A stretch of 64,000 bases of DNA from Microbacterium luteolum. Lineage in GTDB: Bacteria > Actinomycetota > Actinomycetes > Actinomycetales > Microbacteriaceae. The position numbers were made by a program, and so were the translations under genes. The notes under the pieces are model-generated. The model searched no databases, was not told the DNA's origin, and saw nothing but the letters and a program-made list of their open reading frames with translations. The stretch covers positions 2,144,950-2,208,949 of the forward strand of contig NZ_BAAAUN010000001.1 of NCBI RefSeq assembly GCF_039533965.1. The letters are read 5' to 3'. Shown one piece after another: positions 1 through 64,000 of this stretch; the first letter of the stretch is position 1, and each line of letters begins with the position of its first letter.

Positions 1-879
1 ACCTGCAGGAACGTACCACCACCACAGCCGGGGGAATGCACCGTTCTGCTGCGCCCAGAACAGGATCGTGCCCCAGTTCAGGTTGCTGACCGGGATCACG
101 CCGATGAAGGCGAGCGTCGTGAGACCAAGGATCGCGGCGGTCACGGTGCCGACGAAGCTCGACGCGATGAGCGCCATGAGGTTCGGCAGCATCTCGACGG
201 TGATGATGCGGCGCAGGGGTTCGCCGTTGGCCCGCGCCGCCTGGATGAAGTCGCGGTTGCGCAGCGACATCGTCTGGGCGCGCAGCACTCTCGCGCCCCA
301 TGCCCAGCCGGTCAGGCCGAGGACCGCGGCGATCACGATCAGCGGCGGGTTCTCGAACTGCGACGCGATGATGATGATCAGCGGGATGCCGGGGATCACC
401 AGGAACACGTTGGTCAGGGCCGAGAGCGACTCGCTCTTCCAGCCGCGCACATAGCCCGAGATGACCCCGATCGTGATCGCGATGACCGTGGCGATGGCGG
501 CGGAGAGGAAGCCGACGACGATCACGCCGCGCGTGCCGAAGATGATCTGGCTGAGCACGTCCTCGCCCATGTGGGTGGTGCCGAGCCAGTGCTCGAACGA
601 CGGCGGCTGCCGCAGCGCCGAGCGGTCCTTCTGGGTCGCACCGTAGGGGGCGATCCAATCGGCGAGGATCGCGACGAGCACGAAGACACCGAGGATGATG
701 AGCCCGGCGATCGACTTGCGGTTGCGGAACATCGCGAACGCCTGCGCGAGCTGCGAGCGGAAGGTCCGCTGCTCCGGAGGGACGGATGCCGGCGCGCGCA
801 GGGTCGCCGTCTCCGGCATCCCCGAGGCGACCGGCGACCCGTCGGGCGCGGTGGTTCCGGCGGTGGTGGGAACGGTCAT
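1..879 (-). CDS. ABC transporter permease, DppC/OppC type (3' part cut by window edge)
   Basis: Second inner-membrane permease of a peptide/nickel-class (family 5) ABC importer. The ATG at 879 lies one base after the stop of the DppB-like gene, so the two are translationally coupled. The visible 293 residues have a long cytoplasmic N-tail, a first membrane helix after the RNRKS stretch, and the conserved permease EAA loop that contacts the ATPases (ARANGEP followed by an ITVEMLPN-like segment). The C-terminus lies beyond base 1. Substrate cannot be read from the sequence; the neighbouring M20 amidohydrolase suggests peptides or N-acyl/amide compounds (inference). Confidence 0.93.
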   Translation of the reverse strand, partial: MTVPTTAGTTAPDGSPVASGMPETATLRAPASVPPEQRTFRSQLAQAFAMFRNRKSIAGLIILGVFVLVAILADWIAPYGATQKDRSALRQPPSFEHWLGTTHMGEDVLSQIIFGTRGVIVVGFLSAAIATVIAITIGVISGYVRGWKSESLSALTNVFLVIPGIPLIIIIASQFENPPLIVIAAVLGLTGWAWGARVLRAQTMSLRNRDFIQAARANGEPLRRIITVEMLPNLMALIASSFVGTVTAAILGLTTLAFIGVIPVSNLNWGTILFWAQQNGAFPRLWWWYVPAG

Positions 880-880
880 C

Positions 881-1966
881 TCAGGCCTCCGTCTGACGAG
901 TGCGCGGATCGAGGTAGGCGTACACGACATCGGCGAGGATGTTCGCGACGAGCACCGAGAGCGTGATCACGAGGAACACGCCCTGCATGAGCGCATAGTC
1001 CTTGGCGTTGGTGGCGTCGAGCAGGAGCTTGCCGACGCCGGGGTAGCTGAAGACCATCTCCATCACGATCGTGCCGCCGACGATGAACCCGATCGAGAGC
1101 GCGAAGCTCTGGATCTGCGGCAGCACGGCATTGCGGGCGGCATAGGCCCACAGCACGCGGCGGTTCGGCATGCCCTTCGCCTGCGCGACGGTGATGTAGT
1201 CCTCGTCGAGCACGGTCAGCATCATGTTGCGCATGCCGAGCATCCATCCGCCGAGCGACGCGATGATGATGGTCAGCGCCGGCAGCGTGCCGTGCATGAT
1301 CACCTGGCCGATGAAGTCGAAGCTCCACTCCGGCGACTGCCCCTTGTCGTAGGCGTGCGACGAGGGGAACCACTTCAGCGTCGAGGAGAAGATCGCGATC
1401 GCGATCAGACCGAGCCAGAAGTACGGGATCGTGTTGAAGAACGTCGTGATCGGGATCAGGGCGTCGAGCCTGCTGCCGCGCCGCCACCCGACGATCGCCC
1501 CGCCGATCGTGCCGATCGCGAACGAGATGATCGTCGCGAGCCCGACCAGCCCGAGCGTCCAGGGCAGGGCGGCCGACAGCACCTCGCCGACCGGCCGCAG
1601 GCCGTGGAGCGTCGAGATGCCGAGGTCGCCGCGGAACAGCATGCCCCAATATTCGAGGTACTGCTGCCAGATCGACTTGTCGGTGTCGATGCCCAGGAGG
1701 ATGCGGAGCGAGTCGGCGGCCTCCGGGCTCACGTTGCGGTTGCGCGCCAGGTACGAGCTGACCGCGTCGCCCTTCATGAAACGCGGCAGGAAGAAGTTGA
1801 TCGTGAGGGCGGCCCAGAGGGTGAAGAGGTAGAACGCCGCGCGGCCGGCGAAGAAGCGCCAGGGCACTGGTCGTCGCGCGCGCTCGGCGGTCGTCGCGGT
1901 GGTGCCGACTTCGAGGGCGTCGTTCGCGACGAGGTCGTCGTCGAGGTGGGGCGATGCGGTGGTCAC
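881..1966 (-). CDS. ABC transporter permease, DppB/OppB type
   Basis: First permease of the family 5 importer, 361 aa. It starts with GTG at 1966, which overlaps the TGA of the upstream ATPase gene (GTGA). After a cytoplasmic tail of about 40 residues there is a helix ending in the NFFLPRFMKGD-type sequence typical of DppB, then further membrane segments and an EAA loop (AQAKGMPNRRVLW). The long insert between the first helix and the permease domain (residues about 65-120) is usual for the family. Probable operon order: lipoprotein 5377, ATPase, ATPase, this permease, DppC. Confidence 0.95.
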   Translation of the reverse strand: MTTASPHLDDDLVANDALEVGTTATTAERARRPVPWRFFAGRAAFYLFTLWAALTINFFLPRFMKGDAVSSYLARNRNVSPEAADSLRILLGIDTDKSIWQQYLEYWGMLFRGDLGISTLHGLRPVGEVLSAALPWTLGLVGLATIISFAIGTIGGAIVGWRRGSRLDALIPITTFFNTIPYFWLGLIAIAIFSSTLKWFPSSHAYDKGQSPEWSFDFIGQVIMHGTLPALTIIIASLGGWMLGMRNMMLTVLDEDYITVAQAKGMPNRRVLWAYAARNAVLPQIQSFALSIGFIVGGTIVMEMVFSYPGVGKLLLDATNAKDYALMQGVFLVITLSVLVANILADVVYAYLDPRTRQTEA

Positions 1967-2760
1967 AGGGCACCTCCGGTCGAGGCGAAGTGCTTCTCCG
2001 GATCGGGAGACGCCGCGCGCAGTTCGCGGGTGTACGGGTTCTGGGGGTTCAGGATGACGTCGTCGGCGGTGCCGTACTCGACGACCCGCCCCTGGTTGAG
2101 CACCATGATCTCGTCGCTGAAGTGGCGGGCGGTGGCGAGGTCGTGGGTGATGTAGAGCACGCCGAGGCCCTCCTCGCGCTGCAGATCGGCGAGCAGAGTG
2201 AGCACGCCGAGACGGATCGAGACGTCGAGCATCGACACGGGTTCGTCGGCGACGAGCAGCGACGGCCGCGAGGCGAGCGCGCGGGCGATGGCGACGCGCT
2301 GGCGCTGGCCGCCGGAGAGCTCGTGCGGGCGGCGGTCGATCACGGCATCCGCATCGAGGCGCACCCGGGCGAGCAATCGGCGGACCTCGGCGTCGGTGTC
2401 CTTCTTCGGCACGACCGCGTCGAGGCGGATCGGCCGCTCGAGGTGGTAGCGGATCGAGTGGTACGGGTTGAGCGAGGCGAACGGGTCCTGGAAGACCATG
2501 CGCAGCTGCTGCCGGTAGCGGCGCAGTCCCTTCCCGCGACGCGGGATCGACTGTCCGTCGAGCAGCACCTCGCCGCTGGTCGGGGTCTCCAGCTGCGTGA
2601 GGATCTTCGCGATCGTCGACTTGCCGCTGCCGGACTGGCCGACCAGGCCGATCGTGCGGCCCGAGGTCAGCGTGAAGCTGACGTCGTCGAGCGCCTTGAT
2701 GCGGCCGGCGCCGCGGACGTTGTAGCTCTTCGTGACGCCGCGGAATTCGAGCGTGGTCAT
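1963..2760 (-). CDS. ABC transporter ATP-binding protein, DppF/OppF type
   Basis: Cytoplasmic ATPase subunit of 265 aa that powers the family 5 importer. It has Walker A GQSGSGKS, signature LSGGQRQR, Walker B SLLVADEP and an H-loop in ITHDL. The ATG at 2760 overlaps the preceding ATPase stop by four bases (ATGA), and the gene end overlaps the next GTG start by four. The frame stays open upstream, but that part is antisense to the other ATPase. The short C-terminal extension carries the oligopeptide-transporter sequence LNPQNPYTRELRAA, typical of this subfamily. Confidence 0.95.
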   Translation of the reverse strand: MTTLEFRGVTKSYNVRGAGRIKALDDVSFTLTSGRTIGLVGQSGSGKSTIAKILTQLETPTSGEVLLDGQSIPRRGKGLRRYRQQLRMVFQDPFASLNPYHSIRYHLERPIRLDAVVPKKDTDAEVRRLLARVRLDADAVIDRRPHELSGGQRQRVAIARALASRPSLLVADEPVSMLDVSIRLGVLTLLADLQREEGLGVLYITHDLATARHFSDEIMVLNQGRVVEYGTADDVILNPQNPYTRELRAASPDPEKHFASTGGAL

Positions 2761-3581
2761 CGGACCAGCACCCCTCTCTCCCCGGTCAGCCGGGGGAACG
2801 ACGACAGCAGGGTCCTCGTGTACTCGTGCTGCGGACGCCGCCAGATCTCCTCGGCGCTCGCGAGCTCGATTATGCGTCCCTCGCGCATGATCGCGATCCG
2901 GTCGCTGATCTCGAGGAGCAGGGGGAGGTCGTGGGTGATGAAGATCACCGAGAAGCCGAACTCGTGCCGCAGCTGCGAGATCTGCTTGATGATCTCCCGC
3001 TGCACCAGCACATCGAGCGCGGTGGTCGGCTCGTCCATCACCATGAGCTGGGGCCGCAGCGCGAGGGCCATCGCGATCATCACGCGCTGCCGCATGCCGC
3101 CCGAGAGCTCGTGCGGGAAGGACCGCATGCGCTGGCGTCCGACCTTGACGATCTCGAGCAGTTCTTCGGCCTCGGCACGGCGCTGGCGGCGGTTCATCCC
3201 CGGGCGGTGGATCTCGAAGACGTCCTCGAGCTGCGAGCCGATCGTGTCGACCGGGTTGAGGGCGTTCATCGCCCCCTGGAAGACCATCGAGACCTTGTCC
3301 CAGCGGAAGCGCTGCATCGCGTCGACGTCGAGGGCGTTGATGTCGACGTCGTCGCCGGATGCGTCGTGGAAGACGACGTCTCCGCCGGTGATGACGGCCG
3401 GCGCGCGCAGCAGTCGCTGCACGCCGTACGCGAGCGTGGTCTTGCCGCATCCGCTCTCGCCGGCGAGTCCGAGGATCTCGCCGCGCTGGAGTTCCAGCGT
3501 GACATCGGTCACCGCCTCGACCGGCGGATCGACGTCGTACACGACCGAGAAGTCGCGCACGGTGAGGAGGGGGTCTGACAT
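2757..3581 (-). CDS. ABC transporter ATP-binding protein, DppD/OppD type
   Basis: ATPase partner of the gene at 1963-2760, 274 aa. It has Walker A GESGCGKT, signature LSGGMRQR, Walker B LMVMDEPT and H-loop ITHDL. I chose ATG 3581 (MSDPLLTVRD) over the in-frame ATG at 3599 because an AAGGA ribosome site lies 10-11 nt before 3581 and overlaps the alternative start region. It is separated from the lipoprotein gene by a palindromic repeat at 3624-3671, so it may be read at a different level from the binding protein. Confidence 0.93.
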   Translation of the reverse strand: MSDPLLTVRDFSVVYDVDPPVEAVTDVTLELQRGEILGLAGESGCGKTTLAYGVQRLLRAPAVITGGDVVFHDASGDDVDINALDVDAMQRFRWDKVSMVFQGAMNALNPVDTIGSQLEDVFEIHRPGMNRRQRRAEAEELLEIVKVGRQRMRSFPHELSGGMRQRVMIAMALALRPQLMVMDEPTTALDVLVQREIIKQISQLRHEFGFSVIFITHDLPLLLEISDRIAIMREGRIIELASAEEIWRRPQHEYTRTLLSSFPRLTGERGVLVR

Positions 3582-3623
3582 GGGGGTGTGTTCCTTCATC
3601 GATCAGAGGGGGAGGCGCCGGCC

Positions 3624-3671
3624 CTTCGACAAGCTCAGGGACCCAGTGCTGGATGGCTGAGCCTGTCGAAG
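3624..3671. repeat. Palindromic intergenic element, family 1 copy
   Basis: Inverted arms CTTCGACAAGCTCAG and CTGAGCCTGTCGAAG flank a short spacer. The same unit recurs at 21203-21260, 40175-40222, 44102-44170 and 44189-44261. Here it lies between the binding-protein gene and the ATPase genes of one operon, where the transcript would form a stem-loop. It could lower downstream expression or protect the binding-protein mRNA (inference). Confidence 0.85.
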
Positions 3672-3712
3672 CCCCGTCAAGAGGGTCGAGACCGGGCCTC
3701 CCCATCGGGTGC

Positions 3713-5377
3713 TTACTCGGCGGGCTTCAGCTTCGTGAGGATCTGCACGATGTTCTGCTGCGTCGGGTCGGCCGATGCGTACGGGTCCTCCTCCGACGGC
3801 CAGCCGACGTAGTTCCGCGTGTTGAACTCGCCGAGCAGCGGGTGCGCACCCAGCGGGATCGCCGGAACCTGATCGACGAAGATCCTCTGCATGGTGTCGA
3901 GCGCGGCCGTGCGCTCCTCGTCGGAGGCGGCGTTCGCGTAGGTGTTCAGCGCCTCGGTGGCCGCCGGGTCCTCGAAGCGTCCGAAGTTGAATCCGGCGAT
4001 GCCGTCGGGCGAGATCCAGCGCGGGTCCATGGTGGACGTGTAGAGACCGTAGGCGGTACCGCTGTCCTCGAGCCAGTGGATGATGGCCGAGAACGTGCCG
4101 TCGTCACGCGGGCCCTGCCAGCCGCCCCAGTCGGGCATGTCGATCTTCACCTCAGCGCCGATCGAGTCCGAGACGTCTTCGGCGATCAGCTCCTGCGCGG
4201 TGTTCCAGTCGCTCCATCCGGAGGGAACCGAGAGCGTGAAGGAGACGGGCGTGCCGTCGGGATCGATGAGCGCGTCGCCGTCCCACGTGTAGCCGGCGTC
4301 CTTCAGGACGCCGCGGGCCTTCTCGGCGTCGACCGAGTACTCCTCGCCCTGGAACTCGGGCTGGATCTCGTCCTCGAGGATCGAGGACAGTCCGGTGACC
4401 GACCAGACCGGCTCGCTGGCGCCCTCGCGGGCGATGTCGACGTAGGCGTCGCGGTCGATCACCCAGGCGAGAGCCTGACGGAACGCGGGGTCGTCGAACG
4501 GCTTCTGGTGCAGGTTCATGAAGAGCGTCGCGGACCCGGTGGTCGGGGCGGCCCAGAACTTGTTGTGCTCGGGATCGGCGGAGAGGAACTGCTCCTCGAT
4601 CTGCGGGATGAACGCCTGGGCCCAGTCGGCCTCGCCCTGGGCGAGCGCGGTGGTCAGCGCGGTGTTGTCGCCGTAGGAGACGTAGTGCAGCTCGGGCACG
4701 GCCAGGTCGCCGCCCCAGTAGTCGTCGCGCGCCTCGAGGGTGACCGACTCGGTCGACCAGTTCGACAGCGCGTAGGGGCCGGTGCCGACGAGGTCGTCGC
4801 CCTTGACGGGGTCGGTGGCCGGCTCGTCGAGGTTCTCCCAGATGTGCTTGGGGACGATCGGCACATGCAGCACACGGGCCTGGTTGACGAACTTCGACTG
4901 CCCGAAGGTCAGGGTCACGGCGTCGCCTTCGACTGTCGCGCCTTCGAACTGGAGACCTGCGGTGTCGAGCGCCGGAGTCGAGACGAGCTCGTAGGTGAAG
5001 ACGATGTCGTCGGCGGTGAACGGCTCGCCGTCGCTCCAGGTGACGTCCTTGCGCGGGACCACGGTCACGGCGGTGTAGTCGTCGTTCCACTCGATGCTCT
5101 CGGCCAGCCAGGGGGTCACTTCGCGGTCGCCGGTCTGGTTGACGAGGCCGAGCGTCTCGAAGATGACCTTGCCGTAGCCGTACTTCGAGGCGGACGAGTC
5201 GCCGACGAACGGGTTGTTCGACTCGGTGGTGATCGCGCCGTCGGGCTTCGCGATCGTGAGGGCGGCCGACTCGCCCGAGCCGGCGTCGTCGTTCCCGCCG
5301 GCGGAGCAGCCGGCGAGGGCCGAGATTCCGAGGGCGGTGATCGCCGTGACGGCGATCAGGGATTTCCTGAGCTTCAT
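3713..5377 (-). CDS. Peptide-type (family 5) substrate-binding lipoprotein
   Basis: Extracytoplasmic solute-binding protein, 554 aa, first gene of the importer operon. It starts at ATG 5377 behind AAGGAGA; the longer open frame upstream is ignored because this site fits exactly. The signal peptide ends in lipobox LAGC (Cys24), so the protein is expected to be lipid-anchored. The family 5 fold is visible through the EWNDDYTAV-type N-domain and the repeated FRQALAWVIDRD motif. The ligand is not identifiable by eye. It is divergent from the TetR gene, with inverted repeats between them. Confidence 0.94.
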   Translation of the reverse strand: MKLRKSLIAVTAITALGISALAGCSAGGNDDAGSGESAALTIAKPDGAITTESNNPFVGDSSASKYGYGKVIFETLGLVNQTGDREVTPWLAESIEWNDDYTAVTVVPRKDVTWSDGEPFTADDIVFTYELVSTPALDTAGLQFEGATVEGDAVTLTFGQSKFVNQARVLHVPIVPKHIWENLDEPATDPVKGDDLVGTGPYALSNWSTESVTLEARDDYWGGDLAVPELHYVSYGDNTALTTALAQGEADWAQAFIPQIEEQFLSADPEHNKFWAAPTTGSATLFMNLHQKPFDDPAFRQALAWVIDRDAYVDIAREGASEPVWSVTGLSSILEDEIQPEFQGEEYSVDAEKARGVLKDAGYTWDGDALIDPDGTPVSFTLSVPSGWSDWNTAQELIAEDVSDSIGAEVKIDMPDWGGWQGPRDDGTFSAIIHWLEDSGTAYGLYTSTMDPRWISPDGIAGFNFGRFEDPAATEALNTYANAASDEERTAALDTMQRIFVDQVPAIPLGAHPLLGEFNTRNYVGWPSEEDPYASADPTQQNIVQILTKLKPAE

Positions 5378-5421
5378 TGCTTCTCCTTGGGCACGGTCGT
5401 TGTGCTGCGTGGGGGACATTC

Positions 5422-5467
5422 ACTTACTGGCGAGAAAGTAAGTATTGGTGAGGTTACCCACTGGTAA
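5422..5467. promoter_or_regulatory. Probable TetR operators between binding-protein and regulator genes
   Basis: Two inverted repeats lie in the 95-130 bp divergent gap. ACTTACT (5422-5428) and AGTAAGT (5437-5443) are perfect 7-bp arms with an 8-bp spacer. TTACC (5454-5458) and GGTAA (5463-5467) form a second, shorter one with the same TTAC core. Position and symmetry suggest the adjacent TetR protein binds here and controls both directions (inference). Confidence 0.6.
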
Positions 5468-5508
5468 GTAAGATGGCAAGTGCACGGCCGACGAAGGGGA
5501 TCAGCGTG

Positions 5509-6147
5509 GTGGACGACGAGTCGAAGGTGCGTCCGTCGACCCGTGCCAAGCGCGAGCAGATCCTCAAGGCCGCGGTCGAGATCTTCGGTAACAAGGGGTC
5601 GACCAACGGCACTCTCGCCGATGTGGCCGAGCAGGTCGGTATCACCCACGCCGGCGTCCTGCATCACTTCGGCTCCAAGCAGAAGCTCCTTCTCGAGGTG
5701 CTCTCCTACCGCGATCAGGCGGATGTGGCCGCCCTCGAGAAGAAGCACATCCCCGGCGGGCCCGAACTCTTCCTCCACCTCGTGCGCACGGCTTTCGCGA
5801 ACGAGAAGCGCCCCGGCATCGTGCAGGCGTACACGGTGCTCTCCTCGGAGTCCGTCACCGACGACCACCCGGGCCGCGAGTACTTCGAGGAGCGGTACAC
5901 GACCCTGCGCCGCGAGGTGACCGCAGCTTTCCACGAGCTCTGCGCCCAGGAGGGCGTCGACGATCCGCAGAGCATCGCCGCGGCATCCGCCGGCATCCTC
6001 GCGGTCATGGACGGCCTGCAACTGCAGTGGCTCCTGCACCCCGGCACCATCGAACTCGGCGGGGCGAGCGAGTTCGCGATCCGGGCGATCGTGAACGGCG
6101 TCCTGCACCCGGGTCCGGAGCTGGGAACGTACTCCCGCGAGGGCTGA
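5509..6147 (+). CDS. TetR/AcrR family transcriptional regulator
   Basis: About 212 aa from GTG 5509. The N-terminal TetR helix-turn-helix reads through ILKAAVEIFGNKG and LADVAEQVGITHAGVLHHFGSK; the remainder is the ligand/dimer domain. An in-frame ATG at 5473 would add 12 residues but abuts the operator and has no ribosome site, whereas GTG 5506/5509 follow AAGGGGA by 5-8 nt. It is divergent from the peptide-type importer and followed 130 bp later by the M20 amidohydrolase, so it plausibly senses the imported substrate or its product. Confidence 0.9.
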   Translation: MDDESKVRPSTRAKREQILKAAVEIFGNKGSTNGTLADVAEQVGITHAGVLHHFGSKQKLLLEVLSYRDQADVAALEKKHIPGGPELFLHLVRTAFANEKRPGIVQAYTVLSSESVTDDHPGREYFEERYTTLRREVTAAFHELCAQEGVDDPQSIAAASAGILAVMDGLQLQWLLHPGTIELGGASEFAIRAIVNGVLHPGPELGTYSREG

Positions 6148-6173
6148 CAAGGTTCCGCTCGAATACTCCGCGG

Positions 6174-6247
6174 ACCCGGCCCTTTTCCTGCGAGCCACCC
6201 CCTTATCGCGCACCACAGAGGGCTGGCTCGAGCAGAAGGGGCCGGGT
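6174..6247. repeat. Imperfect long inverted repeat after the TetR gene
   Basis: ACCCGGCCC... (from 6174) pairs imperfectly with ...GGGGCCGGGT (ending 6247) across a loop of about 40 nt. It may form a terminator-like stem for the TetR transcript just before the promoter of the next gene. There is no clear U-tract. Confidence 0.4.
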
Positions 6248-6267
6248 CGGCACAATGCATCCCCGAG

Positions 6268-6273
6268 TAGGCT
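6268..6273 (+). promoter_or_regulatory. -10 box TAGGCT for a leaderless M20 amidohydrolase transcript
   Basis: TAGGCT ends 7 nt before ATG 6281, and no Shine-Dalgarno-like purine run precedes the ATG. This spacing puts transcription start at the A of ATG, the usual layout of leaderless actinobacterial mRNAs. Confidence 0.6.
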
Positions 6274-6280
6274 CGGGGCC

Positions 6281-7495
6281 ATGACGATCGACCTCGAAGC
6301 GCTCTACATCGACCTGCACCAGCATCCCGAGCTCTCGTTCCAGGAGACGCGCACCGCCGGCATCGCCGCTGCTCACCTGCGCGATCTGGGCCTCGAGGTC
6401 GAGGAGGGCGTCGGGGTCACCGGCGTCGTCGGAGTTCTCGAGAACGGCGCAGGCCCGGTCGTCTGGGTGCGCGCCGACATGGATGCCCTGCCCGTCGAGG
6501 AGCAGACCGGCCTGGCCTACGCGAGCACCGCCAAGGGCGTGGACCCCTCGGGGAACACCGTCCCGGTCATGCACGCCTGCGGGCACGACATGCACGTCAC
6601 GGCGATGGTCGGCGCGGTCGAGAAGCTCGTCGCCGAGAAGGCCGACTGGACGGGCACGCTCGTGGTGCTGATCCAGCCCGCAGAGGAGTACGGCGCCGGT
6701 GCGCGAGCGATGCTCGACGACGGCATCCTCAGCCGCTATCCGAAGCCCGACGTCGTGCTGGGCCAGCACGTCACCCCGCTCCCCGCCGGGATCATCGGCG
6801 TGCGCAGCGGCACCCAGATGGCGGCATCCGACGGTCTCACGGTCATCCTTCATGGCCGGGGCGGGCACGGCTCCCGCCCGCACTCCACGATCGACCCGGT
6901 CGTGATGGCGGCGGCCACGGTGATGCGGCTGCAGACCATCGCCTCCCGCGAGATCGACCCGCAGGGCGTGGGCGTCGTGACGGTCGGCTCGATCCACGCC
7001 GGCCTGAAGAACAACATCATCCCGGCAGAGGCGACACTCGAGCTGAGCCTGCGCTACCCGAACGAAGAAGCCCGCGAGAAGGTGCTCGCGAGCGTCGAGC
7101 GCATCGTGCGCGCCGAGGCCCTCGCCTCCGGCGCCGAGCGCGAGCCCGAGATCCACACGCTGCACACGCTGCCGGCCACGATCAACGACGAAGATGCCAC
7201 GGTCCGGGTGACCGCCGCCCTGCAGCGGGCACTGGGCGAGGCATCCGTCATCGATCCCGGGATGTTCACCGGCAGCGAGGACGTCTCGTGGTTCGCACGG
7301 GATGCCGGAGTGCCCCTGGTCTTCTGGTTCTGGGGCGGAGTCGACCCGACGCGTTTCGCCGAGGCCGCCGCCGCCGGGCGCCTGGATAAGGACATCCCGA
7401 CGAACCACTCGCCGTACTTCGCGCCGGAGATCCACCCGACCATCGAGGTCGGCGTGACCGCTCTGTCCTCGGCTGCGCGCGAGTTCCTCGGCTGA
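6281..7495 (+). CDS. M20 family amidohydrolase (HipO/AbgB-like metallopeptidase)
   Basis: 404-aa zinc/manganese amidohydrolase predicted to cleave N-acyl amino acids or small amide/peptide bonds in the cytoplasm. The metal-site motifs are visible: RADMDALP near residue 65, HACGHDMH near residue 90, and the QPAEE dyad with the catalytic Glu. The dimerisation domain contains GRGGHGSRPH. Full length for the M20D subfamily. It follows the TetR gene and the ABC importer, which fits uptake followed by hydrolysis (inference). The start is supported by the leaderless -10 at 6268. Confidence 0.92.
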   Translation: MTIDLEALYIDLHQHPELSFQETRTAGIAAAHLRDLGLEVEEGVGVTGVVGVLENGAGPVVWVRADMDALPVEEQTGLAYASTAKGVDPSGNTVPVMHACGHDMHVTAMVGAVEKLVAEKADWTGTLVVLIQPAEEYGAGARAMLDDGILSRYPKPDVVLGQHVTPLPAGIIGVRSGTQMAASDGLTVILHGRGGHGSRPHSTIDPVVMAAATVMRLQTIASREIDPQGVGVVTVGSIHAGLKNNIIPAEATLELSLRYPNEEAREKVLASVERIVRAEALASGAEREPEIHTLHTLPATINDEDATVRVTAALQRALGEASVIDPGMFTGSEDVSWFARDAGVPLVFWFWGGVDPTRFAEAAAAGRLDKDIPTNHSPYFAPEIHPTIEVGVTALSSAAREFLG

Positions 7496-7501
7496 GCGTC
7501 G

Positions 7502-7765
7502 TCAGAGGCGTCGCACCGTGATCGCCTCGCGTCCGTACTCCTGTCGCGCCGTCCGCATGCACCGCGAGCACAGGATCTCGACGCGCCGCGGATGACCCTC
7601 GCCGCACACGCAGTCGATCGTGACGCGCCATTTGGCCTTGCGTCCGCAGGGGGCGTAGCCGGTCTCGTCGCCGTGGTCGCACTCGCAGCGCTGCGGTTCG
7701 CGATCGATGCCGGCCAGAGACCCGACGTCGACGACGCTCTCGGTATCGACATTCGCTGCACTCAC
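7502..7765 (-). CDS. Small Cys-rich hypothetical protein, probable metal binder
   Basis: 87 aa from GTG 7765, chosen because GGGAG lies 9 nt upstream; a TTG at 7801 would lengthen it. Seven cysteines are arranged CEC, a lone C, CVC and CSRC, a pattern that suggests one or two structural zinc sites. It is convergent with the M20 gene, with only 6 bp between stops. I do not recognise the family or function. Confidence 0.7.
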   Translation of the reverse strand: MSAANVDTESVVDVGSLAGIDREPQRCECDHGDETGYAPCGRKAKWRVTIDCVCGEGHPRRVEILCSRCMRTARQEYGREAITVRRL

Positions 7766-7820
7766 CAGGTGATGCTCCCAGGAGTCACCCGTCGACCGCA
7801 AGAGCGCGACCGGTGGCGGA

Positions 7821-8399
7821 TCAGCCGTTCAGATACTCCAGGTGGAGGGCGAGTGACGCCTCGAGCGTGTCGGTCTCACCAGTGGATCGCAGGACCTGGA
7901 CACCACCCTGGATGCCGGCGATCACGGATGCTGCGACCTTCGTGGCATCCGCATCGGTCCTCGCCTCCCCGGCGTCCTGCATGGATCGGATGCCGCGGGC
8001 GAGGCGTTTCCGCCAGTCGAGGAGAAGCGCGGAGATGACCTCGGCGGCGCCGGGCGTCGAGGCCTGGTCCATGAGGGCGGCGAGCGGGCAGTTCGCTCCG
8101 AGTGCGCGATAGCGGGCGACGACCGCCGCGCTCCACTGCTCCCAGCCGCTCCGACTGGTGAGATCGTCGAGGTGCGGCTGCTGATCATCGATCACCCGAT
8201 CGGCCTCGCGCCGGATGGCAGCGAGCAGTAGCTCCTGCTTGCCGCCCGGGAAGTAGTGGAACAGTTGCCCCTTGCTGGTCCCGGTGACCGCGCGGATGTC
8301 GTCGAGCGTGATCTCACCGGGGGCGTCGCTGCGCAGGTATGCCGCGGTGGTCTCGAGGATGCGGTCTCGAGTCGCGGAGCCCTTGGCTGTCAGGGTCAT
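7821..8399 (-). CDS. TetR/AcrR family transcriptional regulator
   Basis: 192 aa from ATG 8399. The N-terminal helix-turn-helix is LDDIRAVTGTSKGQLFHYFPGGK and the C-terminal half resembles the TetR_C domain with a conserved NCPLAALMDQ-like cysteine motif, as in regulators of reductases and thiol-responsive genes. It is divergent from the SDR gene at 8462, and a 30-bp perfect palindrome lies between them, so it very likely represses the SDR gene and itself. The longer frame upstream would read through the operator and is rejected. Confidence 0.9.
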   Translation of the reverse strand: MTLTAKGSATRDRILETTAAYLRSDAPGEITLDDIRAVTGTSKGQLFHYFPGGKQELLLAAIRREADRVIDDQQPHLDDLTSRSGWEQWSAAVVARYRALGANCPLAALMDQASTPGAAEVISALLLDWRKRLARGIRSMQDAGEARTDADATKVAASVIAGIQGGVQVLRSTGETDTLEASLALHLEYLNG

Positions 8400-8413
8400 G
8401 CTTCCATCCTGCC

Positions 8414-8443
8414 CGCTTTCTGGACTCGCGAGTCCAGAAAGCG
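8414..8443. promoter_or_regulatory. 30-bp perfect palindrome, TetR operator
   Basis: Half-site CTTTCTGGACTCG is followed directly by its reverse complement, and symmetry extends to 15 bp on each side (8414-8428 and 8429-8443). It sits 14 bp from the TetR ATG and 18 bp from the SDR ATG, so one bound dimer or dimer pair could block both promoters. Confidence 0.8.
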
Positions 8444-8461
8444 CGGCGTACCGTCGCCCGC

Positions 8462-9241
8462 ATGACAAACCGACTGCAGAACAAGATCGCCCTCGTCACG
8501 GGGGCCACCAGCAACATCGGTCGCGCGATCGCCACCGCCCTGGCCGCAGAAGGTGCCCGGGTCATCGTCTCCGGACGCGATGCGGATCGCGGCGCCCAGG
8601 TGATCGCCGAGATCCGCGAGGCCGGCGGACACGCCGATTTCGTGCGCGCCGATCTCACGGGCGACCCCTCGGCGAGCGCCGGTCTGGCCGCAGACGCCCT
8701 CGCTCTCACCGGCGGCCGCCTCGACATCCTCGTCAACAATGCGGGCGTCTACCCCCTGCACTCCACCGCCGACGCGGGCGACGATCTGTTCGACCTCGTC
8801 TACGGCGTGAACGTGAAGGCACCGTTCCACCTGGTGCAGGCGCTCGTCCCCGCGCTCGCTGCGAGCCACGGAGTGATCCTCAACCTCGGCTCGTGGGTGG
8901 CGCGGCTCGCGGTGCCGTCGAGCCCGCTGTACTCCTCGTCGAAGGCGGCGATGGAGGCGCTGACGCGCGCGTGGTCATCGGAGCTCGGGCCGCGCGGCAT
9001 CCGGGTGGTGGGCGTCTCCCCCGGCGTCATCCGCCCGCTCGGATCGGATCCCGAAGCTCCGCATCGCTCCGACACGTTGATGGCGGATGCTCCCACCGGG
9101 CGAGCGGGCGAGGCCGCCGACATCGCGGCGGCATCCGTCTATCTCGTCTCCGACGACGCCTCGTTCGTGCACGGGACGACGCTCGACGTCGACGGCGGAC
9201 GCGCGAACGTCGCGGTGTCGGCGGAACGAGACGCGGCCTGA
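8462..9241 (+). CDS. Short-chain dehydrogenase/reductase (SDR)
   Basis: 259-aa classical SDR oxidoreductase using NAD(P)H. Visible motifs are TGATSNIG (cofactor, residues about 11-18), NNAG, a Ser in LGSW and catalytic YSSSK. It ends with the usual DVDGG segment. Substrate unknown. It starts at ATG 8462 right after the palindrome; the upstream extension is the TetR gene read backwards. Control by the divergent TetR gene is likely. Confidence 0.92.
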   Translation: MTNRLQNKIALVTGATSNIGRAIATALAAEGARVIVSGRDADRGAQVIAEIREAGGHADFVRADLTGDPSASAGLAADALALTGGRLDILVNNAGVYPLHSTADAGDDLFDLVYGVNVKAPFHLVQALVPALAASHGVILNLGSWVARLAVPSSPLYSSSKAAMEALTRAWSSELGPRGIRVVGVSPGVIRPLGSDPEAPHRSDTLMADAPTGRAGEAADIAAASVYLVSDDASFVHGTTLDVDGGRANVAVSAERDAA

Positions 9242-9263
9242 CGCCGACGGCCCCTCGGTCGGA

Positions 9264-10346
9264 TCAGCCGCCGATGGCGTTCATGCCGCGCGCGGGCTGG
9301 AGGAACGACGGGTCGTTGATCGCGTGGCCGGGCAGCTTGCCGTGCACGCAGGAGCGCAGCAACGCGGCGATGGCGTCGGCGCGGTGTCCCGGCACCGATC
9401 CTTCGCTCCTCATCACCGCGGTGAGGTCGTACTCGGCATTCGAGAACAGACAGTTGCGGAACTGACCGTCGGCGGTCAGGCGCAGGCGGTCGCAGGCGCC
9501 GCAGAACGGTGCGGTCACCGAGGCGATCACGCCGACCTCGTGCGGGCCGCCGTCGATGCGCCACTTCTCGGCCGGAGCTCCTCCGCGCCCGGGCACCGGG
9601 TCGAGCTGCCAGCGCTCGCCGAGCTTCTCGAGGATCTCCTCACGGGTCACCATCGTGGAGCGGTCCCACGTGTGCCCGGCATCCAGCGGCATCTGCTCGA
9701 TGAAGCGCAGCTGCGCGCCGACGCCCATCGCGAAGGCCACGAGGTCGGGCAGCTCATCGTCGTTCACGCCGCGCATCGCGACGGCGTTGAGCTTGAGCGG
9801 ACGGAGTTCGGATGCCGCGGCGGCGGCGATGCCCTCGAACACGTCCTCGATGCGGTCGCGTCGGGTGAGGTCGGCGAAACGCTGGCGGTCGACCGTGTCG
9901 ATGCTGATGTTGAGGCGCGTGAGCCCGGCGGCGATGAGGTCGGGGAGCTTCTTCGCGAGGCTGATGCCGTTCGTGGTCATCGCGACCTCGACCGGGCCGT
10001 CCTCCCCCTCGATGCGGGCGATCCGACGGACGACGTCGACGATGTCGGCGCGCAGCAGCGGCTCGCCTCCGGTGAGCCGGAACGTGCGGATGCCGAGCGC
10101 GGCCGCCACCTCGGCGACCTCGACGATCTCGTCGGTGGAGAGGATGCTGGCGCGCGCGAGCCACTCGTTGCCCTGCTCGGGCATGCAGTAGGTGCAGCGC
10201 AGCGAACAGCGATCGGTCAGCGAGATGCGGAGATCACGGTGCACACGGCCGTGAGTGTCGACGAGCGCACCGCTCGTCGGGACAGCACCGCTGGCGGTCG
10301 TGACGTCGGGCGTGCGGACGCCGATCACGACCGGTACGGCCGTCAT
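9264..10346 (-). CDS. moaA: GTP 3',8-cyclase MoaA
   Basis: Radical-SAM enzyme that converts GTP to the 3',8-cyclised intermediate in the first step of molybdenum cofactor synthesis. 360 aa from ATG 10346 behind AGGTGGAG. The SAM [4Fe-4S] site is Cys47, Cys51 and Cys54 (CSLRCTYC); GGEPLLR follows. The second cluster ligands lie in the C-terminal CGACDRLRL segment and downstream NCLFS. It ends in Gly-Gly, as functional MoaA does. The same frame is open for another 270 codons upstream, but that is antisense to modC and is not a fusion. Confidence 0.96.
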   Translation of the reverse strand: MTAVPVVIGVRTPDVTTASGAVPTSGALVDTHGRVHRDLRISLTDRCSLRCTYCMPEQGNEWLARASILSTDEIVEVAEVAAALGIRTFRLTGGEPLLRADIVDVVRRIARIEGEDGPVEVAMTTNGISLAKKLPDLIAAGLTRLNISIDTVDRQRFADLTRRDRIEDVFEGIAAAAASELRPLKLNAVAMRGVNDDELPDLVAFAMGVGAQLRFIEQMPLDAGHTWDRSTMVTREEILEKLGERWQLDPVPGRGGAPAEKWRIDGGPHEVGVIASVTAPFCGACDRLRLTADGQFRNCLFSNAEYDLTAVMRSEGSVPGHRADAIAALLRSCVHGKLPGHAINDPSFLQPARGMNAIGG

Positions 10347-10474
10347 CGCTCCACCTCGCGCGTAGTCATCCTCCGAGACTAACCCCCGATCCGCCGTCGA
10401 GGGTAGGCGGGACGGCGACGACCGGCACATTGCCAGCGACGGCCAGCGATCTGTCGAGCAGCCGGCGATGATCG

Positions 10475-11527
10475 TCAGCGCCCCGCCACGAAGTGCACGC
10501 CCGCCGGGTCGACCCGCAGCTGCAGCGGATCCCCCGGTGCGAGTCCCGTCGCGTCGGCGAGCGAGACGTCGACCTGGCAGAACGAAGTGTGCACGCGGAT
10601 CCCGGCGAGCGTCGACTCGAGCCGCGTGATCTGCGTGCGGCACGCGTCGGGGTTTGTCGCGGCGTCGACGACCCGCACATCCTGCGGGCGGAACACCGCG
10701 ACCAGCGCCGCACCGTCCGTCGCGGCGAGCGCGCGCGACGCGGCATCCGTGCTCGTCAGGTGCAGCTCGCCGTTCGACCACCCGCCGCCACGCGCAAACC
10801 CGACGACCCGGTTGACGCCGGCGATCGAGGCGACGAAACCGGATGCCGGTGCCGCCAGCACCTCGCGCACGGGGCCGCTCTGCGTCACGCGACCGGACTC
10901 GATGACGATCAGGCGCTCGGCCAGCGCCACGGCATCCGCCGCATCGTGCGTGACCGCGATCGTCGTGGTCCCGGCGAGCTGGTCGCGCAGCATCCGACGG
11001 ATCTCTCCCGCCGTCTCCGGGTCGAGCGCGACGAGCGGCTCGTCCAGGAGCACCACGCGCGGAGACGCGGCGAGCGCACGCGCCACCGCGACCCGCTGAC
11101 CCTCGCCGCCGGAGAGCTCTCGCGGCATCCGGTCTCCTGCTCCCGGAAGGCCGACGCGCACCAGCCATTCATCGGCGGAATCGCGCGCGGAGCGGGCGTC
11201 GGCACCACCCGCACGGGGGCCGAAGGCCACGTTCTCGCGCACGGTCAGATGCGGGAACAGTCGGGCGTCCTGCCCGAGCAGCACGATGCCCCGGTTCTTG
11301 GGCTCCGTGCGCACGCGCGGCGCGTTCACGCGATCGACCACGCGGTCCCCGACCGAGATCTCCCCGGCTGTCAGCGGCTGGAGACCGGCGAGCGCCTGGA
11401 GGAGCGTCGACTTGCCCGCGCCGCTCGGCCCCATCACCGCGACGGTCTCGCCGGGCGCGACATCCAGGGCGATGTCGACGGCGAAGTGCTCACGAGCCAC
11501 GACGATGTGCGCGTTCAGCCCACTCAT
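10475..11527 (-). CDS. modC: Molybdate ABC transporter ATP-binding protein ModC
   Basis: 350-aa ATPase of molybdate import. Walker A is GPSGAGKS, signature LSGGEGQR, Walker B VVLLDEP, H-loop VTHD. The C-terminal 120 residues are a TOBE-type regulatory domain that can bind molybdate in ModC. The ATG at 11527 overlaps the modB stop by four bases. The assignment rests on neighbours modB and modA and on the Mo-cofactor genes around it. It is the last gene of the modE-like, modA, modB, modC operon. Confidence 0.93.
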   Translation of the reverse strand: MSGLNAHIVVAREHFAVDIALDVAPGETVAVMGPSGAGKSTLLQALAGLQPLTAGEISVGDRVVDRVNAPRVRTEPKNRGIVLLGQDARLFPHLTVRENVAFGPRAGGADARSARDSADEWLVRVGLPGAGDRMPRELSGGEGQRVAVARALAASPRVVLLDEPLVALDPETAGEIRRMLRDQLAGTTTIAVTHDAADAVALAERLIVIESGRVTQSGPVREVLAAPASGFVASIAGVNRVVGFARGGGWSNGELHLTSTDAASRALAATDGAALVAVFRPQDVRVVDAATNPDACRTQITRLESTLAGIRVHTSFCQVDVSLADATGLAPGDPLQLRVDPAGVHFVAGR

Positions 11528-12312
11528 CGCGCCGCTCCCGGTCGCCAGCCGCGGACCAGCAGCAGCACGGCGATGGCGGTGGCGAGCAGCAGCAGCGCGA
11601 GGGCGACAGCCGCACCCTGCGAGACTCCGGCGCCGTTGAACGCGGTGTAGATCGCAAGGGGCATGGTCTGGGTGACGCCGGGACGGTTGCCGGCGAACAG
11701 CGCCGTGGCCCCGAACTCGCCGATGGCACGGGCGAAGCAGAGCACGACGCCCGCCACGATGCCCGGCGCAGCGAGCGGGAGGGTGATGCGGCGGAGGATC
11801 GTCCACCGCCCCGCGCCGAGCGCCGCGGCGGTGCGCTCATAGTCGACGCCGGACGTGCGCACGGCGCCCTCGACCGCGAGCACCAGGAACGGCAGGGCGA
11901 CGAAGGTCTGCGCGAGCACGACCGCGGGCGTGCTGAACGACAGCCCGAGTCCACCGAGCCACCCCGCGCGACCGAACAGGTACAGCAGCGCGACGCCGCC
12001 GACCATCGGGGGCAGGACGAGCGGGACCGTCACCGCGGCGCGGAGCACAGCGGCGAGGCGCGGTCCCGAGCGGGCGATGTACAGCGCGAGCGGCACCCCG
12101 ACGATGATGCACAGCAGTGTGGCGACGAGTCCGGTCCCGAGAGACAGCGCGAGGGCCGAGAGAGCGGCCTCCGACGTCACATCGGCGACGAAGGTCGACC
12201 ACTGCACGCGGCCGACGAGCGCCGCGAGCGGGAGGATGAGGAAGGCCAGCCCGATCAGCGCGGGGACGGCGAGCGCGCGGGGCGCGTATCCCTGCGCACC
12301 GCCCGCGCTCAT
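11524..12312 (-). CDS. modB: Molybdate ABC transporter permease ModB
   Basis: 262-aa membrane subunit with about six helices and an EAA loop around RTAAALGAGRWTILRRITLP. It overlaps modA upstream and modC downstream by four bases each (ATGA), so all three proteins should be made in linked amounts. Confidence 0.93.
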   Translation of the reverse strand: MSAGGAQGYAPRALAVPALIGLAFLILPLAALVGRVQWSTFVADVTSEAALSALALSLGTGLVATLLCIIVGVPLALYIARSGPRLAAVLRAAVTVPLVLPPMVGGVALLYLFGRAGWLGGLGLSFSTPAVVLAQTFVALPFLVLAVEGAVRTSGVDYERTAAALGAGRWTILRRITLPLAAPGIVAGVVLCFARAIGEFGATALFAGNRPGVTQTMPLAIYTAFNGAGVSQGAAVALALLLLATAIAVLLLVRGWRPGAAR

Positions 12313-13097
12313 GGCTTTCCGAAGCCGAAGTCCGCGAGGATCTTCTGGCCGACGGGCGAGAGCACGAAGGCGACGAACGCCGCGGCGGCATCCGGGTTCG
12401 CGGCATCGGCGAGAGCCGCGATCGGGTAGTGGTTCACGACGTCCTCAGCCCCCTCGGGCACGATCACCTCGACGTCGTCGCGGCCGACCACGTCCGTCGC
12501 GTACACCAGACCCGCGTCGGCTTCGGATGCCGCGACCTTCGTGAGCACCGCGGTCACGTTCTGCTCGAGGCTCGCAGCCTCGACCGTGACCCCGGCGGCG
12601 GTGAGGAGCTTCGCGGATGCCGCGCCGCACGGCACCTCGGGGGCGCAGAGAACCGTGGTGGCGTCGGCGAGGTCGGCGAGAGTCTTGACCTCTCCGGGGT
12701 TGCCGGCGGGAACCGCGATGACCAGCGTGTTGGAGGCGAAGAGCGCCGGGTCGATCGCGGCATCCTTCGCCTTGTCCATGTTCGCCTCGTCGGCGGACGC
12801 GAAGACGTCGGCCGGAGCGCCCTCGAGGATCTGCGTGACCAGCGTCGAGGAGCCGTCGTAGACCGGGCTGACCATCACGTCGGGATTCTCGGCCGTGAAC
12901 TTCTCGGCGATCGCGTCGAAGGCGCCCGACAGCGACGCGGCGGCGTAGACGGTGAGCTCACCGCTCAGGGTACTTTCCATCGTCGTCTCGGTCGGCGAGG
13001 TCGACGGCGCGGATCCGGCGGCGCCCGCACACCCCGTGAGGGCGAGCGCGGCGGCCGCGAGGAGTGCGGTGGCGGAGCGGCGGAACGTGCGATTCAT
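12309..13097 (-). CDS. modA: Molybdate-binding lipoprotein ModA
   Basis: 262-aa extracytoplasmic molybdate/tungstate-binding protein. The signal peptide ends in lipobox LTGC (Cys23). The mature part begins with the ModA-type LTVYAAASLSGAFD strand, whose serine contacts the oxyanion in the family, followed by PVYDGSSTL and the second binding region. A GAAGGT ribosome site precedes ATG 13097. It starts 3 bp after the stop of the molbindin-like gene, in one operon. Confidence 0.94.
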   Translation of the reverse strand: MNRTFRRSATALLAAAALALTGCAGAAGSAPSTSPTETTMESTLSGELTVYAAASLSGAFDAIAEKFTAENPDVMVSPVYDGSSTLVTQILEGAPADVFASADEANMDKAKDAAIDPALFASNTLVIAVPAGNPGEVKTLADLADATTVLCAPEVPCGAASAKLLTAAGVTVEAASLEQNVTAVLTKVAASEADAGLVYATDVVGRDDVEVIVPEGAEDVVNHYPIAALADAANPDAAAAFVAFVLSPVGQKILADFGFGKP

Positions 13098-13100
13098 GTG

Positions 13101-13493
13101 TCAGACCTTCGGGACTTCGACGACGACCTGCGTCGCCTTGACGGAGGCGGTGGCGAGCGAGCCGACCTCGAGCTGCAGCTCGCGCGCCGCCTCGGCCGAC
13201 ATCAGCGAGACGACGCGGTGCGGACCGGCCTGGAGATCGACCTGGGCCATGAGCCCCTCGATCTGCACGCGCGTCACGATGCCGACGAACCGGTTGCGGG
13301 CACTGGACAGGAGGTCGTCCGCGGCCTTCGCCTCCTCGGCGAGCGCGACCGCGCGGGCGGCGAGCGCGTCGCCGGGGATCTCGGCCGGAACGGCATCCGT
13401 CACCGGGAGGAGCCCGTGATCGATCCAGCGCCGGACGGTGTCGTCGCTCACTCCGAGGAGTCGCGCGGCACGGGCGATCCGATAGGTCTGCAT
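13101..13493 (-). CDS. HTH plus molbindin (TOBE) regulator, ModE-like
   Basis: 130 aa. Residues 1-30 form a MerR/excisionase-type helix-turn-helix (RIARAARLLGVSDDTVRRWI) and residues about 65-130 a single TOBE/Mop molybdate-binding domain (NRFVGIVTRV...). This architecture fits a molybdate-responsive regulator of the mod genes behind it, but it is not the classical E. coli ModE. It is the first gene of the operon, and its ATG lies 6 nt after TAGATT, implying a leaderless start. Confidence 0.85.
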   Translation of the reverse strand: MQTYRIARAARLLGVSDDTVRRWIDHGLLPVTDAVPAEIPGDALAARAVALAEEAKAADDLLSSARNRFVGIVTRVQIEGLMAQVDLQAGPHRVVSLMSAEAARELQLEVGSLATASVKATQVVVEVPKV

Positions 13494-13499
13494 GGGGCG

Positions 13500-13505
13500 A
13501 ATCTA
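13500..13505 (-). promoter_or_regulatory. -10 box TAGATT for the mod operon (leaderless start)
   Basis: Read on the minus strand, TAGATT is followed by 6 nt and then ATG 13493. The 200 bp between this site and the SDR gene at 13703 holds no convincing gene and presumably the mod regulatory region. Confidence 0.55.
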
Positions 13506-13702
13506 CCGCAGATGCGGAGCGTGCAGTCATATCCATCCGATTCTGCGTAACTCGCGGTCTCGCGGCGGATCACCGTAGTGACGATTCGCGGAGGAGTCGA
13601 CGCTTCGCGGACCGATATCCACGGAACGGTCCGGGATTCGTCCTGGGCACCGCGAAACGTCGGTCGACGCCGAGGGCTGATCATCACTGCCGCGACTGCG
13701 CC

Positions 13703-14437
13703 CTACCGTGTCGGCAGCTCGACACCCGTCGCGTCGGCGAGGACGGCGAGCAGCTCCTGCTGGAACGCCGGGTCCGCGACGGCCGGATGGGGCTGCCGCT
13801 GCTCGCCGTGGTGCCAGTAGCCACCGGTGGCCGCGAGGTGCGGATCGGTCGCGAGACGCTCCTGGGTCTCGTGGCCGAGGTCGAAGTCGTCGGGTGCGCC
13901 GGCACCGCCCATCTTCGTCGGCACCCAGCCGGGGTCGACGGCGTTGGCGGAGACCCGCGGTGCCCACCGATCGGCGACCGCCGTGGAGAGCGTCGTGACG
14001 AACAGCTTGGTGTCGGAATAGCTGGCGGTCACACGGTCGCCGTCCCAGTCGAGGCCCGCGAGGTCGGTCGACCCGCCGCGATGCATCCCGCTGCTGAGGT
14101 AGACGTGCCGGGTCGGGGTGCGCAGCAGCGCGGTGAAGAGGTACGGGGCGACGACGTTCACGGGCAGCAGGCCGGGGCCCGAGATCACGCCGGCGTTGTG
14201 GATGACGGCGTCGATGGCTTCGCCCCCGTCGAGCTCCGCCGCGGCATCCATCACGGCCTGCCGATCGGCCAGGTCGACGATGATCCGGTCGGCACCACGG
14301 TCGGTCAGCTCGGCGACCGCCGCGGCCCGATCCGCGCTGCGCGCGTGCACGATCACCTGGTGACCCAGGTCGAGAAGTGCTGCTGCCGTCGCACGGCCGA
14401 GACCGTCGGTCGAGCCGGTGACGAGGATGCGTGCCAT
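13703..14437 (-). CDS. Short-chain dehydrogenase/reductase, atypical
   Basis: 244-aa SDR with cofactor motif TGSTDGLG (residues about 7-14), HNAG in place of NNAG, and an active-site YSDTK preceded by LSSG. The C-terminal region (WHHGEQRQPHP) resembles the retinol-dehydrogenase/WW-oxidoreductase-like daughter group rather than the FabG group. Substrate unknown. A GAGGATGG ribosome site precedes ATG 14437. It sits between mod genes and a RibD-like gene on the same strand without obvious functional link. Confidence 0.88.
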   Translation of the reverse strand: MARILVTGSTDGLGRATAAALLDLGHQVIVHARSADRAAAVAELTDRGADRIIVDLADRQAVMDAAAELDGGEAIDAVIHNAGVISGPGLLPVNVVAPYLFTALLRTPTRHVYLSSGMHRGGSTDLAGLDWDGDRVTASYSDTKLFVTTLSTAVADRWAPRVSANAVDPGWVPTKMGGAGAPDDFDLGHETQERLATDPHLAATGGYWHHGEQRQPHPAVADPAFQQELLAVLADATGVELPTR

Positions 14438-14489
14438 GACACCATCCTCGCCCCGATCACACGCACGAGGGCCGGAAGGGGTAGTCCTG

Positions 14490-15080
14490 TCAGGAGCGGC
14501 GGTACTCCGCGACGATCGCCCCCTTCTGAGTGACGACGGAGCGAGTGAGCGTCAGCGTCGCCGGCACGGTGCCGTCGACGAAGAGGCGCTTCCCTCCTCC
14601 CACAGTGACGGGAAGGATCGTGAGGATGTACCCGTCGATCAGATCGGCTTCCTGCAGGCTGTGCAGCAGCGTCGCACTGCCGAGCATGACGAGTTCGCCG
14701 TCGCCGGCGGCCTTGAGGCGCGCGATCGTGTCGGCGGCCTCTCCGGCGAGGAGCTCGCTGTTCGGATGGGGCAGGTCGGTCTCGGGGTTCCTGCTGGCGA
14801 CGTACTTGGGCGTCTCGCGCAGGACGTCGGTGAACGGGTTCGGCTCGGATGTCGTGAGCCAGTGCCCGACGAGATCGAGGTAGGTGCGTCGGCCGAAGAC
14901 CATGCCCTCCGTCGCGCCACTCCCCGCCATGGCCGCTGCCCCCGCTTCGGGGTCGCCCGCCATGTGCGTCGCCGCCCATCCCCCTCGGGAGAAGCCGTCG
15001 GAGGTGTCTTCGTCCGATCTTCCGGGAGACTGCATGACCCCGTCGAGCGAACTGAACTCCACCGCGATGAGCGTGCGCAT
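14490..15080 (-). CDS. RibD C-terminal/dihydrofolate-reductase-fold protein
   Basis: 196-aa single-domain NADPH reductase fold (YyaP/YwjB-like family), often annotated as dihydrofolate reductase family. Characteristic segments are the N-terminal VEFSSLDGVMQSPG, GRRTYLD near residue 70 and the C-terminal PVTVGGGKRLF loop. Physiological substrate unknown. I start at ATG 15080 (MRTLIAVEF); earlier in-frame codons are possible but unsupported. Confidence 0.87.
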   Translation of the reverse strand: MRTLIAVEFSSLDGVMQSPGRSDEDTSDGFSRGGWAATHMAGDPEAGAAAMAGSGATEGMVFGRRTYLDLVGHWLTTSEPNPFTDVLRETPKYVASRNPETDLPHPNSELLAGEAADTIARLKAAGDGELVMLGSATLLHSLQEADLIDGYILTILPVTVGGGKRLFVDGTVPATLTLTRSVVTQKGAIVAEYRRS

Positions 15081-15185
15081 GTCGGCATCCGTCTCCCCGG
15101 GCACGGGCGGCCCGTCGGCGCCACGATAGTCGCCGCACCGCCGGAGCAACAGGCAAGCGCCTCCACACGCGCGCACGACGAGGCC

Positions 15186-15191
15186 TACGCT
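15186..15191 (+). promoter_or_regulatory. -10 box TACGCT for the moeB operon (leaderless start)
   Basis: TACGCT ends 6 nt before ATG 15198. The layout matches the other leaderless starts in this window and sets the start of the moeB-moeA-moaC-moaD unit. Confidence 0.6.
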
Positions 15192-15197
15192 GAAGCC

Positions 15198-15983
15198 ATG
15201 CAACCTCTCGTCGCCCCCGCATCCGCTCTGGAGCCGACCGAGCTCGTCCGCACCGCCCGGCACGCGGTGCTCGCGGGCATCGGCGAAGAGGGCCAGCGCC
15301 GCCTGAACGCCGCCCGCGTCACCGTCGTGGGCGCCGGCGGACTCGGCTCGCCCGTGCTGCTCGCCCTCGCCGCAGCCGGCATCGGATCGATCACCGTGAT
15401 CGACGACGACGTCGTGGAGCTGACCAACCTGCAGCGCCAGCTCGCGCACCGGGTCGAGGACATCGGCACGCGGAAGACCGCGTCCGCGGAGCGGGCGATC
15501 AGCGCCCTCGCCCCGCAGACCGTCATCACGCAGTACCCGGAGCGCCTCGATGCCGCGAACGCCGAACGTCTGCTCGCCGGTGCGGATGTGGTCGTCGACA
15601 CGAGCGACTCCTTCGACACCCGCCGCGACGTCGCCGCCGCGGCCGAGGCACTCGGCGTTCCGCTGGTGTGGGGAGCCGTGCAGGAATGGCATGCACAGGC
15701 GACCGTCTTCTGGTCGGACCCGCCCGAGGGCGAGCCCGTTGTGCTCGCCGACCTCTTCCCGATCGGCACCGAGGGCGAGCCGCCGAGCTGCGCCCAGGTC
15801 GGTGTGCTCGGTGCGCTCTGCGTGCAGGTCGGCGGGATGCTGGCCGGCGAGGTGATCAAGCTCGTCACGGGAGCCGGAAAGCCCCTGCTCGGCCGGCTCG
15901 CGATGATCGATGCGCTCTCGTCTCGCCAGCACGAGATCGCGATCCGTCCGGCATCCTCGACGACCGAGGCGGTGTCGGCATGA
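15198..15983 (+). CDS. moeB: MoeB/ThiF-type adenylyltransferase for MoaD
   Basis: 261-aa E1-like enzyme predicted to adenylate the MoaD C-terminus with ATP before sulfur transfer. The nucleotide site GAGGLGSP lies near residues 42-49 and is followed by DDDVVELTNLQRQ, the conserved ThiF/MoeB block. The crossover cysteine region is present (SCAQVGVLG), but the two CxxC pairs that bind zinc in E. coli MoeB are absent, and there is no C-terminal rhodanese domain. First gene of a tightly overlapping moeB-moeA-moaC-moaD operon. Confidence 0.9.
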   Translation: MQPLVAPASALEPTELVRTARHAVLAGIGEEGQRRLNAARVTVVGAGGLGSPVLLALAAAGIGSITVIDDDVVELTNLQRQLAHRVEDIGTRKTASAERAISALAPQTVITQYPERLDAANAERLLAGADVVVDTSDSFDTRRDVAAAAEALGVPLVWGAVQEWHAQATVFWSDPPEGEPVVLADLFPIGTEGEPPSCAQVGVLGALCVQVGGMLAGEVIKLVTGAGKPLLGRLAMIDALSSRQHEIAIRPASSTTEAVSA

Positions 15984-17215
15984 CCGCCCTGCGTTCGGTC
16001 GAAGAGCAGCTCGCGCGCGTCCTCGACGCCGTGCACGTGCTCGAGGCCGAGACCCGCCCGGTGCGGGATGCCGCGGGGCGCACTCTCGCGGATCCGGCCG
16101 TCGCCGCCCACGACATCCCCCTGTTCGACAACTCCGCCATGGACGGCTTCGCTGTGCGCGCCGCCGACGTCGACGCGGCATCTGAGGCGAACCCGATCAC
16201 TCTCCGCGTCGTCGCAGACCTTCCGGCCGGGGTGTCTCTCGACCCGCCGCTCGGCCCCGGCGAGGCCGCGCGCATCATGACCGGCTCCCCGGCTCCCACG
16301 GATGCTGACGCGATCGTCCCGTTCGAGGACACGGCGGGCGGTCTCGCCGACTCGCTGGGCGAGGTCCGCGTGCTGCGGGCGCCGGCGAAGCCCGGGGCAT
16401 TCGTGCGCCGGCGCGGCGCGGATCTGCAGGCGGGCGACGACGTCGTGCTCGCGGGCGAGCGTCTGGGCGCGTTCCAGATCGCCGCGGCCGTCGCCGCCGG
16501 GATCGCCGAGGTGACCGTGACGCGCGCGCCGCGTGTGGCCGTGGTCTCGACCGGCAGCGAACTGCTCGCACCGGGAGAACCCGCCGCCCGCGGACGCATC
16601 CCTGATTCCAACGGCCCCCTGCTCGAGCAGCTGGTGGCGGATGCCGATGCCGAGGTCGTCCTCGTCGCCCGGGTGCCCGACGAAGCGGATGCCGTCCGCG
16701 CGGTCACCGCGGAGGCCACGGCCCTCGGCGCCGACGTGATCGTGTTCACGGGCGGTGTGAGTGCGGGCGCCTACGAACCGGTGCGCGGCGCGTTCGACGG
16801 ACAGGGCGAGGTCGAGTTCGTCGGCGTCGCGATGCAGCCGGGCAAGCCGCAGGCCTTCGGCGTGCTGGATGCCGGAGCACTCGTCTTCGGCCTCCCCGGC
16901 AATCCGGTGAGCGTCGCGGTGTCGTTCGAGGTGTTCGTGCGCCCCGCTCTGCTCACGATGCAGGGTCGCGCCGGCATCCACCGCCCGCACGCGTCGTTCA
17001 CCGCCGACGTCGCCTGGACCACCCCTCCGGGCCGTCGTCAGTTCCTCCCTGCCGTGGTCGATCTCGTCGCCCGCACCGTGAGCCCCGCGACGTCCGGCGG
17101 CTCGGGCTCGCACCTGGCGGGCGGGCTCGCTCGAGCGCAGGCGTTCGCGATCGTCCCGGCCGAGGTCGAGGCCGTTTCCGTGGGCGACGCGATCGATGTC
17201 ATGCTGGTCGGATGA
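15980..17215 (+). CDS. moeA: Molybdopterin molybdenumtransferase MoeA
   Basis: Inserts molybdate into adenylated molybdopterin, the last step of basic Mo-cofactor assembly. 411 aa, full length. Visible motifs are DNSAMDGFAVR (residues about 50-60), the MogA-like domain with STGSEL, TGGVSAG and DSNG, and GLPGNPVS near residue 305. ATG 15980 overlaps the moeB stop (ATGA), and its own stop overlaps the moaC start. Confidence 0.95.
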   Translation: MTALRSVEEQLARVLDAVHVLEAETRPVRDAAGRTLADPAVAAHDIPLFDNSAMDGFAVRAADVDAASEANPITLRVVADLPAGVSLDPPLGPGEAARIMTGSPAPTDADAIVPFEDTAGGLADSLGEVRVLRAPAKPGAFVRRRGADLQAGDDVVLAGERLGAFQIAAAVAAGIAEVTVTRAPRVAVVSTGSELLAPGEPAARGRIPDSNGPLLEQLVADADAEVVLVARVPDEADAVRAVTAEATALGADVIVFTGGVSAGAYEPVRGAFDGQGEVEFVGVAMQPGKPQAFGVLDAGALVFGLPGNPVSVAVSFEVFVRPALLTMQGRAGIHRPHASFTADVAWTTPPGRRQFLPAVVDLVARTVSPATSGGSGSHLAGGLARAQAFAIVPAEVEAVSVGDAIDVMLVG

Positions 17216-17706
17216 GCTTCCCTCACCTTGACGCGGCCGGCCGCGCGCACATGGTCGATGTGACCGCGAAGCAGCCGACCGTCCGCACGGCGTCCGCACG
17301 CGGCTTCGTGCGCTGCAGGCCCGAAGTGATCGCGGCGCTCCGCGACGGCACCGCTCCGAAGGGCGATGTCCTCGCCGTCGCGCGCATCGCCGGCATCCAG
17401 GCCGCCAAGTCCACGCCCGCGCTGCTCCCCCTGGCGCACGTCATCGGCGTGCACCGCGCGAGCATCGAGCTCGACATCGTCGACGACGGTGTGCTCATCG
17501 AGGCGACCGTCGGCACCGCCGACCGCACCGGCGTCGAGATGGAGGCCCTGACGGCCGTGTCGGTGACGGCCCTCGCGATCGTCGACATGATCAAGGGCAT
17601 CGATCGCGCGGTCGTGATCGAGAACGTGCGCATCGTCGCGAAGTCGGGCGGACGCTCCGGCGACTGGGTCCGTCCCGGCGAAGACGCGCCAGGAGACGCA
17701 CGATGA
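17212..17706 (+). CDS. moaC: Cyclic pyranopterin monophosphate synthase MoaC
   Basis: 164-aa partner of MoaA that forms cyclic pyranopterin monophosphate. The family core is present: KGDVLAVARIAGIQAAK, the active-site loop and EMEALTAV with DMIKGID, whose Asp and Lys are catalytic. The usual CHPL active-site tetrapeptide appears as AHVI, keeping the histidine but not the cysteine. It overlaps moeA and moaD by four bases. Confidence 0.93.
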   Translation: MSFPHLDAAGRAHMVDVTAKQPTVRTASARGFVRCRPEVIAALRDGTAPKGDVLAVARIAGIQAAKSTPALLPLAHVIGVHRASIELDIVDDGVLIEATVGTADRTGVEMEALTAVSVTALAIVDMIKGIDRAVVIENVRIVAKSGGRSGDWVRPGEDAPGDAR

Positions 17707-17936
17707 CCCGCGTACGCTACTTCGCCGCCGCCGCCGAGGCCGCGGGCACGGATGCCGAGGAACGCGACGAGCGCACGCTGCTCGCTCTCCGCGCGGCGGT
17801 CGTGGCGCAGCATCCGGCCCTCACCGACATCCTGCCGCGGTGCGCCGTGCTCGTCGACGGTGTGCGCGCCGACGACGACCGGCCTCTCGATGACGCCCAG
17901 CTCATCGACGTGCTCCCGCCCTTCGCCGGCGGCTGA
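17703..17936 (+). CDS. moaD: Molybdopterin synthase sulfur carrier subunit MoaD
   Basis: 77-aa ubiquitin-fold protein ending in Gly-Gly, which is adenylated by MoeB and thiocarboxylated. It begins VRYFAAAAEAAG and ends LPPFAGG, both typical. It is the last gene of the operon; its stop forms one arm of a hairpin shared with the convergent moaE. Confidence 0.93.
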   Translation: MTRVRYFAAAAEAAGTDAEERDERTLLALRAAVVAQHPALTDILPRCAVLVDGVRADDDRPLDDAQLIDVLPPFAGG

Positions 17937-17957
17937 GACAGCTCGGCGTCAGCCGCC
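17928..17957. terminator. Bidirectional hairpin between moaD and moaE
   Basis: GGCGGCTGA (17928-17936) and TCAGCCGCC (17949-17957) are perfect 9-bp arms around a 12-nt loop. The two arms contain the stop codons of the convergent genes. There is no long U-run. Confidence 0.6.
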
Positions 17958-18377
17958 GATGCCCTTCCACGACGTCGTCCCGTCGGATTCGAGCTGCCGC
18001 TTCCACACCGGCAGGTCGCGCTTGATGTCCTCGATCACCGCGCGGCACACCTCGAAGGCCTCGGCGCGGTGCTCGGAGGCGACCGCGATCACGACGGCCG
18101 CATCACCGACCTCCAGCCGACCGACGCGGTGGCTCACGGCCACCACGGCGGAGGCATCGCCGCCGGCCTGCTCGGCGATACGGCGCAGCGTCGCCTCGGC
18201 ATCCGGGTGGGAGCTGTACTCCAGGCCGACCACCGGCGTCTGAGCATCGGGGTCGTTGTCGCGCACCCGTCCGACGAAGGTGGTCACGCCGCCGAGTCGC
18301 GGGTCCTCCACGGCCCGGAGATGCGCGTCGAGGTCGAGGAGCTCCTCGCTCATCGCCGCCAGTCTTACGTCGTTCAT
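17949..18377 (-). CDS. moaE: Molybdopterin synthase catalytic subunit MoaE
   Basis: 142-aa catalytic subunit that, with MoaD thiocarboxylate, makes molybdopterin from the cyclic precursor. Conserved segments are GGVTTFVGRVRD near residue 28, LEYSSHPDA, HRVGRLEVGD and the lysine-bearing end (PVWKRQLESDG, active-site Lys). ATG 18377 overlaps the mogA stop by four bases. It is convergent with the moaD operon, so the two synthase subunits come from separate transcripts. Confidence 0.94.
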   Translation of the reverse strand: MNDVRLAAMSEELLDLDAHLRAVEDPRLGGVTTFVGRVRDNDPDAQTPVVGLEYSSHPDAEATLRRIAEQAGGDASAVVAVSHRVGRLEVGDAAVVIAVASEHRAEAFEVCRAVIEDIKRDLPVWKRQLESDGTTSWKGIGG

Positions 18378-18862
18378 GAGTGGTCTCCGCCCTCGAGCTG
18401 ATCAACGATGTGCCCGGCGACGCCGAGGATCACGGGCACGCCGGATGCCACGGCACGCGTGGAACCGGGAAGATTCACGACCAGCGCCCCGGCGGGGTCG
18501 ATGATGCCGGCGAGTCCCCGCGACACCACGGACAGCGGAGTGTCCGCGAGTCCGCTGCGCCGCAGCTCCTCGGCGATCCCGGGGAGCTCGCGGGTGATCA
18601 CCCGGCGCGTGCCCTCGGGCGTCTGATCACGCGGCGCGACGCCGGTGCCGCCGGTGGTGACGATGAGCCGGATGCCGCGCGCGGATGCCCTGCGGAGAGC
18701 ATCCGCCACCGAGTCGGCGCCGTCCGGGATGATCTCGGCATCCGGGCAGTGCCAGCCGGCATCCCGCAGGAGCCCGACGGCGATCGGTCCGCCGCGGTCT
18801 TCCCGCTCTCCCCGAGACGACCGGTCCGAGACCGTGATCACGAGAGCCGGGAGCGAGGTCAT
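18374..18862 (-). CDS. MogA/MoaB family molybdopterin adenylyltransferase
   Basis: 162 aa. It adenylates molybdopterin before molybdate insertion by MoeA. Family motifs are VSDRSSRGEREDRGG at the N-terminus, TTGGTGVAPRDQTPE near residue 70 and LVVNLPGS near residue 130. First gene of a two-gene unit with moaE. ATG 18862 lies 6 nt after TAGGGT, consistent with a leaderless start. Confidence 0.92.
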   Translation of the reverse strand: MTSLPALVITVSDRSSRGEREDRGGPIAVGLLRDAGWHCPDAEIIPDGADSVADALRRASARGIRLIVTTGGTGVAPRDQTPEGTRRVITRELPGIAEELRRSGLADTPLSVVSRGLAGIIDPAGALVVNLPGSTRAVASGVPVILGVAGHIVDQLEGGDHS

Positions 18863-18868
18863 GGCTCC

Positions 18869-18874
18869 ACCCTA
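18869..18874 (-). promoter_or_regulatory. -10 box TAGGGT for mogA-moaE (leaderless start)
   Basis: On the minus strand TAGGGT is followed by GGAGCC and ATG 18862. GGAG is too close to the ATG to be a normal ribosome site, so leaderless initiation is more likely. Confidence 0.5.
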
Positions 18875-18902
18875 GGTGCCGACGCTCGTCCGCGCACCGG
18901 CA

Positions 18903-20495
18903 TCACGTGACGCGGATCAGCGAACGCTGCCACCCGGTCGAGCCGTCGGGGGCGATCGGTGCGCGCTCCTCGATCTGCAGATCGCCGTTCTTGTTGACCG
19001 CGCGGACCGCGACGTAGTGCGTGCCGGGGGTCGCGTCCCACTCCATGAACCACTGCACCCAGGTGTCATCGTTGATGGGGGTCGACATGGTGGCCGGCAT
19101 CCAATCGCCTTCGTCGATCTTCACCTCGACCCGTTCGATGCCGACCGACTGCGCCCAGGCCACGCCCGCGATCGGGATCTTGCCCGCTGGCACCGCCTCG
19201 CCGATGCTCGGGGTGTCGAGCCGCGACGAGAACTTGATCGGGGCCTCGGCGCTGTAACCACGGGGCGTCCAGTAGGCCTCGTCGTCGGCGAAGGTCGTGA
19301 CCTTGAGCTCGGTGAGCCACTTGGTCGCCGACACGTAGCCGTACAGCCCGGGCACGACCATGCGCACCGGGAAGCCGTGCTCGAGCGGCAGCGGCTCGCC
19401 GTTCATCCCGACCGCGAGGATCGCATCGAGGTTGTCGTCGATCAGGGCGGCCAGCGGCGTGCTGGCCGTGTAGCCGTCGACGCTCTTCGAGAGCACCATG
19501 TCGGCGCCGGACTTGACGCCTGCCTTCTTCAGCACGTCGCGCAGGGGGACACCGAGCCACATCGCGTTGCCGACGAGCTCTCCGCCGACCTCGTTCGAGA
19601 CGCAGGTGAGCGTGATCGCGTACTCGTCGAGGCCCATGTCGAGGATGTCCTGGAACGACAGCTCCACGCGCTGGTCGACCATGCCGTCGATCACGAGACG
19701 CCAGGTCTCGGGGTCGATCGTGGGAACGGTGAGCGCGGTGTCGACGCGGTAGAAGTCCTTGTTCGGCGTGAACAGCTCGCTCAGCCCCTTGATGTCGAGC
19801 TCTGCGCCCTGCGGCACAGTCACGGTCGACTTCGGTGCCGGGAGCTTGAGGGCGTTGCGGATCGACTCGACAGAGCCGACGGCCATGGTCACGGCGCGCG
19901 AGGCGACACCCACGACGACGGCGGATACCCCGGCGATCGCGGCGAGGGCGAAGAAGCGACGGCGGTCGATGCCCTTCGGGGCGGCCGGGTTCTCGGGCAC
20001 CACGCCGCTCGCGGAGTCGTCCGCCGTGGCGGCGGCCGCCGCGCGCCATGCGCGGAGACGCCGGACCAGCAGGACGAGGATCAGCGACCCGACGATCGTG
20101 CCGAGGACGGGAGGCAGGAAGGCGAGCGGAGTGACTCCGGCGCGCGTCACGATGGCGGCCGTGGAGAGCACGCCGGCGATGACCAGGGCGATGACGCCCA
20201 GCGGAGCCTTCACGAGCTGCAGAACGCCGGCGATCGCCGAAGCGATGACCACCGCGAGGCCCAGGCCCGCGAGCAGTGCGATCTTGTCGTACTCGCCGAA
20301 GGTGGCGATCGCGAACTCCTTGAAGGGCTGCGGCACGATGTCGATCACGAAACCGCCGACCGCCAGGATCGGGCTGGCCGTGCGCGCGAAGATCAGGGCG
20401 AAGAGCTCGGCGACGGCGAGGAACACCGCGCCGCTGATCACGCCCGCGAGCGCGGCCCACGCGATGAATCGTTTCCCACTGCGTCGCTGCGCCAT
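18903..20495 (-). CDS. Membrane-anchored sulfite-oxidase-fold molybdopterin oxidoreductase
   Basis: 530 aa from ATG 20495 behind CAGGAGA. Residues 1-150 hold about four membrane helices. A basic RRRFF motif and a further helix follow, and then an extracytoplasmic Mo-binding domain of the sulfite oxidase/YedY class and a C-terminal dimerisation-like domain. Cys298 in TLTCVSNEVGG is the expected Mo ligand. The fused N-terminal membrane part probably anchors the enzyme and may route electrons to the respiratory chain (inference). The substrate cannot be fixed by eye. It lies among Mo-cofactor genes. Confidence 0.9.
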   Translation of the reverse strand: MAQRRSGKRFIAWAALAGVISGAVFLAVAELFALIFARTASPILAVGGFVIDIVPQPFKEFAIATFGEYDKIALLAGLGLAVVIASAIAGVLQLVKAPLGVIALVIAGVLSTAAIVTRAGVTPLAFLPPVLGTIVGSLILVLLVRRLRAWRAAAAATADDSASGVVPENPAAPKGIDRRRFFALAAIAGVSAVVVGVASRAVTMAVGSVESIRNALKLPAPKSTVTVPQGAELDIKGLSELFTPNKDFYRVDTALTVPTIDPETWRLVIDGMVDQRVELSFQDILDMGLDEYAITLTCVSNEVGGELVGNAMWLGVPLRDVLKKAGVKSGADMVLSKSVDGYTASTPLAALIDDNLDAILAVGMNGEPLPLEHGFPVRMVVPGLYGYVSATKWLTELKVTTFADDEAYWTPRGYSAEAPIKFSSRLDTPSIGEAVPAGKIPIAGVAWAQSVGIERVEVKIDEGDWMPATMSTPINDDTWVQWFMEWDATPGTHYVAVRAVNKNGDLQIEERAPIAPDGSTGWQRSLIRVT

Positions 20496-20587
20496 GATCG
20501 TCTCCTGTTCCACCGGTGAAGGTGCTCGCAGGTAGTTCGGAGGCAGAGCGGAAACGGATCGGAGCGGTGTTCCGGCGTGCGGCCGGA

Positions 20588-21556
20588 TCAGACCAGCACG
20601 CGCTCCGGACGCGCATAGACGTTCATCGAGCTCCCCCGCACGAACCCCGCGAGCGTGACCCCCGACGCGGCCGCGAGCTCGACGGCGAGTGAGGACGGCG
20701 CGGACACGGCGGAGAGGATCGGGATGCCGGCCATCACCGCCTTCTGCACCAGCTCGAAACTCGCCCGCCCCGACACCTGCAGCACCGTGCCGCTCAGCGG
20801 CAGGCGGTCGTCGAGGGCGGCCCAGCCGATCACCTTGTCGACGGCGTTGTGCCTGCCGACGTCCTCCCGCAGCACCAGCAGCTCGCCCGACGCCGCGTCG
20901 AAGAGCGCAGCCGCGTGGAGGCCGCCGGTCTTCTCGAACACGGCCTGCCCCTCGCGCAGCCTGTCGGGGAGACCGAGCAGCATCGCGGCATCCACGGTGA
21001 CGGCATCCGCCGCCACGTCGAATCGGGAGGTCTTCTCGATCGCCTCGATGGAGGCCGCTCCGCACACGCCGCACGAGCTCGTCGTGTAGAAGTTGCGTGC
21101 GATGTCGGTGAGCAGCGGCTCCAGTCCGGGCCGGAGTGTCACGTCGAGCACGTTGTACGTGTTGCCCGAGGAGAGGACGGATGCCGGCGGGGCGGCCGAC
21201 TCTGGGTCGCTGAGCCTGTCGAAGCGTCCTGCATGGCCCTTCGACAGGCTCAGGGACCCAGGTGAGTCCATGGTCAGCAGAGAACCGGGCGCCCCGCCTC
21301 CTGTGCCCGGACCACCGCAGTGGATCGCGGAGAGGAAATCGCCACCGGCCCCGATCACGCCCTCCGAAACGAGGAATCCGGCGGCGAGCTCGACGTCATG
21401 GCCCGGGGTGCGCATCGTCACGGTCAGCGGGGTTCCCGCGACGCGGATCTCCAGCGGCTCCTCCACCGCGAGGGTGTCGGCGCGGCGGCGGACCGTGACC
21501 TCGTCATCGACGATCGCGATGCGGGTGACCGGTGAGCGGGCGGTGAGGCGTCCCAT
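20588..21556 (-). CDS. fdhD: Formate dehydrogenase accessory sulfurtransferase FdhD
   Basis: 322-aa protein that passes sulfur from a cysteine desulfurase to the Mo cofactor of formate dehydrogenases. The sulfur-carrying CxxC is Cys162-Cys165 (SCGVCG); the C-terminal [15 protein letters not shown] block is typical. Residues about 98-120 do not look like FdhD and are encoded by the palindromic repeat at 21203-21260, which keeps the frame open. ATG 21556 lies one base after the stop of the oxidoreductase gene, so the two are coupled. Confidence 0.94.
21203..21260. repeat. Palindromic element, family 1, inside fdhD
   Basis: Arms of 22 bp at 21203-21224 and 21239-21260 (right arm contains CTTCGACAGGCTCAG) surround a 14-bp spacer. 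The arm order is inverted relative to the intergenic copies. The element is read in frame and adds about 20 residues to FdhD. Confidence 0.88.
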
Positions 21557-21557
21557 C

Positions 21558-24002
21558 TCAGTCGCCGGTCGCGGCCGCGCCGGTGGCGCCCGCGCCGGCG
21601 CGGTGCTCGAGGCGCACGATCACGGCCTTCGACGTGGGTGTGCCGCTGACGTCGGCGACCGAATCGAGGGGCACGAGCACGTTGGTCTCCGGGTAGTACG
21701 CCGCCGCGTTGCCGCGCGGCGTCGAGTACGGGACGATGCGGAACTCCTCGGCCCTGCGCTCTTCGACGGTGCCGTCGGGCCCCGTCCACTCCGAGACGAT
21801 GTCGACGATCTCGCCCTCGGCGAATCCGAGCTCGGCGATGTCCTCCGCATGCACGAGCACGACCCGCCGGCCGCCGCTGATGCCGCGGTAGCGGTCGTCC
21901 TTGCCGTAGATCGTCGTGTTGTACTGATCGTGCGACCGCAGCGTCTGCAGCAGCAGGCGGCCCGGGGGGATCACCGGGTACTCGAGCACGTTCGCTGTGA
22001 AGCGGGCCTTGCCGTCGACCGTCGCGAACCGGCGCTCGTCGCGGGGTCCGTTCGGGAGGAAGAACGTGCGCCCCTTCTGGATGCGGGCGTCGTAGTCCTC
22101 GAAACCCGGGATGACGCGCGCGATGTGGGAGCGGATCAGGGCGTAGTCCGTCTCGAGGGCGGCCCAGTCGGCGCGGGGAGCGTTCTTCGGCCGGGGCGAG
22201 TGGCGCTCTCCCTCGAGCTCACCGTGCTCGGGGAGCCCCCGCTCGGGGTCGCCGTCGTGCGATACGGGCGCCTGCGCCGGCGACGGTCCCTCGTCGAAGA
22301 GGTGCCCGCACAGGCGAGCGACGATCGCGACCTCGCTCAGCAGATCGTCGGCCGGGGGAGCCAAGCGGCCACGGGACGCGTGGACGGCGCCCATCGAATC
22401 CTCGACCGTGACGCGCTGCTCGGCGCCGCCGCGGCGGTCGCGGTCGGTGCGCCCCAGCGTCGGCAGGATGATCGCCCGGCGGCCGGTGACGACGTGCGAG
22501 CGATTGAGCTTGGTGGAGACCTGCACCGTGAGGTTCACCCGGGCCATCGCGGCTTCGACGACGGCGGTGTCGGGCGTGGCCGAGACGAAGTTGCCGCCCA
22601 TGCCCATGAACACGCGCACGCGGCCGTCGCGCATCGCGCGGATCGCCTCGACCGTGTCGAAGCCGTGCTCGCGGGGTGCGGTGAACGCGAACTCGCGGTC
22701 GAGGGCCTCGAGGAACGCCTCAGACGGCTTCTCGTAGATGCCCACGGTGCGATCGCCCTGCACGTTGGAGTGTCCGCGCACCGGGCACACACCCGCGCCC
22801 TTCCGCCCGATGTTGCCCTGCAGCAGCAGCACGTTGACCACGTCGCGCAGAGTCGGCACGGAGTGCTTGTGCTGCGTGAGGCCCATCGCCCAGCAGACGA
22901 TCGTGGCTTTCGAGGTGCGCACGTCCTCGGCGATCACGCGCAGCGAGGCTTCGGACACGCCCGTCGCCTCGACCAGCGACGCCCAGTCCGCGCGTGCCAT
23001 CGCCTCGCGGTACGCGTCGAAGCCGCTGGTGTGCGCGTCGATGAAGGCGTGGTCGAGCACGCCGCCGTCGCGCTCCTCGACCTCGAGCAGGTGCTTGCCG
23101 ATGGCCTGGAACAGTGCCTGATCGCCACCGGATCGGATCTGCACGAACCGGTCGGCGATCTTCGTGCCGCCGAACGCCACGCCTCGCGGAGTCTGCGGGT
23201 TCTCGAACCGCATCAGACCGGCTTCCGGCAGCGGGTTCACCGCGATCACCCTGGCGCCGCGCTGCTTCGCCTTCTCGAGCGCCGACAGCATCCGCGGATG
23301 GTTGGTCCCCGGGTTCTGTCCCGCGACGATGAGGAGGTCGGCGTCGTGCACGTCGTCGATCGACACGGTGCCCTTGCCGATGCCGATGGTCTCGGTGAGC
23401 GCGGATCCGCTGGACTCGTGGCACATGTTCGAGCAGTCCGGCAGGTTGTTCGTGCCTATGCCGCGCACCAGCAGCTGGTAGAGGAAAGCCGCTTCGTTCG
23501 ACGTGCGACCCGACGTGTAGAACACCGTCTCGTCGGGGTCGTCGACCGCGGCGATCTCGTCGGCGACGGCGCGCAGCGCGTCGTCCCACGACACGGGACG
23601 ATAGTGGGTCGCACCTTCGTCGAGGATCATCGGATGCGTCAGCCGCCCCTGCTGCCCGAGCCACCAATCGTCGTGTCCACGGAGCTCGTCGATCGAGTGC
23701 TCCTGGAAGAACGCCGGACCGACCGTGCGAAGAGTCGCCTCCTCGGCGACAGCCTTGGCCCCGTTCTCGCAGAACTCGGCGAGGTGTCGCTTGTCCTCCT
23801 CCGGCCACGCGCATCCCGGGCAGTCGAACCCATCCTTCTGGTTCACCCGCGCGAGGGTCTGCACCGAGCGGACGACACCCATCTGCTCGTTCGCGATCTG
23901 CAGCGCGTGCAGCACGGCGGGCACGCCGACGGCGACCTTCTTCGGCTTCGAGACCCGTACACCGGTCTCGTCGATGTCGGACTTCGGTGCCTTCGTCGCC
24001 AT
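21558..24002 (-). CDS. FdhF/YdeP-family molybdopterin oxidoreductase
   Basis: 814 aa, DMSO-reductase superfamily, formate-dehydrogenase-alpha-like YdeP branch. The N-terminal CPGCAWP pair replaces the full [4Fe-4S] motif of classical FdhF. Cofactor segments include the Cys-bearing NMCHESSG near residue 195, AVNPLPEAG and [15 protein letters not shown]. The C-terminal molybdopterin-dinucleotide domain has the [11 protein letters not shown] sequence. It is cytoplasmic, without Tat signal. True substrate unknown; YdeP relatives are linked to acid resistance in E. coli. Start at ATG 24002 is chosen because TAACAT lies 7 nt upstream. fdhD follows directly. Confidence 0.9.
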
Positions 24003-24009
24003 GCCGCCC

Positions 24010-24015
24010 ATGTTA
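24010..24015 (-). promoter_or_regulatory. -10 box TAACAT for the YdeP-like gene (leaderless start)
   Basis: On the minus strand TAACAT is followed by 7 nt and ATG 24002. The box would overlap the alternative ATG at 24011, so that earlier start is unlikely. Confidence 0.5.
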
Positions 24016-24051
24016 GGCCAGGCGCGCGAGGCGACGTTCCGGAGGCCTCAG

Positions 24052-24750
24052 TCAGACTCCGACGACGCGCGGGGGCGGCGGCGGGGCGAGCTGCCTGCGC
24101 GGGACGCCGTGGGCCTCGCGGTGCAGGCGCTCCATGCGGGTGTCGAGCTCGGCGGCGGCCGCCGCGGCATCCGTCAGGCTGTCGACGAGGTGCGAGGGGA
24201 CCTGGTTCGAGAACTTGTAGTAGATCTTGTGCTCGAGGCTGGCCCAGAAATCCATCGCGATGGTGCGGAACTGCACCTCGACGGGAACCGCCAGGGCGCC
24301 CGTCGACAGGAACACGGGGACCTCGATGATCGCGTGCAGGCTCTTGTAGCCGTTCTCCTTCGGCTGCGCGATGTAGTCCTTGACCACCCGCACCGTGACG
24401 TCGTCCTGCTGGGTGAGGAGGTCGAAGAGCTGGTACACGTCGGCGACGAAGCTGCAGGTCACGCGCACGCCCGCGATGTCGGTGATCTCGGAGCGGATGC
24501 GGTCGAAGTCGGGCTCGTCGATGCCCTTGCGAGCGATCTTCTCGACGATGCTGTCCGGCGTCTTGAGCCGGCTCTTCACGTGCTCGATCGGGTTGTACGC
24601 GTGGTCGTGGGTGAACTCGTCACGGAGGATCGAGATCTTCGTCTCCACCTCACGCATCCCGAACTCGTACTCGCGCAGGAAACGCTGGAACTCGTCACGC
24701 AGTTCGCGTGTCTTGCGGATGGAGTCTTCGGTGACCTGAAGGGTCGTCAT
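24052..24750 (-). CDS. Small alarmone synthetase (RelA/SpoT-domain GTP pyrophosphokinase)
   Basis: 232 aa carrying only the (p)ppGpp synthetase domain, without HD hydrolase, TGS or ACT domains, as in RelP/RelQ-type small alarmone synthetases. Typical blocks are RIRSEITDIAGVRV (about residues 82-95), KENGYKSLHAI, EVQFRTIAMDFWASLEHKIYYK-like catalytic strand (Glu in VEVQFRT), and a variable proline-rich tail. Expected to use ATP and GDP/GTP under stress. ATG 24750 follows TAACGT by 7 nt, implying leaderless transcription. Adjacent to, but not obviously part of, the Mo block. Confidence 0.93.
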   Translation of the reverse strand: MTTLQVTEDSIRKTRELRDEFQRFLREYEFGMREVETKISILRDEFTHDHAYNPIEHVKSRLKTPDSIVEKIARKGIDEPDFDRIRSEITDIAGVRVTCSFVADVYQLFDLLTQQDDVTVRVVKDYIAQPKENGYKSLHAIIEVPVFLSTGALAVPVEVQFRTIAMDFWASLEHKIYYKFSNQVPSHLVDSLTDAAAAAAELDTRMERLHREAHGVPRRQLAPPPPPRVVGV

Positions 24751-24757
24751 GAGATCG

Positions 24758-24763
24758 ACGTTA
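24758..24763 (-). promoter_or_regulatory. -10 box TAACGT for the alarmone synthetase (leaderless start)
   Basis: Minus-strand TAACGT, then 7 nt, then ATG 24750. No purine-rich ribosome site is present in the gap. Confidence 0.55.
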
Positions 24764-24907
24764 CAAGTTCGTGATCGGAAACCGCTGTGGATCCGCATCA
24801 TGGCGATTCCACCCGGATCGACGCGAGCGTGAGCGCATCGTCGGCGCTTACGCTGTGGCAACCCCGCCCCCTGCACAGTGAGAGCTGCAGCACGGAAGGG
24901 GCATCGA

Positions 24908-25078
24908 TTGGCACCTGCATCCCCCGGTTCTCGACACCGGATCGCGCGGAGCACACCGCCGGGAACGTCGACCGCACCCGTCGGGGCGTACGCGGCCTAC
25001 CTGGCCTGGCGCTCCCTGAACGAGGCCCCGCAGGCGCAGCGCGCAGCTCGTCCTGCCGCGGCGGAGCGCACCTCATGA
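24908..25078 (+). CDS. Small hypothetical protein, coupled to the next gene
   Basis: 56 aa from TTG 24908, supported by a strong GGAAGGGG site 6 nt upstream. The sequence is basic and proline/alanine-rich with a short apolar patch (VGAYAAYLAWRSL). Its stop overlaps the next ATG (ATGA at 25075-25078), which is the main reason to believe it. No family recognised. Confidence 0.45.
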   Translation: MAPASPGSRHRIARSTPPGTSTAPVGAYAAYLAWRSLNEAPQAQRAARPAAAERTS

Positions 25079-25299
25079 TCGACGACCTCTCGACGCTGCT
25101 CGCCGGATTCGGGATGCTGCTGTCCGCCGAGATTGTCGCGCTGACGGTCCTGGCCCTCGGCATGATCGCCTTCCTCTCCGTGCTCTTCGCCGTCATCGTG
25201 TCGACACTCGCCGTCCGGTGGTTCTTCGGCCTGTTCCGCTCCCCCGGGACCACGGACGGGCCGCTCCCTCCGGGGAGCGACCCGTCTCTCATGCGCTGA
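25075..25299 (+). CDS. Small membrane protein, hypothetical
   Basis: 74 aa. Residues about 7-52 are almost wholly apolar, enough for two membrane helices, followed by a short proline-rich cytoplasmic or external tail. The start overlaps the preceding small gene by four bases. The last 11 bases overlap the 3' end of the convergent ABC permease gene. Function unknown. Confidence 0.6.
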   Translation: MIDDLSTLLAGFGMLLSAEIVALTVLALGMIAFLSVLFAVIVSTLAVRWFFGLFRSPGTTDGPLPPGSDPSLMR

Positions 25300-26479
25300 G
25301 CGCGGCGGTCGGTGATGTCCGGGCGGCGCGGATGGCCGGGATGGACCCCGCGATCGCGCCGACGAACATCGTGACGACGACTCCGGCGACGAGCACCAGC
25401 GGAGGGATGGACACGAGCCATCCGTTGCCCGTCGCGACGATCCAGGTGATGAGCCACCCGATGAGGGATCCACCCAGTCCGCCGAGCGAGGCGAGCAGCA
25501 CGGCTTCGACGAGGAACTGCGAGCGGATGTGCCCGCGGGTCGCGCCGATGGCTCGTCGGAGTCCGATCTCGCGGCGGCGCTCCAGGACCGTGATCACCAT
25601 GGTGTTGGCGACGCCGATGCCGCCGACGAGAAGGGCGATGGAGCCGACCCCCACCAGAAGTCCGGTGAAGGCCTGATCGATCGTGTTCTTCGCGGCGAGC
25701 GCATCGGACGGACGGCTGACCTTGACCTCGTTGGGCGCCTCGGGATTGACCGTGCGCGGCAGGAGATCGCGCGCCTCGTCCACGGCGTCGTCCGCCGACC
25801 GCTCGTAGATCGTCGTCGGGGAGCCGTCGAACCCGAAGAGCTCCTCGGCGATACCCGCACCGATCAGCGCGGCGGTGTCGAGCTCGGGTGCGAGCGGCGC
25901 TCGCTCGAGAATCCCGACGACGGTGAAGTACCGTCCGCCCAGCCAGACCTGACTCCCGACCGTGCTGATCCCCAGCCTCTCCGCCGCCTTGTAGCCGAGC
26001 ACGACGGCGGGGAGCTTCTCCGTCACCTCGTTCATCCACGCGCCCGCCTGAAGATCCGACCCGGTCGCCTCGAGCAGATCGTCGCCGGCGGCCGCGACCG
26101 TCAGCCCTCCGGTCTCGCCCTTGTCGATCGATGCGCTCCGGTAGACATGCACGTCTTTGAGAGTCGAGATCCAGGTCGCCGTCTCGACGCCGGGGACGTT
26201 CCGCACGCGGATGATCGCGTCGGCGGGGAGCTTGGCGTCTCCGCCGAACATGTCGCTGCCTGCCGTGACCGTCAGGAGGTTGGTCCCGAGCGAGGCCAGT
26301 CTCTGCTTCACGAGCGCCTCGCTCGACGTGGAGATCCCAATCACGGCGATCATCGCGGCGATGCCGATCGCGATGCCCAGCGCCGACAGCACCGCCCGCA
26401 GAGGGTGCGCGCGCAGGCCGTGGAAGCCGAGTCCGAGCAGGTCGGATGGGCGGAGTCTCGCCTGCAGCCGCACGCTCAT
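25289..26479 (-). CDS. MacB-like ABC transporter permease (FtsX domain)
   Basis: 396 aa with the MacB layout: one N-terminal helix ([23 protein letters not shown]), a large extracytoplasmic MacB-PCD domain (about residues 55-260), and three C-terminal helices of the FtsX fold containing [14 protein letters not shown]. Such permeases do not form a pore but drive mechanotransmission for efflux of peptides, antibiotics or lipoproteins. It overlaps its ATPase gene by four bases (ATGA at 26476). Confidence 0.92.
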
Positions 26480-27201
26480 GCTCTCGCCTCCAGGCTCGGT
26501 GCCGACGCGGCCGCGACGTCGCCCGGACGCCCGGTGTCGGCGACGATCTCACCGTCGCGGATGCGGATCTGCCGCGGCATCCGATCGGCGAGCTCCTGGT
26601 CGTGGGTGATGACCACGACCGTGGTGCCTGCCCGGTTGAGCTCCTTCAGGATCTCGATGACGGCGGCTCCCGACTTGCTGTCGAGACTCCCGGTGGGCTC
26701 GTCGGCGAGCAGCAGCGCGGGCTCCCCCACGACCGCTCGGGCGATGGCGACACGCTGTCGCTCTCCACCGGAGAGCTGACGCGGCTGATGACGCAGCCGG
26801 TGCCCCAGCCCCACCCGCTCCAGGGCGACGGCCGCGCGCTTGCGACGCGCGCCCGTCGGCGTGCCGGTGTAGAGGAGTCCCGTCGCGACGTTGTCGATGG
26901 CGGTGACGCCGTCGGAGAGATGGAACTGCTGGAACACGAAGCCGATCGTGTACGCGCGCAGGGCGGAGAGCTGCGCGTCGCCCAGGTCGGCGACGTCGTA
27001 GCCGGCGATCCGGGTGAGACCGGAACTCGCTCGATCCAAGGTGCCCATGAGGTTCAGGAGAGTGGACTTCCCGGAGCCGCTCGGCCCCACGATCGCGACC
27101 ATCTCTCCCCGATCGATCCGCAGATCCACTCCGCGCAGGGCGAGAGTCGGGGGTGACCCGTAGGAACGGGTCACCCCCGTCAGCTCGATCACGGCGCTCA
27201 T
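26476..27201 (-). CDS. MacB/LolD-type ABC transporter ATP-binding protein
   Basis: 241 aa. Walker A GPSGSGKS, LolD-family Q-loop FVFQQFHL, signature LSGGERQR, Walker [14 protein letters not shown] and H-loop ITHD. The LADEPTGxLDS form is specific for the MacB/LolD group. ATG 27201 overlaps the upstream MacA-like gene stop by four bases. It works with the permease at 25289-26479. Confidence 0.94.
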
Positions 27202-28379
27202 TTCGCCACCGCCACGATGTCGCCTTCGGCGAGGTCGCCCCCGACGATCTCCACCATCCCGTCCGCGAACTTGCCGAGCTCGACCGTGACGAGCTCGGTC
27301 TTCTTGTTCACGACGCGTTCGACCGCCGACTCTCCGCCCGGCTGCGCGAGCAGGGCGGTCACGGGGACCAGCAGCACGTCCTCGGCGATGAGATGGACCA
27401 GCGTCACGCTCACGCTGACCGTGTCGAACGCCGCCGCGAGGGTCGGGTCGTCCAGCACGATCGTGATCGGGAGCTTCAGCGTCTTGCCGCCGTTGTCGTT
27501 CTCCCGCTCGACAGGGGCACCAACGGCGGTCACCGTGCCGGTCGCGACGGTGCCGTCCGGCAGCCGCACGTCGACCTTGGCACCCACCGGCGCGTTCGCC
27601 GCCAGGTTCGGATCGATGTCGACGGCCGCCTCCTTGGTGCTGTCGGACACCTTGAGCACCGCGCCGCCCGCCGGGCTGCCGACCTTCGCGACGGCATCCT
27701 GGACCCGCACCTCTCCGGGAGAGAACACGATCCGTCCCATCTCGATGCGACCCGTGTCTTCGAGACCGAGCGCGTCCTGCCATTCCTTGATCGCCTCGAT
27801 CGTCGCCCACCGGAACTCGTCGTCCGGTTCGCCGTCGAAGAAGCCGAGTGCCTGGAGGTTGATCTCGAGCTGCCGGATGTCCTCACCGTCGGTCATGCCT
27901 TCCGCGAACTCCCGCCACACGGGCAGCCCACCGAACATCAGGATGACCGGGGTGTCGTCCACGCGGTAGAGCTCGTACCCGCGTCCGACGACGGTTCCCG
28001 GTGCGGGCACGCCCGTCACCGTGCCCGCGAGCGGAGACCCGAGATCGCGCACGTTCTTGAACTCGAGCTTGCCCGTCACCCGGACCTGCTCGGTCAGGTT
28101 CCCCCGGGCGACGGCCGTCGTCTCGGTGGGCGGCGCCTTCTTCTCCTCGCCGGCCTCGGCCGGGGGACGGGTGAGCAGGATCGTCGCGGCGACCGCAGCC
28201 ACGACCACGAGGGCGGTCGCCGCGATGATCCAGCCGCGGCGACCGCGACCGGAGGAGAAGCGCTGCTCCTCCTCCCCGTCGTCGTCTCCGTTGCCGCCGG
28301 TTCCGCCGATACCGAGAACGGTGTCCTGATCGTCCGCGTCAGGATCTCTCTTCCTCAGGATGCCGAAGGAGTGCTTCAT
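27198..28379 (-). CDS. MacA-like periplasmic adaptor with peptidoglycan-binding domain
   Basis: 393 aa. Acidic cytoplasmic N-tail (about 48 residues), one membrane anchor ([20 protein letters not shown]), then an extracytoplasmic part with MacA/HlyD-like lipoyl and barrel segments (residues about 90-125 and 215-390). A PG_binding_1-like module lies around residues 165-215 ([11 protein letters not shown] ... [13 protein letters not shown]). The module could tether the efflux complex to the cell wall, a layout seen in Gram-positive relatives. Overlaps both neighbours by four bases. Confidence 0.87.
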
Positions 28380-28903
28380 CCTTCTGCTCCGGGGAAGCCG
28401 GCCTCGGTCATGCACGCATCCATGTCGGCCGGGTCGTAGTCGCCCATGGGCATGGCGGCCGTGGTCCCGGCGGGGCCCGGCTCGGGGTCGGGGAAGTCGT
28501 ATCCCGCGTCGCGCATGCACTGGGCGAAGGTGAGCATCATCTCGTTCATCTCGTCGTCGGAGGGCATGTCGTCGCGCGTGGGCGGATCTCCGAGCTTCTC
28601 GTCGCAGACCTCGCGCGCGTCATCCATCGCGGCGATGTCCGCGTCGCTCGGCGGCTCAGGGGCGACCTCGGTCTCTTCGCCGTCGCTGCCGGCCTTGGCC
28701 ATGAACTGCGACAGGTCGACGCCCTCGTCCTTCATGCACTTCTCCCAGGCGAGCTGCCAGTCATCGAACTCCTGTTCCTGGCTGGCGCTGTCCAGGTCGG
28801 GGGACTCGTCCGCCGCGTCGGGCGTGGGAGCGCAGGCGGCGAGGCCGCCGACGAGCATCAGGCCGGCGAGGAAGGCCAGGCCGCGGTTGCGTGTGATTCG
28901 CAT
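28376..28903 (-). CDS. Acidic lipoprotein of unknown function
   Basis: 175 aa, signal peptide ending in lipobox LAAC (Cys24). The mature protein is rich in Asp/Glu and Met and has three repeats of a Cys-containing pattern (WEKCMKDEGVD, FAQCMRDAGYDFPDP, DACMTEAGFP). First gene of the four-gene efflux operon and overlapping the adaptor gene, so probably an accessory or sensor of the transporter. Similar lipoproteins next to MacAB systems occur in other actinobacteria, to my knowledge uncharacterised. Confidence 0.82.
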   Translation of the reverse strand: MRITRNRGLAFLAGLMLVGGLAACAPTPDAADESPDLDSASQEQEFDDWQLAWEKCMKDEGVDLSQFMAKAGSDGEETEVAPEPPSDADIAAMDDAREVCDEKLGDPPTRDDMPSDDEMNEMMLTFAQCMRDAGYDFPDPEPGPAGTTAAMPMGDYDPADMDACMTEAGFPGAEG

Positions 28904-28971
28904 GGGTGTCCTTTCGGTGCTCCCTCACGGTGAGGGGTGAGGACAGTTCACGGGGCGGCCGGTCGCAGCAG

Positions 28972-28991
28972 GGTAAAGAGAACCCTTTACC
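28972..28991. promoter_or_regulatory. Inverted repeat in the efflux operon / two-component gap
   Basis: GGTAAAG (28972-28978) and CTTTACC (28985-28991) are perfect 7-bp arms around 6 bp, in the 141-bp gap between the divergent lipoprotein and response-regulator genes. It is a candidate binding site for the response regulator or another dimeric regulator. Confidence 0.5.
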
Positions 28992-29044
28992 TTCCGCGAA
29001 CCTGCATAGTGATTGCATGTGATCAGGAGTGAGGAGAACTCGAG

Positions 29045-29710
29045 ATGCGAGTGCTGGTTGTCGAAGATGAGCGCTATCTGGCGGAGGCCATCCACGCGAG
29101 GCTGAGCCTGGAGGCGATATCCGCGGACATCGCCGATGACGGCGCGGCCGCGCTCGAAGCCGTCGCGCACACCGAGTACGACGTCGTGCTCCTGGACCGT
29201 GACATTCCCGTCATCCACGGCGACGAGGTGTGCCGGCGCCTCTCGCGCGACCCCGATCGACCGGCCATCCTGATGCTCACCGCTGCTCGACTACTCGACG
29301 ACAAGGTCGACGGCCTCACGCTGGGAGCGGATGACTACCTCGCGAAACCCTTCCAGTTCCCGGAGCTGATCGCCCGCCTGCGCGCGCTGAGCCGGCGCCG
29401 GTTCAGCGCGCTGCCGCCGATCCTGGAAGCGGCCGATGTGCGTCTGAACCCCATCCGGCGAGAGGTGACCCGCTCGGGGAGGTTCGTGAACCTCACCCGT
29501 AAGGAGTTCGCGGTCCTGGAGGTGCTGATGCGGGAGCCGGGGACGGTCGTGAGTGCCGAACGACTGCTCGAGAAGGCATGGGACGAGAACGCCAACCCGT
29601 TCACGAACTCGGTCAAGGTCACGATCAGCACGCTGCGCCGGAAGCTGGGCGAACCGCGTGTCATCGAGACGTTGCCGGGTGCCGGATACGTCATCGGTCG
29701 GACGGGCTGA
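29045..29710 (+). CDS. OmpR-family response regulator
   Basis: 221 aa. Receiver domain with acidic pocket Glu7-Asp8, phospho-acceptor Asp51 (LLDRDIP), and Lys in YLAKPFQ; the C-terminal winged helix carries LTRKEFAVLEVLM and VTISTLRRKLG. An AGGAG ribosome site lies before ATG 29045. The histidine kinase starts one base after the stop. The system is divergent from the MacAB-like operon and likely controls it. Confidence 0.93.
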   Translation: MRVLVVEDERYLAEAIHARLSLEAISADIADDGAAALEAVAHTEYDVVLLDRDIPVIHGDEVCRRLSRDPDRPAILMLTAARLLDDKVDGLTLGADDYLAKPFQFPELIARLRALSRRRFSALPPILEAADVRLNPIRREVTRSGRFVNLTRKEFAVLEVLMREPGTVVSAERLLEKAWDENANPFTNSVKVTISTLRRKLGEPRVIETLPGAGYVIGRTG

Positions 29711-29711
29711 C

Positions 29712-30929
29712 ATGTCCGCCACACGACCGACGGGCTCGACGGAGCCGAATCGCCTGAAGCTGAGCGTCGAGGGTTTCCGGCTGACGCTGCGGACCCGTCT
29801 CGCGCTCACCTACGCCGGACTCCTCACGCTGGCTGGTGCGTTGATGATGCTGATCGTCTACGTCGTGGTGGGGTATCTGCCCACTTATGCGTTCGCCGTG
29901 CCGGCGACCACGGCGGAACCCCTGCAGACCACCCCGACCGAACCGCTCTACGACACCGGCATCGCAGCCGCCGAGACCATCCCCGGCCTGATCGTCTCCT
30001 CGCGCAGTGACGTGCAGACGCTGATCCTGATCATCGCCGCGATCCTCCTGGTGCTCCTCGCCGGCGGCGGAACGTGGGCCGGCTGGGCCCTGGCAGGACG
30101 GATGCTCCGACCGCTGCAGGAGGTCAACGCCGCCGCGCACCGCGCGGCACGCGGACACCTCGACCACCGGATCGCCCTCGCAGGCCCGAAAGACGAGCTG
30201 ACCGACCTGGCCGACACCTTCGACGAGATGCTCGAGGGCCTCGAACGCTCCTTCGGGACCTATCGTCGTTTCGCGGCCAACGCCTCGCACGAGCTGCGCA
30301 CCCCGTTGGCGACGACCCGCGCGATGCTCGACGTGGCGCTCAGCGGAGCGGATGCGCACGAGCGTCCCCTGCTCGAGCGACTGCGGGAGACCAACGAGCG
30401 CAGCATCGACACCGTGGAGTCCCTGCTCGACCTGACGGAGGTCGATGCGGCGAGCGCGGATCACGGCATCGTCCAGCTGGAGCAGGTCGCCACGTTCGTG
30501 TTGGCGGAGGTCGCCGAGGAGGCGGAGGCCGCGGGCGTGCGGATCGACTACCGGCTGTCGACGACGCCGGTCTCCGGCGACGCGTCGCTGCTGAGACAGC
30601 TGCTCTTCAACCTCATCCAGAACGGCGTCCGGCACAACGAGCCGGGCGGCTGGGTCAGGGTGACGACCGAGTCACGCCCGCGCACAGGGGCCGAGCTGCG
30701 GGTCGAGAACTCCGGAGCCTTCGTCGCGGATGCCGACCTCGAATCGCTCACCGACCCGTTCTTCCGCGCGCGCGGCCGATCCACGGCGTCGACCTCGAAG
30801 GGGCGGGGCCTCGGCCTGTCGATCGTGAAGGCCATCACCGATCGCCACGACGCCACGCTCCGCTTCGCGGCGAGGGAGGAAGGCGGCCTCGTCGCCACGG
30901 TGGTCTTCCCACCGGACGACGCCCCCTGA
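29712..30929 (+). CDS. Sensor histidine kinase
   Basis: 405 aa. Two membrane helices (about residues 34-56 and 98-120) bracket a short extracytoplasmic loop of about 40 residues; then HAMP, HisKA with His193 (ASHELRTP), and HATPase with N-box and GRGLGLSIV. The small sensor loop suggests detection of membrane stress rather than a large ligand, as in bacitracin/lantibiotic-sensing kinases (inference). The partner is the response regulator just upstream. Confidence 0.92.
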   Translation: MSATRPTGSTEPNRLKLSVEGFRLTLRTRLALTYAGLLTLAGALMMLIVYVVVGYLPTYAFAVPATTAEPLQTTPTEPLYDTGIAAAETIPGLIVSSRSDVQTLILIIAAILLVLLAGGGTWAGWALAGRMLRPLQEVNAAAHRAARGHLDHRIALAGPKDELTDLADTFDEMLEGLERSFGTYRRFAANASHELRTPLATTRAMLDVALSGADAHERPLLERLRETNERSIDTVESLLDLTEVDAASADHGIVQLEQVATFVLAEVAEEAEAAGVRIDYRLSTTPVSGDASLLRQLLFNLIQNGVRHNEPGGWVRVTTESRPRTGAELRVENSGAFVADADLESLTDPFFRARGRSTASTSKGRGLGLSIVKAITDRHDATLRFAAREEGGLVATVVFPPDDAP

Positions 30930-31004
30930 GCACCTCGCGTGCACCGGCCGCAGGCATCTGCCACGGTCTTGACGCCCCTGCCGGCCCGGTCTACAACTGA
31001 CCAC

Positions 31005-31364
31005 ATGAGCAGCGCCGGAGAGACCTGGACCGAGGCATACGTCGACGCATGGCGATCGAACGACGCGCAGCAGATCGGCGCGCTGTTCGCCGAGGACGCC
31101 CGGTACCTGACCAGTCCGGACTCCGAACCCCGGGTGGGACGGGCCGCCATCGTGGCCGGTTGGCTCGAGGATCTCGACGACCCGGGCACCTGGAGCTTCG
31201 AGTGGTCGATCATCCACGAGGACGAGAGTCTCGTGCTCATCCAGGGCCGCACGCAGTACCCCGCAGAGCGCGACTATCTGAACCTCTGGGTCGTCCGTCT
31301 CGATGCCGAGGGTCGGGCGACCGCGTTCACGGAGTGGTACATGCCGCGTCCGCATCAGGACTGA
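31005..31364 (+). CDS. SnoaL-like/NTF2-fold protein
   Basis: 119 aa. The fold of a small cone-shaped alpha+beta barrel is indicated by TEAYVDAWRSNDAQQIGALFAEDARY at the start and the GRAAIVAGW and WYMPRP segments. Such proteins are ligand-binding or act as isomerases/hydrolases; the substrate here is unknown. An in-frame earlier start is ignored because ATG 31005 follows TACAACT by 6 nt. Confidence 0.8.
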   Translation: MSSAGETWTEAYVDAWRSNDAQQIGALFAEDARYLTSPDSEPRVGRAAIVAGWLEDLDDPGTWSFEWSIIHEDESLVLIQGRTQYPAERDYLNLWVVRLDAEGRATAFTEWYMPRPHQD

Positions 31365-31371
31365 CCCGGGC

Positions 31372-31436
31372 CCGTAAGGATTCCGTGAGGGTCATCCGAC
31401 ACGCCGTAGGGATTCCGTGAGGATGGCGTGAGGAAG
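31372..31436 (+). promoter_or_regulatory. Tandem 11-bp direct repeats upstream of the KimA-like gene (putative KdpE boxes)
   Basis: Two repeat pairs. CCGTAAGGATT (31372-31382) is followed by CCGTGAGGGTC. CCGTAGGGATT (31404-31414) is followed by CCGTGAGGATG and then GCGTGAGGAAG (31426-31436). The pairs begin 32 bp apart, about three helix turns. Head-to-tail repeats with 11-bp period are typical of OmpR/PhoP-family sites. The same pair occurs before kdp (36071-36092). Confidence 0.65.
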
Positions 31437-31449
31437 CCGTCGGCAGGCG

Positions 31450-31455
31450 TAGTGT
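31450..31455 (+). promoter_or_regulatory. -10 box TAGTGT for the KimA-like gene
   Basis: TAGTGT ends 8 nt before GTG 31464 and directly follows the repeat array at 31404-31447, the position expected for an activator bound near -35. Confidence 0.55.
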
Positions 31456-31463
31456 CGCCGGAC

Positions 31464-33521
31464 GTGTCAGACGAAATCAAGGACGGCGCGGATTCACCCC
31501 CGCGGGCCAAGCGCATCCTCATCGGCGACCCGCTGACGAGTGAGCAGGTGGAGGACCAGCTGCTCCCGAAGAAGATGGCGCTACCGATCTTCGCGTCGGA
31601 CGCGCTGAGCTCGGTGGCGTACGCGCCGCAGGAGCTCGTGATGATCCTGCTGATCGGCGGACTCACCTTCCTGTCGTTCACTCCCCTGGTCGCGGCCGCG
31701 GTCGTCCTGCTGCTGATCGTCGTGGTCCTCAGCTACCGGCAGCTCATCAAGGCCTACCCCTCCGGCGGAGGCGACTACGAGGTCGCCTCGAAGAACCTCG
31801 GCGAGATCCCCGGCGTGATCGTCGCGGCCGCACTGCTGGTCGACTACGTGCTGACCGTGGCCGTCTCGGTCGCCTCGGGCGTGGACAACATCATCTCCGC
31901 GGTCCCCGGTCTCGATCCGCTGCGCGTGGAGCTGGCGGTCGGATTCGTCATCCTGATCATCATCGTGAACCTCCGCGGCGTGCGCGAGGCATCACTCGTC
32001 TTCGCGATCCCCACGTACGTGTTCATCGCCTCGGTCGCCTTCATGATCGTGACGGGGCTGGTGCGCACGTTCCTGGGAGACGCCCCCATCGCCTCGAGCG
32101 CCGAGTTCTCGGTGCAGGCCGAGAATCTCAGCCAGGCCGCCGTCATCCTCCTCATCCTGCGCGCGTTCTCGAGCGGATGCTCCGCCCTCACGGGCGTGGA
32201 GGCCGTGTCGAACGGCGTGCCCGCGTTCCGCACCCCCAAGGTGCGCAACGCGCAGTCGACCCTCGTGCTGATGGGTTCGATCGCCGCCTGCCTGTTCGCG
32301 GGGCTCACCGCCCTGGCCCTGATCACCGGCGTGCACTACGCCGAGAATCCATGCGACCTGATCGGCTTCGACTGCGCGAATCCGCAGCCCAGCCTGATGG
32401 CGCAGATCGCGAGCGCGACGTTCGGCGGTGGCAGCATCCTGTTCTTCATCGTGCAGGCGGCGACGGCCTGCGTGCTGCTGCTCGCGGCGAACACGGCGTT
32501 CAACGGATTCCCGCTGCTCGGTGCGGTCCTCGCCCGCGACGGCTACGCGCCGAAGTCGCTGAACACCCGCGGAGACCGCCTTGTGTTCTCGAACGGCATG
32601 ATCCTGCTCGGCATCGGCGCCATGATCGTTCTCGTGGTGTTCCAGGCGCGCCTGACGACACTGATCCAGCTGTACATCATCGGCGTCTTCGTGTCGTTCT
32701 CGCTTGGCCAGATCGGCATGGTGCGGCACTGGCGGAGGGTCCTCCGCACACCCGACGACGCGTCCGGCGCGGCAGCATCCGATCGCCGCTCCGCGAGAGT
32801 GGGGCTCATCATCAACTCCGCCGGCGCCGTCATGACGGTGGCCGTGCTGCTGATCGTGACGATCACCAAGTTCACCCACGGCGCGTATCTCGTGTTCTTC
32901 GCGATCCCGATCCTCGCGTTCCTGATGATGGGCGTGAAGCGGTACTACCGCGACGTCGACCACGAGATCGCGATCGACGACACCACCCGCTTCGGCGCGA
33001 CGGGCGACGTCGCGATCGTCATGGTCAGCAAGCTGCAGAAGCCCGTCGCGAAGGCCGTCGACTACGCGGTCGCCGCGAAGCACGGCAAGACGATCGCGGT
33101 GCACGTGGCCGTCGATGCGGATGACGCCAGCGAGCTGCAGCAGCAGTGGGCCGACCATCTGATGCCGATCCCGCTCGTGATCCTCGAGTCGCCGTACCGC
33201 TCGTTCGCGCAGCCGGTGACCCAGTTCATCAAGCAGTACCGGGCCAAGCACGGCTCCTCGGTCGTGACCGTGTACCTGCCGCAGTACATCGTCGGCCACT
33301 GGTGGGAGTCGTTCCTGCACAACCGCCGCGCTCGTCGCCTCGCCAACCAGCTCATGCTCGTGCACGGGGTGTCGATCACGCTCGTCCCCTGGCTGCTGGA
33401 CTCCTCCGAGCTCATCTACGGGCGTCGCTCGCGGCCGCTGCCGGGACAGGAACGCGCCGGACGCCCGGTCGTCGTCTCGGGACGGCGCGCACACCGCCCG
33501 GGCGGTCCGCCTCAGGAGTGA
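31464..33521 (+). CDS. KimA-like APC-superfamily potassium importer
   Basis: 685 aa from GTG 31464. About 12 membrane helices (residues about 45-500) begin after DALSSVAYAPQE; the family motif YPSGGGDYEVASKNLGE is near residue 100. The C-terminal 170 residues form a cytosolic USP-like domain (VAIVMVSKLQKPVAKAVDYA). This layout is that of KimA (YdaO), a proton-coupled high-affinity K+ importer controlled by c-di-AMP in Bacillus. Older annotation would read amino-acid permease. The promoter shares repeats with kdp, which supports the potassium role. Start chosen from the leaderless -10; GTG 31428 would lie within the repeats. Confidence 0.83.
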   Translation: MSDEIKDGADSPPRAKRILIGDPLTSEQVEDQLLPKKMALPIFASDALSSVAYAPQELVMILLIGGLTFLSFTPLVAAAVVLLLIVVVLSYRQLIKAYPSGGGDYEVASKNLGEIPGVIVAAALLVDYVLTVAVSVASGVDNIISAVPGLDPLRVELAVGFVILIIIVNLRGVREASLVFAIPTYVFIASVAFMIVTGLVRTFLGDAPIASSAEFSVQAENLSQAAVILLILRAFSSGCSALTGVEAVSNGVPAFRTPKVRNAQSTLVLMGSIAACLFAGLTALALITGVHYAENPCDLIGFDCANPQPSLMAQIASATFGGGSILFFIVQAATACVLLLAANTAFNGFPLLGAVLARDGYAPKSLNTRGDRLVFSNGMILLGIGAMIVLVVFQARLTTLIQLYIIGVFVSFSLGQIGMVRHWRRVLRTPDDASGAAASDRRSARVGLIINSAGAVMTVAVLLIVTITKFTHGAYLVFFAIPILAFLMMGVKRYYRDVDHEIAIDDTTRFGATGDVAIVMVSKLQKPVAKAVDYAVAAKHGKTIAVHVAVDADDASELQQQWADHLMPIPLVILESPYRSFAQPVTQFIKQYRAKHGSSVVTVYLPQYIVGHWWESFLHNRRARRLANQLMLVHGVSITLVPWLLDSSELIYGRRSRPLPGQERAGRPVVVSGRRAHRPGGPPQE

Positions 33522-33538
33522 TCGCGGCGCGGCATCCC

Positions 33539-33544
33539 TAGGCT
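33539..33544 (+). promoter_or_regulatory. -10 box TAGGCT for the ThuA-like gene (leaderless start)
   Basis: TAGGCT ends 6 nt before ATG 33551, the same hexamer and almost the same spacing as at 6268. Confidence 0.55.
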
Positions 33545-33550
33545 GAGGGC

Positions 33551-34258
33551 ATGAACTCACGCAGAGCCCTGATCGTGCGCGGCGGCTGGTCGGGACACCA
33601 GCCGGTGGAGACCACGGACCTCTTCGTCCCGTTCCTCGAGCAGAACGGCTACGACGTCAGGATCGAGGAGTCCCCCGAGATCTACGCGGATGCCGCCGCG
33701 ATGGCGGAGACCGATCTCATCGTGCAGTCCGTGACCATGTCGGAGATCTCCGGTGCCGCCGTGAAGGGTCTGCGCGATGCCGTGCTCGCGGGTACGGGGT
33801 TCGCGGGCTGGCACGGTGGCATCGTCGACTCGTACCGCGCCAACTCCGACTACCTGCAGCTGGTCGGCGGGCAGTTCGTCAAGCACCCCGCGAAGGCACC
33901 GGAGCAGATCCGCGGCGACGGTGCCGACAGCTTCCTGCCGCACACGATCGACATCACCGATCTCGGACGCGATCACGACATCACGCGCGGCATCGACGAC
34001 CTCGCGCTCACCACCGAGCAGTACTGGGTGCTGCACGACGACCTCAACGACGTGCTGGCCACGACGACGCATCCGGCGCGCTCCGATCAGCCGTGGCACC
34101 GCCCCGTGACCTCGCCGGCGGTGTGGACCCGCTCCTGGGGTGCCGGGCGCGTCTTCGTCGCCACCCCTGGGCACGATCCGGATGTGCTGCGCGACGCGAA
34201 CGTCCGCACCATCGTCGAGCGCGGGCTGCTGTGGGCGAGTCGCGGGAGTTCGGCGTAG
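33551..34258 (+). CDS. ThuA-like domain protein
   Basis: 235 aa, class I glutamine-amidotransferase-like fold of the ThuA (trehalose utilisation) family. Seen features are ALIVRGGWSGHQP at the N-terminus, GFAGWHGG in the middle (the WHGG motif typical of ThuA proteins) and PVTSPAVWTRSWGAGRVF-like end strand. ThuA family members act in sugar catabolism, but the reaction of this branch is not established. It stands alone between potassium genes. Confidence 0.86.
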   Translation: MNSRRALIVRGGWSGHQPVETTDLFVPFLEQNGYDVRIEESPEIYADAAAMAETDLIVQSVTMSEISGAAVKGLRDAVLAGTGFAGWHGGIVDSYRANSDYLQLVGGQFVKHPAKAPEQIRGDGADSFLPHTIDITDLGRDHDITRGIDDLALTTEQYWVLHDDLNDVLATTTHPARSDQPWHRPVTSPAVWTRSWGAGRVFVATPGHDPDVLRDANVRTIVERGLLWASRGSSA

Positions 34259-34326
34259 CGGCGACCGATACCGGCCTCTTCCCGAATTCCCGTGAACCTT
34301 TCTTCCGGGATCGGGCAATAGCTTGT

Positions 34327-34455
34327 ATGACCATTCACGACTCGCACACCGTCGACCCGGCATCCGTCTTCCTCCCGCAGACCGTACAGGTCGACCTCAG
34401 CTGGCTCTTCGCCGACCTTCAAGCAGGCAACCCGACGTCGACGCGGTCGGCGTAG
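34327..34455 (+). CDS. Doubtful small ORF, 42 aa
   Basis: ATG 34327 to TAG 34453-34455. The N-terminal 34 residues look protein-like (HTVDPASVFLPQTVQVDLSWLF), then composition turns random, which suggests a remnant of a longer gene. No ribosome site, though GGGCAATAGCTTGT precedes the ATG. It lies in a decayed stretch together with the broken gene at 34490-34687. Confidence 0.3.
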   Translation: MTIHDSHTVDPASVFLPQTVQVDLSWLFADLQAGNPTSTRSA

Positions 34456-34489
34456 CGGCGGAACGAGGAGCGTCGGACGGTTCGGCGCG

Positions 34490-34687
34490 TCAGACGTCGT
34501 CGACCGACCCCAAGACGACCCGCTTCGCCTCATCGACACGCTCTGAGTAGTCCGGGGGAAGCCTCGTCGATCAGAGTCTCGAGTTGCGCCTCGAGATCCG
34601 CGAGAGACCATCGGCCGCGGTGTCATCCCACGCGGCGTCGTACCCTTCTGAGAACGCCTGGTCGTACGCCTCCTCCAGATTCGTCAT
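34490..34687 (-). pseudogene. Small gene broken by two frameshifts
   Basis: Protein-like sequence continues across three frames: MTNLEEAYDQAFSEGYDAAW from ATG 34687, then SLADLEAQLETLIDE, then DYSERVDEAKRVVLGSVDDV ending at the TGA at 34490-34492. Joined, it would be an acidic, helix-forming protein of about 66 aa. The second shift falls at a run of five C, so a sequencing indel is possible for that one. Family not recognised. Confidence 0.55.
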
Positions 34688-34720
34688 GGCCACATGCTAG
34701 CCAACCACCTCGACATCGAG

Positions 34721-35900
34721 TCAGGCCGCGACGAGGGCGAGCACCAGGGCGGCGACCGCCACCGTCGGCACGGCCACGACGACGCCCCAGAGCATGAAGC
34801 GCGGCCAGCTGATCGTGACGCCGAGCGCGACGATGCGGTGATGCCAGAGCAGCGTCGCGAGGGAAGCCCAGGGCGTGATGAGCGGGCCCAGGTTCACGCC
34901 GATCAGGAGCGCCATCAGCGCGACGGGGTCGCCCGCGGCGGGCTCGAGGATCAGATAGGCGGGGAGGTTGTTCACGCCATTGGCGGTGACAGCGCCCATC
35001 GCGGCGAGCTGGAGAAGCGCCCCCACCCCGTGACCGCTCGGCGCGACGTCCGTCAGGAAGTCCAGGATGCCGTTGGCGTGCGCGGTCTCGACCAGCACGA
35101 AGAGCGCGGCCGCGAGGCCCAGCGCCTGCCACGGCACCAGCCCGAGCCGCAGGACGTGCCGTCGACGCACGGCGAAGAGCACGAGCATCGAGAGCGCCGC
35201 GACCGTGGCGGGGATCCAGACGTCATGCGTGAGCGTCAGCAGCGGCAGCAGCACCACCAGCACCCCGACCGCGCCCCAGAACAGCACACGGTCGGGCGGT
35301 GTGCCCGGCTGCGGCACCCGATAGGCGCCGAAGAGGGTGCGGCGGTGGGCGACCGTGAGGATCGCGACCGGGATGAGCACGCCGACCAGCGTCGGAGCCC
35401 AGCTGAGCGCGAGGAACGCGGCGGGGTCGGCGCCGATGGCGGGAGCGGCGAGCAGGTTCGTCAGGTTCGAGGACGGGCAGAGCGAGGGATGCCGTGTTCG
35501 CCAGCCACACCGTCGCGAGCGCGAACGGCAGCGGGGAGACGCCGATGCTCTGCGCGAGCACCACCACGACCGGCGTCACGATCACGGCCGTGGTGTCGAG
35601 CGACAGGAACACGGTGCTGACCACGGCGAGCGCGACGACCGATGCCCACAGCGCGACGACGCGGCCGTGTCCCCAGCGGGCGAGCCGCTGCGCGAGCACG
35701 TCGAACACACCGGCATCACGGGCGAGCTCGGCGACGATCGTGATGGCCACCACGAATCCGAGGACCGGGGCCGTGCGGAGGCCGAGGGCACCGGCATCCG
35801 CACTCGGCAGGATGCCGCTGATCGCGCATACCGCGGCGACGGCGATGAGCGTCAGGACGATCACCGTCCCCGCCCCGATCCGCCGTCTGGTCGCACCCAC
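34721..35900 (-). pseudogene. ArsB/SLC13-type anion permease, one frameshift
   Basis: The 5' part (GTG 35900) and 3' part (to 34721) encode consecutive halves of one permease in different frames. The break is at about 35470-35474, where one extra C/G after NTASLALPV shifts the frame; removing it gives VSNLTNLLAAPAIGAD and a 392-residue protein. The C-terminal GVNLGPLITPWASLATLLW matches the ArsB-type loop. Total length is 3n+1, as expected for one inserted base. It could be a real pseudogene or a sequence error. Intact, it would export arsenite or move another oxyanion. Confidence 0.78.
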
Positions 35901-35927
35901 TCCGTGAGCTTAGAACCGCGAGGGTTC

Positions 35928-36018
35928 TTCCGGTCGCACTTCGCGCTGCCACGCGAGGTTCCGGTCGCAGTTCGCGCCGCCTTTCGCTGCAGAGGGCGGC
36001 AGCAACTGCGACCGGAAC
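35928..36018. repeat. Inverted/direct repeat block upstream of kdp
   Basis: Unit TTCCGGTCGCASTTCGC occurs as a direct copy at 35928-35944 and at 35959, and the second copy pairs with an inverted copy ending at 36018: arms 35958-35981 and 35995-36018 match at about 21 of 24 positions around a 13-nt loop. It lies between the broken permease and the kdp promoter and is unrelated to the two repeat families found inside genes. Confidence 0.7.
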
Positions 36019-36070
36019 GCGGTCCTTGTCGACGCCCATCGTGAGGGCCGCGCATGGGTCGCGCCGGAAC

Positions 36071-36092
36071 CCGTAGGGGAACCGTGAGGATC
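36071..36092 (+). promoter_or_regulatory. Tandem 11-bp direct repeat upstream of kdp (putative KdpE box)
   Basis: CCGTAGGGGAA (36071-36081) is followed by CCGTGAGGATC (36082-36092), nearly identical to the pair at 31404-31425. The first base of the box is 59 nt before GTG 36130; the corresponding distance for the KimA-like gene is 60 nt. Confidence 0.65.
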
Positions 36093-36129
36093 GACGGATG
36101 CTGCACCGTACGGGAGTTGTATCGACTCC

Positions 36130-36213
36130 GTGCTCGACATCATCTACATCGCGCTGACTCTCGCGCTGTTCGCCCTCGTGTCCCTGGTCGCGAAGGGGGT
36201 GGAGCGACTGTGA
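36130..36213 (+). CDS. 27-residue membrane peptide leading the kdp operon
   Basis: GTG 36130 to TGA 36211-36213. The peptide starts [13 protein letters not shown] and ends [13 protein letters not shown]: one membrane helix and a short basic cytoplasmic end. Its stop overlaps the kdpF GTG (GTGA), so it is coupled to kdpF. It has a layout like KdpF but a different sequence. The start lies about 7 nt after TTGTAT (36117-36122), suggesting a leaderless transcript. Too short for ordinary gene calling; I believe it is real because of length, helix, overlap and operon position. Possible role: stabilising Kdp or a regulatory leader. Confidence 0.6.
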
Positions 36214-36299
36214 TCGTCTTCGAGATCATCGCCGCCGCCCTCGCGGTCGCCGCCGTCGTCTACCTCGTGGTCGCCCTCGTCGCTCCGGAGAGGTTCTGA
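36210..36299 (+). CDS. kdpF: Potassium-transporting ATPase subunit KdpF
   Basis: 29-aa single-helix subunit ([20 protein letters not shown] ... PERF) that stabilises KdpABC in the membrane. GTG 36210 overlaps the preceding micropeptide stop, and its own TGA shares a base with the kdpA ATG. Confidence 0.85.
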
Positions 36300-37978
36300 T
36301 GGATACGTCGATCTGGTTCGGCATCCTGCAGGTCACGGCCGTCGTGGTCGTGCTCGTCCTGCTGTATCGCCCCCTCGGCGACTACATCGCCCACGTCTAC
36401 ACGACCCCGCGCGACCTCCGCGTCGAGCGCGGCCTCTACCGCGTGATCGGGGTCGACTCCCGGTCCGAGCAGACCTGGCGTGCATACGCCCGCAGCGTGC
36501 TCGCCTTCTCGGTCGTCGGCGTCGTCCTCGTCTACGCGCTGCAGCGCCTCCAGGCTTTCCTGCCGCAGTCGCTGGGCCTGCCCGCCGTGCCGGAGGGACT
36601 CGCTTTCAACACCGCGGCCTCCTTCGTCGCCAACACGAACTGGCAGTCGTACTCGCCGGAGCAGACGATGGGCTACGCCGTTCAGCTCGCCGGGCTCACC
36701 GTGCAGAACTTCGTCTCGGCGGCGGTCGGCCTCACCATCGCGATCGCGCTGATCCGCGGTCTCGCCCGCCGCGGCTCGTCGACGATCGGCAACTTCTGGG
36801 TCGACCTGACCCGCGGCCTCGGACGCCTCCTGCTCCCGATCGCGCTGATCGGCGCGGTGGCTCTGCTCGCGGGCGGCGTCATCCAGAACTTCGCCGGCTT
36901 CACCGACGTCACCACGGTCTCGGGCGGAACGCAGACGATCCCCGGCGGTCCGGTCGCCTCTCAGGAGGCGATCAAGCTCCTCGGCACGAACGGCGGCGGG
37001 TTCTTCAACGCCAACTCGGCGCACCCGTTCGAGAACCCCAGCGGGTTCACGAACCTGCTCGAGATCCTGCTGATCCTCATCATCCCGTTCGCGCTCCCCC
37101 GCACTTTCGGGCGCATGGTCGGCGACCACCGCCAGGGCTACGCCATCGCCGCGGTCATGGGCACGATCTTCCTCGTCTCGACGTTCGCGCTCTCTGCGCT
37201 CGAACTCGCCGGCCGCGGCAGCGCCCCAGAGCTCGCCGGAGCCGCGATGGAGGGCAAGGAGGCGCGCTTCGGCATCCTGGGCTCCACGCTGTTCGGCACG
37301 GCCAGCACGCTCACGTCCACCGGCGCGGTCAACTCCATGCACGACTCGTACACGGCCCTCGGCGGCATGATGCCGATGCTCAACATGATGCTCGGCGAGG
37401 TCGCCCCCGGCGGCGTGGGCTCGGGCCTGTACGGCATGCTGGTGCTCGCGATCATCGCGGTGTTCGTCGGCGGGCTGCTCGTCGGCCGCACCCCCGAGTA
37501 CCTCGGCAAGCGCATCGGGCCGCGCGAGATCAAGCTCGCGAGCCTCTACATCCTCGTGGTGCCGGCGCTCGTCCTCGGCGGTACGGCTCTGAGCTTCGCG
37601 ATCCCCGGCATCCGCGAGGACGTCGAGTCGACCAGCATCCTGAACCCCGGCGTGCACGGCATGAGCGAGGTGCTCTACGCCTTCACCTCGGCCTCGAACA
37701 ACAACGGCTCGGCGTTCGCCGGGCTCACCGCCAACACCCCGTGGTTCAACACGGCCCTGGGCGTCGCGATGCTGCTCGGCAGGTTCCTCCCGATCGTGCT
37801 CGTGCTGGCCCTGGCCGGCTCGTTCGCGGCACAGGAGCGGGTCCCCGCCACCTCGGGCACGCTGCCCACTCACCGGCCGCAGTTCGTCGGCCTCCTCCTC
37901 GCCGTGACGGTCATCGTCACCGCACTCACGTACTTCCCGGTGCTCGCGCTGGGACCCCTCGCTGAAGGACTCGTCTGA
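36299..37978 (+). CDS. kdpA: Potassium-transporting ATPase K+-channel subunit KdpA
   Basis: 559 aa, ten-helix channel-like subunit that selects and binds K+. The third selectivity-filter repeat region [19 protein letters not shown] is clear near residue 230, with other repeats at TNWQSY and near the C-terminus ([12 protein letters not shown]). Full length. Followed by kdpB with one base between. Confidence 0.97.
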
Positions 37979-37979
37979 C

Positions 37980-40172
37980 ATGACAATCGATACCGACGTT
38001 CACGAGCCTGACGTTTCGTCTCGCTCCGCTCGCTCGACGACCGAGGCGCCTGCCCGCGCCTTCGGATGGGCACAGCTCGTGCAGGCGCTCCCTGGAGCGC
38101 TGCGCAAGCTGAACCCGACCGCGCTCGTGCGCAACCCCGTGATGCTGCTGGTCTGGGTCGGCGCCGCCTTCACCACGGTGCTCGCGATCGCGGAGCCGTT
38201 CCTGGGCGGACCGGCCGACTCCGGTGGAACGCCCGTCCCCGCCCCGTTCACCTGGGGCATCGCGGTGTGGCTGTGGCTCACCGTGCTGTTCGCGAACGTC
38301 GCCGAGTCCGTGGCCGAGGGCCGCGGCAAAGCCCAGGCCGCGACCCTGCGCAAGACCCGGACGAGCACCATGGCGCGGCGGGTCGTCGCTCACGATATGT
38401 CGAGCGATCCGCTCGCCGAATCGGCCGAGGTGGTCGAGGTCTCGTCGGCGGAGCTGCAGCGCGACGACGTCGTGATCGTGACCGCGGGTGAGCTCATCCC
38501 CGGCGACGGCGACATCATCGCCGGCATCGCAACCGTCGATGAGTCGGCGATCACGGGCGAGAGCGCCCCGGTCATCCGCGAGTCGGGAGGCGACCGCAGC
38601 GCCGTCACCGGCGGCACCCGCGTGCTGTCCGACCGGATCGTGGTGCGCATCACCTCCAAGCCGGGCGAGACCTTCGTCGACCGCATGATCGCCCTCGTCG
38701 AAGGCGCGAGCCGGCAGCGCACACCGAACGAGATCGCGCTGAACATCCTGCTCGCGAGCCTCTCGATCGTGTTCGTGGTGGTCGTCCTCGCCCTCAACCC
38801 GATCGCGTCGTACGCCGCGTCGCCCGTCAGCATCCCGGTCCTCATCGCGCTGCTCGTGTGCCTCATCCCGACGACCATCGGGGCGCTGCTCTCGGCCATC
38901 GGCATCGCGGGCATGGACCGCCTCGTGCAGCGCAACGTGCTGGCGATGTCGGGACGAGCGGTCGAGGCGGCCGGAGACGTGACGACACTGCTGCTCGACA
39001 AGACCGGCACCATCACCTACGGCAACCGTCGCGCACACGAGGTGCTGCCGCTTCAGGGCGTGGGAGACGCCGAGCTGCTGCGCATCGCGGCCCTCTCGTC
39101 GCTCGCCGACCCGACTCCCGAAGGCGCCTCGATCGTCGAGCTGGCCGCGAGCCGCGGCATCCGGGTCGAACAGCCGACGGATGCCGTCATCGTGCCGTTC
39201 ACCGCGCAGACGCGCATGAGCGGCCTCGATCTCGCCGACGGCACGCAGATCCGCAAGGGTGCCGGCTCCGCCGTGCGCGCCTGGCTCGGGCTCGGGGGCG
39301 ACGACACGGAGCTGACATCTCTGACGGATGCCGTCGCCTCCAGCGGCGGCACCCCCCTCGTCGTCGCGGTGAAGGGACCGGAAGGCGTTTCGTCTCGCTC
39401 CGCTCGCTCAACGACCGAGGCCGCCGACGACGACCGCATCCTCGGGGTCGTGCACCTCAAGGACATCGTCAAGGACGGCCTGCGCGAGCGCTTCGACGAG
39501 CTGCGCAGCATGGGTATTCGCACCGTCATGATCACGGGCGACAACCCGCTCACCGCCAAGGCGATCGCTGCGGAGGCCGGTGTCGACGACTTCCTCGCCG
39601 AGGCCACGCCCGAGCAGAAGCTCGAGCTGATCCGCCGCGAGCAGGAGGGCGGACGCCTCGTCGCGATGACCGGCGACGGCACGAACGATGCTCCGGCCCT
39701 CGCGCAGGCGGATGTCGGTGTCGCGATGAACACCGGCACCTCGGCCGCGAAGGAGGCCGGCAACATGGTCGACCTCGACTCGGATCCGACCAAGCTGATC
39801 GACATCGTGCGCATCGGCAAGCAGCTGCTGATCACGCGCGGGGCGCTCACGACGTTCTCGCTCGCCAACGACATCGCGAAGTACTTCGCGATCATCCCGG
39901 CGATGTTCATGGGCGTCTTCCCCGGACTCGCCACCCTCAACATCATGCAGCTGCACTCCCCGGCATCCGCTGTCACCAGCGCGATCATCTTCAACGCGAT
40001 CGTGATCGTCTTCCTCATCCCGCTCGCCCTCCGCGGAGTGAAGTACCGCCCGGCGAGCGCCTCGCAGATCCTGCAGCGCAACCTGCTGATCTACGGCCTC
40101 GGCGGCGTGATCGCGCCGTTCATCGGTATCAAGCTCATCGACCTCGTCGTCAGCCTGATCCCCGGATTCTGA
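37980..40172 (+). CDS. kdpB: Potassium-transporting P-type ATPase subunit KdpB
   Basis: 730 aa, P-type ATPase that energises K+ import through KdpA. Visible: actuator TGES, phosphorylation site DKTGT with Asp340, nucleotide domain, hinge [11 protein letters not shown], and C-terminal helices. Two repeat-derived stretches with the same residues ([11 protein letters not shown]) occur at residues 12-22 in the N-tail and 470-480 in the nucleotide-binding domain. Both look inserted and are encoded by a 34-bp repeat. The catalytic motifs are intact, so the protein is probably functional. Confidence 0.96.
38013..38046. repeat. 34-bp repeat, family 2, first copy inside kdpB
   Basis: Contains TCTCGCTCCGCTCGCTC and differs by one base from the copy at 39387-39420. 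Read in the kdpB frame it gives [11 protein letters not shown]. Confidence 0.85.
39387..39420. repeat. 34-bp repeat, family 2, second copy inside kdpB
   Basis: Same orientation and same reading frame as the copy at 38013-38046; one G-to-A difference, silent in the Ser codon (TCG to TCA). The encoded 11 residues are therefore identical. Confidence 0.85.
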
Positions 40173-40174
40173 CG

Positions 40175-40222
40175 CTTCGACAGGCTCAGCGACCCCAGGT
40201 TGGGTCCCTGAGCCTGTCGAAG
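40175..40222. repeat. Palindromic element, family 1, between kdpB and kdpC
   Basis: CTTCGACAGGCTCAG ... CTGAGCCTGTCGAAG with a very short spacer fills most of the 82-bp gap between the kdpB stop and the kdpC start, the only wide gap in the operon. The transcript would carry a strong hairpin here. Confidence 0.88.
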
Positions 40223-40254
40223 GGCCCCACCCCGCACGTCGAAAGGTTCCACAC

Positions 40255-40857
40255 ATGTCCTCCACCCGCACCGCCGTCCGGACCACGGGCGTCGCCGTCC
40301 GCGCGATGCTCGTCCTCACCCTCGTCCTGGGCGTCGGCTACACGCTGCTCGTCACCGGTATCGGGCAGCTGCTGCTCCCCGGCCAGGCGAACGGCTCCCC
40401 GCTTCCCGACGACAAGGGCAGCGCCCTGATCGGCCAGTCGTTTACGGATGCCGACGGCGAGGCTCTGCCCGAGTACTTCCAGTCCCGCCCCTCGGCGGCC
40501 GGCGACGGGTACGACGGCACCGCCTCGAGCGGCAGCAACCTCGGCCCCGAGAACCCCGACCTCGTCGCCGCGATCGAGGAGCGGAAGACGGCGATCGCGG
40601 AGCGCGAGGGCGTCTCGCCCGACGAGGTCCCGGCCGACGCGGTGACGGCATCCGGCTCCGGTCTCGACCCGCACATCAGCGTCGCGTACGCGCTGCTGCA
40701 GGTGCCGCGCGTCGCCGAAGCCCGAGGCATGAGCGAACAGGACGTCCGCGCCGTCGTGGAGTCTAGGATTCAAGGGCGGGATCTGGGATTCCTCGGCGAG
40801 GAGCGCATCAACGTCGCCGAACTCAATCTCGCGCTGGATGACGGGGAGGGCGCATGA
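40255..40857 (+). CDS. kdpC: Potassium-transporting ATPase subunit KdpC
   Basis: 200 aa, single N-terminal helix (LVLTLVLGVGYTLLVTGIGQLL) and an extracytoplasmic domain with QSFTDADGEALPEYFQSRPSA-type conserved region and GSGLDPHIS, both diagnostic. It assists ATP binding and assembly of KdpABC. Ribosome site GAAAGG; stop overlaps the kdpD start (ATGA). Confidence 0.96.
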   Translation: MSSTRTAVRTTGVAVRAMLVLTLVLGVGYTLLVTGIGQLLLPGQANGSPLPDDKGSALIGQSFTDADGEALPEYFQSRPSAAGDGYDGTASSGSNLGPENPDLVAAIEERKTAIAEREGVSPDEVPADAVTASGSGLDPHISVAYALLQVPRVAEARGMSEQDVRAVVESRIQGRDLGFLGEERINVAELNLALDDGEGA

Positions 40858-43427
40858 CGGACGGGCCGACCCGCAGTCGACCGCAGGGACCCAGTCGGGC
40901 TCACGGGTCCAGGGGCCGCCTCCGCGTGCTCCTCGGCGCCGCTCCCGGTGTCGGCAAGACCTTCGAGATGCTGGCCGAAGGGCGACGACTCCGCGAGGAG
41001 GGGCACGACGTCGTCATCGCCATCGTCGAGACCCACGACCGCGCCGCGACGCTCGCCCAGACCGTCGGCCTGGAAGAGGTCCCTCGTCGCGTCGACCTGC
41101 ACCGCGGCGTTCCGCTGACCGAACTCGACCTCGACGCGGTCCTCGCTCGATCGCCCGAGATCGCGCTCGTCGACGAGCTCGCCCACACGAACAGTCCCGG
41201 CTCGCGGCATCCGAAGCGCTGGCAGGACGTCGATCAGCTGCTCGCCGCCGGAATCGACGTGATCACGACCGTCAACGTGCAGCACGTCGAGTCCCTGAAC
41301 GCGGTGGTCGAGAAGATCACCGGCGTCGCGCAGCAGGAGACGATCCCGGATGCCGTCGTCCGCGCGGCCGACGAGATCGAGGTCGTCGACCTCGCCCCGC
41401 AGTCGCTGCGGGATCGGCTCTCCGCCGGCCACGTCTACCCGGCAGAGCGCATCGACGCGGCGCTGTCGAACTACTTCCGCCTCGGCAACCTCACCGCGCT
41501 CCGAGAGCTCGCTCTTCTCTGGCTCGCCGACGAGGTCGACAGTGCGCTGCGCAGCTACCGCGCCGAGCAGGGCATCGAGGGCACCTGGCAGGCGCGCGAG
41601 CGGGTGGTCGTCGCGCTCACCGGCGGGCCGGAGGGCGAGACCCTGCTGCGCCGCGGCGCCAGGATCGCCGCACGCTCGGCAGGCGGAGAGTTGCTGGCCG
41701 TGCACGTGTCCGCGCAGGACGGCCTGCGCACCGAGACCCCCGGCGCCCTCGCCGCGCAGCGCACACTCGTCGAGTCACTCGGCGGCAGCTACCACCAGGT
41801 CGTCGGCGACGACATCCCCGCGACGCTCGTCGAGTTCGCCCAGGGTGCCGACGCCACGCAGCTCGTCATCGGCGTCAGCCGGCGCGGACGCCTCACAGCC
41901 GCGCTCACCGGACCCGGCATCGGCGCCGAGGTCATCCGTCGATCCGGCGACATCGACGTGCACATCGTCACCCACGCCGCGGCCGGCGGAAGGCTCGCGC
42001 TCCCGCGCATGACCGGCGGCGCACTCGGCTGGCGCCGCCAGGTGCTCGGCCTCGCCGTCGCCCTGGTGTTCGGGCCCTTGCTCTCCTGGATCATGTTCAC
42101 GTTCCGCAGCCCGGAATCGATCACGTCCGAGGTTCTCGCCTACCAGCTTCTGGTCGTGGTCGTCGCCCTCATCGGCGGCATCCGCCCTGCCGTGTTCGCG
42201 GCGGTGCTCTCGGGTGTCACGCTCGACTTCCTCTTCGTCGCCCCGCTCTTCACGATCACGATCGCGCATCCGCTGCATGTGCTCGCCCTCGCGCTGTACG
42301 TCGTCATCGCGATCCTGGTGAGCATCATCGTCGACCAGGCGGCGCGGCGGGCGCGCACCGCCCAGCGCGCCGCGGCCGAGGCGGAGCTGCTCGCCGCCGT
42401 CGCCGGCAACGTGCTGCGCGGCGACAATGCGGTGCTGGCCCTCGTGAGCCGCACCCGCGAGGCGTTCGGTCTCAGCGGCGTGCGCCTTCTCTCTCCTGAC
42501 GGCGAGGTGCTCGCGAGAGACGGCGAGCCTGTGGCCGACGGCCGCGCCACGACGATCCCGGTCGGCGTCGGCGCGAACGGCACGCCCCGTGCCGTTCTCG
42601 AGCTCAACGGCGCCCCGCTCGCCGGCCCCGAGCGCCGCCTGCTGGACGCGATCGTCGCGCAGCTCGCGGCCGCGATCGAGCACACAGACCTGCGCGCGAC
42701 CGCGCTCGAAGCCGAGGCCCTCGCCGAGACCGACCAGGTGCGCAGCGCACTGCTGTCGGCGGTCAGCCACGACATCCGCCGGCCGCTGGCTTCGGCCGTC
42801 GCCGCGATCGGCGGTCTGCGCGGGGCGCATGAGCTGTCGGCATCCGATCGCGCCGAACTGCTCGCCACGGCCGACGAGAGCCTTGCGACACTGTCGGCCC
42901 TCGTCACCGATCTGCTCGACGTGAGTCGCGTGCAGGCAGGAGTACTGGCGGTGTCGGCGACCCGGCTGGAGGCGACGGCCCCGATCCTCGCGGCGGTCGA
43001 CGAGCTCGGCTTCGGTCCGTCCGATGTGGAGCTCTCCCTCGATCCGACCCTCCCCGCGCTCCAGGCCGACCCGGTGCTCCTGCAGCGGGTGCTCGTGAAC
43101 GTGCTCGCCAACGCCCACCGCCATGCCCCCGAAGGCAGCCGCGTGCGGGTCTCGACGAGCACCCTCGGCGACCGCGCCGAAATCCGCATCATCGACCGTG
43201 GTGCCGGAGTCGCCCCCGAACGCCGCGACAGCATCTTCCAGCCGTTCCAGCGCTTCGGCGACACCGACAACACCACGGGACTCGGTCTCGGACTCGCGCT
43301 GTCGCGCGGATTCACCGAGGGCATGGGCGGTACTCTGACACCCGAGGACACGCCTGGTGGCGGCCTCACGATGGTCATCTCCCTGCCGCTGGCTGCAGGG
43401 TCCACCGACTTGGAGGAGATGGAGTGA
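40854..43427 (+). CDS. kdpD: Sensor histidine kinase KdpD
   Basis: 857 aa. The N-terminal KdpD domain has Walker A GAAPGVGKTFE and DELAHTN; a USP-like domain follows (about 240-370), then four clustered membrane helices (about 390-500), a GAF-like region, HisKA with His near residue 639 (SHDIRRPLAS) and HATPase with GLGLGLALSRG. It senses potassium limitation and, in some bacteria, c-di-AMP through the USP domain. Stop overlaps the kdpE GTG. Confidence 0.96.
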   Translation: MTDGPTRSRPQGPSRAHGSRGRLRVLLGAAPGVGKTFEMLAEGRRLREEGHDVVIAIVETHDRAATLAQTVGLEEVPRRVDLHRGVPLTELDLDAVLARSPEIALVDELAHTNSPGSRHPKRWQDVDQLLAAGIDVITTVNVQHVESLNAVVEKITGVAQQETIPDAVVRAADEIEVVDLAPQSLRDRLSAGHVYPAERIDAALSNYFRLGNLTALRELALLWLADEVDSALRSYRAEQGIEGTWQARERVVVALTGGPEGETLLRRGARIAARSAGGELLAVHVSAQDGLRTETPGALAAQRTLVESLGGSYHQVVGDDIPATLVEFAQGADATQLVIGVSRRGRLTAALTGPGIGAEVIRRSGDIDVHIVTHAAAGGRLALPRMTGGALGWRRQVLGLAVALVFGPLLSWIMFTFRSPESITSEVLAYQLLVVVVALIGGIRPAVFAAVLSGVTLDFLFVAPLFTITIAHPLHVLALALYVVIAILVSIIVDQAARRARTAQRAAAEAELLAAVAGNVLRGDNAVLALVSRTREAFGLSGVRLLSPDGEVLARDGEPVADGRATTIPVGVGANGTPRAVLELNGAPLAGPERRLLDAIVAQLAAAIEHTDLRATALEAEALAETDQVRSALLSAVSHDIRRPLASAVAAIGGLRGAHELSASDRAELLATADESLATLSALVTDLLDVSRVQAGVLAVSATRLEATAPILAAVDELGFGPSDVELSLDPTLPALQADPVLLQRVLVNVLANAHRHAPEGSRVRVSTSTLGDRAEIRIIDRGAGVAPERRDSIFQPFQRFGDTDNTTGLGLGLALSRGFTEGMGGTLTPEDTPGGGLTMVISLPLAAGSTDLEEME

Positions 43428-44095
43428 AGCTCCTCATCGCCGACGACGACCCGCAGATGGTGCGGGCGCTGCGGATCACCCTGGCGGCGCACGGCTACGA
43501 GGTCGTCGTCGCAGCGGACGGAGCGGCCGCAATCGCGGTCGCTGCGCAGACGCATCCGGACCTCATCATGCTCGACCTCGGGATGCCGAGGCTCGACGGC
43601 ATCGAGGTGATCCAGGCGCTGCGCGGTTGGACGAACGTGCCGATCATCGTGGTGTCCGGACGCACGGGCTCCGCTGACAAGGTCGAAGCGCTGGATGCCG
43701 GGGCGGATGACTTCGTCACGAAGCCGTTCCAGGTGGACGAGCTGCTGGCGCGGTTGCGAGCGCTCTCGCGTCGGTCCGCTCCCGCCGGGGGCGAGTCGGT
43801 GGTGACGTTCTCCGATGTCGTCGTGGATCTCTCGACGAAGACGGTGACCCGAGGCGGCTCACGCGTACACCTCACGCCCACCGAATGGCGGATGCTGGAG
43901 CACCTGTCGCGGCATCCGGGCGCTCTCGTCACACGGCAGGATCTGCTCAAGGAGATCTGGGGAAGCGAGCAGGTCTCCGACTCCGGGTATCTGCGGCTCT
44001 ACATGTCGCAGCTGCGTAAGAAGCTTGAGCAGGAGCCGAGCGCGCCGGTGCACCTGCTCACCGAGTCGGGGATGGGCTACCGGCTCGTGCTCTGA
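43424..44095 (+). CDS. kdpE: Response regulator KdpE
   Basis: 223 aa OmpR-family regulator. Acidic pocket Asp7-Asp9, phospho-Asp51 (MLDLGMP), Lys in VTKPFQ, and C-terminal winged helix (LTPTEWRMLEHL, LRLYMSQLRKKLE). GTG 43424 overlaps kdpD (GTGA). It is the natural candidate for binding the 11-bp direct repeats before kdp and the KimA-like gene. Confidence 0.95.
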   Translation: MKLLIADDDPQMVRALRITLAAHGYEVVVAADGAAAIAVAAQTHPDLIMLDLGMPRLDGIEVIQALRGWTNVPIIVVSGRTGSADKVEALDAGADDFVTKPFQVDELLARLRALSRRSAPAGGESVVTFSDVVVDLSTKTVTRGGSRVHLTPTEWRMLEHLSRHPGALVTRQDLLKEIWGSEQVSDSGYLRLYMSQLRKKLEQEPSAPVHLLTESGMGYRLVL

Positions 44096-44101
44096 GGTGC
44101 G

Positions 44102-44261
44102 CTTCGACAAGCTCAGCGACCCAGGATCTTGATCCCTGGACGATTGTTTGGGTCCCTGAGCTTGTCGAAGGGGCTGCCCGTCGAGACGCTTCGACAAGCT
44201 CAGCGACCCAGGATCTTGATCCCGGAGCCTGTCGGGTCTTGGGTCCCTGAGCTTGTCGAAG
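44102..44261. repeat. Two tandem palindromic elements, family 1
   Basis: Copy A 44102-44170 and copy B 44189-44261. Each has outer arms CTTCGACAAGCTCAG and CTGAGCTTGTCGAAG with a 25-30 nt centre that also shares GGATCTTGATCC. They lie between the convergent kdpE and TspO-like genes and may act as a terminator in both directions. The rest of 44096-44367 holds no gene I can support. Confidence 0.88.
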
Positions 44262-44367
44262 GGGCCGTCGGGGGCTTGCGGACCTGACACCTGTTGTCGG
44301 GATCCGGGGCACAGTCCGACACGAGGTGCCAACACCGCGACGGCGTCGGCTCTCGACACAAGACGTT

Positions 44368-45171
44368 CTAGGCCCGAGCTGACCCGCCCGCACTCGCGCG
44401 GCCCCGCAGCACCGCCACGACACCGGCGACGACGAGCAGCACCGCGACGATGATCGCCGTGATCGCAGTGGTGGTGCTCTCCGGCTCGCCCGTGAGGCGG
44501 CCGACGGCCAGCCAGGCGAGACCCCACGCGGTCGCGAGCGCCGGGGCGATCCGTCCGGTGAACCACGCGGATGCCACGCCGATCACGAGCACGACCACCA
44601 GCACGGCGACGGCCCAGGCCTCGGCCTGATCACCCCAGCTCGAAGGAACCGTCTGCGTGAGCCACGCGGTGATGTTGGCGACGGTCGCGATGGTGACCCA
44701 CCCGAAATGGAGGCCGTTCGCACCGTCGGTGAGGATGCGGTCGGCGAGGTTCTTCGCCGGGAAACGCCCCAGCAGGACGATGACCCGCGCGATCGTCGCG
44801 AGCAGCAGCGCGATGACGATCCAGGTGAGGACCAGCGTCAGGAACTGCGCGGTCACGAGCCAGAGGCCGTTCAGCACCATGGTCGCGGCGACCCATCCGC
44901 CGACAGCGCGCTGACGCTCGTCCGCGCGCTGGGGCGGGAGTGCCTGCCACACCGTGTATGCGATCAGTCCGAGGTAGATCAGGGACCAGATCGAGAAGGC
45001 GGGTCCGGCCGGGGCGAGGTACGACCCCTGCGCCGAGAGGGCGCCGTCCTGCAACTCGTCCACCGACGTGCCTCCGAAGGCGCCGGAGCCGACGGCGGCG
45101 GCGATCAGCATGAAGGATGCCGAGGCGATGATCACGGTCTGGCGGATGATGTCCTGCGTCCGGGATTCCAT
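44368..45171 (-). CDS. TspO/MBR-related membrane protein
   Basis: 267 aa with about eight membrane helices. The segment LAPAGPAFSIWSLIYLGLIAYTVWQ resembles the conserved tryptophan-rich first part of TspO-related proteins, and the second half repeats the fold. TspO proteins bind porphyrins or sterols; the role of this long form is unknown. ATG 45171 is chosen for the start; a longer form from 45219 is possible, and neither has a strong ribosome site. Confidence 0.7.
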   Translation of the reverse strand: MESRTQDIIRQTVIIASASFMLIAAAVGSGAFGGTSVDELQDGALSAQGSYLAPAGPAFSIWSLIYLGLIAYTVWQALPPQRADERQRAVGGWVAATMVLNGLWLVTAQFLTLVLTWIVIALLLATIARVIVLLGRFPAKNLADRILTDGANGLHFGWVTIATVANITAWLTQTVPSSWGDQAEAWAVAVLVVVLVIGVASAWFTGRIAPALATAWGLAWLAVGRLTGEPESTTTAITAIIVAVLLVVAGVVAVLRGRASAGGSARA

Positions 45172-45185
45172 GCCTGCGACAGTAG

Positions 45186-46787
<1,602 letters not shown>

Positions 46788-46829
46788 CATCCGCGCTTCG
46801 GTCGAGCGCTGCGCGCCTCACCAGGTCTT

Positions 46830-46878
46830 GTGCGCCTGACAAGGTCGGAATCCTCGGATTCGGCCTTGTCAGGCGCAC
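46830..46878. terminator. Long hairpin between convergent genes
   Basis: GTGCGCCTGACAAGG... (46830-46853) pairs with ...CCTTGTCAGGCGCAC (46856-46878), about 23 bp with one bulge and a 2-nt loop. It lies 43 bp after the hydrolase stop and before the end of the siderophore-interacting gene, so it can serve both strands. Confidence 0.7.
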
Positions 46879-46932
46879 TTCTCCGTGCCAGGCGCACGCA
46901 CGACGAACGCGCGGATGCCGTGGCGAAACGCG

Positions 46933-47886
46933 TCAGCCGCGCATCGCGACGCCGCGGCGCCAGTAGCCCATGAAGGCGACCTGCGAGCGGTCGATGCCGA
47001 GGTCCTTCACCAGGTGCCGGCGGAGCGTCGTGACGACACCGCTCTCGCCCGCGATCCAGAAGTAGCGCTCCGCGGGAGCATCCGTCACCGTGATGTCCTC
47101 GCCGAGACCCGAGTAGTCCGGCGTCTCCCAGAGCAGGTCCTCGGTGTCGATGTCCTTCACGCGGATCTCCTCGGCGGCATCCGCGTCGCCCAGGTATCCA
47201 AGCACGGCGGGGATGAGCGTCAGTCCGTGCAGCTCGCCCGCATCGCGCGGCAGCCAGTGCACCTCGACATCCGCGGGCGCATCGATCGCCAGGATGTCAG
47301 CCGGAGTCGGCACCTCGATGAAGGCGACGCCGCGCACATCGCGAGGAGCGTCCTCGAGGATGCGGGCGATGGCCGGGGCCGCGGTCTCGTCGCCGACGAG
47401 CACGACCGAGCGGGCGCTGCCCGGTTCGTACTCCGCACCGCCGTGCTCGGTGACACCGCGCCGCGGTCCGACCAGGAACAACTCCTGTCCGACCGCTGCT
47501 CCACTCGCCCACAGCGAGGCCGGACCGGTCAGACCCGGCTCCAGATGCAGCACGAAGTCGACGACGACCTCGGTGCCCGCCTCGGTCACGCGCAGCTCGC
47601 GCACGGAGTAGGTGCGCATCGAGCCGCGCTCCTCCTCCGGAACCGCGAGGTACGAGCCCCACCAGTCATGCGAGGACCGATCGATCGGAGGCAGGATGCC
47701 GGATGCCGGCGGGAAGACGAGCTTGATGCGGGAATCGAAGACCTCGCCCGGCGTGCCGAACTCGAACAGCTCGTCGCCGCCGAACGTCACCCGCACGAAG
47801 GAGGGCGAGACGCGGTCGACCGCGCGCACCTCGGCGCGGGTGAGGATGTAGGTGGGCCGCTCGGTGGTGGTCGTCTCAGCGGACAT
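46933..47886 (-). CDS. Siderophore-interacting flavoprotein (ferric-siderophore reductase)
   Basis: 317 aa, FAD-binding SIP (ViuB-like) domain followed by a C-terminal NAD(P)H-type SIP domain. Signs are FVRVTFGGDELFEFG, the FAD-contact RTYSVRELR near residue 103, and the C-terminal YFWIAGESGVVTTLRRHL. It reduces Fe(III) bound to siderophore in the cytoplasm to free the iron. ATG 47886 has GGGAGG upstream and overlaps the ATPase gene by 11 bp. Confidence 0.93.
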   Translation of the reverse strand: MSAETTTTERPTYILTRAEVRAVDRVSPSFVRVTFGGDELFEFGTPGEVFDSRIKLVFPPASGILPPIDRSSHDWWGSYLAVPEEERGSMRTYSVRELRVTEAGTEVVVDFVLHLEPGLTGPASLWASGAAVGQELFLVGPRRGVTEHGGAEYEPGSARSVVLVGDETAAPAIARILEDAPRDVRGVAFIEVPTPADILAIDAPADVEVHWLPRDAGELHGLTLIPAVLGYLGDADAAEEIRVKDIDTEDLLWETPDYSGLGEDITVTDAPAERYFWIAGESGVVTTLRRHLVKDLGIDRSQVAFMGYWRRGVAMRG

Positions 47887-48676
47887 GATGCCTCCCGATA
47901 GGTGTGACCATCGGCTTTCCGGAAACCGGGTCGGTGGTGATCTGGTTGGCGAGGCCGAAGACCTCTTCCACGATGTCGGCGGTGATGACCTCGTGCGGGG
48001 CGCCCGAGGCGTGCACCCGACCGGCCTTCATCGCGACGAGCTCGTCGGCGTACCGCGCGGCCATGTTGAGGTCGTGCAGCACCATGACGATCGTCGTGCC
48101 GCGTGAGACGCTCAGGTCGGTCAGCAGGTCGAGCACCTCGATCTGGTGCGCGACGTCGAGGAACGTCGTCGGCTCGTCGAGCAGCAGGATGTCGGTCTCC
48201 TGCGCGAGGGCCATCGCGATCCAGACGCGCTGGCGCTGACCGCCCGACAGCTCGTCGACGCTGCGGTCGGCGAGGTCGGTGACTCCGGTCGCCTCGAGCG
48301 CATCGGCCACGACCTCGTAGTCGTGGGCGCTCCAGCGGGCCAGCGCCTTCTGGTGCGGGTGGCGACCCCGACCGACGAGGTCGGCGACGGCGATCCCCTC
48401 CGGCGCGATCGGCGACTGCGGCAGCAGGCCGAGGATGCGCGCGACCTCCTTCGTGGGGCGCGCGTGCACGGACTTGCCGTCGAGCACGATCTGCCCCTCC
48501 GTCGGGGAGAGCAGCCGCGCGAGCGAACGCAGCAGCGTGGACTTGCCGCATCCGTTCGCTCCGACGATGGTCGTGATCCGCCCCGGCGCGATCTGCAGGT
48601 CGAGTCCGTCGATGATGGTGCGGTCGCCGTAGGCGAGGGTCACCCCCTCCGCCGACAGAGTGTGCGAGACGGTCAT
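47876..48676 (-). CDS. Ferric-siderophore ABC transporter ATP-binding protein
   Basis: 266 aa FepC/FecE-type ATPase. Walker A GANGCGKS, the subfamily sequence LGLLPQSPIAPEGI, GRHPHQ, signature LSGGQRQR, Walker B LLLDEPTTFLD and H-loop VLHDLNMA. ATG 48676 overlaps the permease gene by four bases. Part of a five-gene iron operon read from 51860. Confidence 0.95.
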   Translation of the reverse strand: MTVSHTLSAEGVTLAYGDRTIIDGLDLQIAPGRITTIVGANGCGKSTLLRSLARLLSPTEGQIVLDGKSVHARPTKEVARILGLLPQSPIAPEGIAVADLVGRGRHPHQKALARWSAHDYEVVADALEATGVTDLADRSVDELSGGQRQRVWIAMALAQETDILLLDEPTTFLDVAHQIEVLDLLTDLSVSRGTTIVMVLHDLNMAARYADELVAMKAGRVHASGAPHEVITADIVEEVFGLANQITTDPVSGKPMVTPIGRHHVR

Positions 48677-49746
48677 AGCGAACCCCCGGAGCGGTTGATG
48701 CGGATGAGGAGATAGATCAGGTACGGAGCGCCCAGCACGCCGGTGACGACGCCCACCGGGTAGCGCGTGCCGAGCGCGAACTGGGCGATCAGGTCGCCAC
48801 CGAGCACGAGCACGGCACCGACGAACGCGCTCGGCACGAGGAGGTTCGCGCCGGGTCCGGTGAGGCGTGCGGCGATGGGGCCGGCCATGAACGACACGAA
48901 CGCGATCGGACCGGTCGCCGCGGTCGCGAAGGCGAGCAGGGCGACCGCGCTGAGGATGAACAGCAGCCGCGTGGAGTTCACGCGCACACCGAGCCCCGCG
49001 GCCGAATCGTCGCCGAGCTGCATCGCCCCGAGCGCCCGCCCCTGCAGCAGCAGGAAGGGCACGATCAGCGCCGCGGCGATCGCCATCGGCAGGACGCGCT
49101 CCCAGGAGGCGTTGTTCAGGCTGCCGGTGAGCCACTGCATCGCGACCTGGATGTCCCAGTTCGGCGCACGCGAGAGCAGGTACGAGATGACGCTCTGCAG
49201 CATCGTCGCGACGCCGATCCCGATCAGGATGAGCCGGGTGCCGGCGAAGCCCCCCTTGATCGAGAGCAGGTAGATCGCGACCGCCGTGACGAGGGCGCCC
49301 ACGAGGGCGAGCATCGAGACGACCGGCCCGTTGACCGAGAGCACGATGATGCCGACGACCGCCGCCGCGCTCGCGCCGTTGGAGATGCCGATGATGTCGG
49401 GGGAGGCGAGCGGATTGCGCAGCAGTGTCTGGAAGCTGACGCCCGCGATGCCGAAGGCCAGCCCGGTGAGCACGGCGAGGAGAGCCCGCGGCAGCCGGAG
49501 GTCGCCCACGGTGAAGGAGGCTCCGGGGACCGTCTCCCCGAGGATCACGCGGATCACCTCGCCGGGCGTGTAGAACGTGTTGCCGACCATGAGGGCCGTG
49601 GCGAACAGCGCGAGGACCAGGATGCCGAGGACGATCGTCGCCGTCGCGTGGCGGCGGTGCCGCGCGCGCCGGCCGGCGACGATGCGGGTCACGCGCTCCG
49701 AGGCGGACTGCACCGGCCGGTCGAGGGTGTGCTCGGTCGTGCTCAC
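48673..49746 (-). CDS. Iron-siderophore ABC permease, FepG/FecD type
   Basis: 357 aa with a basic cytoplasmic N-tail (RRARHRRHAT) and about nine to ten helices of the FecCD family. Typical segments are LRLPRALLAVLTGLAFGIAGVSFQTLLRNPLA and GPIAFVSFMAGPIAARL near the C-terminus. Overlaps neighbours by four bases each. Confidence 0.94.
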   Translation of the reverse strand: MSTTEHTLDRPVQSASERVTRIVAGRRARHRRHATATIVLGILVLALFATALMVGNTFYTPGEVIRVILGETVPGASFTVGDLRLPRALLAVLTGLAFGIAGVSFQTLLRNPLASPDIIGISNGASAAAVVGIIVLSVNGPVVSMLALVGALVTAVAIYLLSIKGGFAGTRLILIGIGVATMLQSVISYLLSRAPNWDIQVAMQWLTGSLNNASWERVLPMAIAAALIVPFLLLQGRALGAMQLGDDSAAGLGVRVNSTRLLFILSAVALLAFATAATGPIAFVSFMAGPIAARLTGPGANLLVPSAFVGAVLVLGGDLIAQFALGTRYPVGVVTGVLGAPYLIYLLIRINRSGGSL

Positions 49747-50798
49747 AGCTCACGCACCTTCTGGCGACGGACGATCCAGATGAAGAACGGGGCGCCGATG
49801 ATCGCGGTGATGATCCCCACCTGGATCTCCTCCGATGACGGCGCGATCACGCGGCCGACGATGTCGCTCAGGAGCAGCAGCGCGGCGCCGGCGAGCGCCG
49901 AGAACGGCAGCAGCCACCGATGATCGGTGCCGATGAGCATCCGGCAGACGTGGGGGATGACCAGCCCGACGAAACCGATCGGGCCGGCGATCGCGGTCGC
50001 CGCACCCGCGAGGACCACGGCGCCGAGAGCCGAGAGCATCCGCGTGCGGAACACGTGCTCTCCCAGCCCCTTCGCCATGTCGTCGCCGAGGGCGAGGGAG
50101 TTCATTCCCCGGGAGCAGAGGAAGCAGATGAGCGCGCCCAGCGCGAGCACGGGCGCGGTGATCGCGATGCGCGGCCACTCCGCTCCGCCGACGCCGCCGA
50201 TCTGCCAGGACTGGAAGGTCTGCAGCAGGTCGACGCGCGGGAGCATGATCGCGCTGATCAGCGATGCGAGCGCCGCCGAGGTCGCCGCCCCGGCGAGCGC
50301 GAGCTTGAGCGGTGTCGCGCCGCCGCGGCCGAGGGATCCGACCGCGTAGACGAACACCGCGGCGACCGCGGCACCGACGATCGCGAACGCCATCTGACCG
50401 TAGGGGTTCGCGAGGCCGAAGAAGGCGATCCCGACGACGACCGCGAGCGAGGCGCCGTTGGAGACGCCGAGGATGCCGGGGTCGGCGATCGGGTTGCGGG
50501 TGACCGCCTGCATCGTCGCACCCGAGAGCGCCAGGGCGGCGCCGACGAGGAGCGCGAGGACCGTGCGCGGGATGCGCTTGATGATCGCGGCCTGCGCGAT
50601 GGTGTCGTCTTGCCCGCTGAAGGCCGCGACGATGTCGTCGAAGCTGACGGAGCGCACACCGAACGACACCGAGAGGATGCTGAGCACCACCAGGACCGCC
50701 ACGCCGATGAGCAGCCAGACGGTGCGCACCAGCACCGGACGCCGCAGGTCGGCGGCGCCCGGTGCTGCGCTGTTCGGCGCGAGGGTGGTGGAGGTCAC
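49743..50798 (-). CDS. Iron-siderophore ABC permease, FepD/FecC type
   Basis: 351 aa FecCD-family permease with RIPRTVLALLVGAALALSGATMQAVTRNPIADPGILG and GPIGFVGLVIPHVCRML. It pairs with the permease at 48673-49746. GTG start at 50798, 33 bp after the binding-protein stop. Confidence 0.94.
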   Translation of the reverse strand: MTSTTLAPNSAAPGAADLRRPVLVRTVWLLIGVAVLVVLSILSVSFGVRSVSFDDIVAAFSGQDDTIAQAAIIKRIPRTVLALLVGAALALSGATMQAVTRNPIADPGILGVSNGASLAVVVGIAFFGLANPYGQMAFAIVGAAVAAVFVYAVGSLGRGGATPLKLALAGAATSAALASLISAIMLPRVDLLQTFQSWQIGGVGGAEWPRIAITAPVLALGALICFLCSRGMNSLALGDDMAKGLGEHVFRTRMLSALGAVVLAGAATAIAGPIGFVGLVIPHVCRMLIGTDHRWLLPFSALAGAALLLLSDIVGRVIAPSSEEIQVGIITAIIGAPFFIWIVRRQKVREL

Positions 50799-50831
50799 GG
50801 CTTCGTCATCCCGCTGATGCGGAGCGGTCGA

Positions 50832-51860
50832 TCAGTTGGCGGCGAGCGGTTCTGCCAGCACGGCGAGGTAGTCCGCGAGACCCCACGGGATCGACAGCGG
50901 GGACGGGTTCGCGGATGCCGCCAGCGGCGTGGCATCGCCCAGCACGGCGATGCGGCCCTCGGCGATGGCCGGGATCTTCGACAGCAGCGGGTCGGCCTGC
51001 AGCAGCGCGACGATCGACTCGTCGCCGTAGGTCACGAAGACGTCGACGTCGGCGAACTTCTCCGCCTCCTCCGAGCTGACCGTGAGGTAGAACTCCTTGC
51101 TGTCGGCGTTCTCTTCGACGATGGCCGGCACCGGAAGGCCGATGTCGTGCAGGAAGCCGGGGCGCGTGTCGATCTTCGTGTAGTACCCGATCTGGCTGAG
51201 GTCGGCCGGATCGATGTAGGCGAAGAGGAGCTTCTTGTCCTTCAGCACGCTGTTCGCCTCGAGCGCGGCGGCGGACTGCTCGCGGAGGTCTTCGATCAGC
51301 GCCTCCCCCTCGTCGGCGAGGCCGAGAGCGGTGGCATCCAGGGTGATCATGTCTTCGACCGAGGTGCCCCAGGCGACCTCGGGGTAGGCGACGACCGGAG
51401 CGATCTTGGACAGCTGGTCGTACTCCTCCTCGGTGAGGCCGGAGTACGCCGCGAGGATCACGTCGGGACGGGTGTCGGCGATCGCCTCGTAGTCGAGGCC
51501 GTCGTCGTTGTTGAAGAGCACGGGCGTCTCGGCGTCCAGCTCCTCGAGCTTCTCCTCGACCCACGGCAGCACGCCGTTGTCGTCGTCATCGCCCCAGGTG
51601 GCTGCGGCCATGCCGACCGGCACGATGCCCAGGGCGAGGGGCACCTCGTGGTTCGCCCACGCGATCGTCGCGACGCGCTCGGGCTTCTTCTCGATGGTGG
51701 TCTCGCCGTAGACGTGCTCCACCGTGACGGGGAACGCATCGTCCGATGCCGGGTTGCCGCCGGCGGAGGCGGTCGACTCGGGGGCGTTGGACGAGCACGC
51801 GACGAGGCCGACGGCGAGCGCGGCCGCGGCGCCGATGGCGAGGAGACGGGAGGTGCGCAC
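50832..51860 (-). CDS. Iron-siderophore-binding lipoprotein, FepB/FhuD-like
   Basis: 342 aa. Lipobox LVAC (Cys22), then a helical-backbone class III binding protein: VEHVYGETTIEKKPERVATIAW at the start of the mature domain and TRPDVILAAYSGLTEEEYDQLSKIAPVV in the first lobe. GTG start at 51860 behind GAAGGGAAC. First gene of the operon, preceded by a DtxR-type box, so it should be iron-repressed. Confidence 0.94.
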   Translation of the reverse strand: MRTSRLLAIGAAAALAVGLVACSSNAPESTASAGGNPASDDAFPVTVEHVYGETTIEKKPERVATIAWANHEVPLALGIVPVGMAAATWGDDDDNGVLPWVEEKLEELDAETPVLFNNDDGLDYEAIADTRPDVILAAYSGLTEEEYDQLSKIAPVVAYPEVAWGTSVEDMITLDATALGLADEGEALIEDLREQSAAALEANSVLKDKKLLFAYIDPADLSQIGYYTKIDTRPGFLHDIGLPVPAIVEENADSKEFYLTVSSEEAEKFADVDVFVTYGDESIVALLQADPLLSKIPAIAEGRIAVLGDATPLAASANPSPLSIPWGLADYLAVLAEPLAAN

Positions 51861-51916
51861 AGGCGTTCCCTTCGGGTTCGGGATGAGGGGGGTCGGCGCG
51901 GGATCCGCGTCGAGGC

Positions 51917-51960
51917 TTTGGTAAGCCTGGCCTAATCTAACAGAAAGTTAGGCAAGCCTC
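51917..51960 (-). promoter_or_regulatory. DtxR/IdeR-type iron box before the siderophore operon
   Basis: On the minus strand, TTAGGCCAGGCTTACC (51920-51935) closely matches the TTAGGTTAGSCTAACC consensus. A half-site-like TTAGGCAAGCCT lies on the plus strand at 51948-51959. The box covers the region just upstream of GTG 51860 (57 bp), where the promoter should be. Confidence 0.75.
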
Positions 51961-52504
51961 AGTCCCGGTGACGCGGAGGCGCCGGCAGGCACGCAGGTCG
52001 CCCCGGGCAGCGAACAGAGGCGGAGCGAACGCTCCGCCTCTGTTCTGTGCAGGGGTCCGAGGGAGGACCTCGGTCCGTGAGGGACGGAGCGAAAGCACCC
52101 TCTGCACCCGAAACACCGACCACGAGGATCGATGTGCGGTCGTGGTCGAGCCGCTGCTTCGGAGCCGACACCGACCGCGGGGCGAATGTACCAAGCAGTG
52201 GTTCACACTCGACGACCTCGACTGCGAACACCAGTCCTCTCCGCTCGGGCGGGCGGACCTCCCCGAAGCCTCCAACCCGCGATCTGCACACATGGCCGCG
52301 CGGGATGTGTGAACGGGCCCTTGCTAGCGTCGTTGTACTGGCTTGTCAGGGGACTCGGCGGGCCAGATCGCGATGTCGCGAGGGGGACCGGCGCTGGGGC
52401 GCAGTGTGTGGGGCCGCTGGGGGGTTGCCCCACACACACGGTTCGTATTCGCGCACCCGGTATGCTCACTGCACTGGATACCACTGCGGGAGAGAGCATC
52501 GACG
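51961..52504. other. Intergenic region with hairpins, no supported gene
   Basis: About 540 bp between divergent genes. It holds a perfect 16-bp-arm hairpin at 52012-52045, a 9-bp-arm stem (CGACCACGA ... TCGTGGTCG) near 52119-52150, and a GGTATGCT -10-like box near 52467 before the HTH gene. Open frames in it have no ribosome site or recognisable product. A small RNA gene is possible but unsupported. Confidence 0.5.
52012..52045. terminator. Perfect GC-rich hairpin upstream of the iron operon
   Basis: GAACAGAGGCGGAGCG (52012-52027) and its exact reverse complement (52030-52045) with a 2-nt centre. No U-tract on either side. It may insulate the iron promoter or end an antisense transcript. Confidence 0.5.
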
Positions 52505-53392
52505 ATGTCCGCCAGGAACCCTGAGCCGCCGGACGACACCGGCTCCGGATCGACCGCGTTCGCGTCGACCCTCCGCAATGCCCTCCTGTCGCGGGGGATC
52601 CCCTTGCGCCGACTCCAGCAGCGCCTCCGTGATCGCGGCTACGAGGTCAGCGTCTCCACGATCTCCATGTGGCAGTCCGGTGCCCGGCGTCCGGAACGCG
52701 ACACGTCACTCGATGTCATCCGGGAGCTCGAGGCCATCCTGCTCCTCGATGACGGACAGCTCGCCGACACCCTGGGGCCCTCTCGGCGGGTCGGGCCGGA
52801 TCGGCACGAGAGCTTCGCCTCCCTTCAGGAACTCGAAGCGAACCCCTTCACGGAGGAGCCTGCCGCCGAACTGTTCGAGCGCTCCGGCTCGGTCGGCGTC
52901 CACGTCGACGCCGAGAGCAAGGTCCGCCGTGTGGTCAACCGCACGCTCTGGCAGGCACGCCGCGACGGAGCCCGGGACGCCGTGATCTTCTTCGGACTGA
53001 ACCCGTCGGAGCCCGTCCCGCCCGACGTCCGCGGACTGCTCGGCTGCAATCTGGTCGACGTCAGCGCGGATCTCGACCAGGATCTCGTGCGAGCGACCCT
53101 CCGGCTGCATTCGCCTCTGAAGCAGGGGGAGCTGGCCATCACGGAGCGAGAGTCGACCGGTCACGTCCCCACGGAGCCGGAGTACGAGTTCACGCTGGTC
53201 GCGCCGCGTCGGCAGGCAGAGGTGCTGCTGCACGTGCACTTCGACCCCGCGCATCTCCCTCATCGCTGCCGAGTCCTCGTCGAGTCCGCCAGCGGCACGA
53301 CCACGCATGCGGTGATGTTGAACGGGGACTGCGCGACGCATGCCGAGTTCAACTTCGGCCCCGGTCAGGTCACCATGGAATGGGAGTGGTAG
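52505..53392 (+). CDS. XRE-type HTH protein with unknown C-terminal domain
   Basis: 295 aa from ATG 52505, preceded by GGGAGAGAG; a longer frame from 52343 has no ribosome site. Residues about 20-80 form a Cro/XRE-like helix-turn-helix (LQQRLRDRGYEVSVSTISMWQSGARRPERDTS). The remainder is predicted mainly beta and has no recognised family. It could sense a ligand and regulate its own region; nothing next to it indicates the target. Confidence 0.82.
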   Translation: MSARNPEPPDDTGSGSTAFASTLRNALLSRGIPLRRLQQRLRDRGYEVSVSTISMWQSGARRPERDTSLDVIRELEAILLLDDGQLADTLGPSRRVGPDRHESFASLQELEANPFTEEPAAELFERSGSVGVHVDAESKVRRVVNRTLWQARRDGARDAVIFFGLNPSEPVPPDVRGLLGCNLVDVSADLDQDLVRATLRLHSPLKQGELAITERESTGHVPTEPEYEFTLVAPRRQAEVLLHVHFDPAHLPHRCRVLVESASGTTTHAVMLNGDCATHAEFNFGPGQVTMEWEW

Positions 53393-53409
53393 ACGGCCCC
53401 TGACAGACG

Positions 53410-53442
53410 AAAAACCGGCCGGCCCCCGAAGGGACCGGCCGG
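53410..53442 (-). terminator. Rho-independent terminator of the cold-shock gene
   Basis: On the minus strand CCGGCCGGTCCC pairs with GGGGGCCGGCCGG, with a TTC-type loop, followed by TTTTT. It lies 18 bp after the HTH gene stop on the other strand, so it may serve both. Confidence 0.85.
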
Positions 53443-53462
53443 CTCAGGAAGTCAGCGCGCGC

Positions 53463-53666
53463 TCAGAGAGCGCGGATGTTCGCCGCCTGCATGCCCTTGG
53501 GGCCACGCTCAGCGTCGAATTCGACCTTCTGGTTCTCGCGGAGCTCCTTGAAACCGGAGCCGGCGATAGCCGAGTAGTGGGCGAAAAGGTCGTCCGAGCC
53601 GTCATCGGGAGCGATGAAGCCGAAGCCCTTTTCCGCGTTGAACCATTTCACAGTGCCAGTGGCCAT
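53463..53666 (-). CDS. Cold-shock-domain protein, CspA type
   Basis: 67 aa single OB-fold RNA/DNA chaperone. RNP1-like KGFGFI and RNP2-like DLFAHYSAI are present after the usual [12 protein letters not shown] start. Its own terminator follows, and the 75 bp upstream leader is AT-richer than the surroundings, as is common for cold-shock mRNAs. Confidence 0.96.
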
Positions 53667-53741
53667 GTGTTTCTACTTTCTATTTGACTTAGCCGTTTGC
53701 ACGGCCTACGCGGAATCGGAACATCCGACACGCGCGCTTGC

Positions 53742-56720
53742 TCACGGTACCACGGCTGGCTGACGTGCAGCAGAGAACGTCGGATTCTGCTGTGCAAGAG
53801 CCGCCTCGGTGCGGGTGCCGACACCGAGCTTGCGCAGCACGGCCGACACGTGGACGCTCACCGTCTTGACGCTGATGAACAGCCGCTCGCCGATCTGACG
53901 GTTGCTCAGTCCCTCGGCGATCAGCTCGAGCACCTGTCGTTCCCGGGCGGTGAGCAGGTCGGCGTCCGTCGCGGCCGGAGAGGTACTGAGCCCCGCCGCG
54001 TCGGCGAAGGCCGCGACGGACCGCTGCAGCTGCGCGTGCCCGAGGCGCTCGGCGATGTCGGCGGCCTCGGCGAGCACCGGGGCGGCCGCGGTGCGGTCCC
54101 CGTCGCGTACGCGGAGGCGTGCCAGCTCGAGCCGCGCGGCGGCACGGAAGGTCACCGGCACGTCGTCGCCGTCGGCGAGCGCGACCGCGGCGACGAGTCC
54201 GTCTCGCGTGGGCTCCAGGAATGCGTGCAGGATGTCGGACCAGGCCGTGGCGCGCAGCTCGGCCGTCTGGGCCGCCCACGCCGCACGGATCGTCTCGACC
54301 GCGCCCTCGACGTCTTCGCCGGCCGCGCGCAGCTCGGCGATGATCCATCCGGACTGCAGCAGGATCCGGCGTTGGTGGAGCAACGTCGGCCCCTCGTCGG
54401 CCAGCATCGCGAGGACCACGTCGAGAGCTCCCCGCAGATCGCCGGCGCTCTCGGCCACCGAGACCTGCATCACGGTGACGTCGTACCAGATCTGCCGTTC
54501 GACGGTCCCTGTCTCGCGGAACGACGGCAGCGATTCGAGGAGCAGCTCGGCGGCCTCCTCGTGTCGTCCGCGCCAGGAGAGCACCCGGACACGCGTCATC
54601 GTGGTGTACATCCGGAACACGCGCAGCGTGCTCTGAGCGAGTTCACGGGTGAGCATCTCCTCGACCCTCTCGATCTCGCCGAGCTCCAGCAGCGGCACCG
54701 CCATGTTCTGGGTCATCACCGACCCGGACGTCCGTTCGACGCCGTAGGTGCGCGAGCGTGCCAGCCCCTCTTCGGCCAGCTCCACAGCCTCGCGGTAGCG
54801 GCCGAGCAGCGTGAGCAGGTCGGAGTAGTTCACCCGGTACTTCAACTCGGCGGTCGATCCACGGCCGAGAGTCCTCGCCAGCTCGTACTCGTGGAACCCC
54901 TCCTCGACGCGGCCCTGATGCGAAAGCGAAGCGCCACGGACGTTCGCGGCGATCGACGCCTCGTCGTCTGAGCCCGCGCGGCGGGCGATCTCGCCGGCCT
55001 CGACACCGAGCCGGAAGCTCAGATCGAGGTGACCGGCGATCATATGCCGGCTCGCGAGTGTGTTCAGGATCGTCGCTCGAAGCCGGTCATCGTCCGCGCG
55101 ATCGCCGAGCACGGCCAGCGACTCCTGCAGCAGAGGGATGGATCCGGGGCGCCCCAGGTTCATCGTGTAATACGCCTTGTCGCGCAGCAGGCGCGCGTGC
55201 AGGCGCTGGTCGACGGTCATCGGATCGAGCTCGCCGAGCGCCAGGTTGACGACCGAGAGCGCACGCTCACCATCGCCCGCGTTGCGGAGGACCGACCCGA
55301 GCATCAGCAGGAGGTCGAGGCGCTCGATGCCCGCGGCATCCGGTGCATCCGGCACCTGCGGCCACAGCTCCAGGACCAGTTCCCCGAAGCGGGCGGCGCT
55401 CGCGAAGGCGTAGCGCGCCTTCGCGTGGCGCATCGCGTGCGCCGCGGCGATGAGAGCGCGACGGTCGTCCTGCGCGAGCTGCCAGTGATACGCCAGGGCC
55501 GCGGCGTCGCCGCTGTCGGTGCCCGCGCACTCGGCTTCGAGCGACTCGGCATAGGCGCGGTGCAGCCGCGCGCGCTCCCCCGGGAGCAGATCGTCGTGCA
55601 CGGCCTCGCGCAGCAGCGCGTGCCGGAAACGGTAGTCATCGTCGACGACGACGAGGATGCCGCTGCGCATCGCCTCGCGCATCGCCTCGTCGAGACGCTG
55701 CTCGGGCAGATCGACCAGGCGGATGACCAGCGGATGCGTCAGCGGACGCTCCGCTCCGGACACGACCTGCACGATATGGCGCGCGTCGTCTCCGAGCCTG
55801 TCGAACCGGGCGAGCAGAAGGTCTCGGAGACTCTCAGGCAGGGGTCCATCCGAGCAGCAGGCCAGCTCCTCGATGAAGAACGGCACGCCTTCTGCGCGCT
55901 CCTGCATGCGATCGAGAGCGCTCTCGCTGATCACGCGCCCGGTGAGCTGCTCGGCGAGCAGCCGCGTGGCGTCTCCGTCGAGCCGGGACAGAGGGAGCCG
56001 TTCGAGCAGTCGCGAGCGAGTGGCCTCGCCGATGAAGCGGCTCACCGCATCGCCGCGGCGCACGTCGTCGGTGCGGCACGTGATCAGCAACAGGATGCGA
56101 CCGCGGCTGAGGGCGCGAAGCAGGAAGGAGAGGATGGCGAGAGTGGACTCGTCGGCCCAGTGCAGGTCTTCCACGACGAGCACCTGGGGAGCGGCCTCCG
56201 ATGCCGCCTCGATGAGTGAGGCGATCGCGTCCCGGAGACGCTCCGGACTGGTGCGCTCACGCTCGGTCGGACCGGATGCCAGCTCGGGGAGCAGCATCCC
56301 GAGCGCATCGGCGCCGACGCCGACCGACTCGCGGACGCGCTCGATCCCCATGCGGGTCACGATCGACCGGAGGATGCCGGTGAGGGGCCCGTACGGCGTG
56401 CGCGATGCGCCGAGGTCGAGGCACCATCCGACGTGCACGTCGGATGTGCGGTCGATCTCGGCGCCGAACTCCCGGAGCAGCCGCGACTTGCCGATTCCGG
56501 CCTCTCCCTCGACCAGGAGGGCGGCGGGGACGCCGTCGCGTGCGACGTCGAACAGGCGGCGCACCTCGGCCAGGTCGGCGTCGCGGCCGACCATCACGAC
56601 GCTCGGAGCGGACGAAGGCATGGGAACATCGTCCCACTCCCCGGGGACATCCGGGGTCGCCTCTGCTTCCGGCAGAGACCGTGGGGTTCCGCTCGCGGCG
56701 AGGTCGGCCGGGAACGTCAT
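53742..56720 (-). CDS. Large ATP-binding LuxR-family regulator (LAL type)
   Basis: 992 aa. A short N-tail is followed by an AAA/STAND ATPase (Walker A GEAGIGKS at about 72-79, Walker B VLVVEDLHWAD), TPR-like helical repeats from about 400 to 900, and a C-terminal LuxR/GerE helix-turn-helix (LTARERQVLELIAEGLSNRQIGERLFIS). These MalT-like regulators are switched by a ligand and ATP. I choose ATG 56720 because it overlaps the stop of the upstream 99-aa gene (ATGA); an ATG at 56747 is possible. Target genes unknown. Confidence 0.92.
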   Translation of the reverse strand: MTFPADLAASGTPRSLPEAEATPDVPGEWDDVPMPSSAPSVVMVGRDADLAEVRRLFDVARDGVPAALLVEGEAGIGKSRLLREFGAEIDRTSDVHVGWCLDLGASRTPYGPLTGILRSIVTRMGIERVRESVGVGADALGMLLPELASGPTERERTSPERLRDAIASLIEAASEAAPQVLVVEDLHWADESTLAILSFLLRALSRGRILLLITCRTDDVRRGDAVSRFIGEATRSRLLERLPLSRLDGDATRLLAEQLTGRVISESALDRMQERAEGVPFFIEELACCSDGPLPESLRDLLLARFDRLGDDARHIVQVVSGAERPLTHPLVIRLVDLPEQRLDEAMREAMRSGILVVVDDDYRFRHALLREAVHDDLLPGERARLHRAYAESLEAECAGTDSGDAAALAYHWQLAQDDRRALIAAAHAMRHAKARYAFASAARFGELVLELWPQVPDAPDAAGIERLDLLLMLGSVLRNAGDGERALSVVNLALGELDPMTVDQRLHARLLRDKAYYTMNLGRPGSIPLLQESLAVLGDRADDDRLRATILNTLASRHMIAGHLDLSFRLGVEAGEIARRAGSDDEASIAANVRGASLSHQGRVEEGFHEYELARTLGRGSTAELKYRVNYSDLLTLLGRYREAVELAEEGLARSRTYGVERTSGSVMTQNMAVPLLELGEIERVEEMLTRELAQSTLRVFRMYTTMTRVRVLSWRGRHEEAAELLLESLPSFRETGTVERQIWYDVTVMQVSVAESAGDLRGALDVVLAMLADEGPTLLHQRRILLQSGWIIAELRAAGEDVEGAVETIRAAWAAQTAELRATAWSDILHAFLEPTRDGLVAAVALADGDDVPVTFRAAARLELARLRVRDGDRTAAAPVLAEAADIAERLGHAQLQRSVAAFADAAGLSTSPAATDADLLTARERQVLELIAEGLSNRQIGERLFISVKTVSVHVSAVLRKLGVGTRTEAALAQQNPTFSAARQPAVVP

Positions 56721-57016
56721 CGGGCTGTCGCGGTCGCCGGCTCGCATCCGACTCGGACGCAGTCGTCGACGGTGCTCGCCTTCGGGGCGCGCACGTTTCC
56801 CGTCCGCGCGCTCGGCGTGGCCGGCAGGGCCGAGCGCGACGCGGCATCCGTTCGACCGCCGACGATCCGGCGCAGCATCCGACGCATCGCTCCCGCCGGA
56901 CGCGGCACGATCTGATCGGCGTGCTCCTGAAGGAAGCGACGCCGCTCGGCGGCGCGCACGACCTGCTCCTGCTCGAAGGTGGTGACCTGGTGGCTGAGAT
57001 ACGGGTGCTCGAACAT
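56717..57016 (-). CDS. Small hypothetical protein coupled to the LAL regulator
   Basis: 99 aa from ATG 57016 behind a strong GAGGAGA site. N-terminal half is amphipathic and charged (QVVRAAERRRFLQEHADQIV), then a basic stretch (RRMLRRIVGGR), then a low-complexity tail with two cysteines. The stop overlaps the regulator ATG by four bases, which suggests fixed stoichiometry. No family recognised; a partner, ligand-sensing or anti-regulator role is possible. Confidence 0.75.
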   Translation of the reverse strand: MFEHPYLSHQVTTFEQEQVVRAAERRRFLQEHADQIVPRPAGAMRRMLRRIVGGRTDAASRSALPATPSARTGNVRAPKASTVDDCVRVGCEPATATAR

Positions 57017-57120
57017 GATTTCTCCTCGGCGGTTCGCTGTATCCCTACACTCCGCTCTGAGGTGCACCGGGCGGATCGGGCGGATGCCCTATCTTTCGGA
57101 TGCCGATGCCTAGATGCGCA

Positions 57121-57163
57121 CAGAAAGGGGCCCGGATGCAGCGGGAAGCTGCATCCGGGCCCC
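57121..57163 (-). terminator. Rho-independent terminator of the SRPBCC gene
   Basis: Perfect 15-bp arms (57127-57141 and 57149-57163, GGGGCCCGGATGCAG and complement) with a 7-nt loop, followed on the minus strand by TTTCTG. Confidence 0.8.
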
Positions 57164-57179
57164 GAGCCCGCCAAGGCGG

Positions 57180-57635
57180 TCAGGCCTTCACGTCACCGCG
57201 CCAGGCACCGGTCTCGGCGCCTCGGCTCTCGATGAACTCCTTGAAGTTCTTCAGGTCCTTCTTGACCGCGTGCGAGCCGGCTCCGACGAGGGAGCCGAGC
57301 TTCTCGAGAAGCCCCTCGGGCTCCCAGTCGATCTGCACCGTGACACGCGTGGACGTCTCGGTGAGCTTGTGGAACGTCACGGCTCCGGCGTGCTCCGTCT
57401 CGCCCCCGGTGCTCGTCCATGCGACGCGCTCGTCGGGGTGCTGCTCGGTGATCTCGGCGTCGAACTCGCGCTCGATGCCGCCGACCTTGACCTTCCAGTG
57501 GGTGTGGGTGTCGCCGGTCTGCGTGATCGACTCGACCTCGTCGAGGAACTTCGGGAAGTTCTCGAACTGGGTCCACTGGTTGTAGGCGACGTTGACGGGA
57601 ACGTCGACGTCGATGGTCTCGATGATCTGCACCAT
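57180..57635 (-). CDS. SRPBCC (polyketide cyclase/dehydrase-like) protein
   Basis: 151 aa START-like fold. It begins IIETIDVDVPVNVAYNQWTQFENFPKFLDEVESI, the standard entry strand and helix of the family, and ends with a long C-terminal helix. Proteins of this kind bind hydrophobic ligands; the ligand here is unknown. Ribosome site GAGGAG before ATG 57635. Has its own terminator. Confidence 0.9.
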   Translation of the reverse strand: MVQIIETIDVDVPVNVAYNQWTQFENFPKFLDEVESITQTGDTHTHWKVKVGGIEREFDAEITEQHPDERVAWTSTGGETEHAGAVTFHKLTETSTRVTVQIDWEPEGLLEKLGSLVGAGSHAVKKDLKNFKEFIESRGAETGAWRGDVKA

Positions 57636-57746
57636 GTGATGCTCCTCACTGCTCGTCGTTCGTGTCCCTCCATTCAGCAGGCAGCGACGAGGAAGGGCGA
57701 CGGGGTTGACAGCGGTGGCCGAGGAGCCCGTTCGCACGGCATCCGG

Positions 57747-58943
57747 TCAGATGCGGAACCATCGCTGACGCAGCCACGCTCCGACCACGAAGCGGGCGGC
57801 TTCGTCTTCGATGTCGATCCCGATCGTTTCGGCTGCGCGACGCAGGCGGTAGTGCACGGTCGCCCGATGTACGCCGAGGTGGTCGGCCATCTCGGCGACG
57901 CGAGCTCCATGGGCCAGGTAGGCCTCGAACAGCGCGATGGTCTCCGGCGGAGCTTCGGCGAGTCGGCGGAGCGGCTCGGGGAGGAGGTGCGGAGGAGGTT
58001 CGTCCGCAAGCAGGACCGCCGTCGACGCGGCGATCGGATCCGCCCCCCAGGACGCCGATCTGCTCCCCCGCGACCGTGCCACCCGCACCGCGACCAGGGC
58101 CTGCTCGTAGGACTCCCACACGTCGGCGAGCGCATCCACCGACGCCCCGACGCCGAGCACGGCACCGAGCGGCTCCTGCACGTCGGCCGCATCGGTCTCC
58201 CGGATGACGGCCGCCACCACGCTCTGGATGGCCTCGAGGGTCGGCTCGTTGCGGAAGCCGATCAGGAGCAGCGTCTCGGGCATCGTCGGCACGAAACTGT
58301 AGGCATCGATCATCGGCGTCGTGATCGCGCGGAGCAGGGCGTGCGAGATCACCTCGCGGGGTGGCGGACCGCCCCAGGGGGACCATTCGGCATCGAGCGA
58401 AAGGCACATCGCCACGAATCGGCGCGACCGGGTGAACATGCCGAGGTCGACGAGCTCGTCAGCCGCGCGACCTCGACTCACCGCGTCCGGGGTGAGCAGG
58501 CCGAGCATCTCGGACTCGACCTCGGCGTTCACGGCCTCGATCGACTGCGAGATGTTGACCAGCAGGGCGCGGAGCGTCTCGGCGGTCTCGATGACGAGCT
58601 GGGCCTCGCCGGGCGTGAGCGGGGCGACGAGGGTGATCCAGAGGAATCCGAGCACGCCGTACCGGGACCGCAGCGTCAGGACGAGGCGCGGATGCTCGAG
58701 CCCCCACGCCGGATCGGCTTCGAGCACGCGGGGCACGAGCTGCGCGTGCAGCCGTCGCGCCCTCAGCTCGGCACCGAGGGCCTCGGTCGGTCGCCGGGAC
58801 GTGAGGGTCTCCAGCCTCGCCGGGTCGAGATCGTCGTAGTGCGCGCTGCTCGCCAGGAGGACCCACTCGGGGTCCTCGAGCACCACGGATCGGCGCAGCG
58901 ACATCGCCAGCCGATCGACGGTCTCCTGCACGGTGTCGAACAT
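57747..58943 (-). CDS. PucR/CdaR-type transcriptional regulator
   Basis: 398 aa from ATG 58943. Central GGDEF-like/PucR segment and a C-terminal PucR helix-turn-helix (EMADHLGVHRATVHYRLRRAAE). Such proteins activate catabolic genes for purines, amino acids or sugars in response to a metabolite. It is next to an amidohydrolase and a POT-like transporter on the same strand, so these are its probable targets. The open frame to 59207 runs into the amidohydrolase gene and is not used. Confidence 0.88.
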   Translation of the reverse strand: MFDTVQETVDRLAMSLRRSVVLEDPEWVLLASSAHYDDLDPARLETLTSRRPTEALGAELRARRLHAQLVPRVLEADPAWGLEHPRLVLTLRSRYGVLGFLWITLVAPLTPGEAQLVIETAETLRALLVNISQSIEAVNAEVESEMLGLLTPDAVSRGRAADELVDLGMFTRSRRFVAMCLSLDAEWSPWGGPPPREVISHALLRAITTPMIDAYSFVPTMPETLLLIGFRNEPTLEAIQSVVAAVIRETDAADVQEPLGAVLGVGASVDALADVWESYEQALVAVRVARSRGSRSASWGADPIAASTAVLLADEPPPHLLPEPLRRLAEAPPETIALFEAYLAHGARVAEMADHLGVHRATVHYRLRRAAETIGIDIEDEAARFVVGAWLRQRWFRI

Positions 58944-59008
58944 CGGGCCTCCGCTACCTGACCGGCGAGACGCCTCCGATCCTACGCCGCGGCCCTCCTC
59001 CGCCGGCG

Positions 59009-60247
59009 TCACACGACGAGCGCCCCACCCTTGAGCACCGCCGCGACATCGCAGAAGCGCTCGATCCGGTCGAGATGCGCACCGCGGACGGCGACGAGGT
59101 CGGCGAATCGGCCGGGAGCGATCGCCCCGATGTCGGCGGATCGCCCGAGGCAGTCGGCCGCGACCGTGGTCGCGGACTGGAGTGCCTGCATGGGCGTCAT
59201 CCCCCACTCGACGAACTCGGCCAGCTGTCCGGCATTGCGACCGTGCGGGAAGACGATGGCATCCGTCCCGTAGGCGATCCGCACGCCCGCCTCGATCGCG
59301 AGTCGGACGGCTGCGCGCGCCGATGCGCCGACGGTCTGCGTCTTCTCGAGCACGCCGGACGGGTAGTCCTCCCGTTCACCGTGCTCTTCGACCCACTGCA
59401 GCAGGTACGTCGTCGGCACGTAATAGGTGCCGTGCTCGAGCATCGCCGACATCGCGGCGTCTCCCAGAAGAGTGCCGTGCTCGATGGTGCGGACTCCGGC
59501 GCGGATCGCTCGCAGTGCTCCTTCCTCGCCGTGCGCATGCGCCGCGACGAAGAGCCCGTTCAGAGCCGCCTCCTCGACGCAGGCCCTCAGCTCGGCCTCG
59601 GTGTATTCGGGCGCGCCGGGAATGGTGCCGGTGGCGTACACCGCGCCCGTCGCGATGATCTTGATCACGTCCGCGCCACGGTGTGCGATGCGACGCACAG
59701 CCGACCGCACTTCGTCGACGGAATCGGCCACGCCGAAGCGGTACGCCTGCGGGAGCTCGATGTCGAGAGCGAGATCGGTGATCTCGCCGCCACCTGATGA
59801 GCAGGTGACGTACGCTCCCGCGCACACCATGCGCGGACCCTCGCAGATGCCGGAGTCGATCGCGTCGCGGAGGTCGACGTCGACGAAGGCGCGGAAGCTG
59901 CCCACATCGCGCACGGTGGTGAACCCGGCCCGCAGGGTGGCCCGTGCGTTCCGAACTCCGAGCAGCGCATCGCGGGCGGGCGATCCCGTCAGGTACGGGC
60001 TGTAGCTGCCGCGCTCGAGTTCTCCGATGAGGTGCGTGTGCAGGTCGATCAGTCCCGGCGCGACGAGGTGGTCGCGGAGATCGAGTACCTCATCGCCACC
60101 CCCGTGTCGCGCCGACGACCACGGCTCGACCGCGGCGATACGCTCGCCGTCGATCACGATGGCGTGGTCGGTGAGAACCTCACCGGTGAGCACGTCGGCG
60201 ACGGCGCCGGCACGAATGGTCCTGGTGGCGAGCGGTGCAGCGGTCAT
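59009..60247 (-). CDS. Amidohydrolase-superfamily enzyme, Xaa-Pro/Xaa-Arg dipeptidase-like
   Basis: 412 aa metal-dependent TIM-barrel hydrolase of the imidazolonepropionase/prolidase-like group. Metal ligands His70 and His72 (LHTH), a carbamylated-Lys candidate in DVIKIIATG, His in AAHAHGEEG and EHGT, and a catalytic Asp in YGTDAI. Related enzymes characterised from Caulobacter and marine metagenomes cleave Xaa-Pro or Xaa-Arg dipeptides. ATG 60247 shares one base with the transporter stop (TGATG). Together they suggest uptake followed by cleavage. Confidence 0.88.
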   Translation of the reverse strand: MTAAPLATRTIRAGAVADVLTGEVLTDHAIVIDGERIAAVEPWSSARHGGGDEVLDLRDHLVAPGLIDLHTHLIGELERGSYSPYLTGSPARDALLGVRNARATLRAGFTTVRDVGSFRAFVDVDLRDAIDSGICEGPRMVCAGAYVTCSSGGGEITDLALDIELPQAYRFGVADSVDEVRSAVRRIAHRGADVIKIIATGAVYATGTIPGAPEYTEAELRACVEEAALNGLFVAAHAHGEEGALRAIRAGVRTIEHGTLLGDAAMSAMLEHGTYYVPTTYLLQWVEEHGEREDYPSGVLEKTQTVGASARAAVRLAIEAGVRIAYGTDAIVFPHGRNAGQLAEFVEWGMTPMQALQSATTVAADCLGRSADIGAIAPGRFADLVAVRGAHLDRIERFCDVAAVLKGGALVV

Positions 60248-61716
60248 CAGACGACCTCTCCTTCTTGTGTGGTGACGAGACGCCTGCCGAAGGCGAGCCG
60301 CACGACGATCATGGTTACGGCGACGACGACCCCGACGACGGCGAAGACGGCGAAGTAGCCGGTCTCGTTCTCGCCGGGGACGAACCCGTCACCCGCGATG
60401 CCGGCCGCGGCGATGCCCATGGCGGCGGCGAGATAGTGCACGGACAGCATGCGCGTCTCGAATCCTGCGGGTGCCACGGCGCTCGCCAGCGAGAGACCGG
60501 AGGGTGAGACCACGACATCCGAGGCGCCGAACACGAAGACGATGAAGACGAGCACGATGATGGGCGTCAGCTCGCCGGAGCCGGAGGCGACGGCGAGCCA
60601 TCCCATCGCGAGCGCGCAGCCGGCAAAGGCCACGGCGAACTTGACGGCGAGGGACGGCTGGCGTTCCCCCAATGCCCCCCATACGGCGGCGAGGATCGGG
60701 GCGAAGATGATGGTGCACAGCGGCGCGATGCCGAGCACGGTCGATGGTGGGAGCTCGACTCCGAAGATGACCCGATCGGTGCTGGCCTCGGAATGGATCG
60801 CCACGGTCGTGTAGAGCTGCTGGTACAGCATCGCGAACACGGCGGTCGCGCCGAAGAAGGGCAGGTACCGCAGCACGCGCCGTTTGTGTTCGCGATCCAG
60901 ATCCGCCCCGGTGAACAGCTTGACGAACATGCCGACGGCGAGGACGAACGCCCCCAAGCCCACGACCGTCGCCGGGTTGATTCCCGCCGCGACGGTGCCG
61001 ATGACGGCGGCGACCGAGACGGCCGCCGCGAGGATGGGCCAGGCGAGCGCCCAGCCGTGGACGCCGTCCCCCGAGACGACCGGTGCTGTCGCCTCGGTCG
61101 AGCGCCGGAAGGGCAGGTAGATCAGCAGCCCGATCAGGATCGCGACGGCGGAGGCGAAGAAGCCGATCCGGAAGCCGAACTCGGCCTGGACCACTCCGGT
61201 CAACGTGATGCCGACGAGCGCGCCGCCCGCGCTGCCGAGGTAATAGACGGTGAAGCCGGACTCCCGCTTCGATTCGTGCGCGTTGAGGGTGCCCCCGATC
61301 ACGGCGCCTTCGCTCACCCACATCGAGGCTGCCCCGAACGCGATGGCGATGAGGCCGATCGCGAGCCCCAGCTCGCCCGGCACGAAAGCCAGCACCAGAT
61401 AACCGGCGAGCGCGAGCACCGCGCCCCACCGCAGCCCGCGGCCGGCGCCGAGCACGTTGTCGGCGAGCCAGCCCATGAAGATCGTCGCGAGGAAGGTCGC
61501 GGCACTGTAGGTCGACACGATGGCGATCGCGACCGAGGGCGAGAGCTCCAGGCCCCCTTCACTCGCGGCGAAATAGACGTAGTAGACCAGGATCGTCTGC
61601 ATGCCGTAGAAGGCGAGGGCATCGAATCCGGCGAAACCCGCGACGGGGTACAGCGTGCGTGGAAGGCCGAAGAAGGTGCGCCCGGGCGGGGCTTCGGGTG
61701 GGCTGCTGACGGTCAT
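60247..61716 (-). CDS. POT/MFS-type peptide transporter
   Basis: 489 aa with about 14 helices. The first helix FYGMQTILVYYVYF and the loop SEGAVIGGTLNAHESKRESGFTVYYLGSAGGALVG are typical for the proton-dependent oligopeptide transporter group, though the classical ExxERFxYY motif is altered. Expected to import di- or tripeptides with protons. ATG 61716 replaces an earlier unsupported start. Probable two-gene unit with the dipeptidase-like gene. Confidence 0.85.
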   Translation of the reverse strand: MTVSSPPEAPPGRTFFGLPRTLYPVAGFAGFDALAFYGMQTILVYYVYFAASEGGLELSPSVAIAIVSTYSAATFLATIFMGWLADNVLGAGRGLRWGAVLALAGYLVLAFVPGELGLAIGLIAIAFGAASMWVSEGAVIGGTLNAHESKRESGFTVYYLGSAGGALVGITLTGVVQAEFGFRIGFFASAVAILIGLLIYLPFRRSTEATAPVVSGDGVHGWALAWPILAAAVSVAAVIGTVAAGINPATVVGLGAFVLAVGMFVKLFTGADLDREHKRRVLRYLPFFGATAVFAMLYQQLYTTVAIHSEASTDRVIFGVELPPSTVLGIAPLCTIIFAPILAAVWGALGERQPSLAVKFAVAFAGCALAMGWLAVASGSGELTPIIVLVFIVFVFGASDVVVSPSGLSLASAVAPAGFETRMLSVHYLAAAMGIAAAGIAGDGFVPGENETGYFAVFAVVGVVVAVTMIVVRLAFGRRLVTTQEGEVV

Positions 61717-61876
61717 GGCGTCTCCATGGGGGCAGGGATGCCGCAACGCGGCTTCGGGTTGTCGAGAGTCAATCCGATCGCAGCGCTCCGTGGTTTCGAC
61801 GGATGCGGAATTCCGTGATCAGAAATGCGACGGGCGTCGCACTCACTCGACGCGGTAAACCGGTGACGATGGTCGG

Positions 61877-63067
61877 ATGAGCAACGACGCAGATCTGCCC
61901 TTCACGCGAGAAGAGTACGCCGACCGCCTGCAGCGCATGCGGCGCGCGATGGCCGACGCCGACGTCACGGTCGCCATCCTCACCGCCCCCGACACCATGG
62001 CCTGGCTCACCGGCTATCGCGTGCGCTGGTATCGGCAGCACACGTCGACGTCGATGCCACCGGCGCAGTGCATCGTGGTGCATGTCGAGGAGGGCAGCCC
62101 GTTCATCATCGATGCCGGCTACCACGACGAGCTCGCGCGGACCGCGACCGTGCTCGATGACGTGCGCACACTCCCCTCGTCGTCGGAGATGCACGAGGCG
62201 TCGCTCGACGACTACGTGAGCTTCCTCGCCGACCAGCTCCGACCGTGGGCCGGCTCCCGCGTCGGGATGGAGCGGTGGAGCTGCATCCCGAGCCCCGCGG
62301 TCGCCGACGTCGTCGACGCCATGCTCGAGGAGCTCGGATGCCGCATCGTCGACGTCACCGTGCCCTTCCGCGGCATCCGGCGTCTGAAGAGCCCCGCCGA
62401 GATCCGCAAGATCGAACAGGCGCAGGCCGCGGCCGATGCCGGAGTCCGCGCGATCCTCGCGGAGGCGACTCCCGAGACCTCCGAGCTCGAGGCGTGGGGC
62501 ATCTACTCCCTGGGAATGGTGCGCGCGGGTGGCGAGCCCGCGGCGCTGCACGAGACCGTCGCCGCCGGATCGTCGGTCTCCGCACTGCACCGCCTCAGCG
62601 GCCGCGCACTCCTGGGATCGGGGCCGGTGGTGCATCCCGATGTCGCCTCGTCGGTCGACGGCTACCACGCCAGGGCCACCCGCCCCCTGATGTTCGGGCG
62701 GGTCTCCGATGAGAGCCGCCGCCAGGTGGCCATCGCCGCGGGAGCCTACGACGTCGTGCAGCAGCACGGCGTGGTCGGTGCGCCGTGGCAGCAGTTGATC
62801 GATGCGCTGCGCACCTACTTCGCCGAGAGCGGGGCGCCCGGCGCCGGCTCGGCCGCGTACGAACTCGGACTCTCCGTCGCTCCCACCGACTTCGTCGGGG
62901 AATTCACCTGGGGGATGGACGACGAGAGGGACGACGTCATCGAGGCGGGCCTCGTCACCAACTTCGAGTCGTGGACCTCGCTGATCCTCGTCGACACCGT
63001 CGTGTTCGAGGAGACGGGTCCGCGGTTCCTCTCCACGCTTCCGCGCGACGTGCTGGAGTTCGCATGA
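61877..63067 (+). CDS. M24-fold (pita-bread) protein lacking standard metal ligands
   Basis: 396 aa with a creatinase-type N-domain (residues 1-130: APDTMAWLTGYR) and the M24 pita-bread C-domain (FRGIRRLKSPAEIRKIEQAQ). The first Asp ligand position (HPDVASS) is kept, but the second Asp is Arg in GYHARATR, and no His appears at the GHGIG-equivalent. It may be a metal-independent enzyme, as creatinase is, or inactive. Divergent from the transporter/dipeptidase unit and overlapping the next hydrolase by four bases. Confidence 0.87.
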   Translation: MSNDADLPFTREEYADRLQRMRRAMADADVTVAILTAPDTMAWLTGYRVRWYRQHTSTSMPPAQCIVVHVEEGSPFIIDAGYHDELARTATVLDDVRTLPSSSEMHEASLDDYVSFLADQLRPWAGSRVGMERWSCIPSPAVADVVDAMLEELGCRIVDVTVPFRGIRRLKSPAEIRKIEQAQAAADAGVRAILAEATPETSELEAWGIYSLGMVRAGGEPAALHETVAAGSSVSALHRLSGRALLGSGPVVHPDVASSVDGYHARATRPLMFGRVSDESRRQVAIAAGAYDVVQQHGVVGAPWQQLIDALRTYFAESGAPGAGSAAYELGLSVAPTDFVGEFTWGMDDERDDVIEAGLVTNFESWTSLILVDTVVFEETGPRFLSTLPRDVLEFA

Positions 63068-63966
63068 CCGCGTCGCCGTGGAATCGGCAGTTCGATCTGC
63101 AGACCTCAGCCGGCTCGATCCGCGTGCGCGAATGGGGCGACCCGGATGGGCCTCTCGTCGTTTTCCATCACGGGACGCCGAGCAGTTCGGTCGCGGTGCC
63201 CGGAGGGTGGATGGGGCCGACGGCCGCCGGGGTGAGGCTCTGCTCCTACGATCGACCCGGCTACGGCGGATCAGACAGCGTCCCGGGGCGCACCGTCGCC
63301 GATGCCGCTGAGTGGAGCAGGAGCATCGCCGACGTTTGCGGCGCGGAGCGGTTCGCGGTGAAGGGCACCTCGGGTGGAGGGCCGCACGCGGTTGCGACGG
63401 CAGCCCTCCTGCCGGAGAGGGTGAGCGCCCTGTGCGTCGACGTCGGTCTCGGCCCTGCCATGTTCGGGTTCGATGCGGCGACCGGGATGGTGGCCGAGAC
63501 CGTCGCCGAGATCGATGCCGCGCGCCGAGGCGAGATCGCGCTGTGGGCGCATCTGACCTCGCTCGGAGACGGCACGGACGCGCTGGCCGACTGGTTCGAA
63601 AGATTGCCGCCCAGCGATCGCGAAGTGCTCGGCCGTGATCAGGTGCAGCATGAGGAAGCCGTCGAGGCGACCGAATGGGCTGCACACGGCATCGACGGCT
63701 GGGTCGACGACGACCTCGCGCTGTTCGCCCGCCCCTGGGCGTTCGACCCCGCCGCCGTCCTGGCGCCCACCAGGCTCGTCTACGGCGGGGCCGATGTGCT
63801 CGTTCCCGTGTCGCACGGCGAGGCATGGCTCGCACTGCTCCCGCACGCCGAGCTGCAGATCGTGCCCGGTGGCGGCCACTGGCTGCGCGATCACGAGATC
63901 GAGGCGCTCCGCTGGTGCGCCTCCGCGATCACGCCGCCAGTCGCCCCACCGCTCTCGCGCGGATGA
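63064..63966 (+). CDS. Alpha/beta hydrolase, S33 peptidase-like
   Basis: 300 aa. The core fold is marked by VVFHHGTPSS (oxyanion region, about 33-42), SYDRPGYGGS, and nucleophile Ser103 in GTSGGGPHA; Asp in YGGADVLVP and His in GGGHWLRDHE complete a plausible triad. HG-TPSS and GGSD-like segments resemble proline iminopeptidase-type enzymes. ATG 63064 overlaps the M24 gene by four bases (ATGA). Its substrate may be peptide-derived given its neighbours. Confidence 0.88.
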   Translation: MTASPWNRQFDLQTSAGSIRVREWGDPDGPLVVFHHGTPSSSVAVPGGWMGPTAAGVRLCSYDRPGYGGSDSVPGRTVADAAEWSRSIADVCGAERFAVKGTSGGGPHAVATAALLPERVSALCVDVGLGPAMFGFDAATGMVAETVAEIDAARRGEIALWAHLTSLGDGTDALADWFERLPPSDREVLGRDQVQHEEAVEATEWAAHGIDGWVDDDLALFARPWAFDPAAVLAPTRLVYGGADVLVPVSHGEAWLALLPHAELQIVPGGGHWLRDHEIEALRWCASAITPPVAPPLSRG

Positions 63967-64000
63967 GCACCGCGGTGCCGTCGGAGTAGGCGACGGGGAG
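63929..64000 (-). CDS. Possible 3' end of a gene entering from the right edge
   Basis: On the minus strand an open frame of 23 codons ends in TGA at 63931-63929 and reads LPVAYSDGTAVLIRARAVGRLAA. It looks protein-like and overlaps the hydrolase 3' end by 38 bp, convergent. Too short to assign. Confidence 0.35.
   Translation of the reverse strand, partial: LPVAYSDGTAVLIRARAVGRLAA

Follow-up and report, generated by a model that had tools for sequence, protein, structure and literature searches.

Two potassium uptake loci and the repeats before them

The window, a 64,000-nucleotide stretch of the Microbacterium luteolum genome, carries a predicted potassium importer gene, kimA, and a kdp operon on the same strand (Table 1). 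The kimA product matches the solved KimA structure (PDB 6s3k) with an E value of 1.7e-120 over query residues 27-655. Between its -10 element and the GTG there is no room for a leader, and an Rfam search of the window at gathering score returned no riboswitch match, including before kimA. Control by a ydaO/kimA c-di-AMP riboswitch was rejected on these two grounds. The kdp operon opens at GTG 36130 with a 27-aa ORF; a separate ORF at 36210-36299 is KdpF-like, and we take it to resemble canonical KdpF.

Both genes are preceded by 22-bp boxes, each made of two 11-bp units. The distal kimA box consists of CCGTAAGGATT at 31372 and CCGTGAGGGTC at 31383, the proximal one of CCGTAGGGATT at 31404 and CCGTGAGGATG at 31415, and the proximal kdp box of CCGTAGGGGAA at 36071 and CCGTGAGGATC at 36082. 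The preliminary description had reported 11-bp direct repeats before the KimA-like gene and kdp, a 32-bp offset between the two kimA boxes, and box-to-GTG distances of 60 nt (31404 to 31464) and 59 nt (36071 to 36130). The repeats are placed exactly as described and are far from chance, and the three distances are exact. The units it named stand, and two further elements had been overlooked: a third kimA unit, GCGTGAGGAAG at 31426, directly after the proximal box, and a degenerate distal kdp box (36039-36060) that scores -5.5 bits by itself. The latter restores the kimA-like double-box layout, with boxes paired at a 32-bp offset. From the start of the proximal box to the -10 element is 46 nt in both window promoters.

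Table 1. Predicted genes and promoter elements of the kimA and kdp loci (window coordinates)
Feature	Position	Strand	Remarks
kimA distal KdpE box (predicted), two 11-bp units	31372..31393	+	kept in relatives 32-33 bp from proximal box
kimA proximal KdpE box (predicted), two 11-bp units	31404..31425	+	46 nt 5′ of -10
Third, weaker 11-bp unit before kimA	31426..31436	+	over -35 place
kimA -10 element TAGTGT	31450..31455	+	kept in relatives, then 6-10 nt and GTG
kimA, predicted potassium importer, GTG start	31464..33521	+	PDB 6s3k; probably leaderless; start inferred from conserved -10
Degenerate distal box before kdp	36039..36060	+	32 bp 5′ of proximal box; weak alone
kdp proximal KdpE box (predicted)	36071..36092	+	22-bp
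kdp -10-like element TTGTAT	36117..36122	+	46 nt from box start
Small 27-aa membrane-peptide ORF	36130..36213	+	first in kdp operon; similar ORF in 42/42 relatives
kdpF-like ORF (29 aa)	36210..36299	+	
kdpA	36299..37981	+	PF03814, TIGR00680
kdpB	37980..40172	+	TIGR01497
kdpC	40255..40857	+	PF02669
kdpD, full length	40854..43427	+	KdpD N-domain, Usp, DUF4118, HisKA, HATPase
kdpE, OmpR-family response regulator	43424..44095	+	proposed box binder

Rarity and conservation of the boxes

Among the 127,958 22-mers of the window, the four highest scores belong to those starting at 31404, 31372, 31415 and 36071 (35.3 to 21.3 bits), and the next reaches 8.6 bits. The earlier statement that the window holds no other copy is therefore correct for the tandem box. 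Single units are less special, giving 25 matches in the window at no more than one mismatch against 13.7 expected, a count reached in 0 of 100 shuffles. In the 4.14-Mb genome the exact tandem pattern CCGTRRGGNNNCCGTGAGG occurs three times, all of them in the kimA/kdp region. One mismatch adds two sites: one is the overlapping third unit upstream of kimA, the other C1:1691386, which lies antisense within a gene resembling that of a sugar-binding protein. Two-mismatch sites number 18, against 17 in all from the reversed control, and thus carry no signal. A wider regulon in this genome finds no support in these counts, the only new one-mismatch site being antisense inside a gene.

A scan of other genomes bears out the recurrence of the boxes before both genes. 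The matrix of kimA boxes recovers a kdp box in each of the 42 genus genomes examined, and the matrix of kdp boxes splits 80 named kimA loci into 32 at 20.7 bits or more and 48 at 3.3 bits or less. The kimA training boxes were gathered with a loose regular expression, so that matrix presupposes the motif shape. Against random segments, which may include true sites, the 99.9% point of the null is 16.4 and its maximum 21.0, so that some segments reach the lowest kdp scores (minimum 15.8). In 40 of 42 kdp promoters the best partner box upstream is on the same strand at a spacing of 32-33 bp, against 28 of 840 shuffles, and the distance from box to -10 is 46 nt in all 42, 39 by script and three with the proximal box chosen by eye. 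Across 59 genus genomes, a set that partly overlaps the 80 loci and is not additive with it, 29 motif matches were found (19 before kimA, 7 before kdp, 1 before ktrB, 2 before neither), compared with 2 in the reversed control. L073 was left out of the whole-genome searches, and the kimA of G043, whose upstream region runs off the contig, was dropped from the counts; G035 was counted as unboxed, and its kimA is broken. A gene is called absent here when translated searches of the assemblies, which include drafts, did not find it.

The kimA gene appears in the genus with two promoter forms. A -35 element is found in 28 of 29 unboxed kimA promoters and in 0 of 17 boxed ones, which have no TTG -35. 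In five boxed kimA promoters (G010, G011, G027, G048 and G051) the two boxes stand in opposite orientation, unlike at kdp. The boxes may also reach ktrB: a double box precedes a ktrB in one relative (G013, by pattern), and boxes before ktrB2 were seen by eye, with no formal score, in G033 and G018 among 22 loci inspected, where the G022 stretch began inside the gene. No box was seen in the stretch inspected for the KtrB homologue of M. luteolum itself (L301). Beside some family-wide sites lies an APC-like permease, which is not counted as KimA because it is only 25% alike over 157 residues and has no Pfam/NCBIfam match.

KdpE as the candidate regulator

KdpE sites are already known. The M. smegmatis kdpFABC promoter carries a 22-bp KdpE site, footprinted and minimised by gel shift, and KdpE is described there as a positive regulator, in the part of that report available (PMC5401905). 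Like the window boxes, this site comprises two 11-mers in the same register before kdp. It fits the Microbacterium matrix in register, and its score is reached by only 9 of the 127,958 window 22-mers, five of them in the kimA/kdp boxes; the fit makes the latter most likely KdpE sites. Excerpts on E. coli KdpE describe binding to repeats of 11-bp period and activation of kdp (PMC3264566). The window boxes share its geometry of two direct half-sites and, by prediction, its OmpR-type binding, and the E. coli contact residues R193, R200 and T215 are identical in the window KdpE (alignment read by eye). The E. coli site differs in its AT-rich letters (TTTATA/TTTACA) and in being a single box.

The reading of the repeats as KdpE boxes is based on sequence, geometry, conservation, co-inheritance with kdpE and the match to a published site. 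Binding by the window KdpE, activation rather than repression, and potassium as the signal are the parts that we infer. Each 22-bp box would offer two head-to-tail half-sites to one KdpE dimer. The 32-bp offset, about three helical turns, would let two dimers sit on the same side of the helix, the proximal one abutting the -35 place. At low potassium, KdpD would phosphorylate KdpE, which would then recruit RNA polymerase to two promoters without a -35, so that the importer KimA would be induced together with KdpFABC, the ATP-driven pump. We hold this account as a whole to be highly probable. Counting against it are the unboxed kimA of most kdpE-bearing genomes, the boxed draft genome and the metagenome bin described below, the random segments that reach the lowest kdp scores, 8 of 30 loci inspected from the 103 motif places found family-wide, which have no evident potassium link, and the lack of Trk induction in M. 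smegmatis described below. Most likely, then, one low-potassium regulator, KdpE, switches on both importers in this soil-type bacterium, and the joint potassium regulon of the preliminary description emerges as the best-supported reading (42/42 kdp boxes, the M. smegmatis fit and kdpE co-retention).

Direct repeats of 11 bp are a common site type in the OmpR family, and another member might co-regulate kdp and kimA through these boxes in place of KdpE. Examples would be the neighbouring response regulator (29045-29710) and global regulators, MtrA and PhoP among them. The unboxed kimA in 24 of 41 kdpE-bearing genomes with kimA would fit such a regulator, as would a draft genome (L056/G060) with boxed kimA and kdpA and no kdpE match. 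Although kdpE occurs in 17 of 17 genus genomes with boxed and 24 of 29 with unboxed kimA, the difference is not significant (p 0.14). Against another regulator stand the fit of the footprinted KdpE site and the retention of kdpE beside boxed kimA after loss of kdpA, and we regard this explanation as unlikely. The neighbour itself is an unlikely binder: at 55% identity or more it lies next to kimA in none of 80 related loci (5/80 with less than 3 kb upstream); the two-component pair to which it belongs (29045-30929) was rejected as not kept beside kimA.

Slightly less probable still is that KdpE binds both regions but acts on kimA as a repressor or as a modulator only, for instance lowering KimA whenever Kdp is active. 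The place of the -35 is covered by the third unit, and protein bound there could block polymerase; the opposite-orientation pairs are foreign to kdp. Yet boxed kimA promoters offer no TTG -35 to occlude, and the proximal kimA box shares its 46-nt offset with kdp, which the available accounts describe as KdpE-activated in E. coli and M. smegmatis. There is a negligible probability that the repeats have no regulatory role and arose by chance or because the two upstream regions share an ancestor. Single units do arise by chance, but the three exact tandem copies all lie here, the boxes persist in relatives while their flanks change, and family-wide there are 103 motif places against 1 in the control. 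On this comparative evidence box conservation already refutes the chance or ancestry reading.

A possible role of KdpDE beyond the pump

KdpDE is usually regarded as a dedicated kdp switch. Control by KdpDE of a second, unrelated importer is predicted here, with the sites for testing named. In M. smegmatis there is one site for one operon, called unlike other KdpE motifs by its authors, and Trk genes show no induction when potassium is low, either in wild type or in the mutants; the accessible text names no kimA/ktr target or second box (PMC5401905), in contrast to the paired boxes at kimA and kdp in the window. Bacillus kimA is controlled by a c-di-AMP riboswitch, according to the portion consulted (PMC6488665). 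Both kimA genes would thus be under expression control in potassium homeostasis, in Bacillus by an RNA switch in the leader and in the window, where there is probably no leader, by predicted two-component boxes. If true, two-component control would replace riboswitch control of kimA in an actinobacterial clade. Literature searches found neither a KdpE-kimA regulon nor a KdpDE outliving its pump beside kimA.

Four of the 59 genomes have lost kdpA and kept kdpE beside kimA, and all four have boxed kimA. Among eight kdpA-less genus genomes with kimA, kdpE is present in 4/4 boxed and 0/4 unboxed (Fisher p 0.029); a metagenome bin (L101/G071) has kdpE without kdpA and an unboxed kimA. The loss of kdpFABC with KdpDE kept falls on four separate branches of the KimA tree (45 rows, fragments G035 and G043 excluded). 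It is probable, with less confidence than for the KdpE-box account, that KdpDE was re-tasked to kimA in several Microbacterium lineages: a -35 promoter and a KdpE-dependent -35-less one would be exchangeable, KdpDE would have been kept after kdpFABC loss, KdpD would have shed its KdpB-acting serine-kinase domain, and ktrB would have joined in some lines.

The available part of a recent study presents KdpD as a tandem serine-histidine kinase and, in a survey of pump-bearing species, reports KdpD without the histidine kinase (PMC11018627). The window KdpD, full length with its N-domain, resembles the tandem form. In the four boxed kdpA-less genomes the kinase beside kdpE lacks the KdpD N-domain and keeps the histidine kinase, the mirror image of the surveyed KdpD. 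With the pump gone, the N-domain is gone too, and the histidine kinase and KdpE remain beside kimA; these genomes are a natural experiment bearing on phosphorylation of KdpB by the KdpD N-domain, as recently claimed.

Shared boxes before kimA and kdp

Homology identifies the KimA-like protein as KimA (PDB 6s3k, E 1.7e-120). Among its closest named loci, the first 11 listed are all from Microbacterium, at 89-91% identity, so the genome itself is probably a Microbacterium. The genes kdpA, B, C, D and E are consecutive in the window. The direct repeats that the preliminary description placed before both kimA and kdp are present exactly as described: an 11-bp unit (consensus CCGTAAGGATT) occurs twice in each 22-bp box, and paired boxes are spaced 32 bp apart. 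The boxes listed in that description stand, with one omission, a degenerate partner before kdp. Genome-wide (4.14 Mb), there are three exact copies of the tandem pattern, all at the kimA and kdp sites, which also supply the top four matches in a matrix scan of the window (21 to 35 bits; the next match reaches 8.6).

Boxes and reading frames in the window
Feature	Position	Remark
kimA box	start 31372	upstream of kimA
kimA box	start 31404	upstream of kimA, 32 bp from the 31372 box
kimA start codon (most likely)	31464	GTG
Ion-transporter-like gene	34721-35900	minus strand, split over two overlapping frames
Degenerate kdp partner box	start 36039	32 bp from the 36071 box
kdp box	start 36071	upstream of kdp
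27-aa membrane-peptide ORF	36130-36213	first ORF of the kdp operon
KdpF-like ORF	36210-36299	follows the 27-aa ORF

The tabulated GTG is most likely the kimA start because a -10 element, followed after 6-10 nt by GTG, is kept in relatives; with this start, the kimA transcript would probably be leaderless. ORFs similar to the 27-aa frame (27-74 aa) stand upstream of kdpA in 42 of 42 genus genomes. The halves of the ion-transporter-like gene match the Pfam families ArsB and CitMHS, one each, and its split may reflect a frameshift or an error in sequencing.

The boxes of the two promoters were tested against each other. A matrix built on 31 distinct kimA boxes from 80 named loci scored at least 15.8 bits upstream of kdp in 42 of 42 regions of the genus set; the null, 1500 random 400-bp segments, had a 99% point of 5.0, a 99.9% point of 16.4 and a maximum of 21.0. 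The best partner box lay 32-33 bp farther upstream on the same strand in 40/42 kdp promoters versus 28/840 shuffles. Conversely, with a matrix from 38 distinct kdp boxes, 32 of the 80 named kimA promoters scored at least 20.7 and the other 48 at most 3.3; of the 46 genus promoters, 17 came out as boxed and 29 as unboxed. A pattern scan of the 59 genus genomes returned 29 places (19 upstream of kimA, 7 of kdp, 1 of ktrB, 2 elsewhere); the reversed pattern returned 2.

Promoter geometry and two forms of the kimA promoter

In the window, the proximal box starts 46 nt upstream of the -10 element in both promoters. The same distance to a -10-like hexamer was found by script in 39/42 kdp promoters of relatives, and in the remaining three (G044, G051, G055) once the proximal box was chosen by eye. 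The top-scoring box of boxed kimA promoters lies 46, 57 (one unit more) or 78-79 nt (32-33 more) from the -10 in 16/17; the lone exception, G051, has it on the opposite strand. A TTG-type -35 at 17-18 bp is found in 28/29 unboxed promoters versus 0/17 boxed ones, with its absence judged by eye in G020, which the -10 pattern missed. This partition suggests that kimA promoters may have been exchanged between a constitutive-type and an activator-dependent form. At four loci (L077, L078, L108, L110), an oppositely oriented box pair forms a long near-palindrome upstream of the kimA -10; such pairs in the genus set are offset by 34 bp.

Orphan kdpE genes and the kimA box

Four of the 59 genus genomes carry kdpE without kdpA, and in all four kimA is boxed, with kdpE 3.3 (G009), 19 (G013), 3.9 (G016) or 1.1 kb (G056) away. 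The remaining four kdpA-less genomes with kimA (G032, G035, G036, G050) gave no kdpE match and no kimA box. The association across these eight has a Fisher p of 0.029, among genomes that, as in all genus comparisons, are related rather than independent. Kinship was checked by one quick KimA tree (45 rows), on which the four orphan-kdpE genomes represent four changes and the box label requires at least four, two of them forced by starred branches. Among 37 named genomes, which partly overlap the genus set, 13 lack kdpA: three (L075, L076, L124) have kdpE and box, nine have neither, and a metagenome bin (L101) has kdpE with an unboxed kimA. Two results count against a simple rule: kdpE presence alone does not differ significantly (17/17 boxed versus 24/29 unboxed, p 0.14), and the draft genome L056 has a boxed kimA, yet no kdpE match. 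At L066 (G061), kdpD and kdpE (91%) adjoin kimA with no kdpFABC there; a kdpA is found elsewhere, accompanied by a second and more divergent kdpE (67%).

Eight kinases encoded next to an orphan kdpE were examined (those of the four genus genomes plus L073, L075, L076 and L124). All lack the KdpD N-domain PF02702 and keep DUF4118, HisKA and HATPase; seven lack Usp. Genome-wide searches for PF02702 found none in G009, G013 or G016, and one sub-cut-off match in G056, not at the kinase. One study shows this N-domain to be a serine kinase targeting KdpB and surveys species with an annotated Kdp pump (PMC11018627); the absence of the domain from the orphan kinases is what a KdpB-directed function predicts once KdpB is gone.

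The candidate regulator and a possible wider set of targets

Comparison with known sites bears on KdpE as the predicted binding protein. Under the kimA matrix, the Mycobacterium smegmatis KdpE site, footprint-mapped and narrowed to 22 bp by gel shift (PMC5401905), reaches 5.3 in agreeing register. Scores this high are reached by 9 of 127,958 window 22-mers, 5 of them inside the studied boxes, and by 1 of 20,000 shuffles. The E. coli site, two 6-bp direct repeats with 5 bp between them (PMC3264566), shares the 11-bp period of the window boxes. E. coli KdpE contacts DNA through R193, R200 and T215, all identical in the window's KdpE (alignment, by eye); the eight orphan KdpE proteins compared also retain the YLRLY.SQLR helix and this threonine. 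A literature search, with subscription papers mostly outside its reach, turned up no account of kimA or ktrB control by KdpE in any actinobacterium, and the query 'KdpE regulon' had no match; a 2023 review states that KdpDE had been analysed in no Streptomyces model (PMC10117811).

Boxes also precede other transporter genes. The kdpA-less G013 carries two boxes at the 32-bp spacing, placed 60 nt upstream of the GTG of a TrkH/KtrB gene (PF02386; L223 1500-1592), and G033 and G018 have boxes at the ktrB position too (by eye). Across 398 family genomes, a pattern scan listed 103 places (hand count), spread over 81 genomes and 35 of the 85 genera, against 1 with the reversed pattern. Thirty of these loci were examined: kdpA is found in 10, kdpE or kdpD adjoins the site in 7, a CorA-type gene lies downstream in 2, an APC-like permease is found in 3 more, and 8 have no evident potassium link. 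The CorA-type genes are at L329 (PF01544, family search) and L317 (by eye). In another genus of the family (L316, ~1501), a single box sits between divergent kdpA and ktrB2-like genes. The APC-like permeases (L338 1-1464, L337, L321) are divergent from the box and only distantly like KimA; that of L338 has no Pfam or NCBIfam match.
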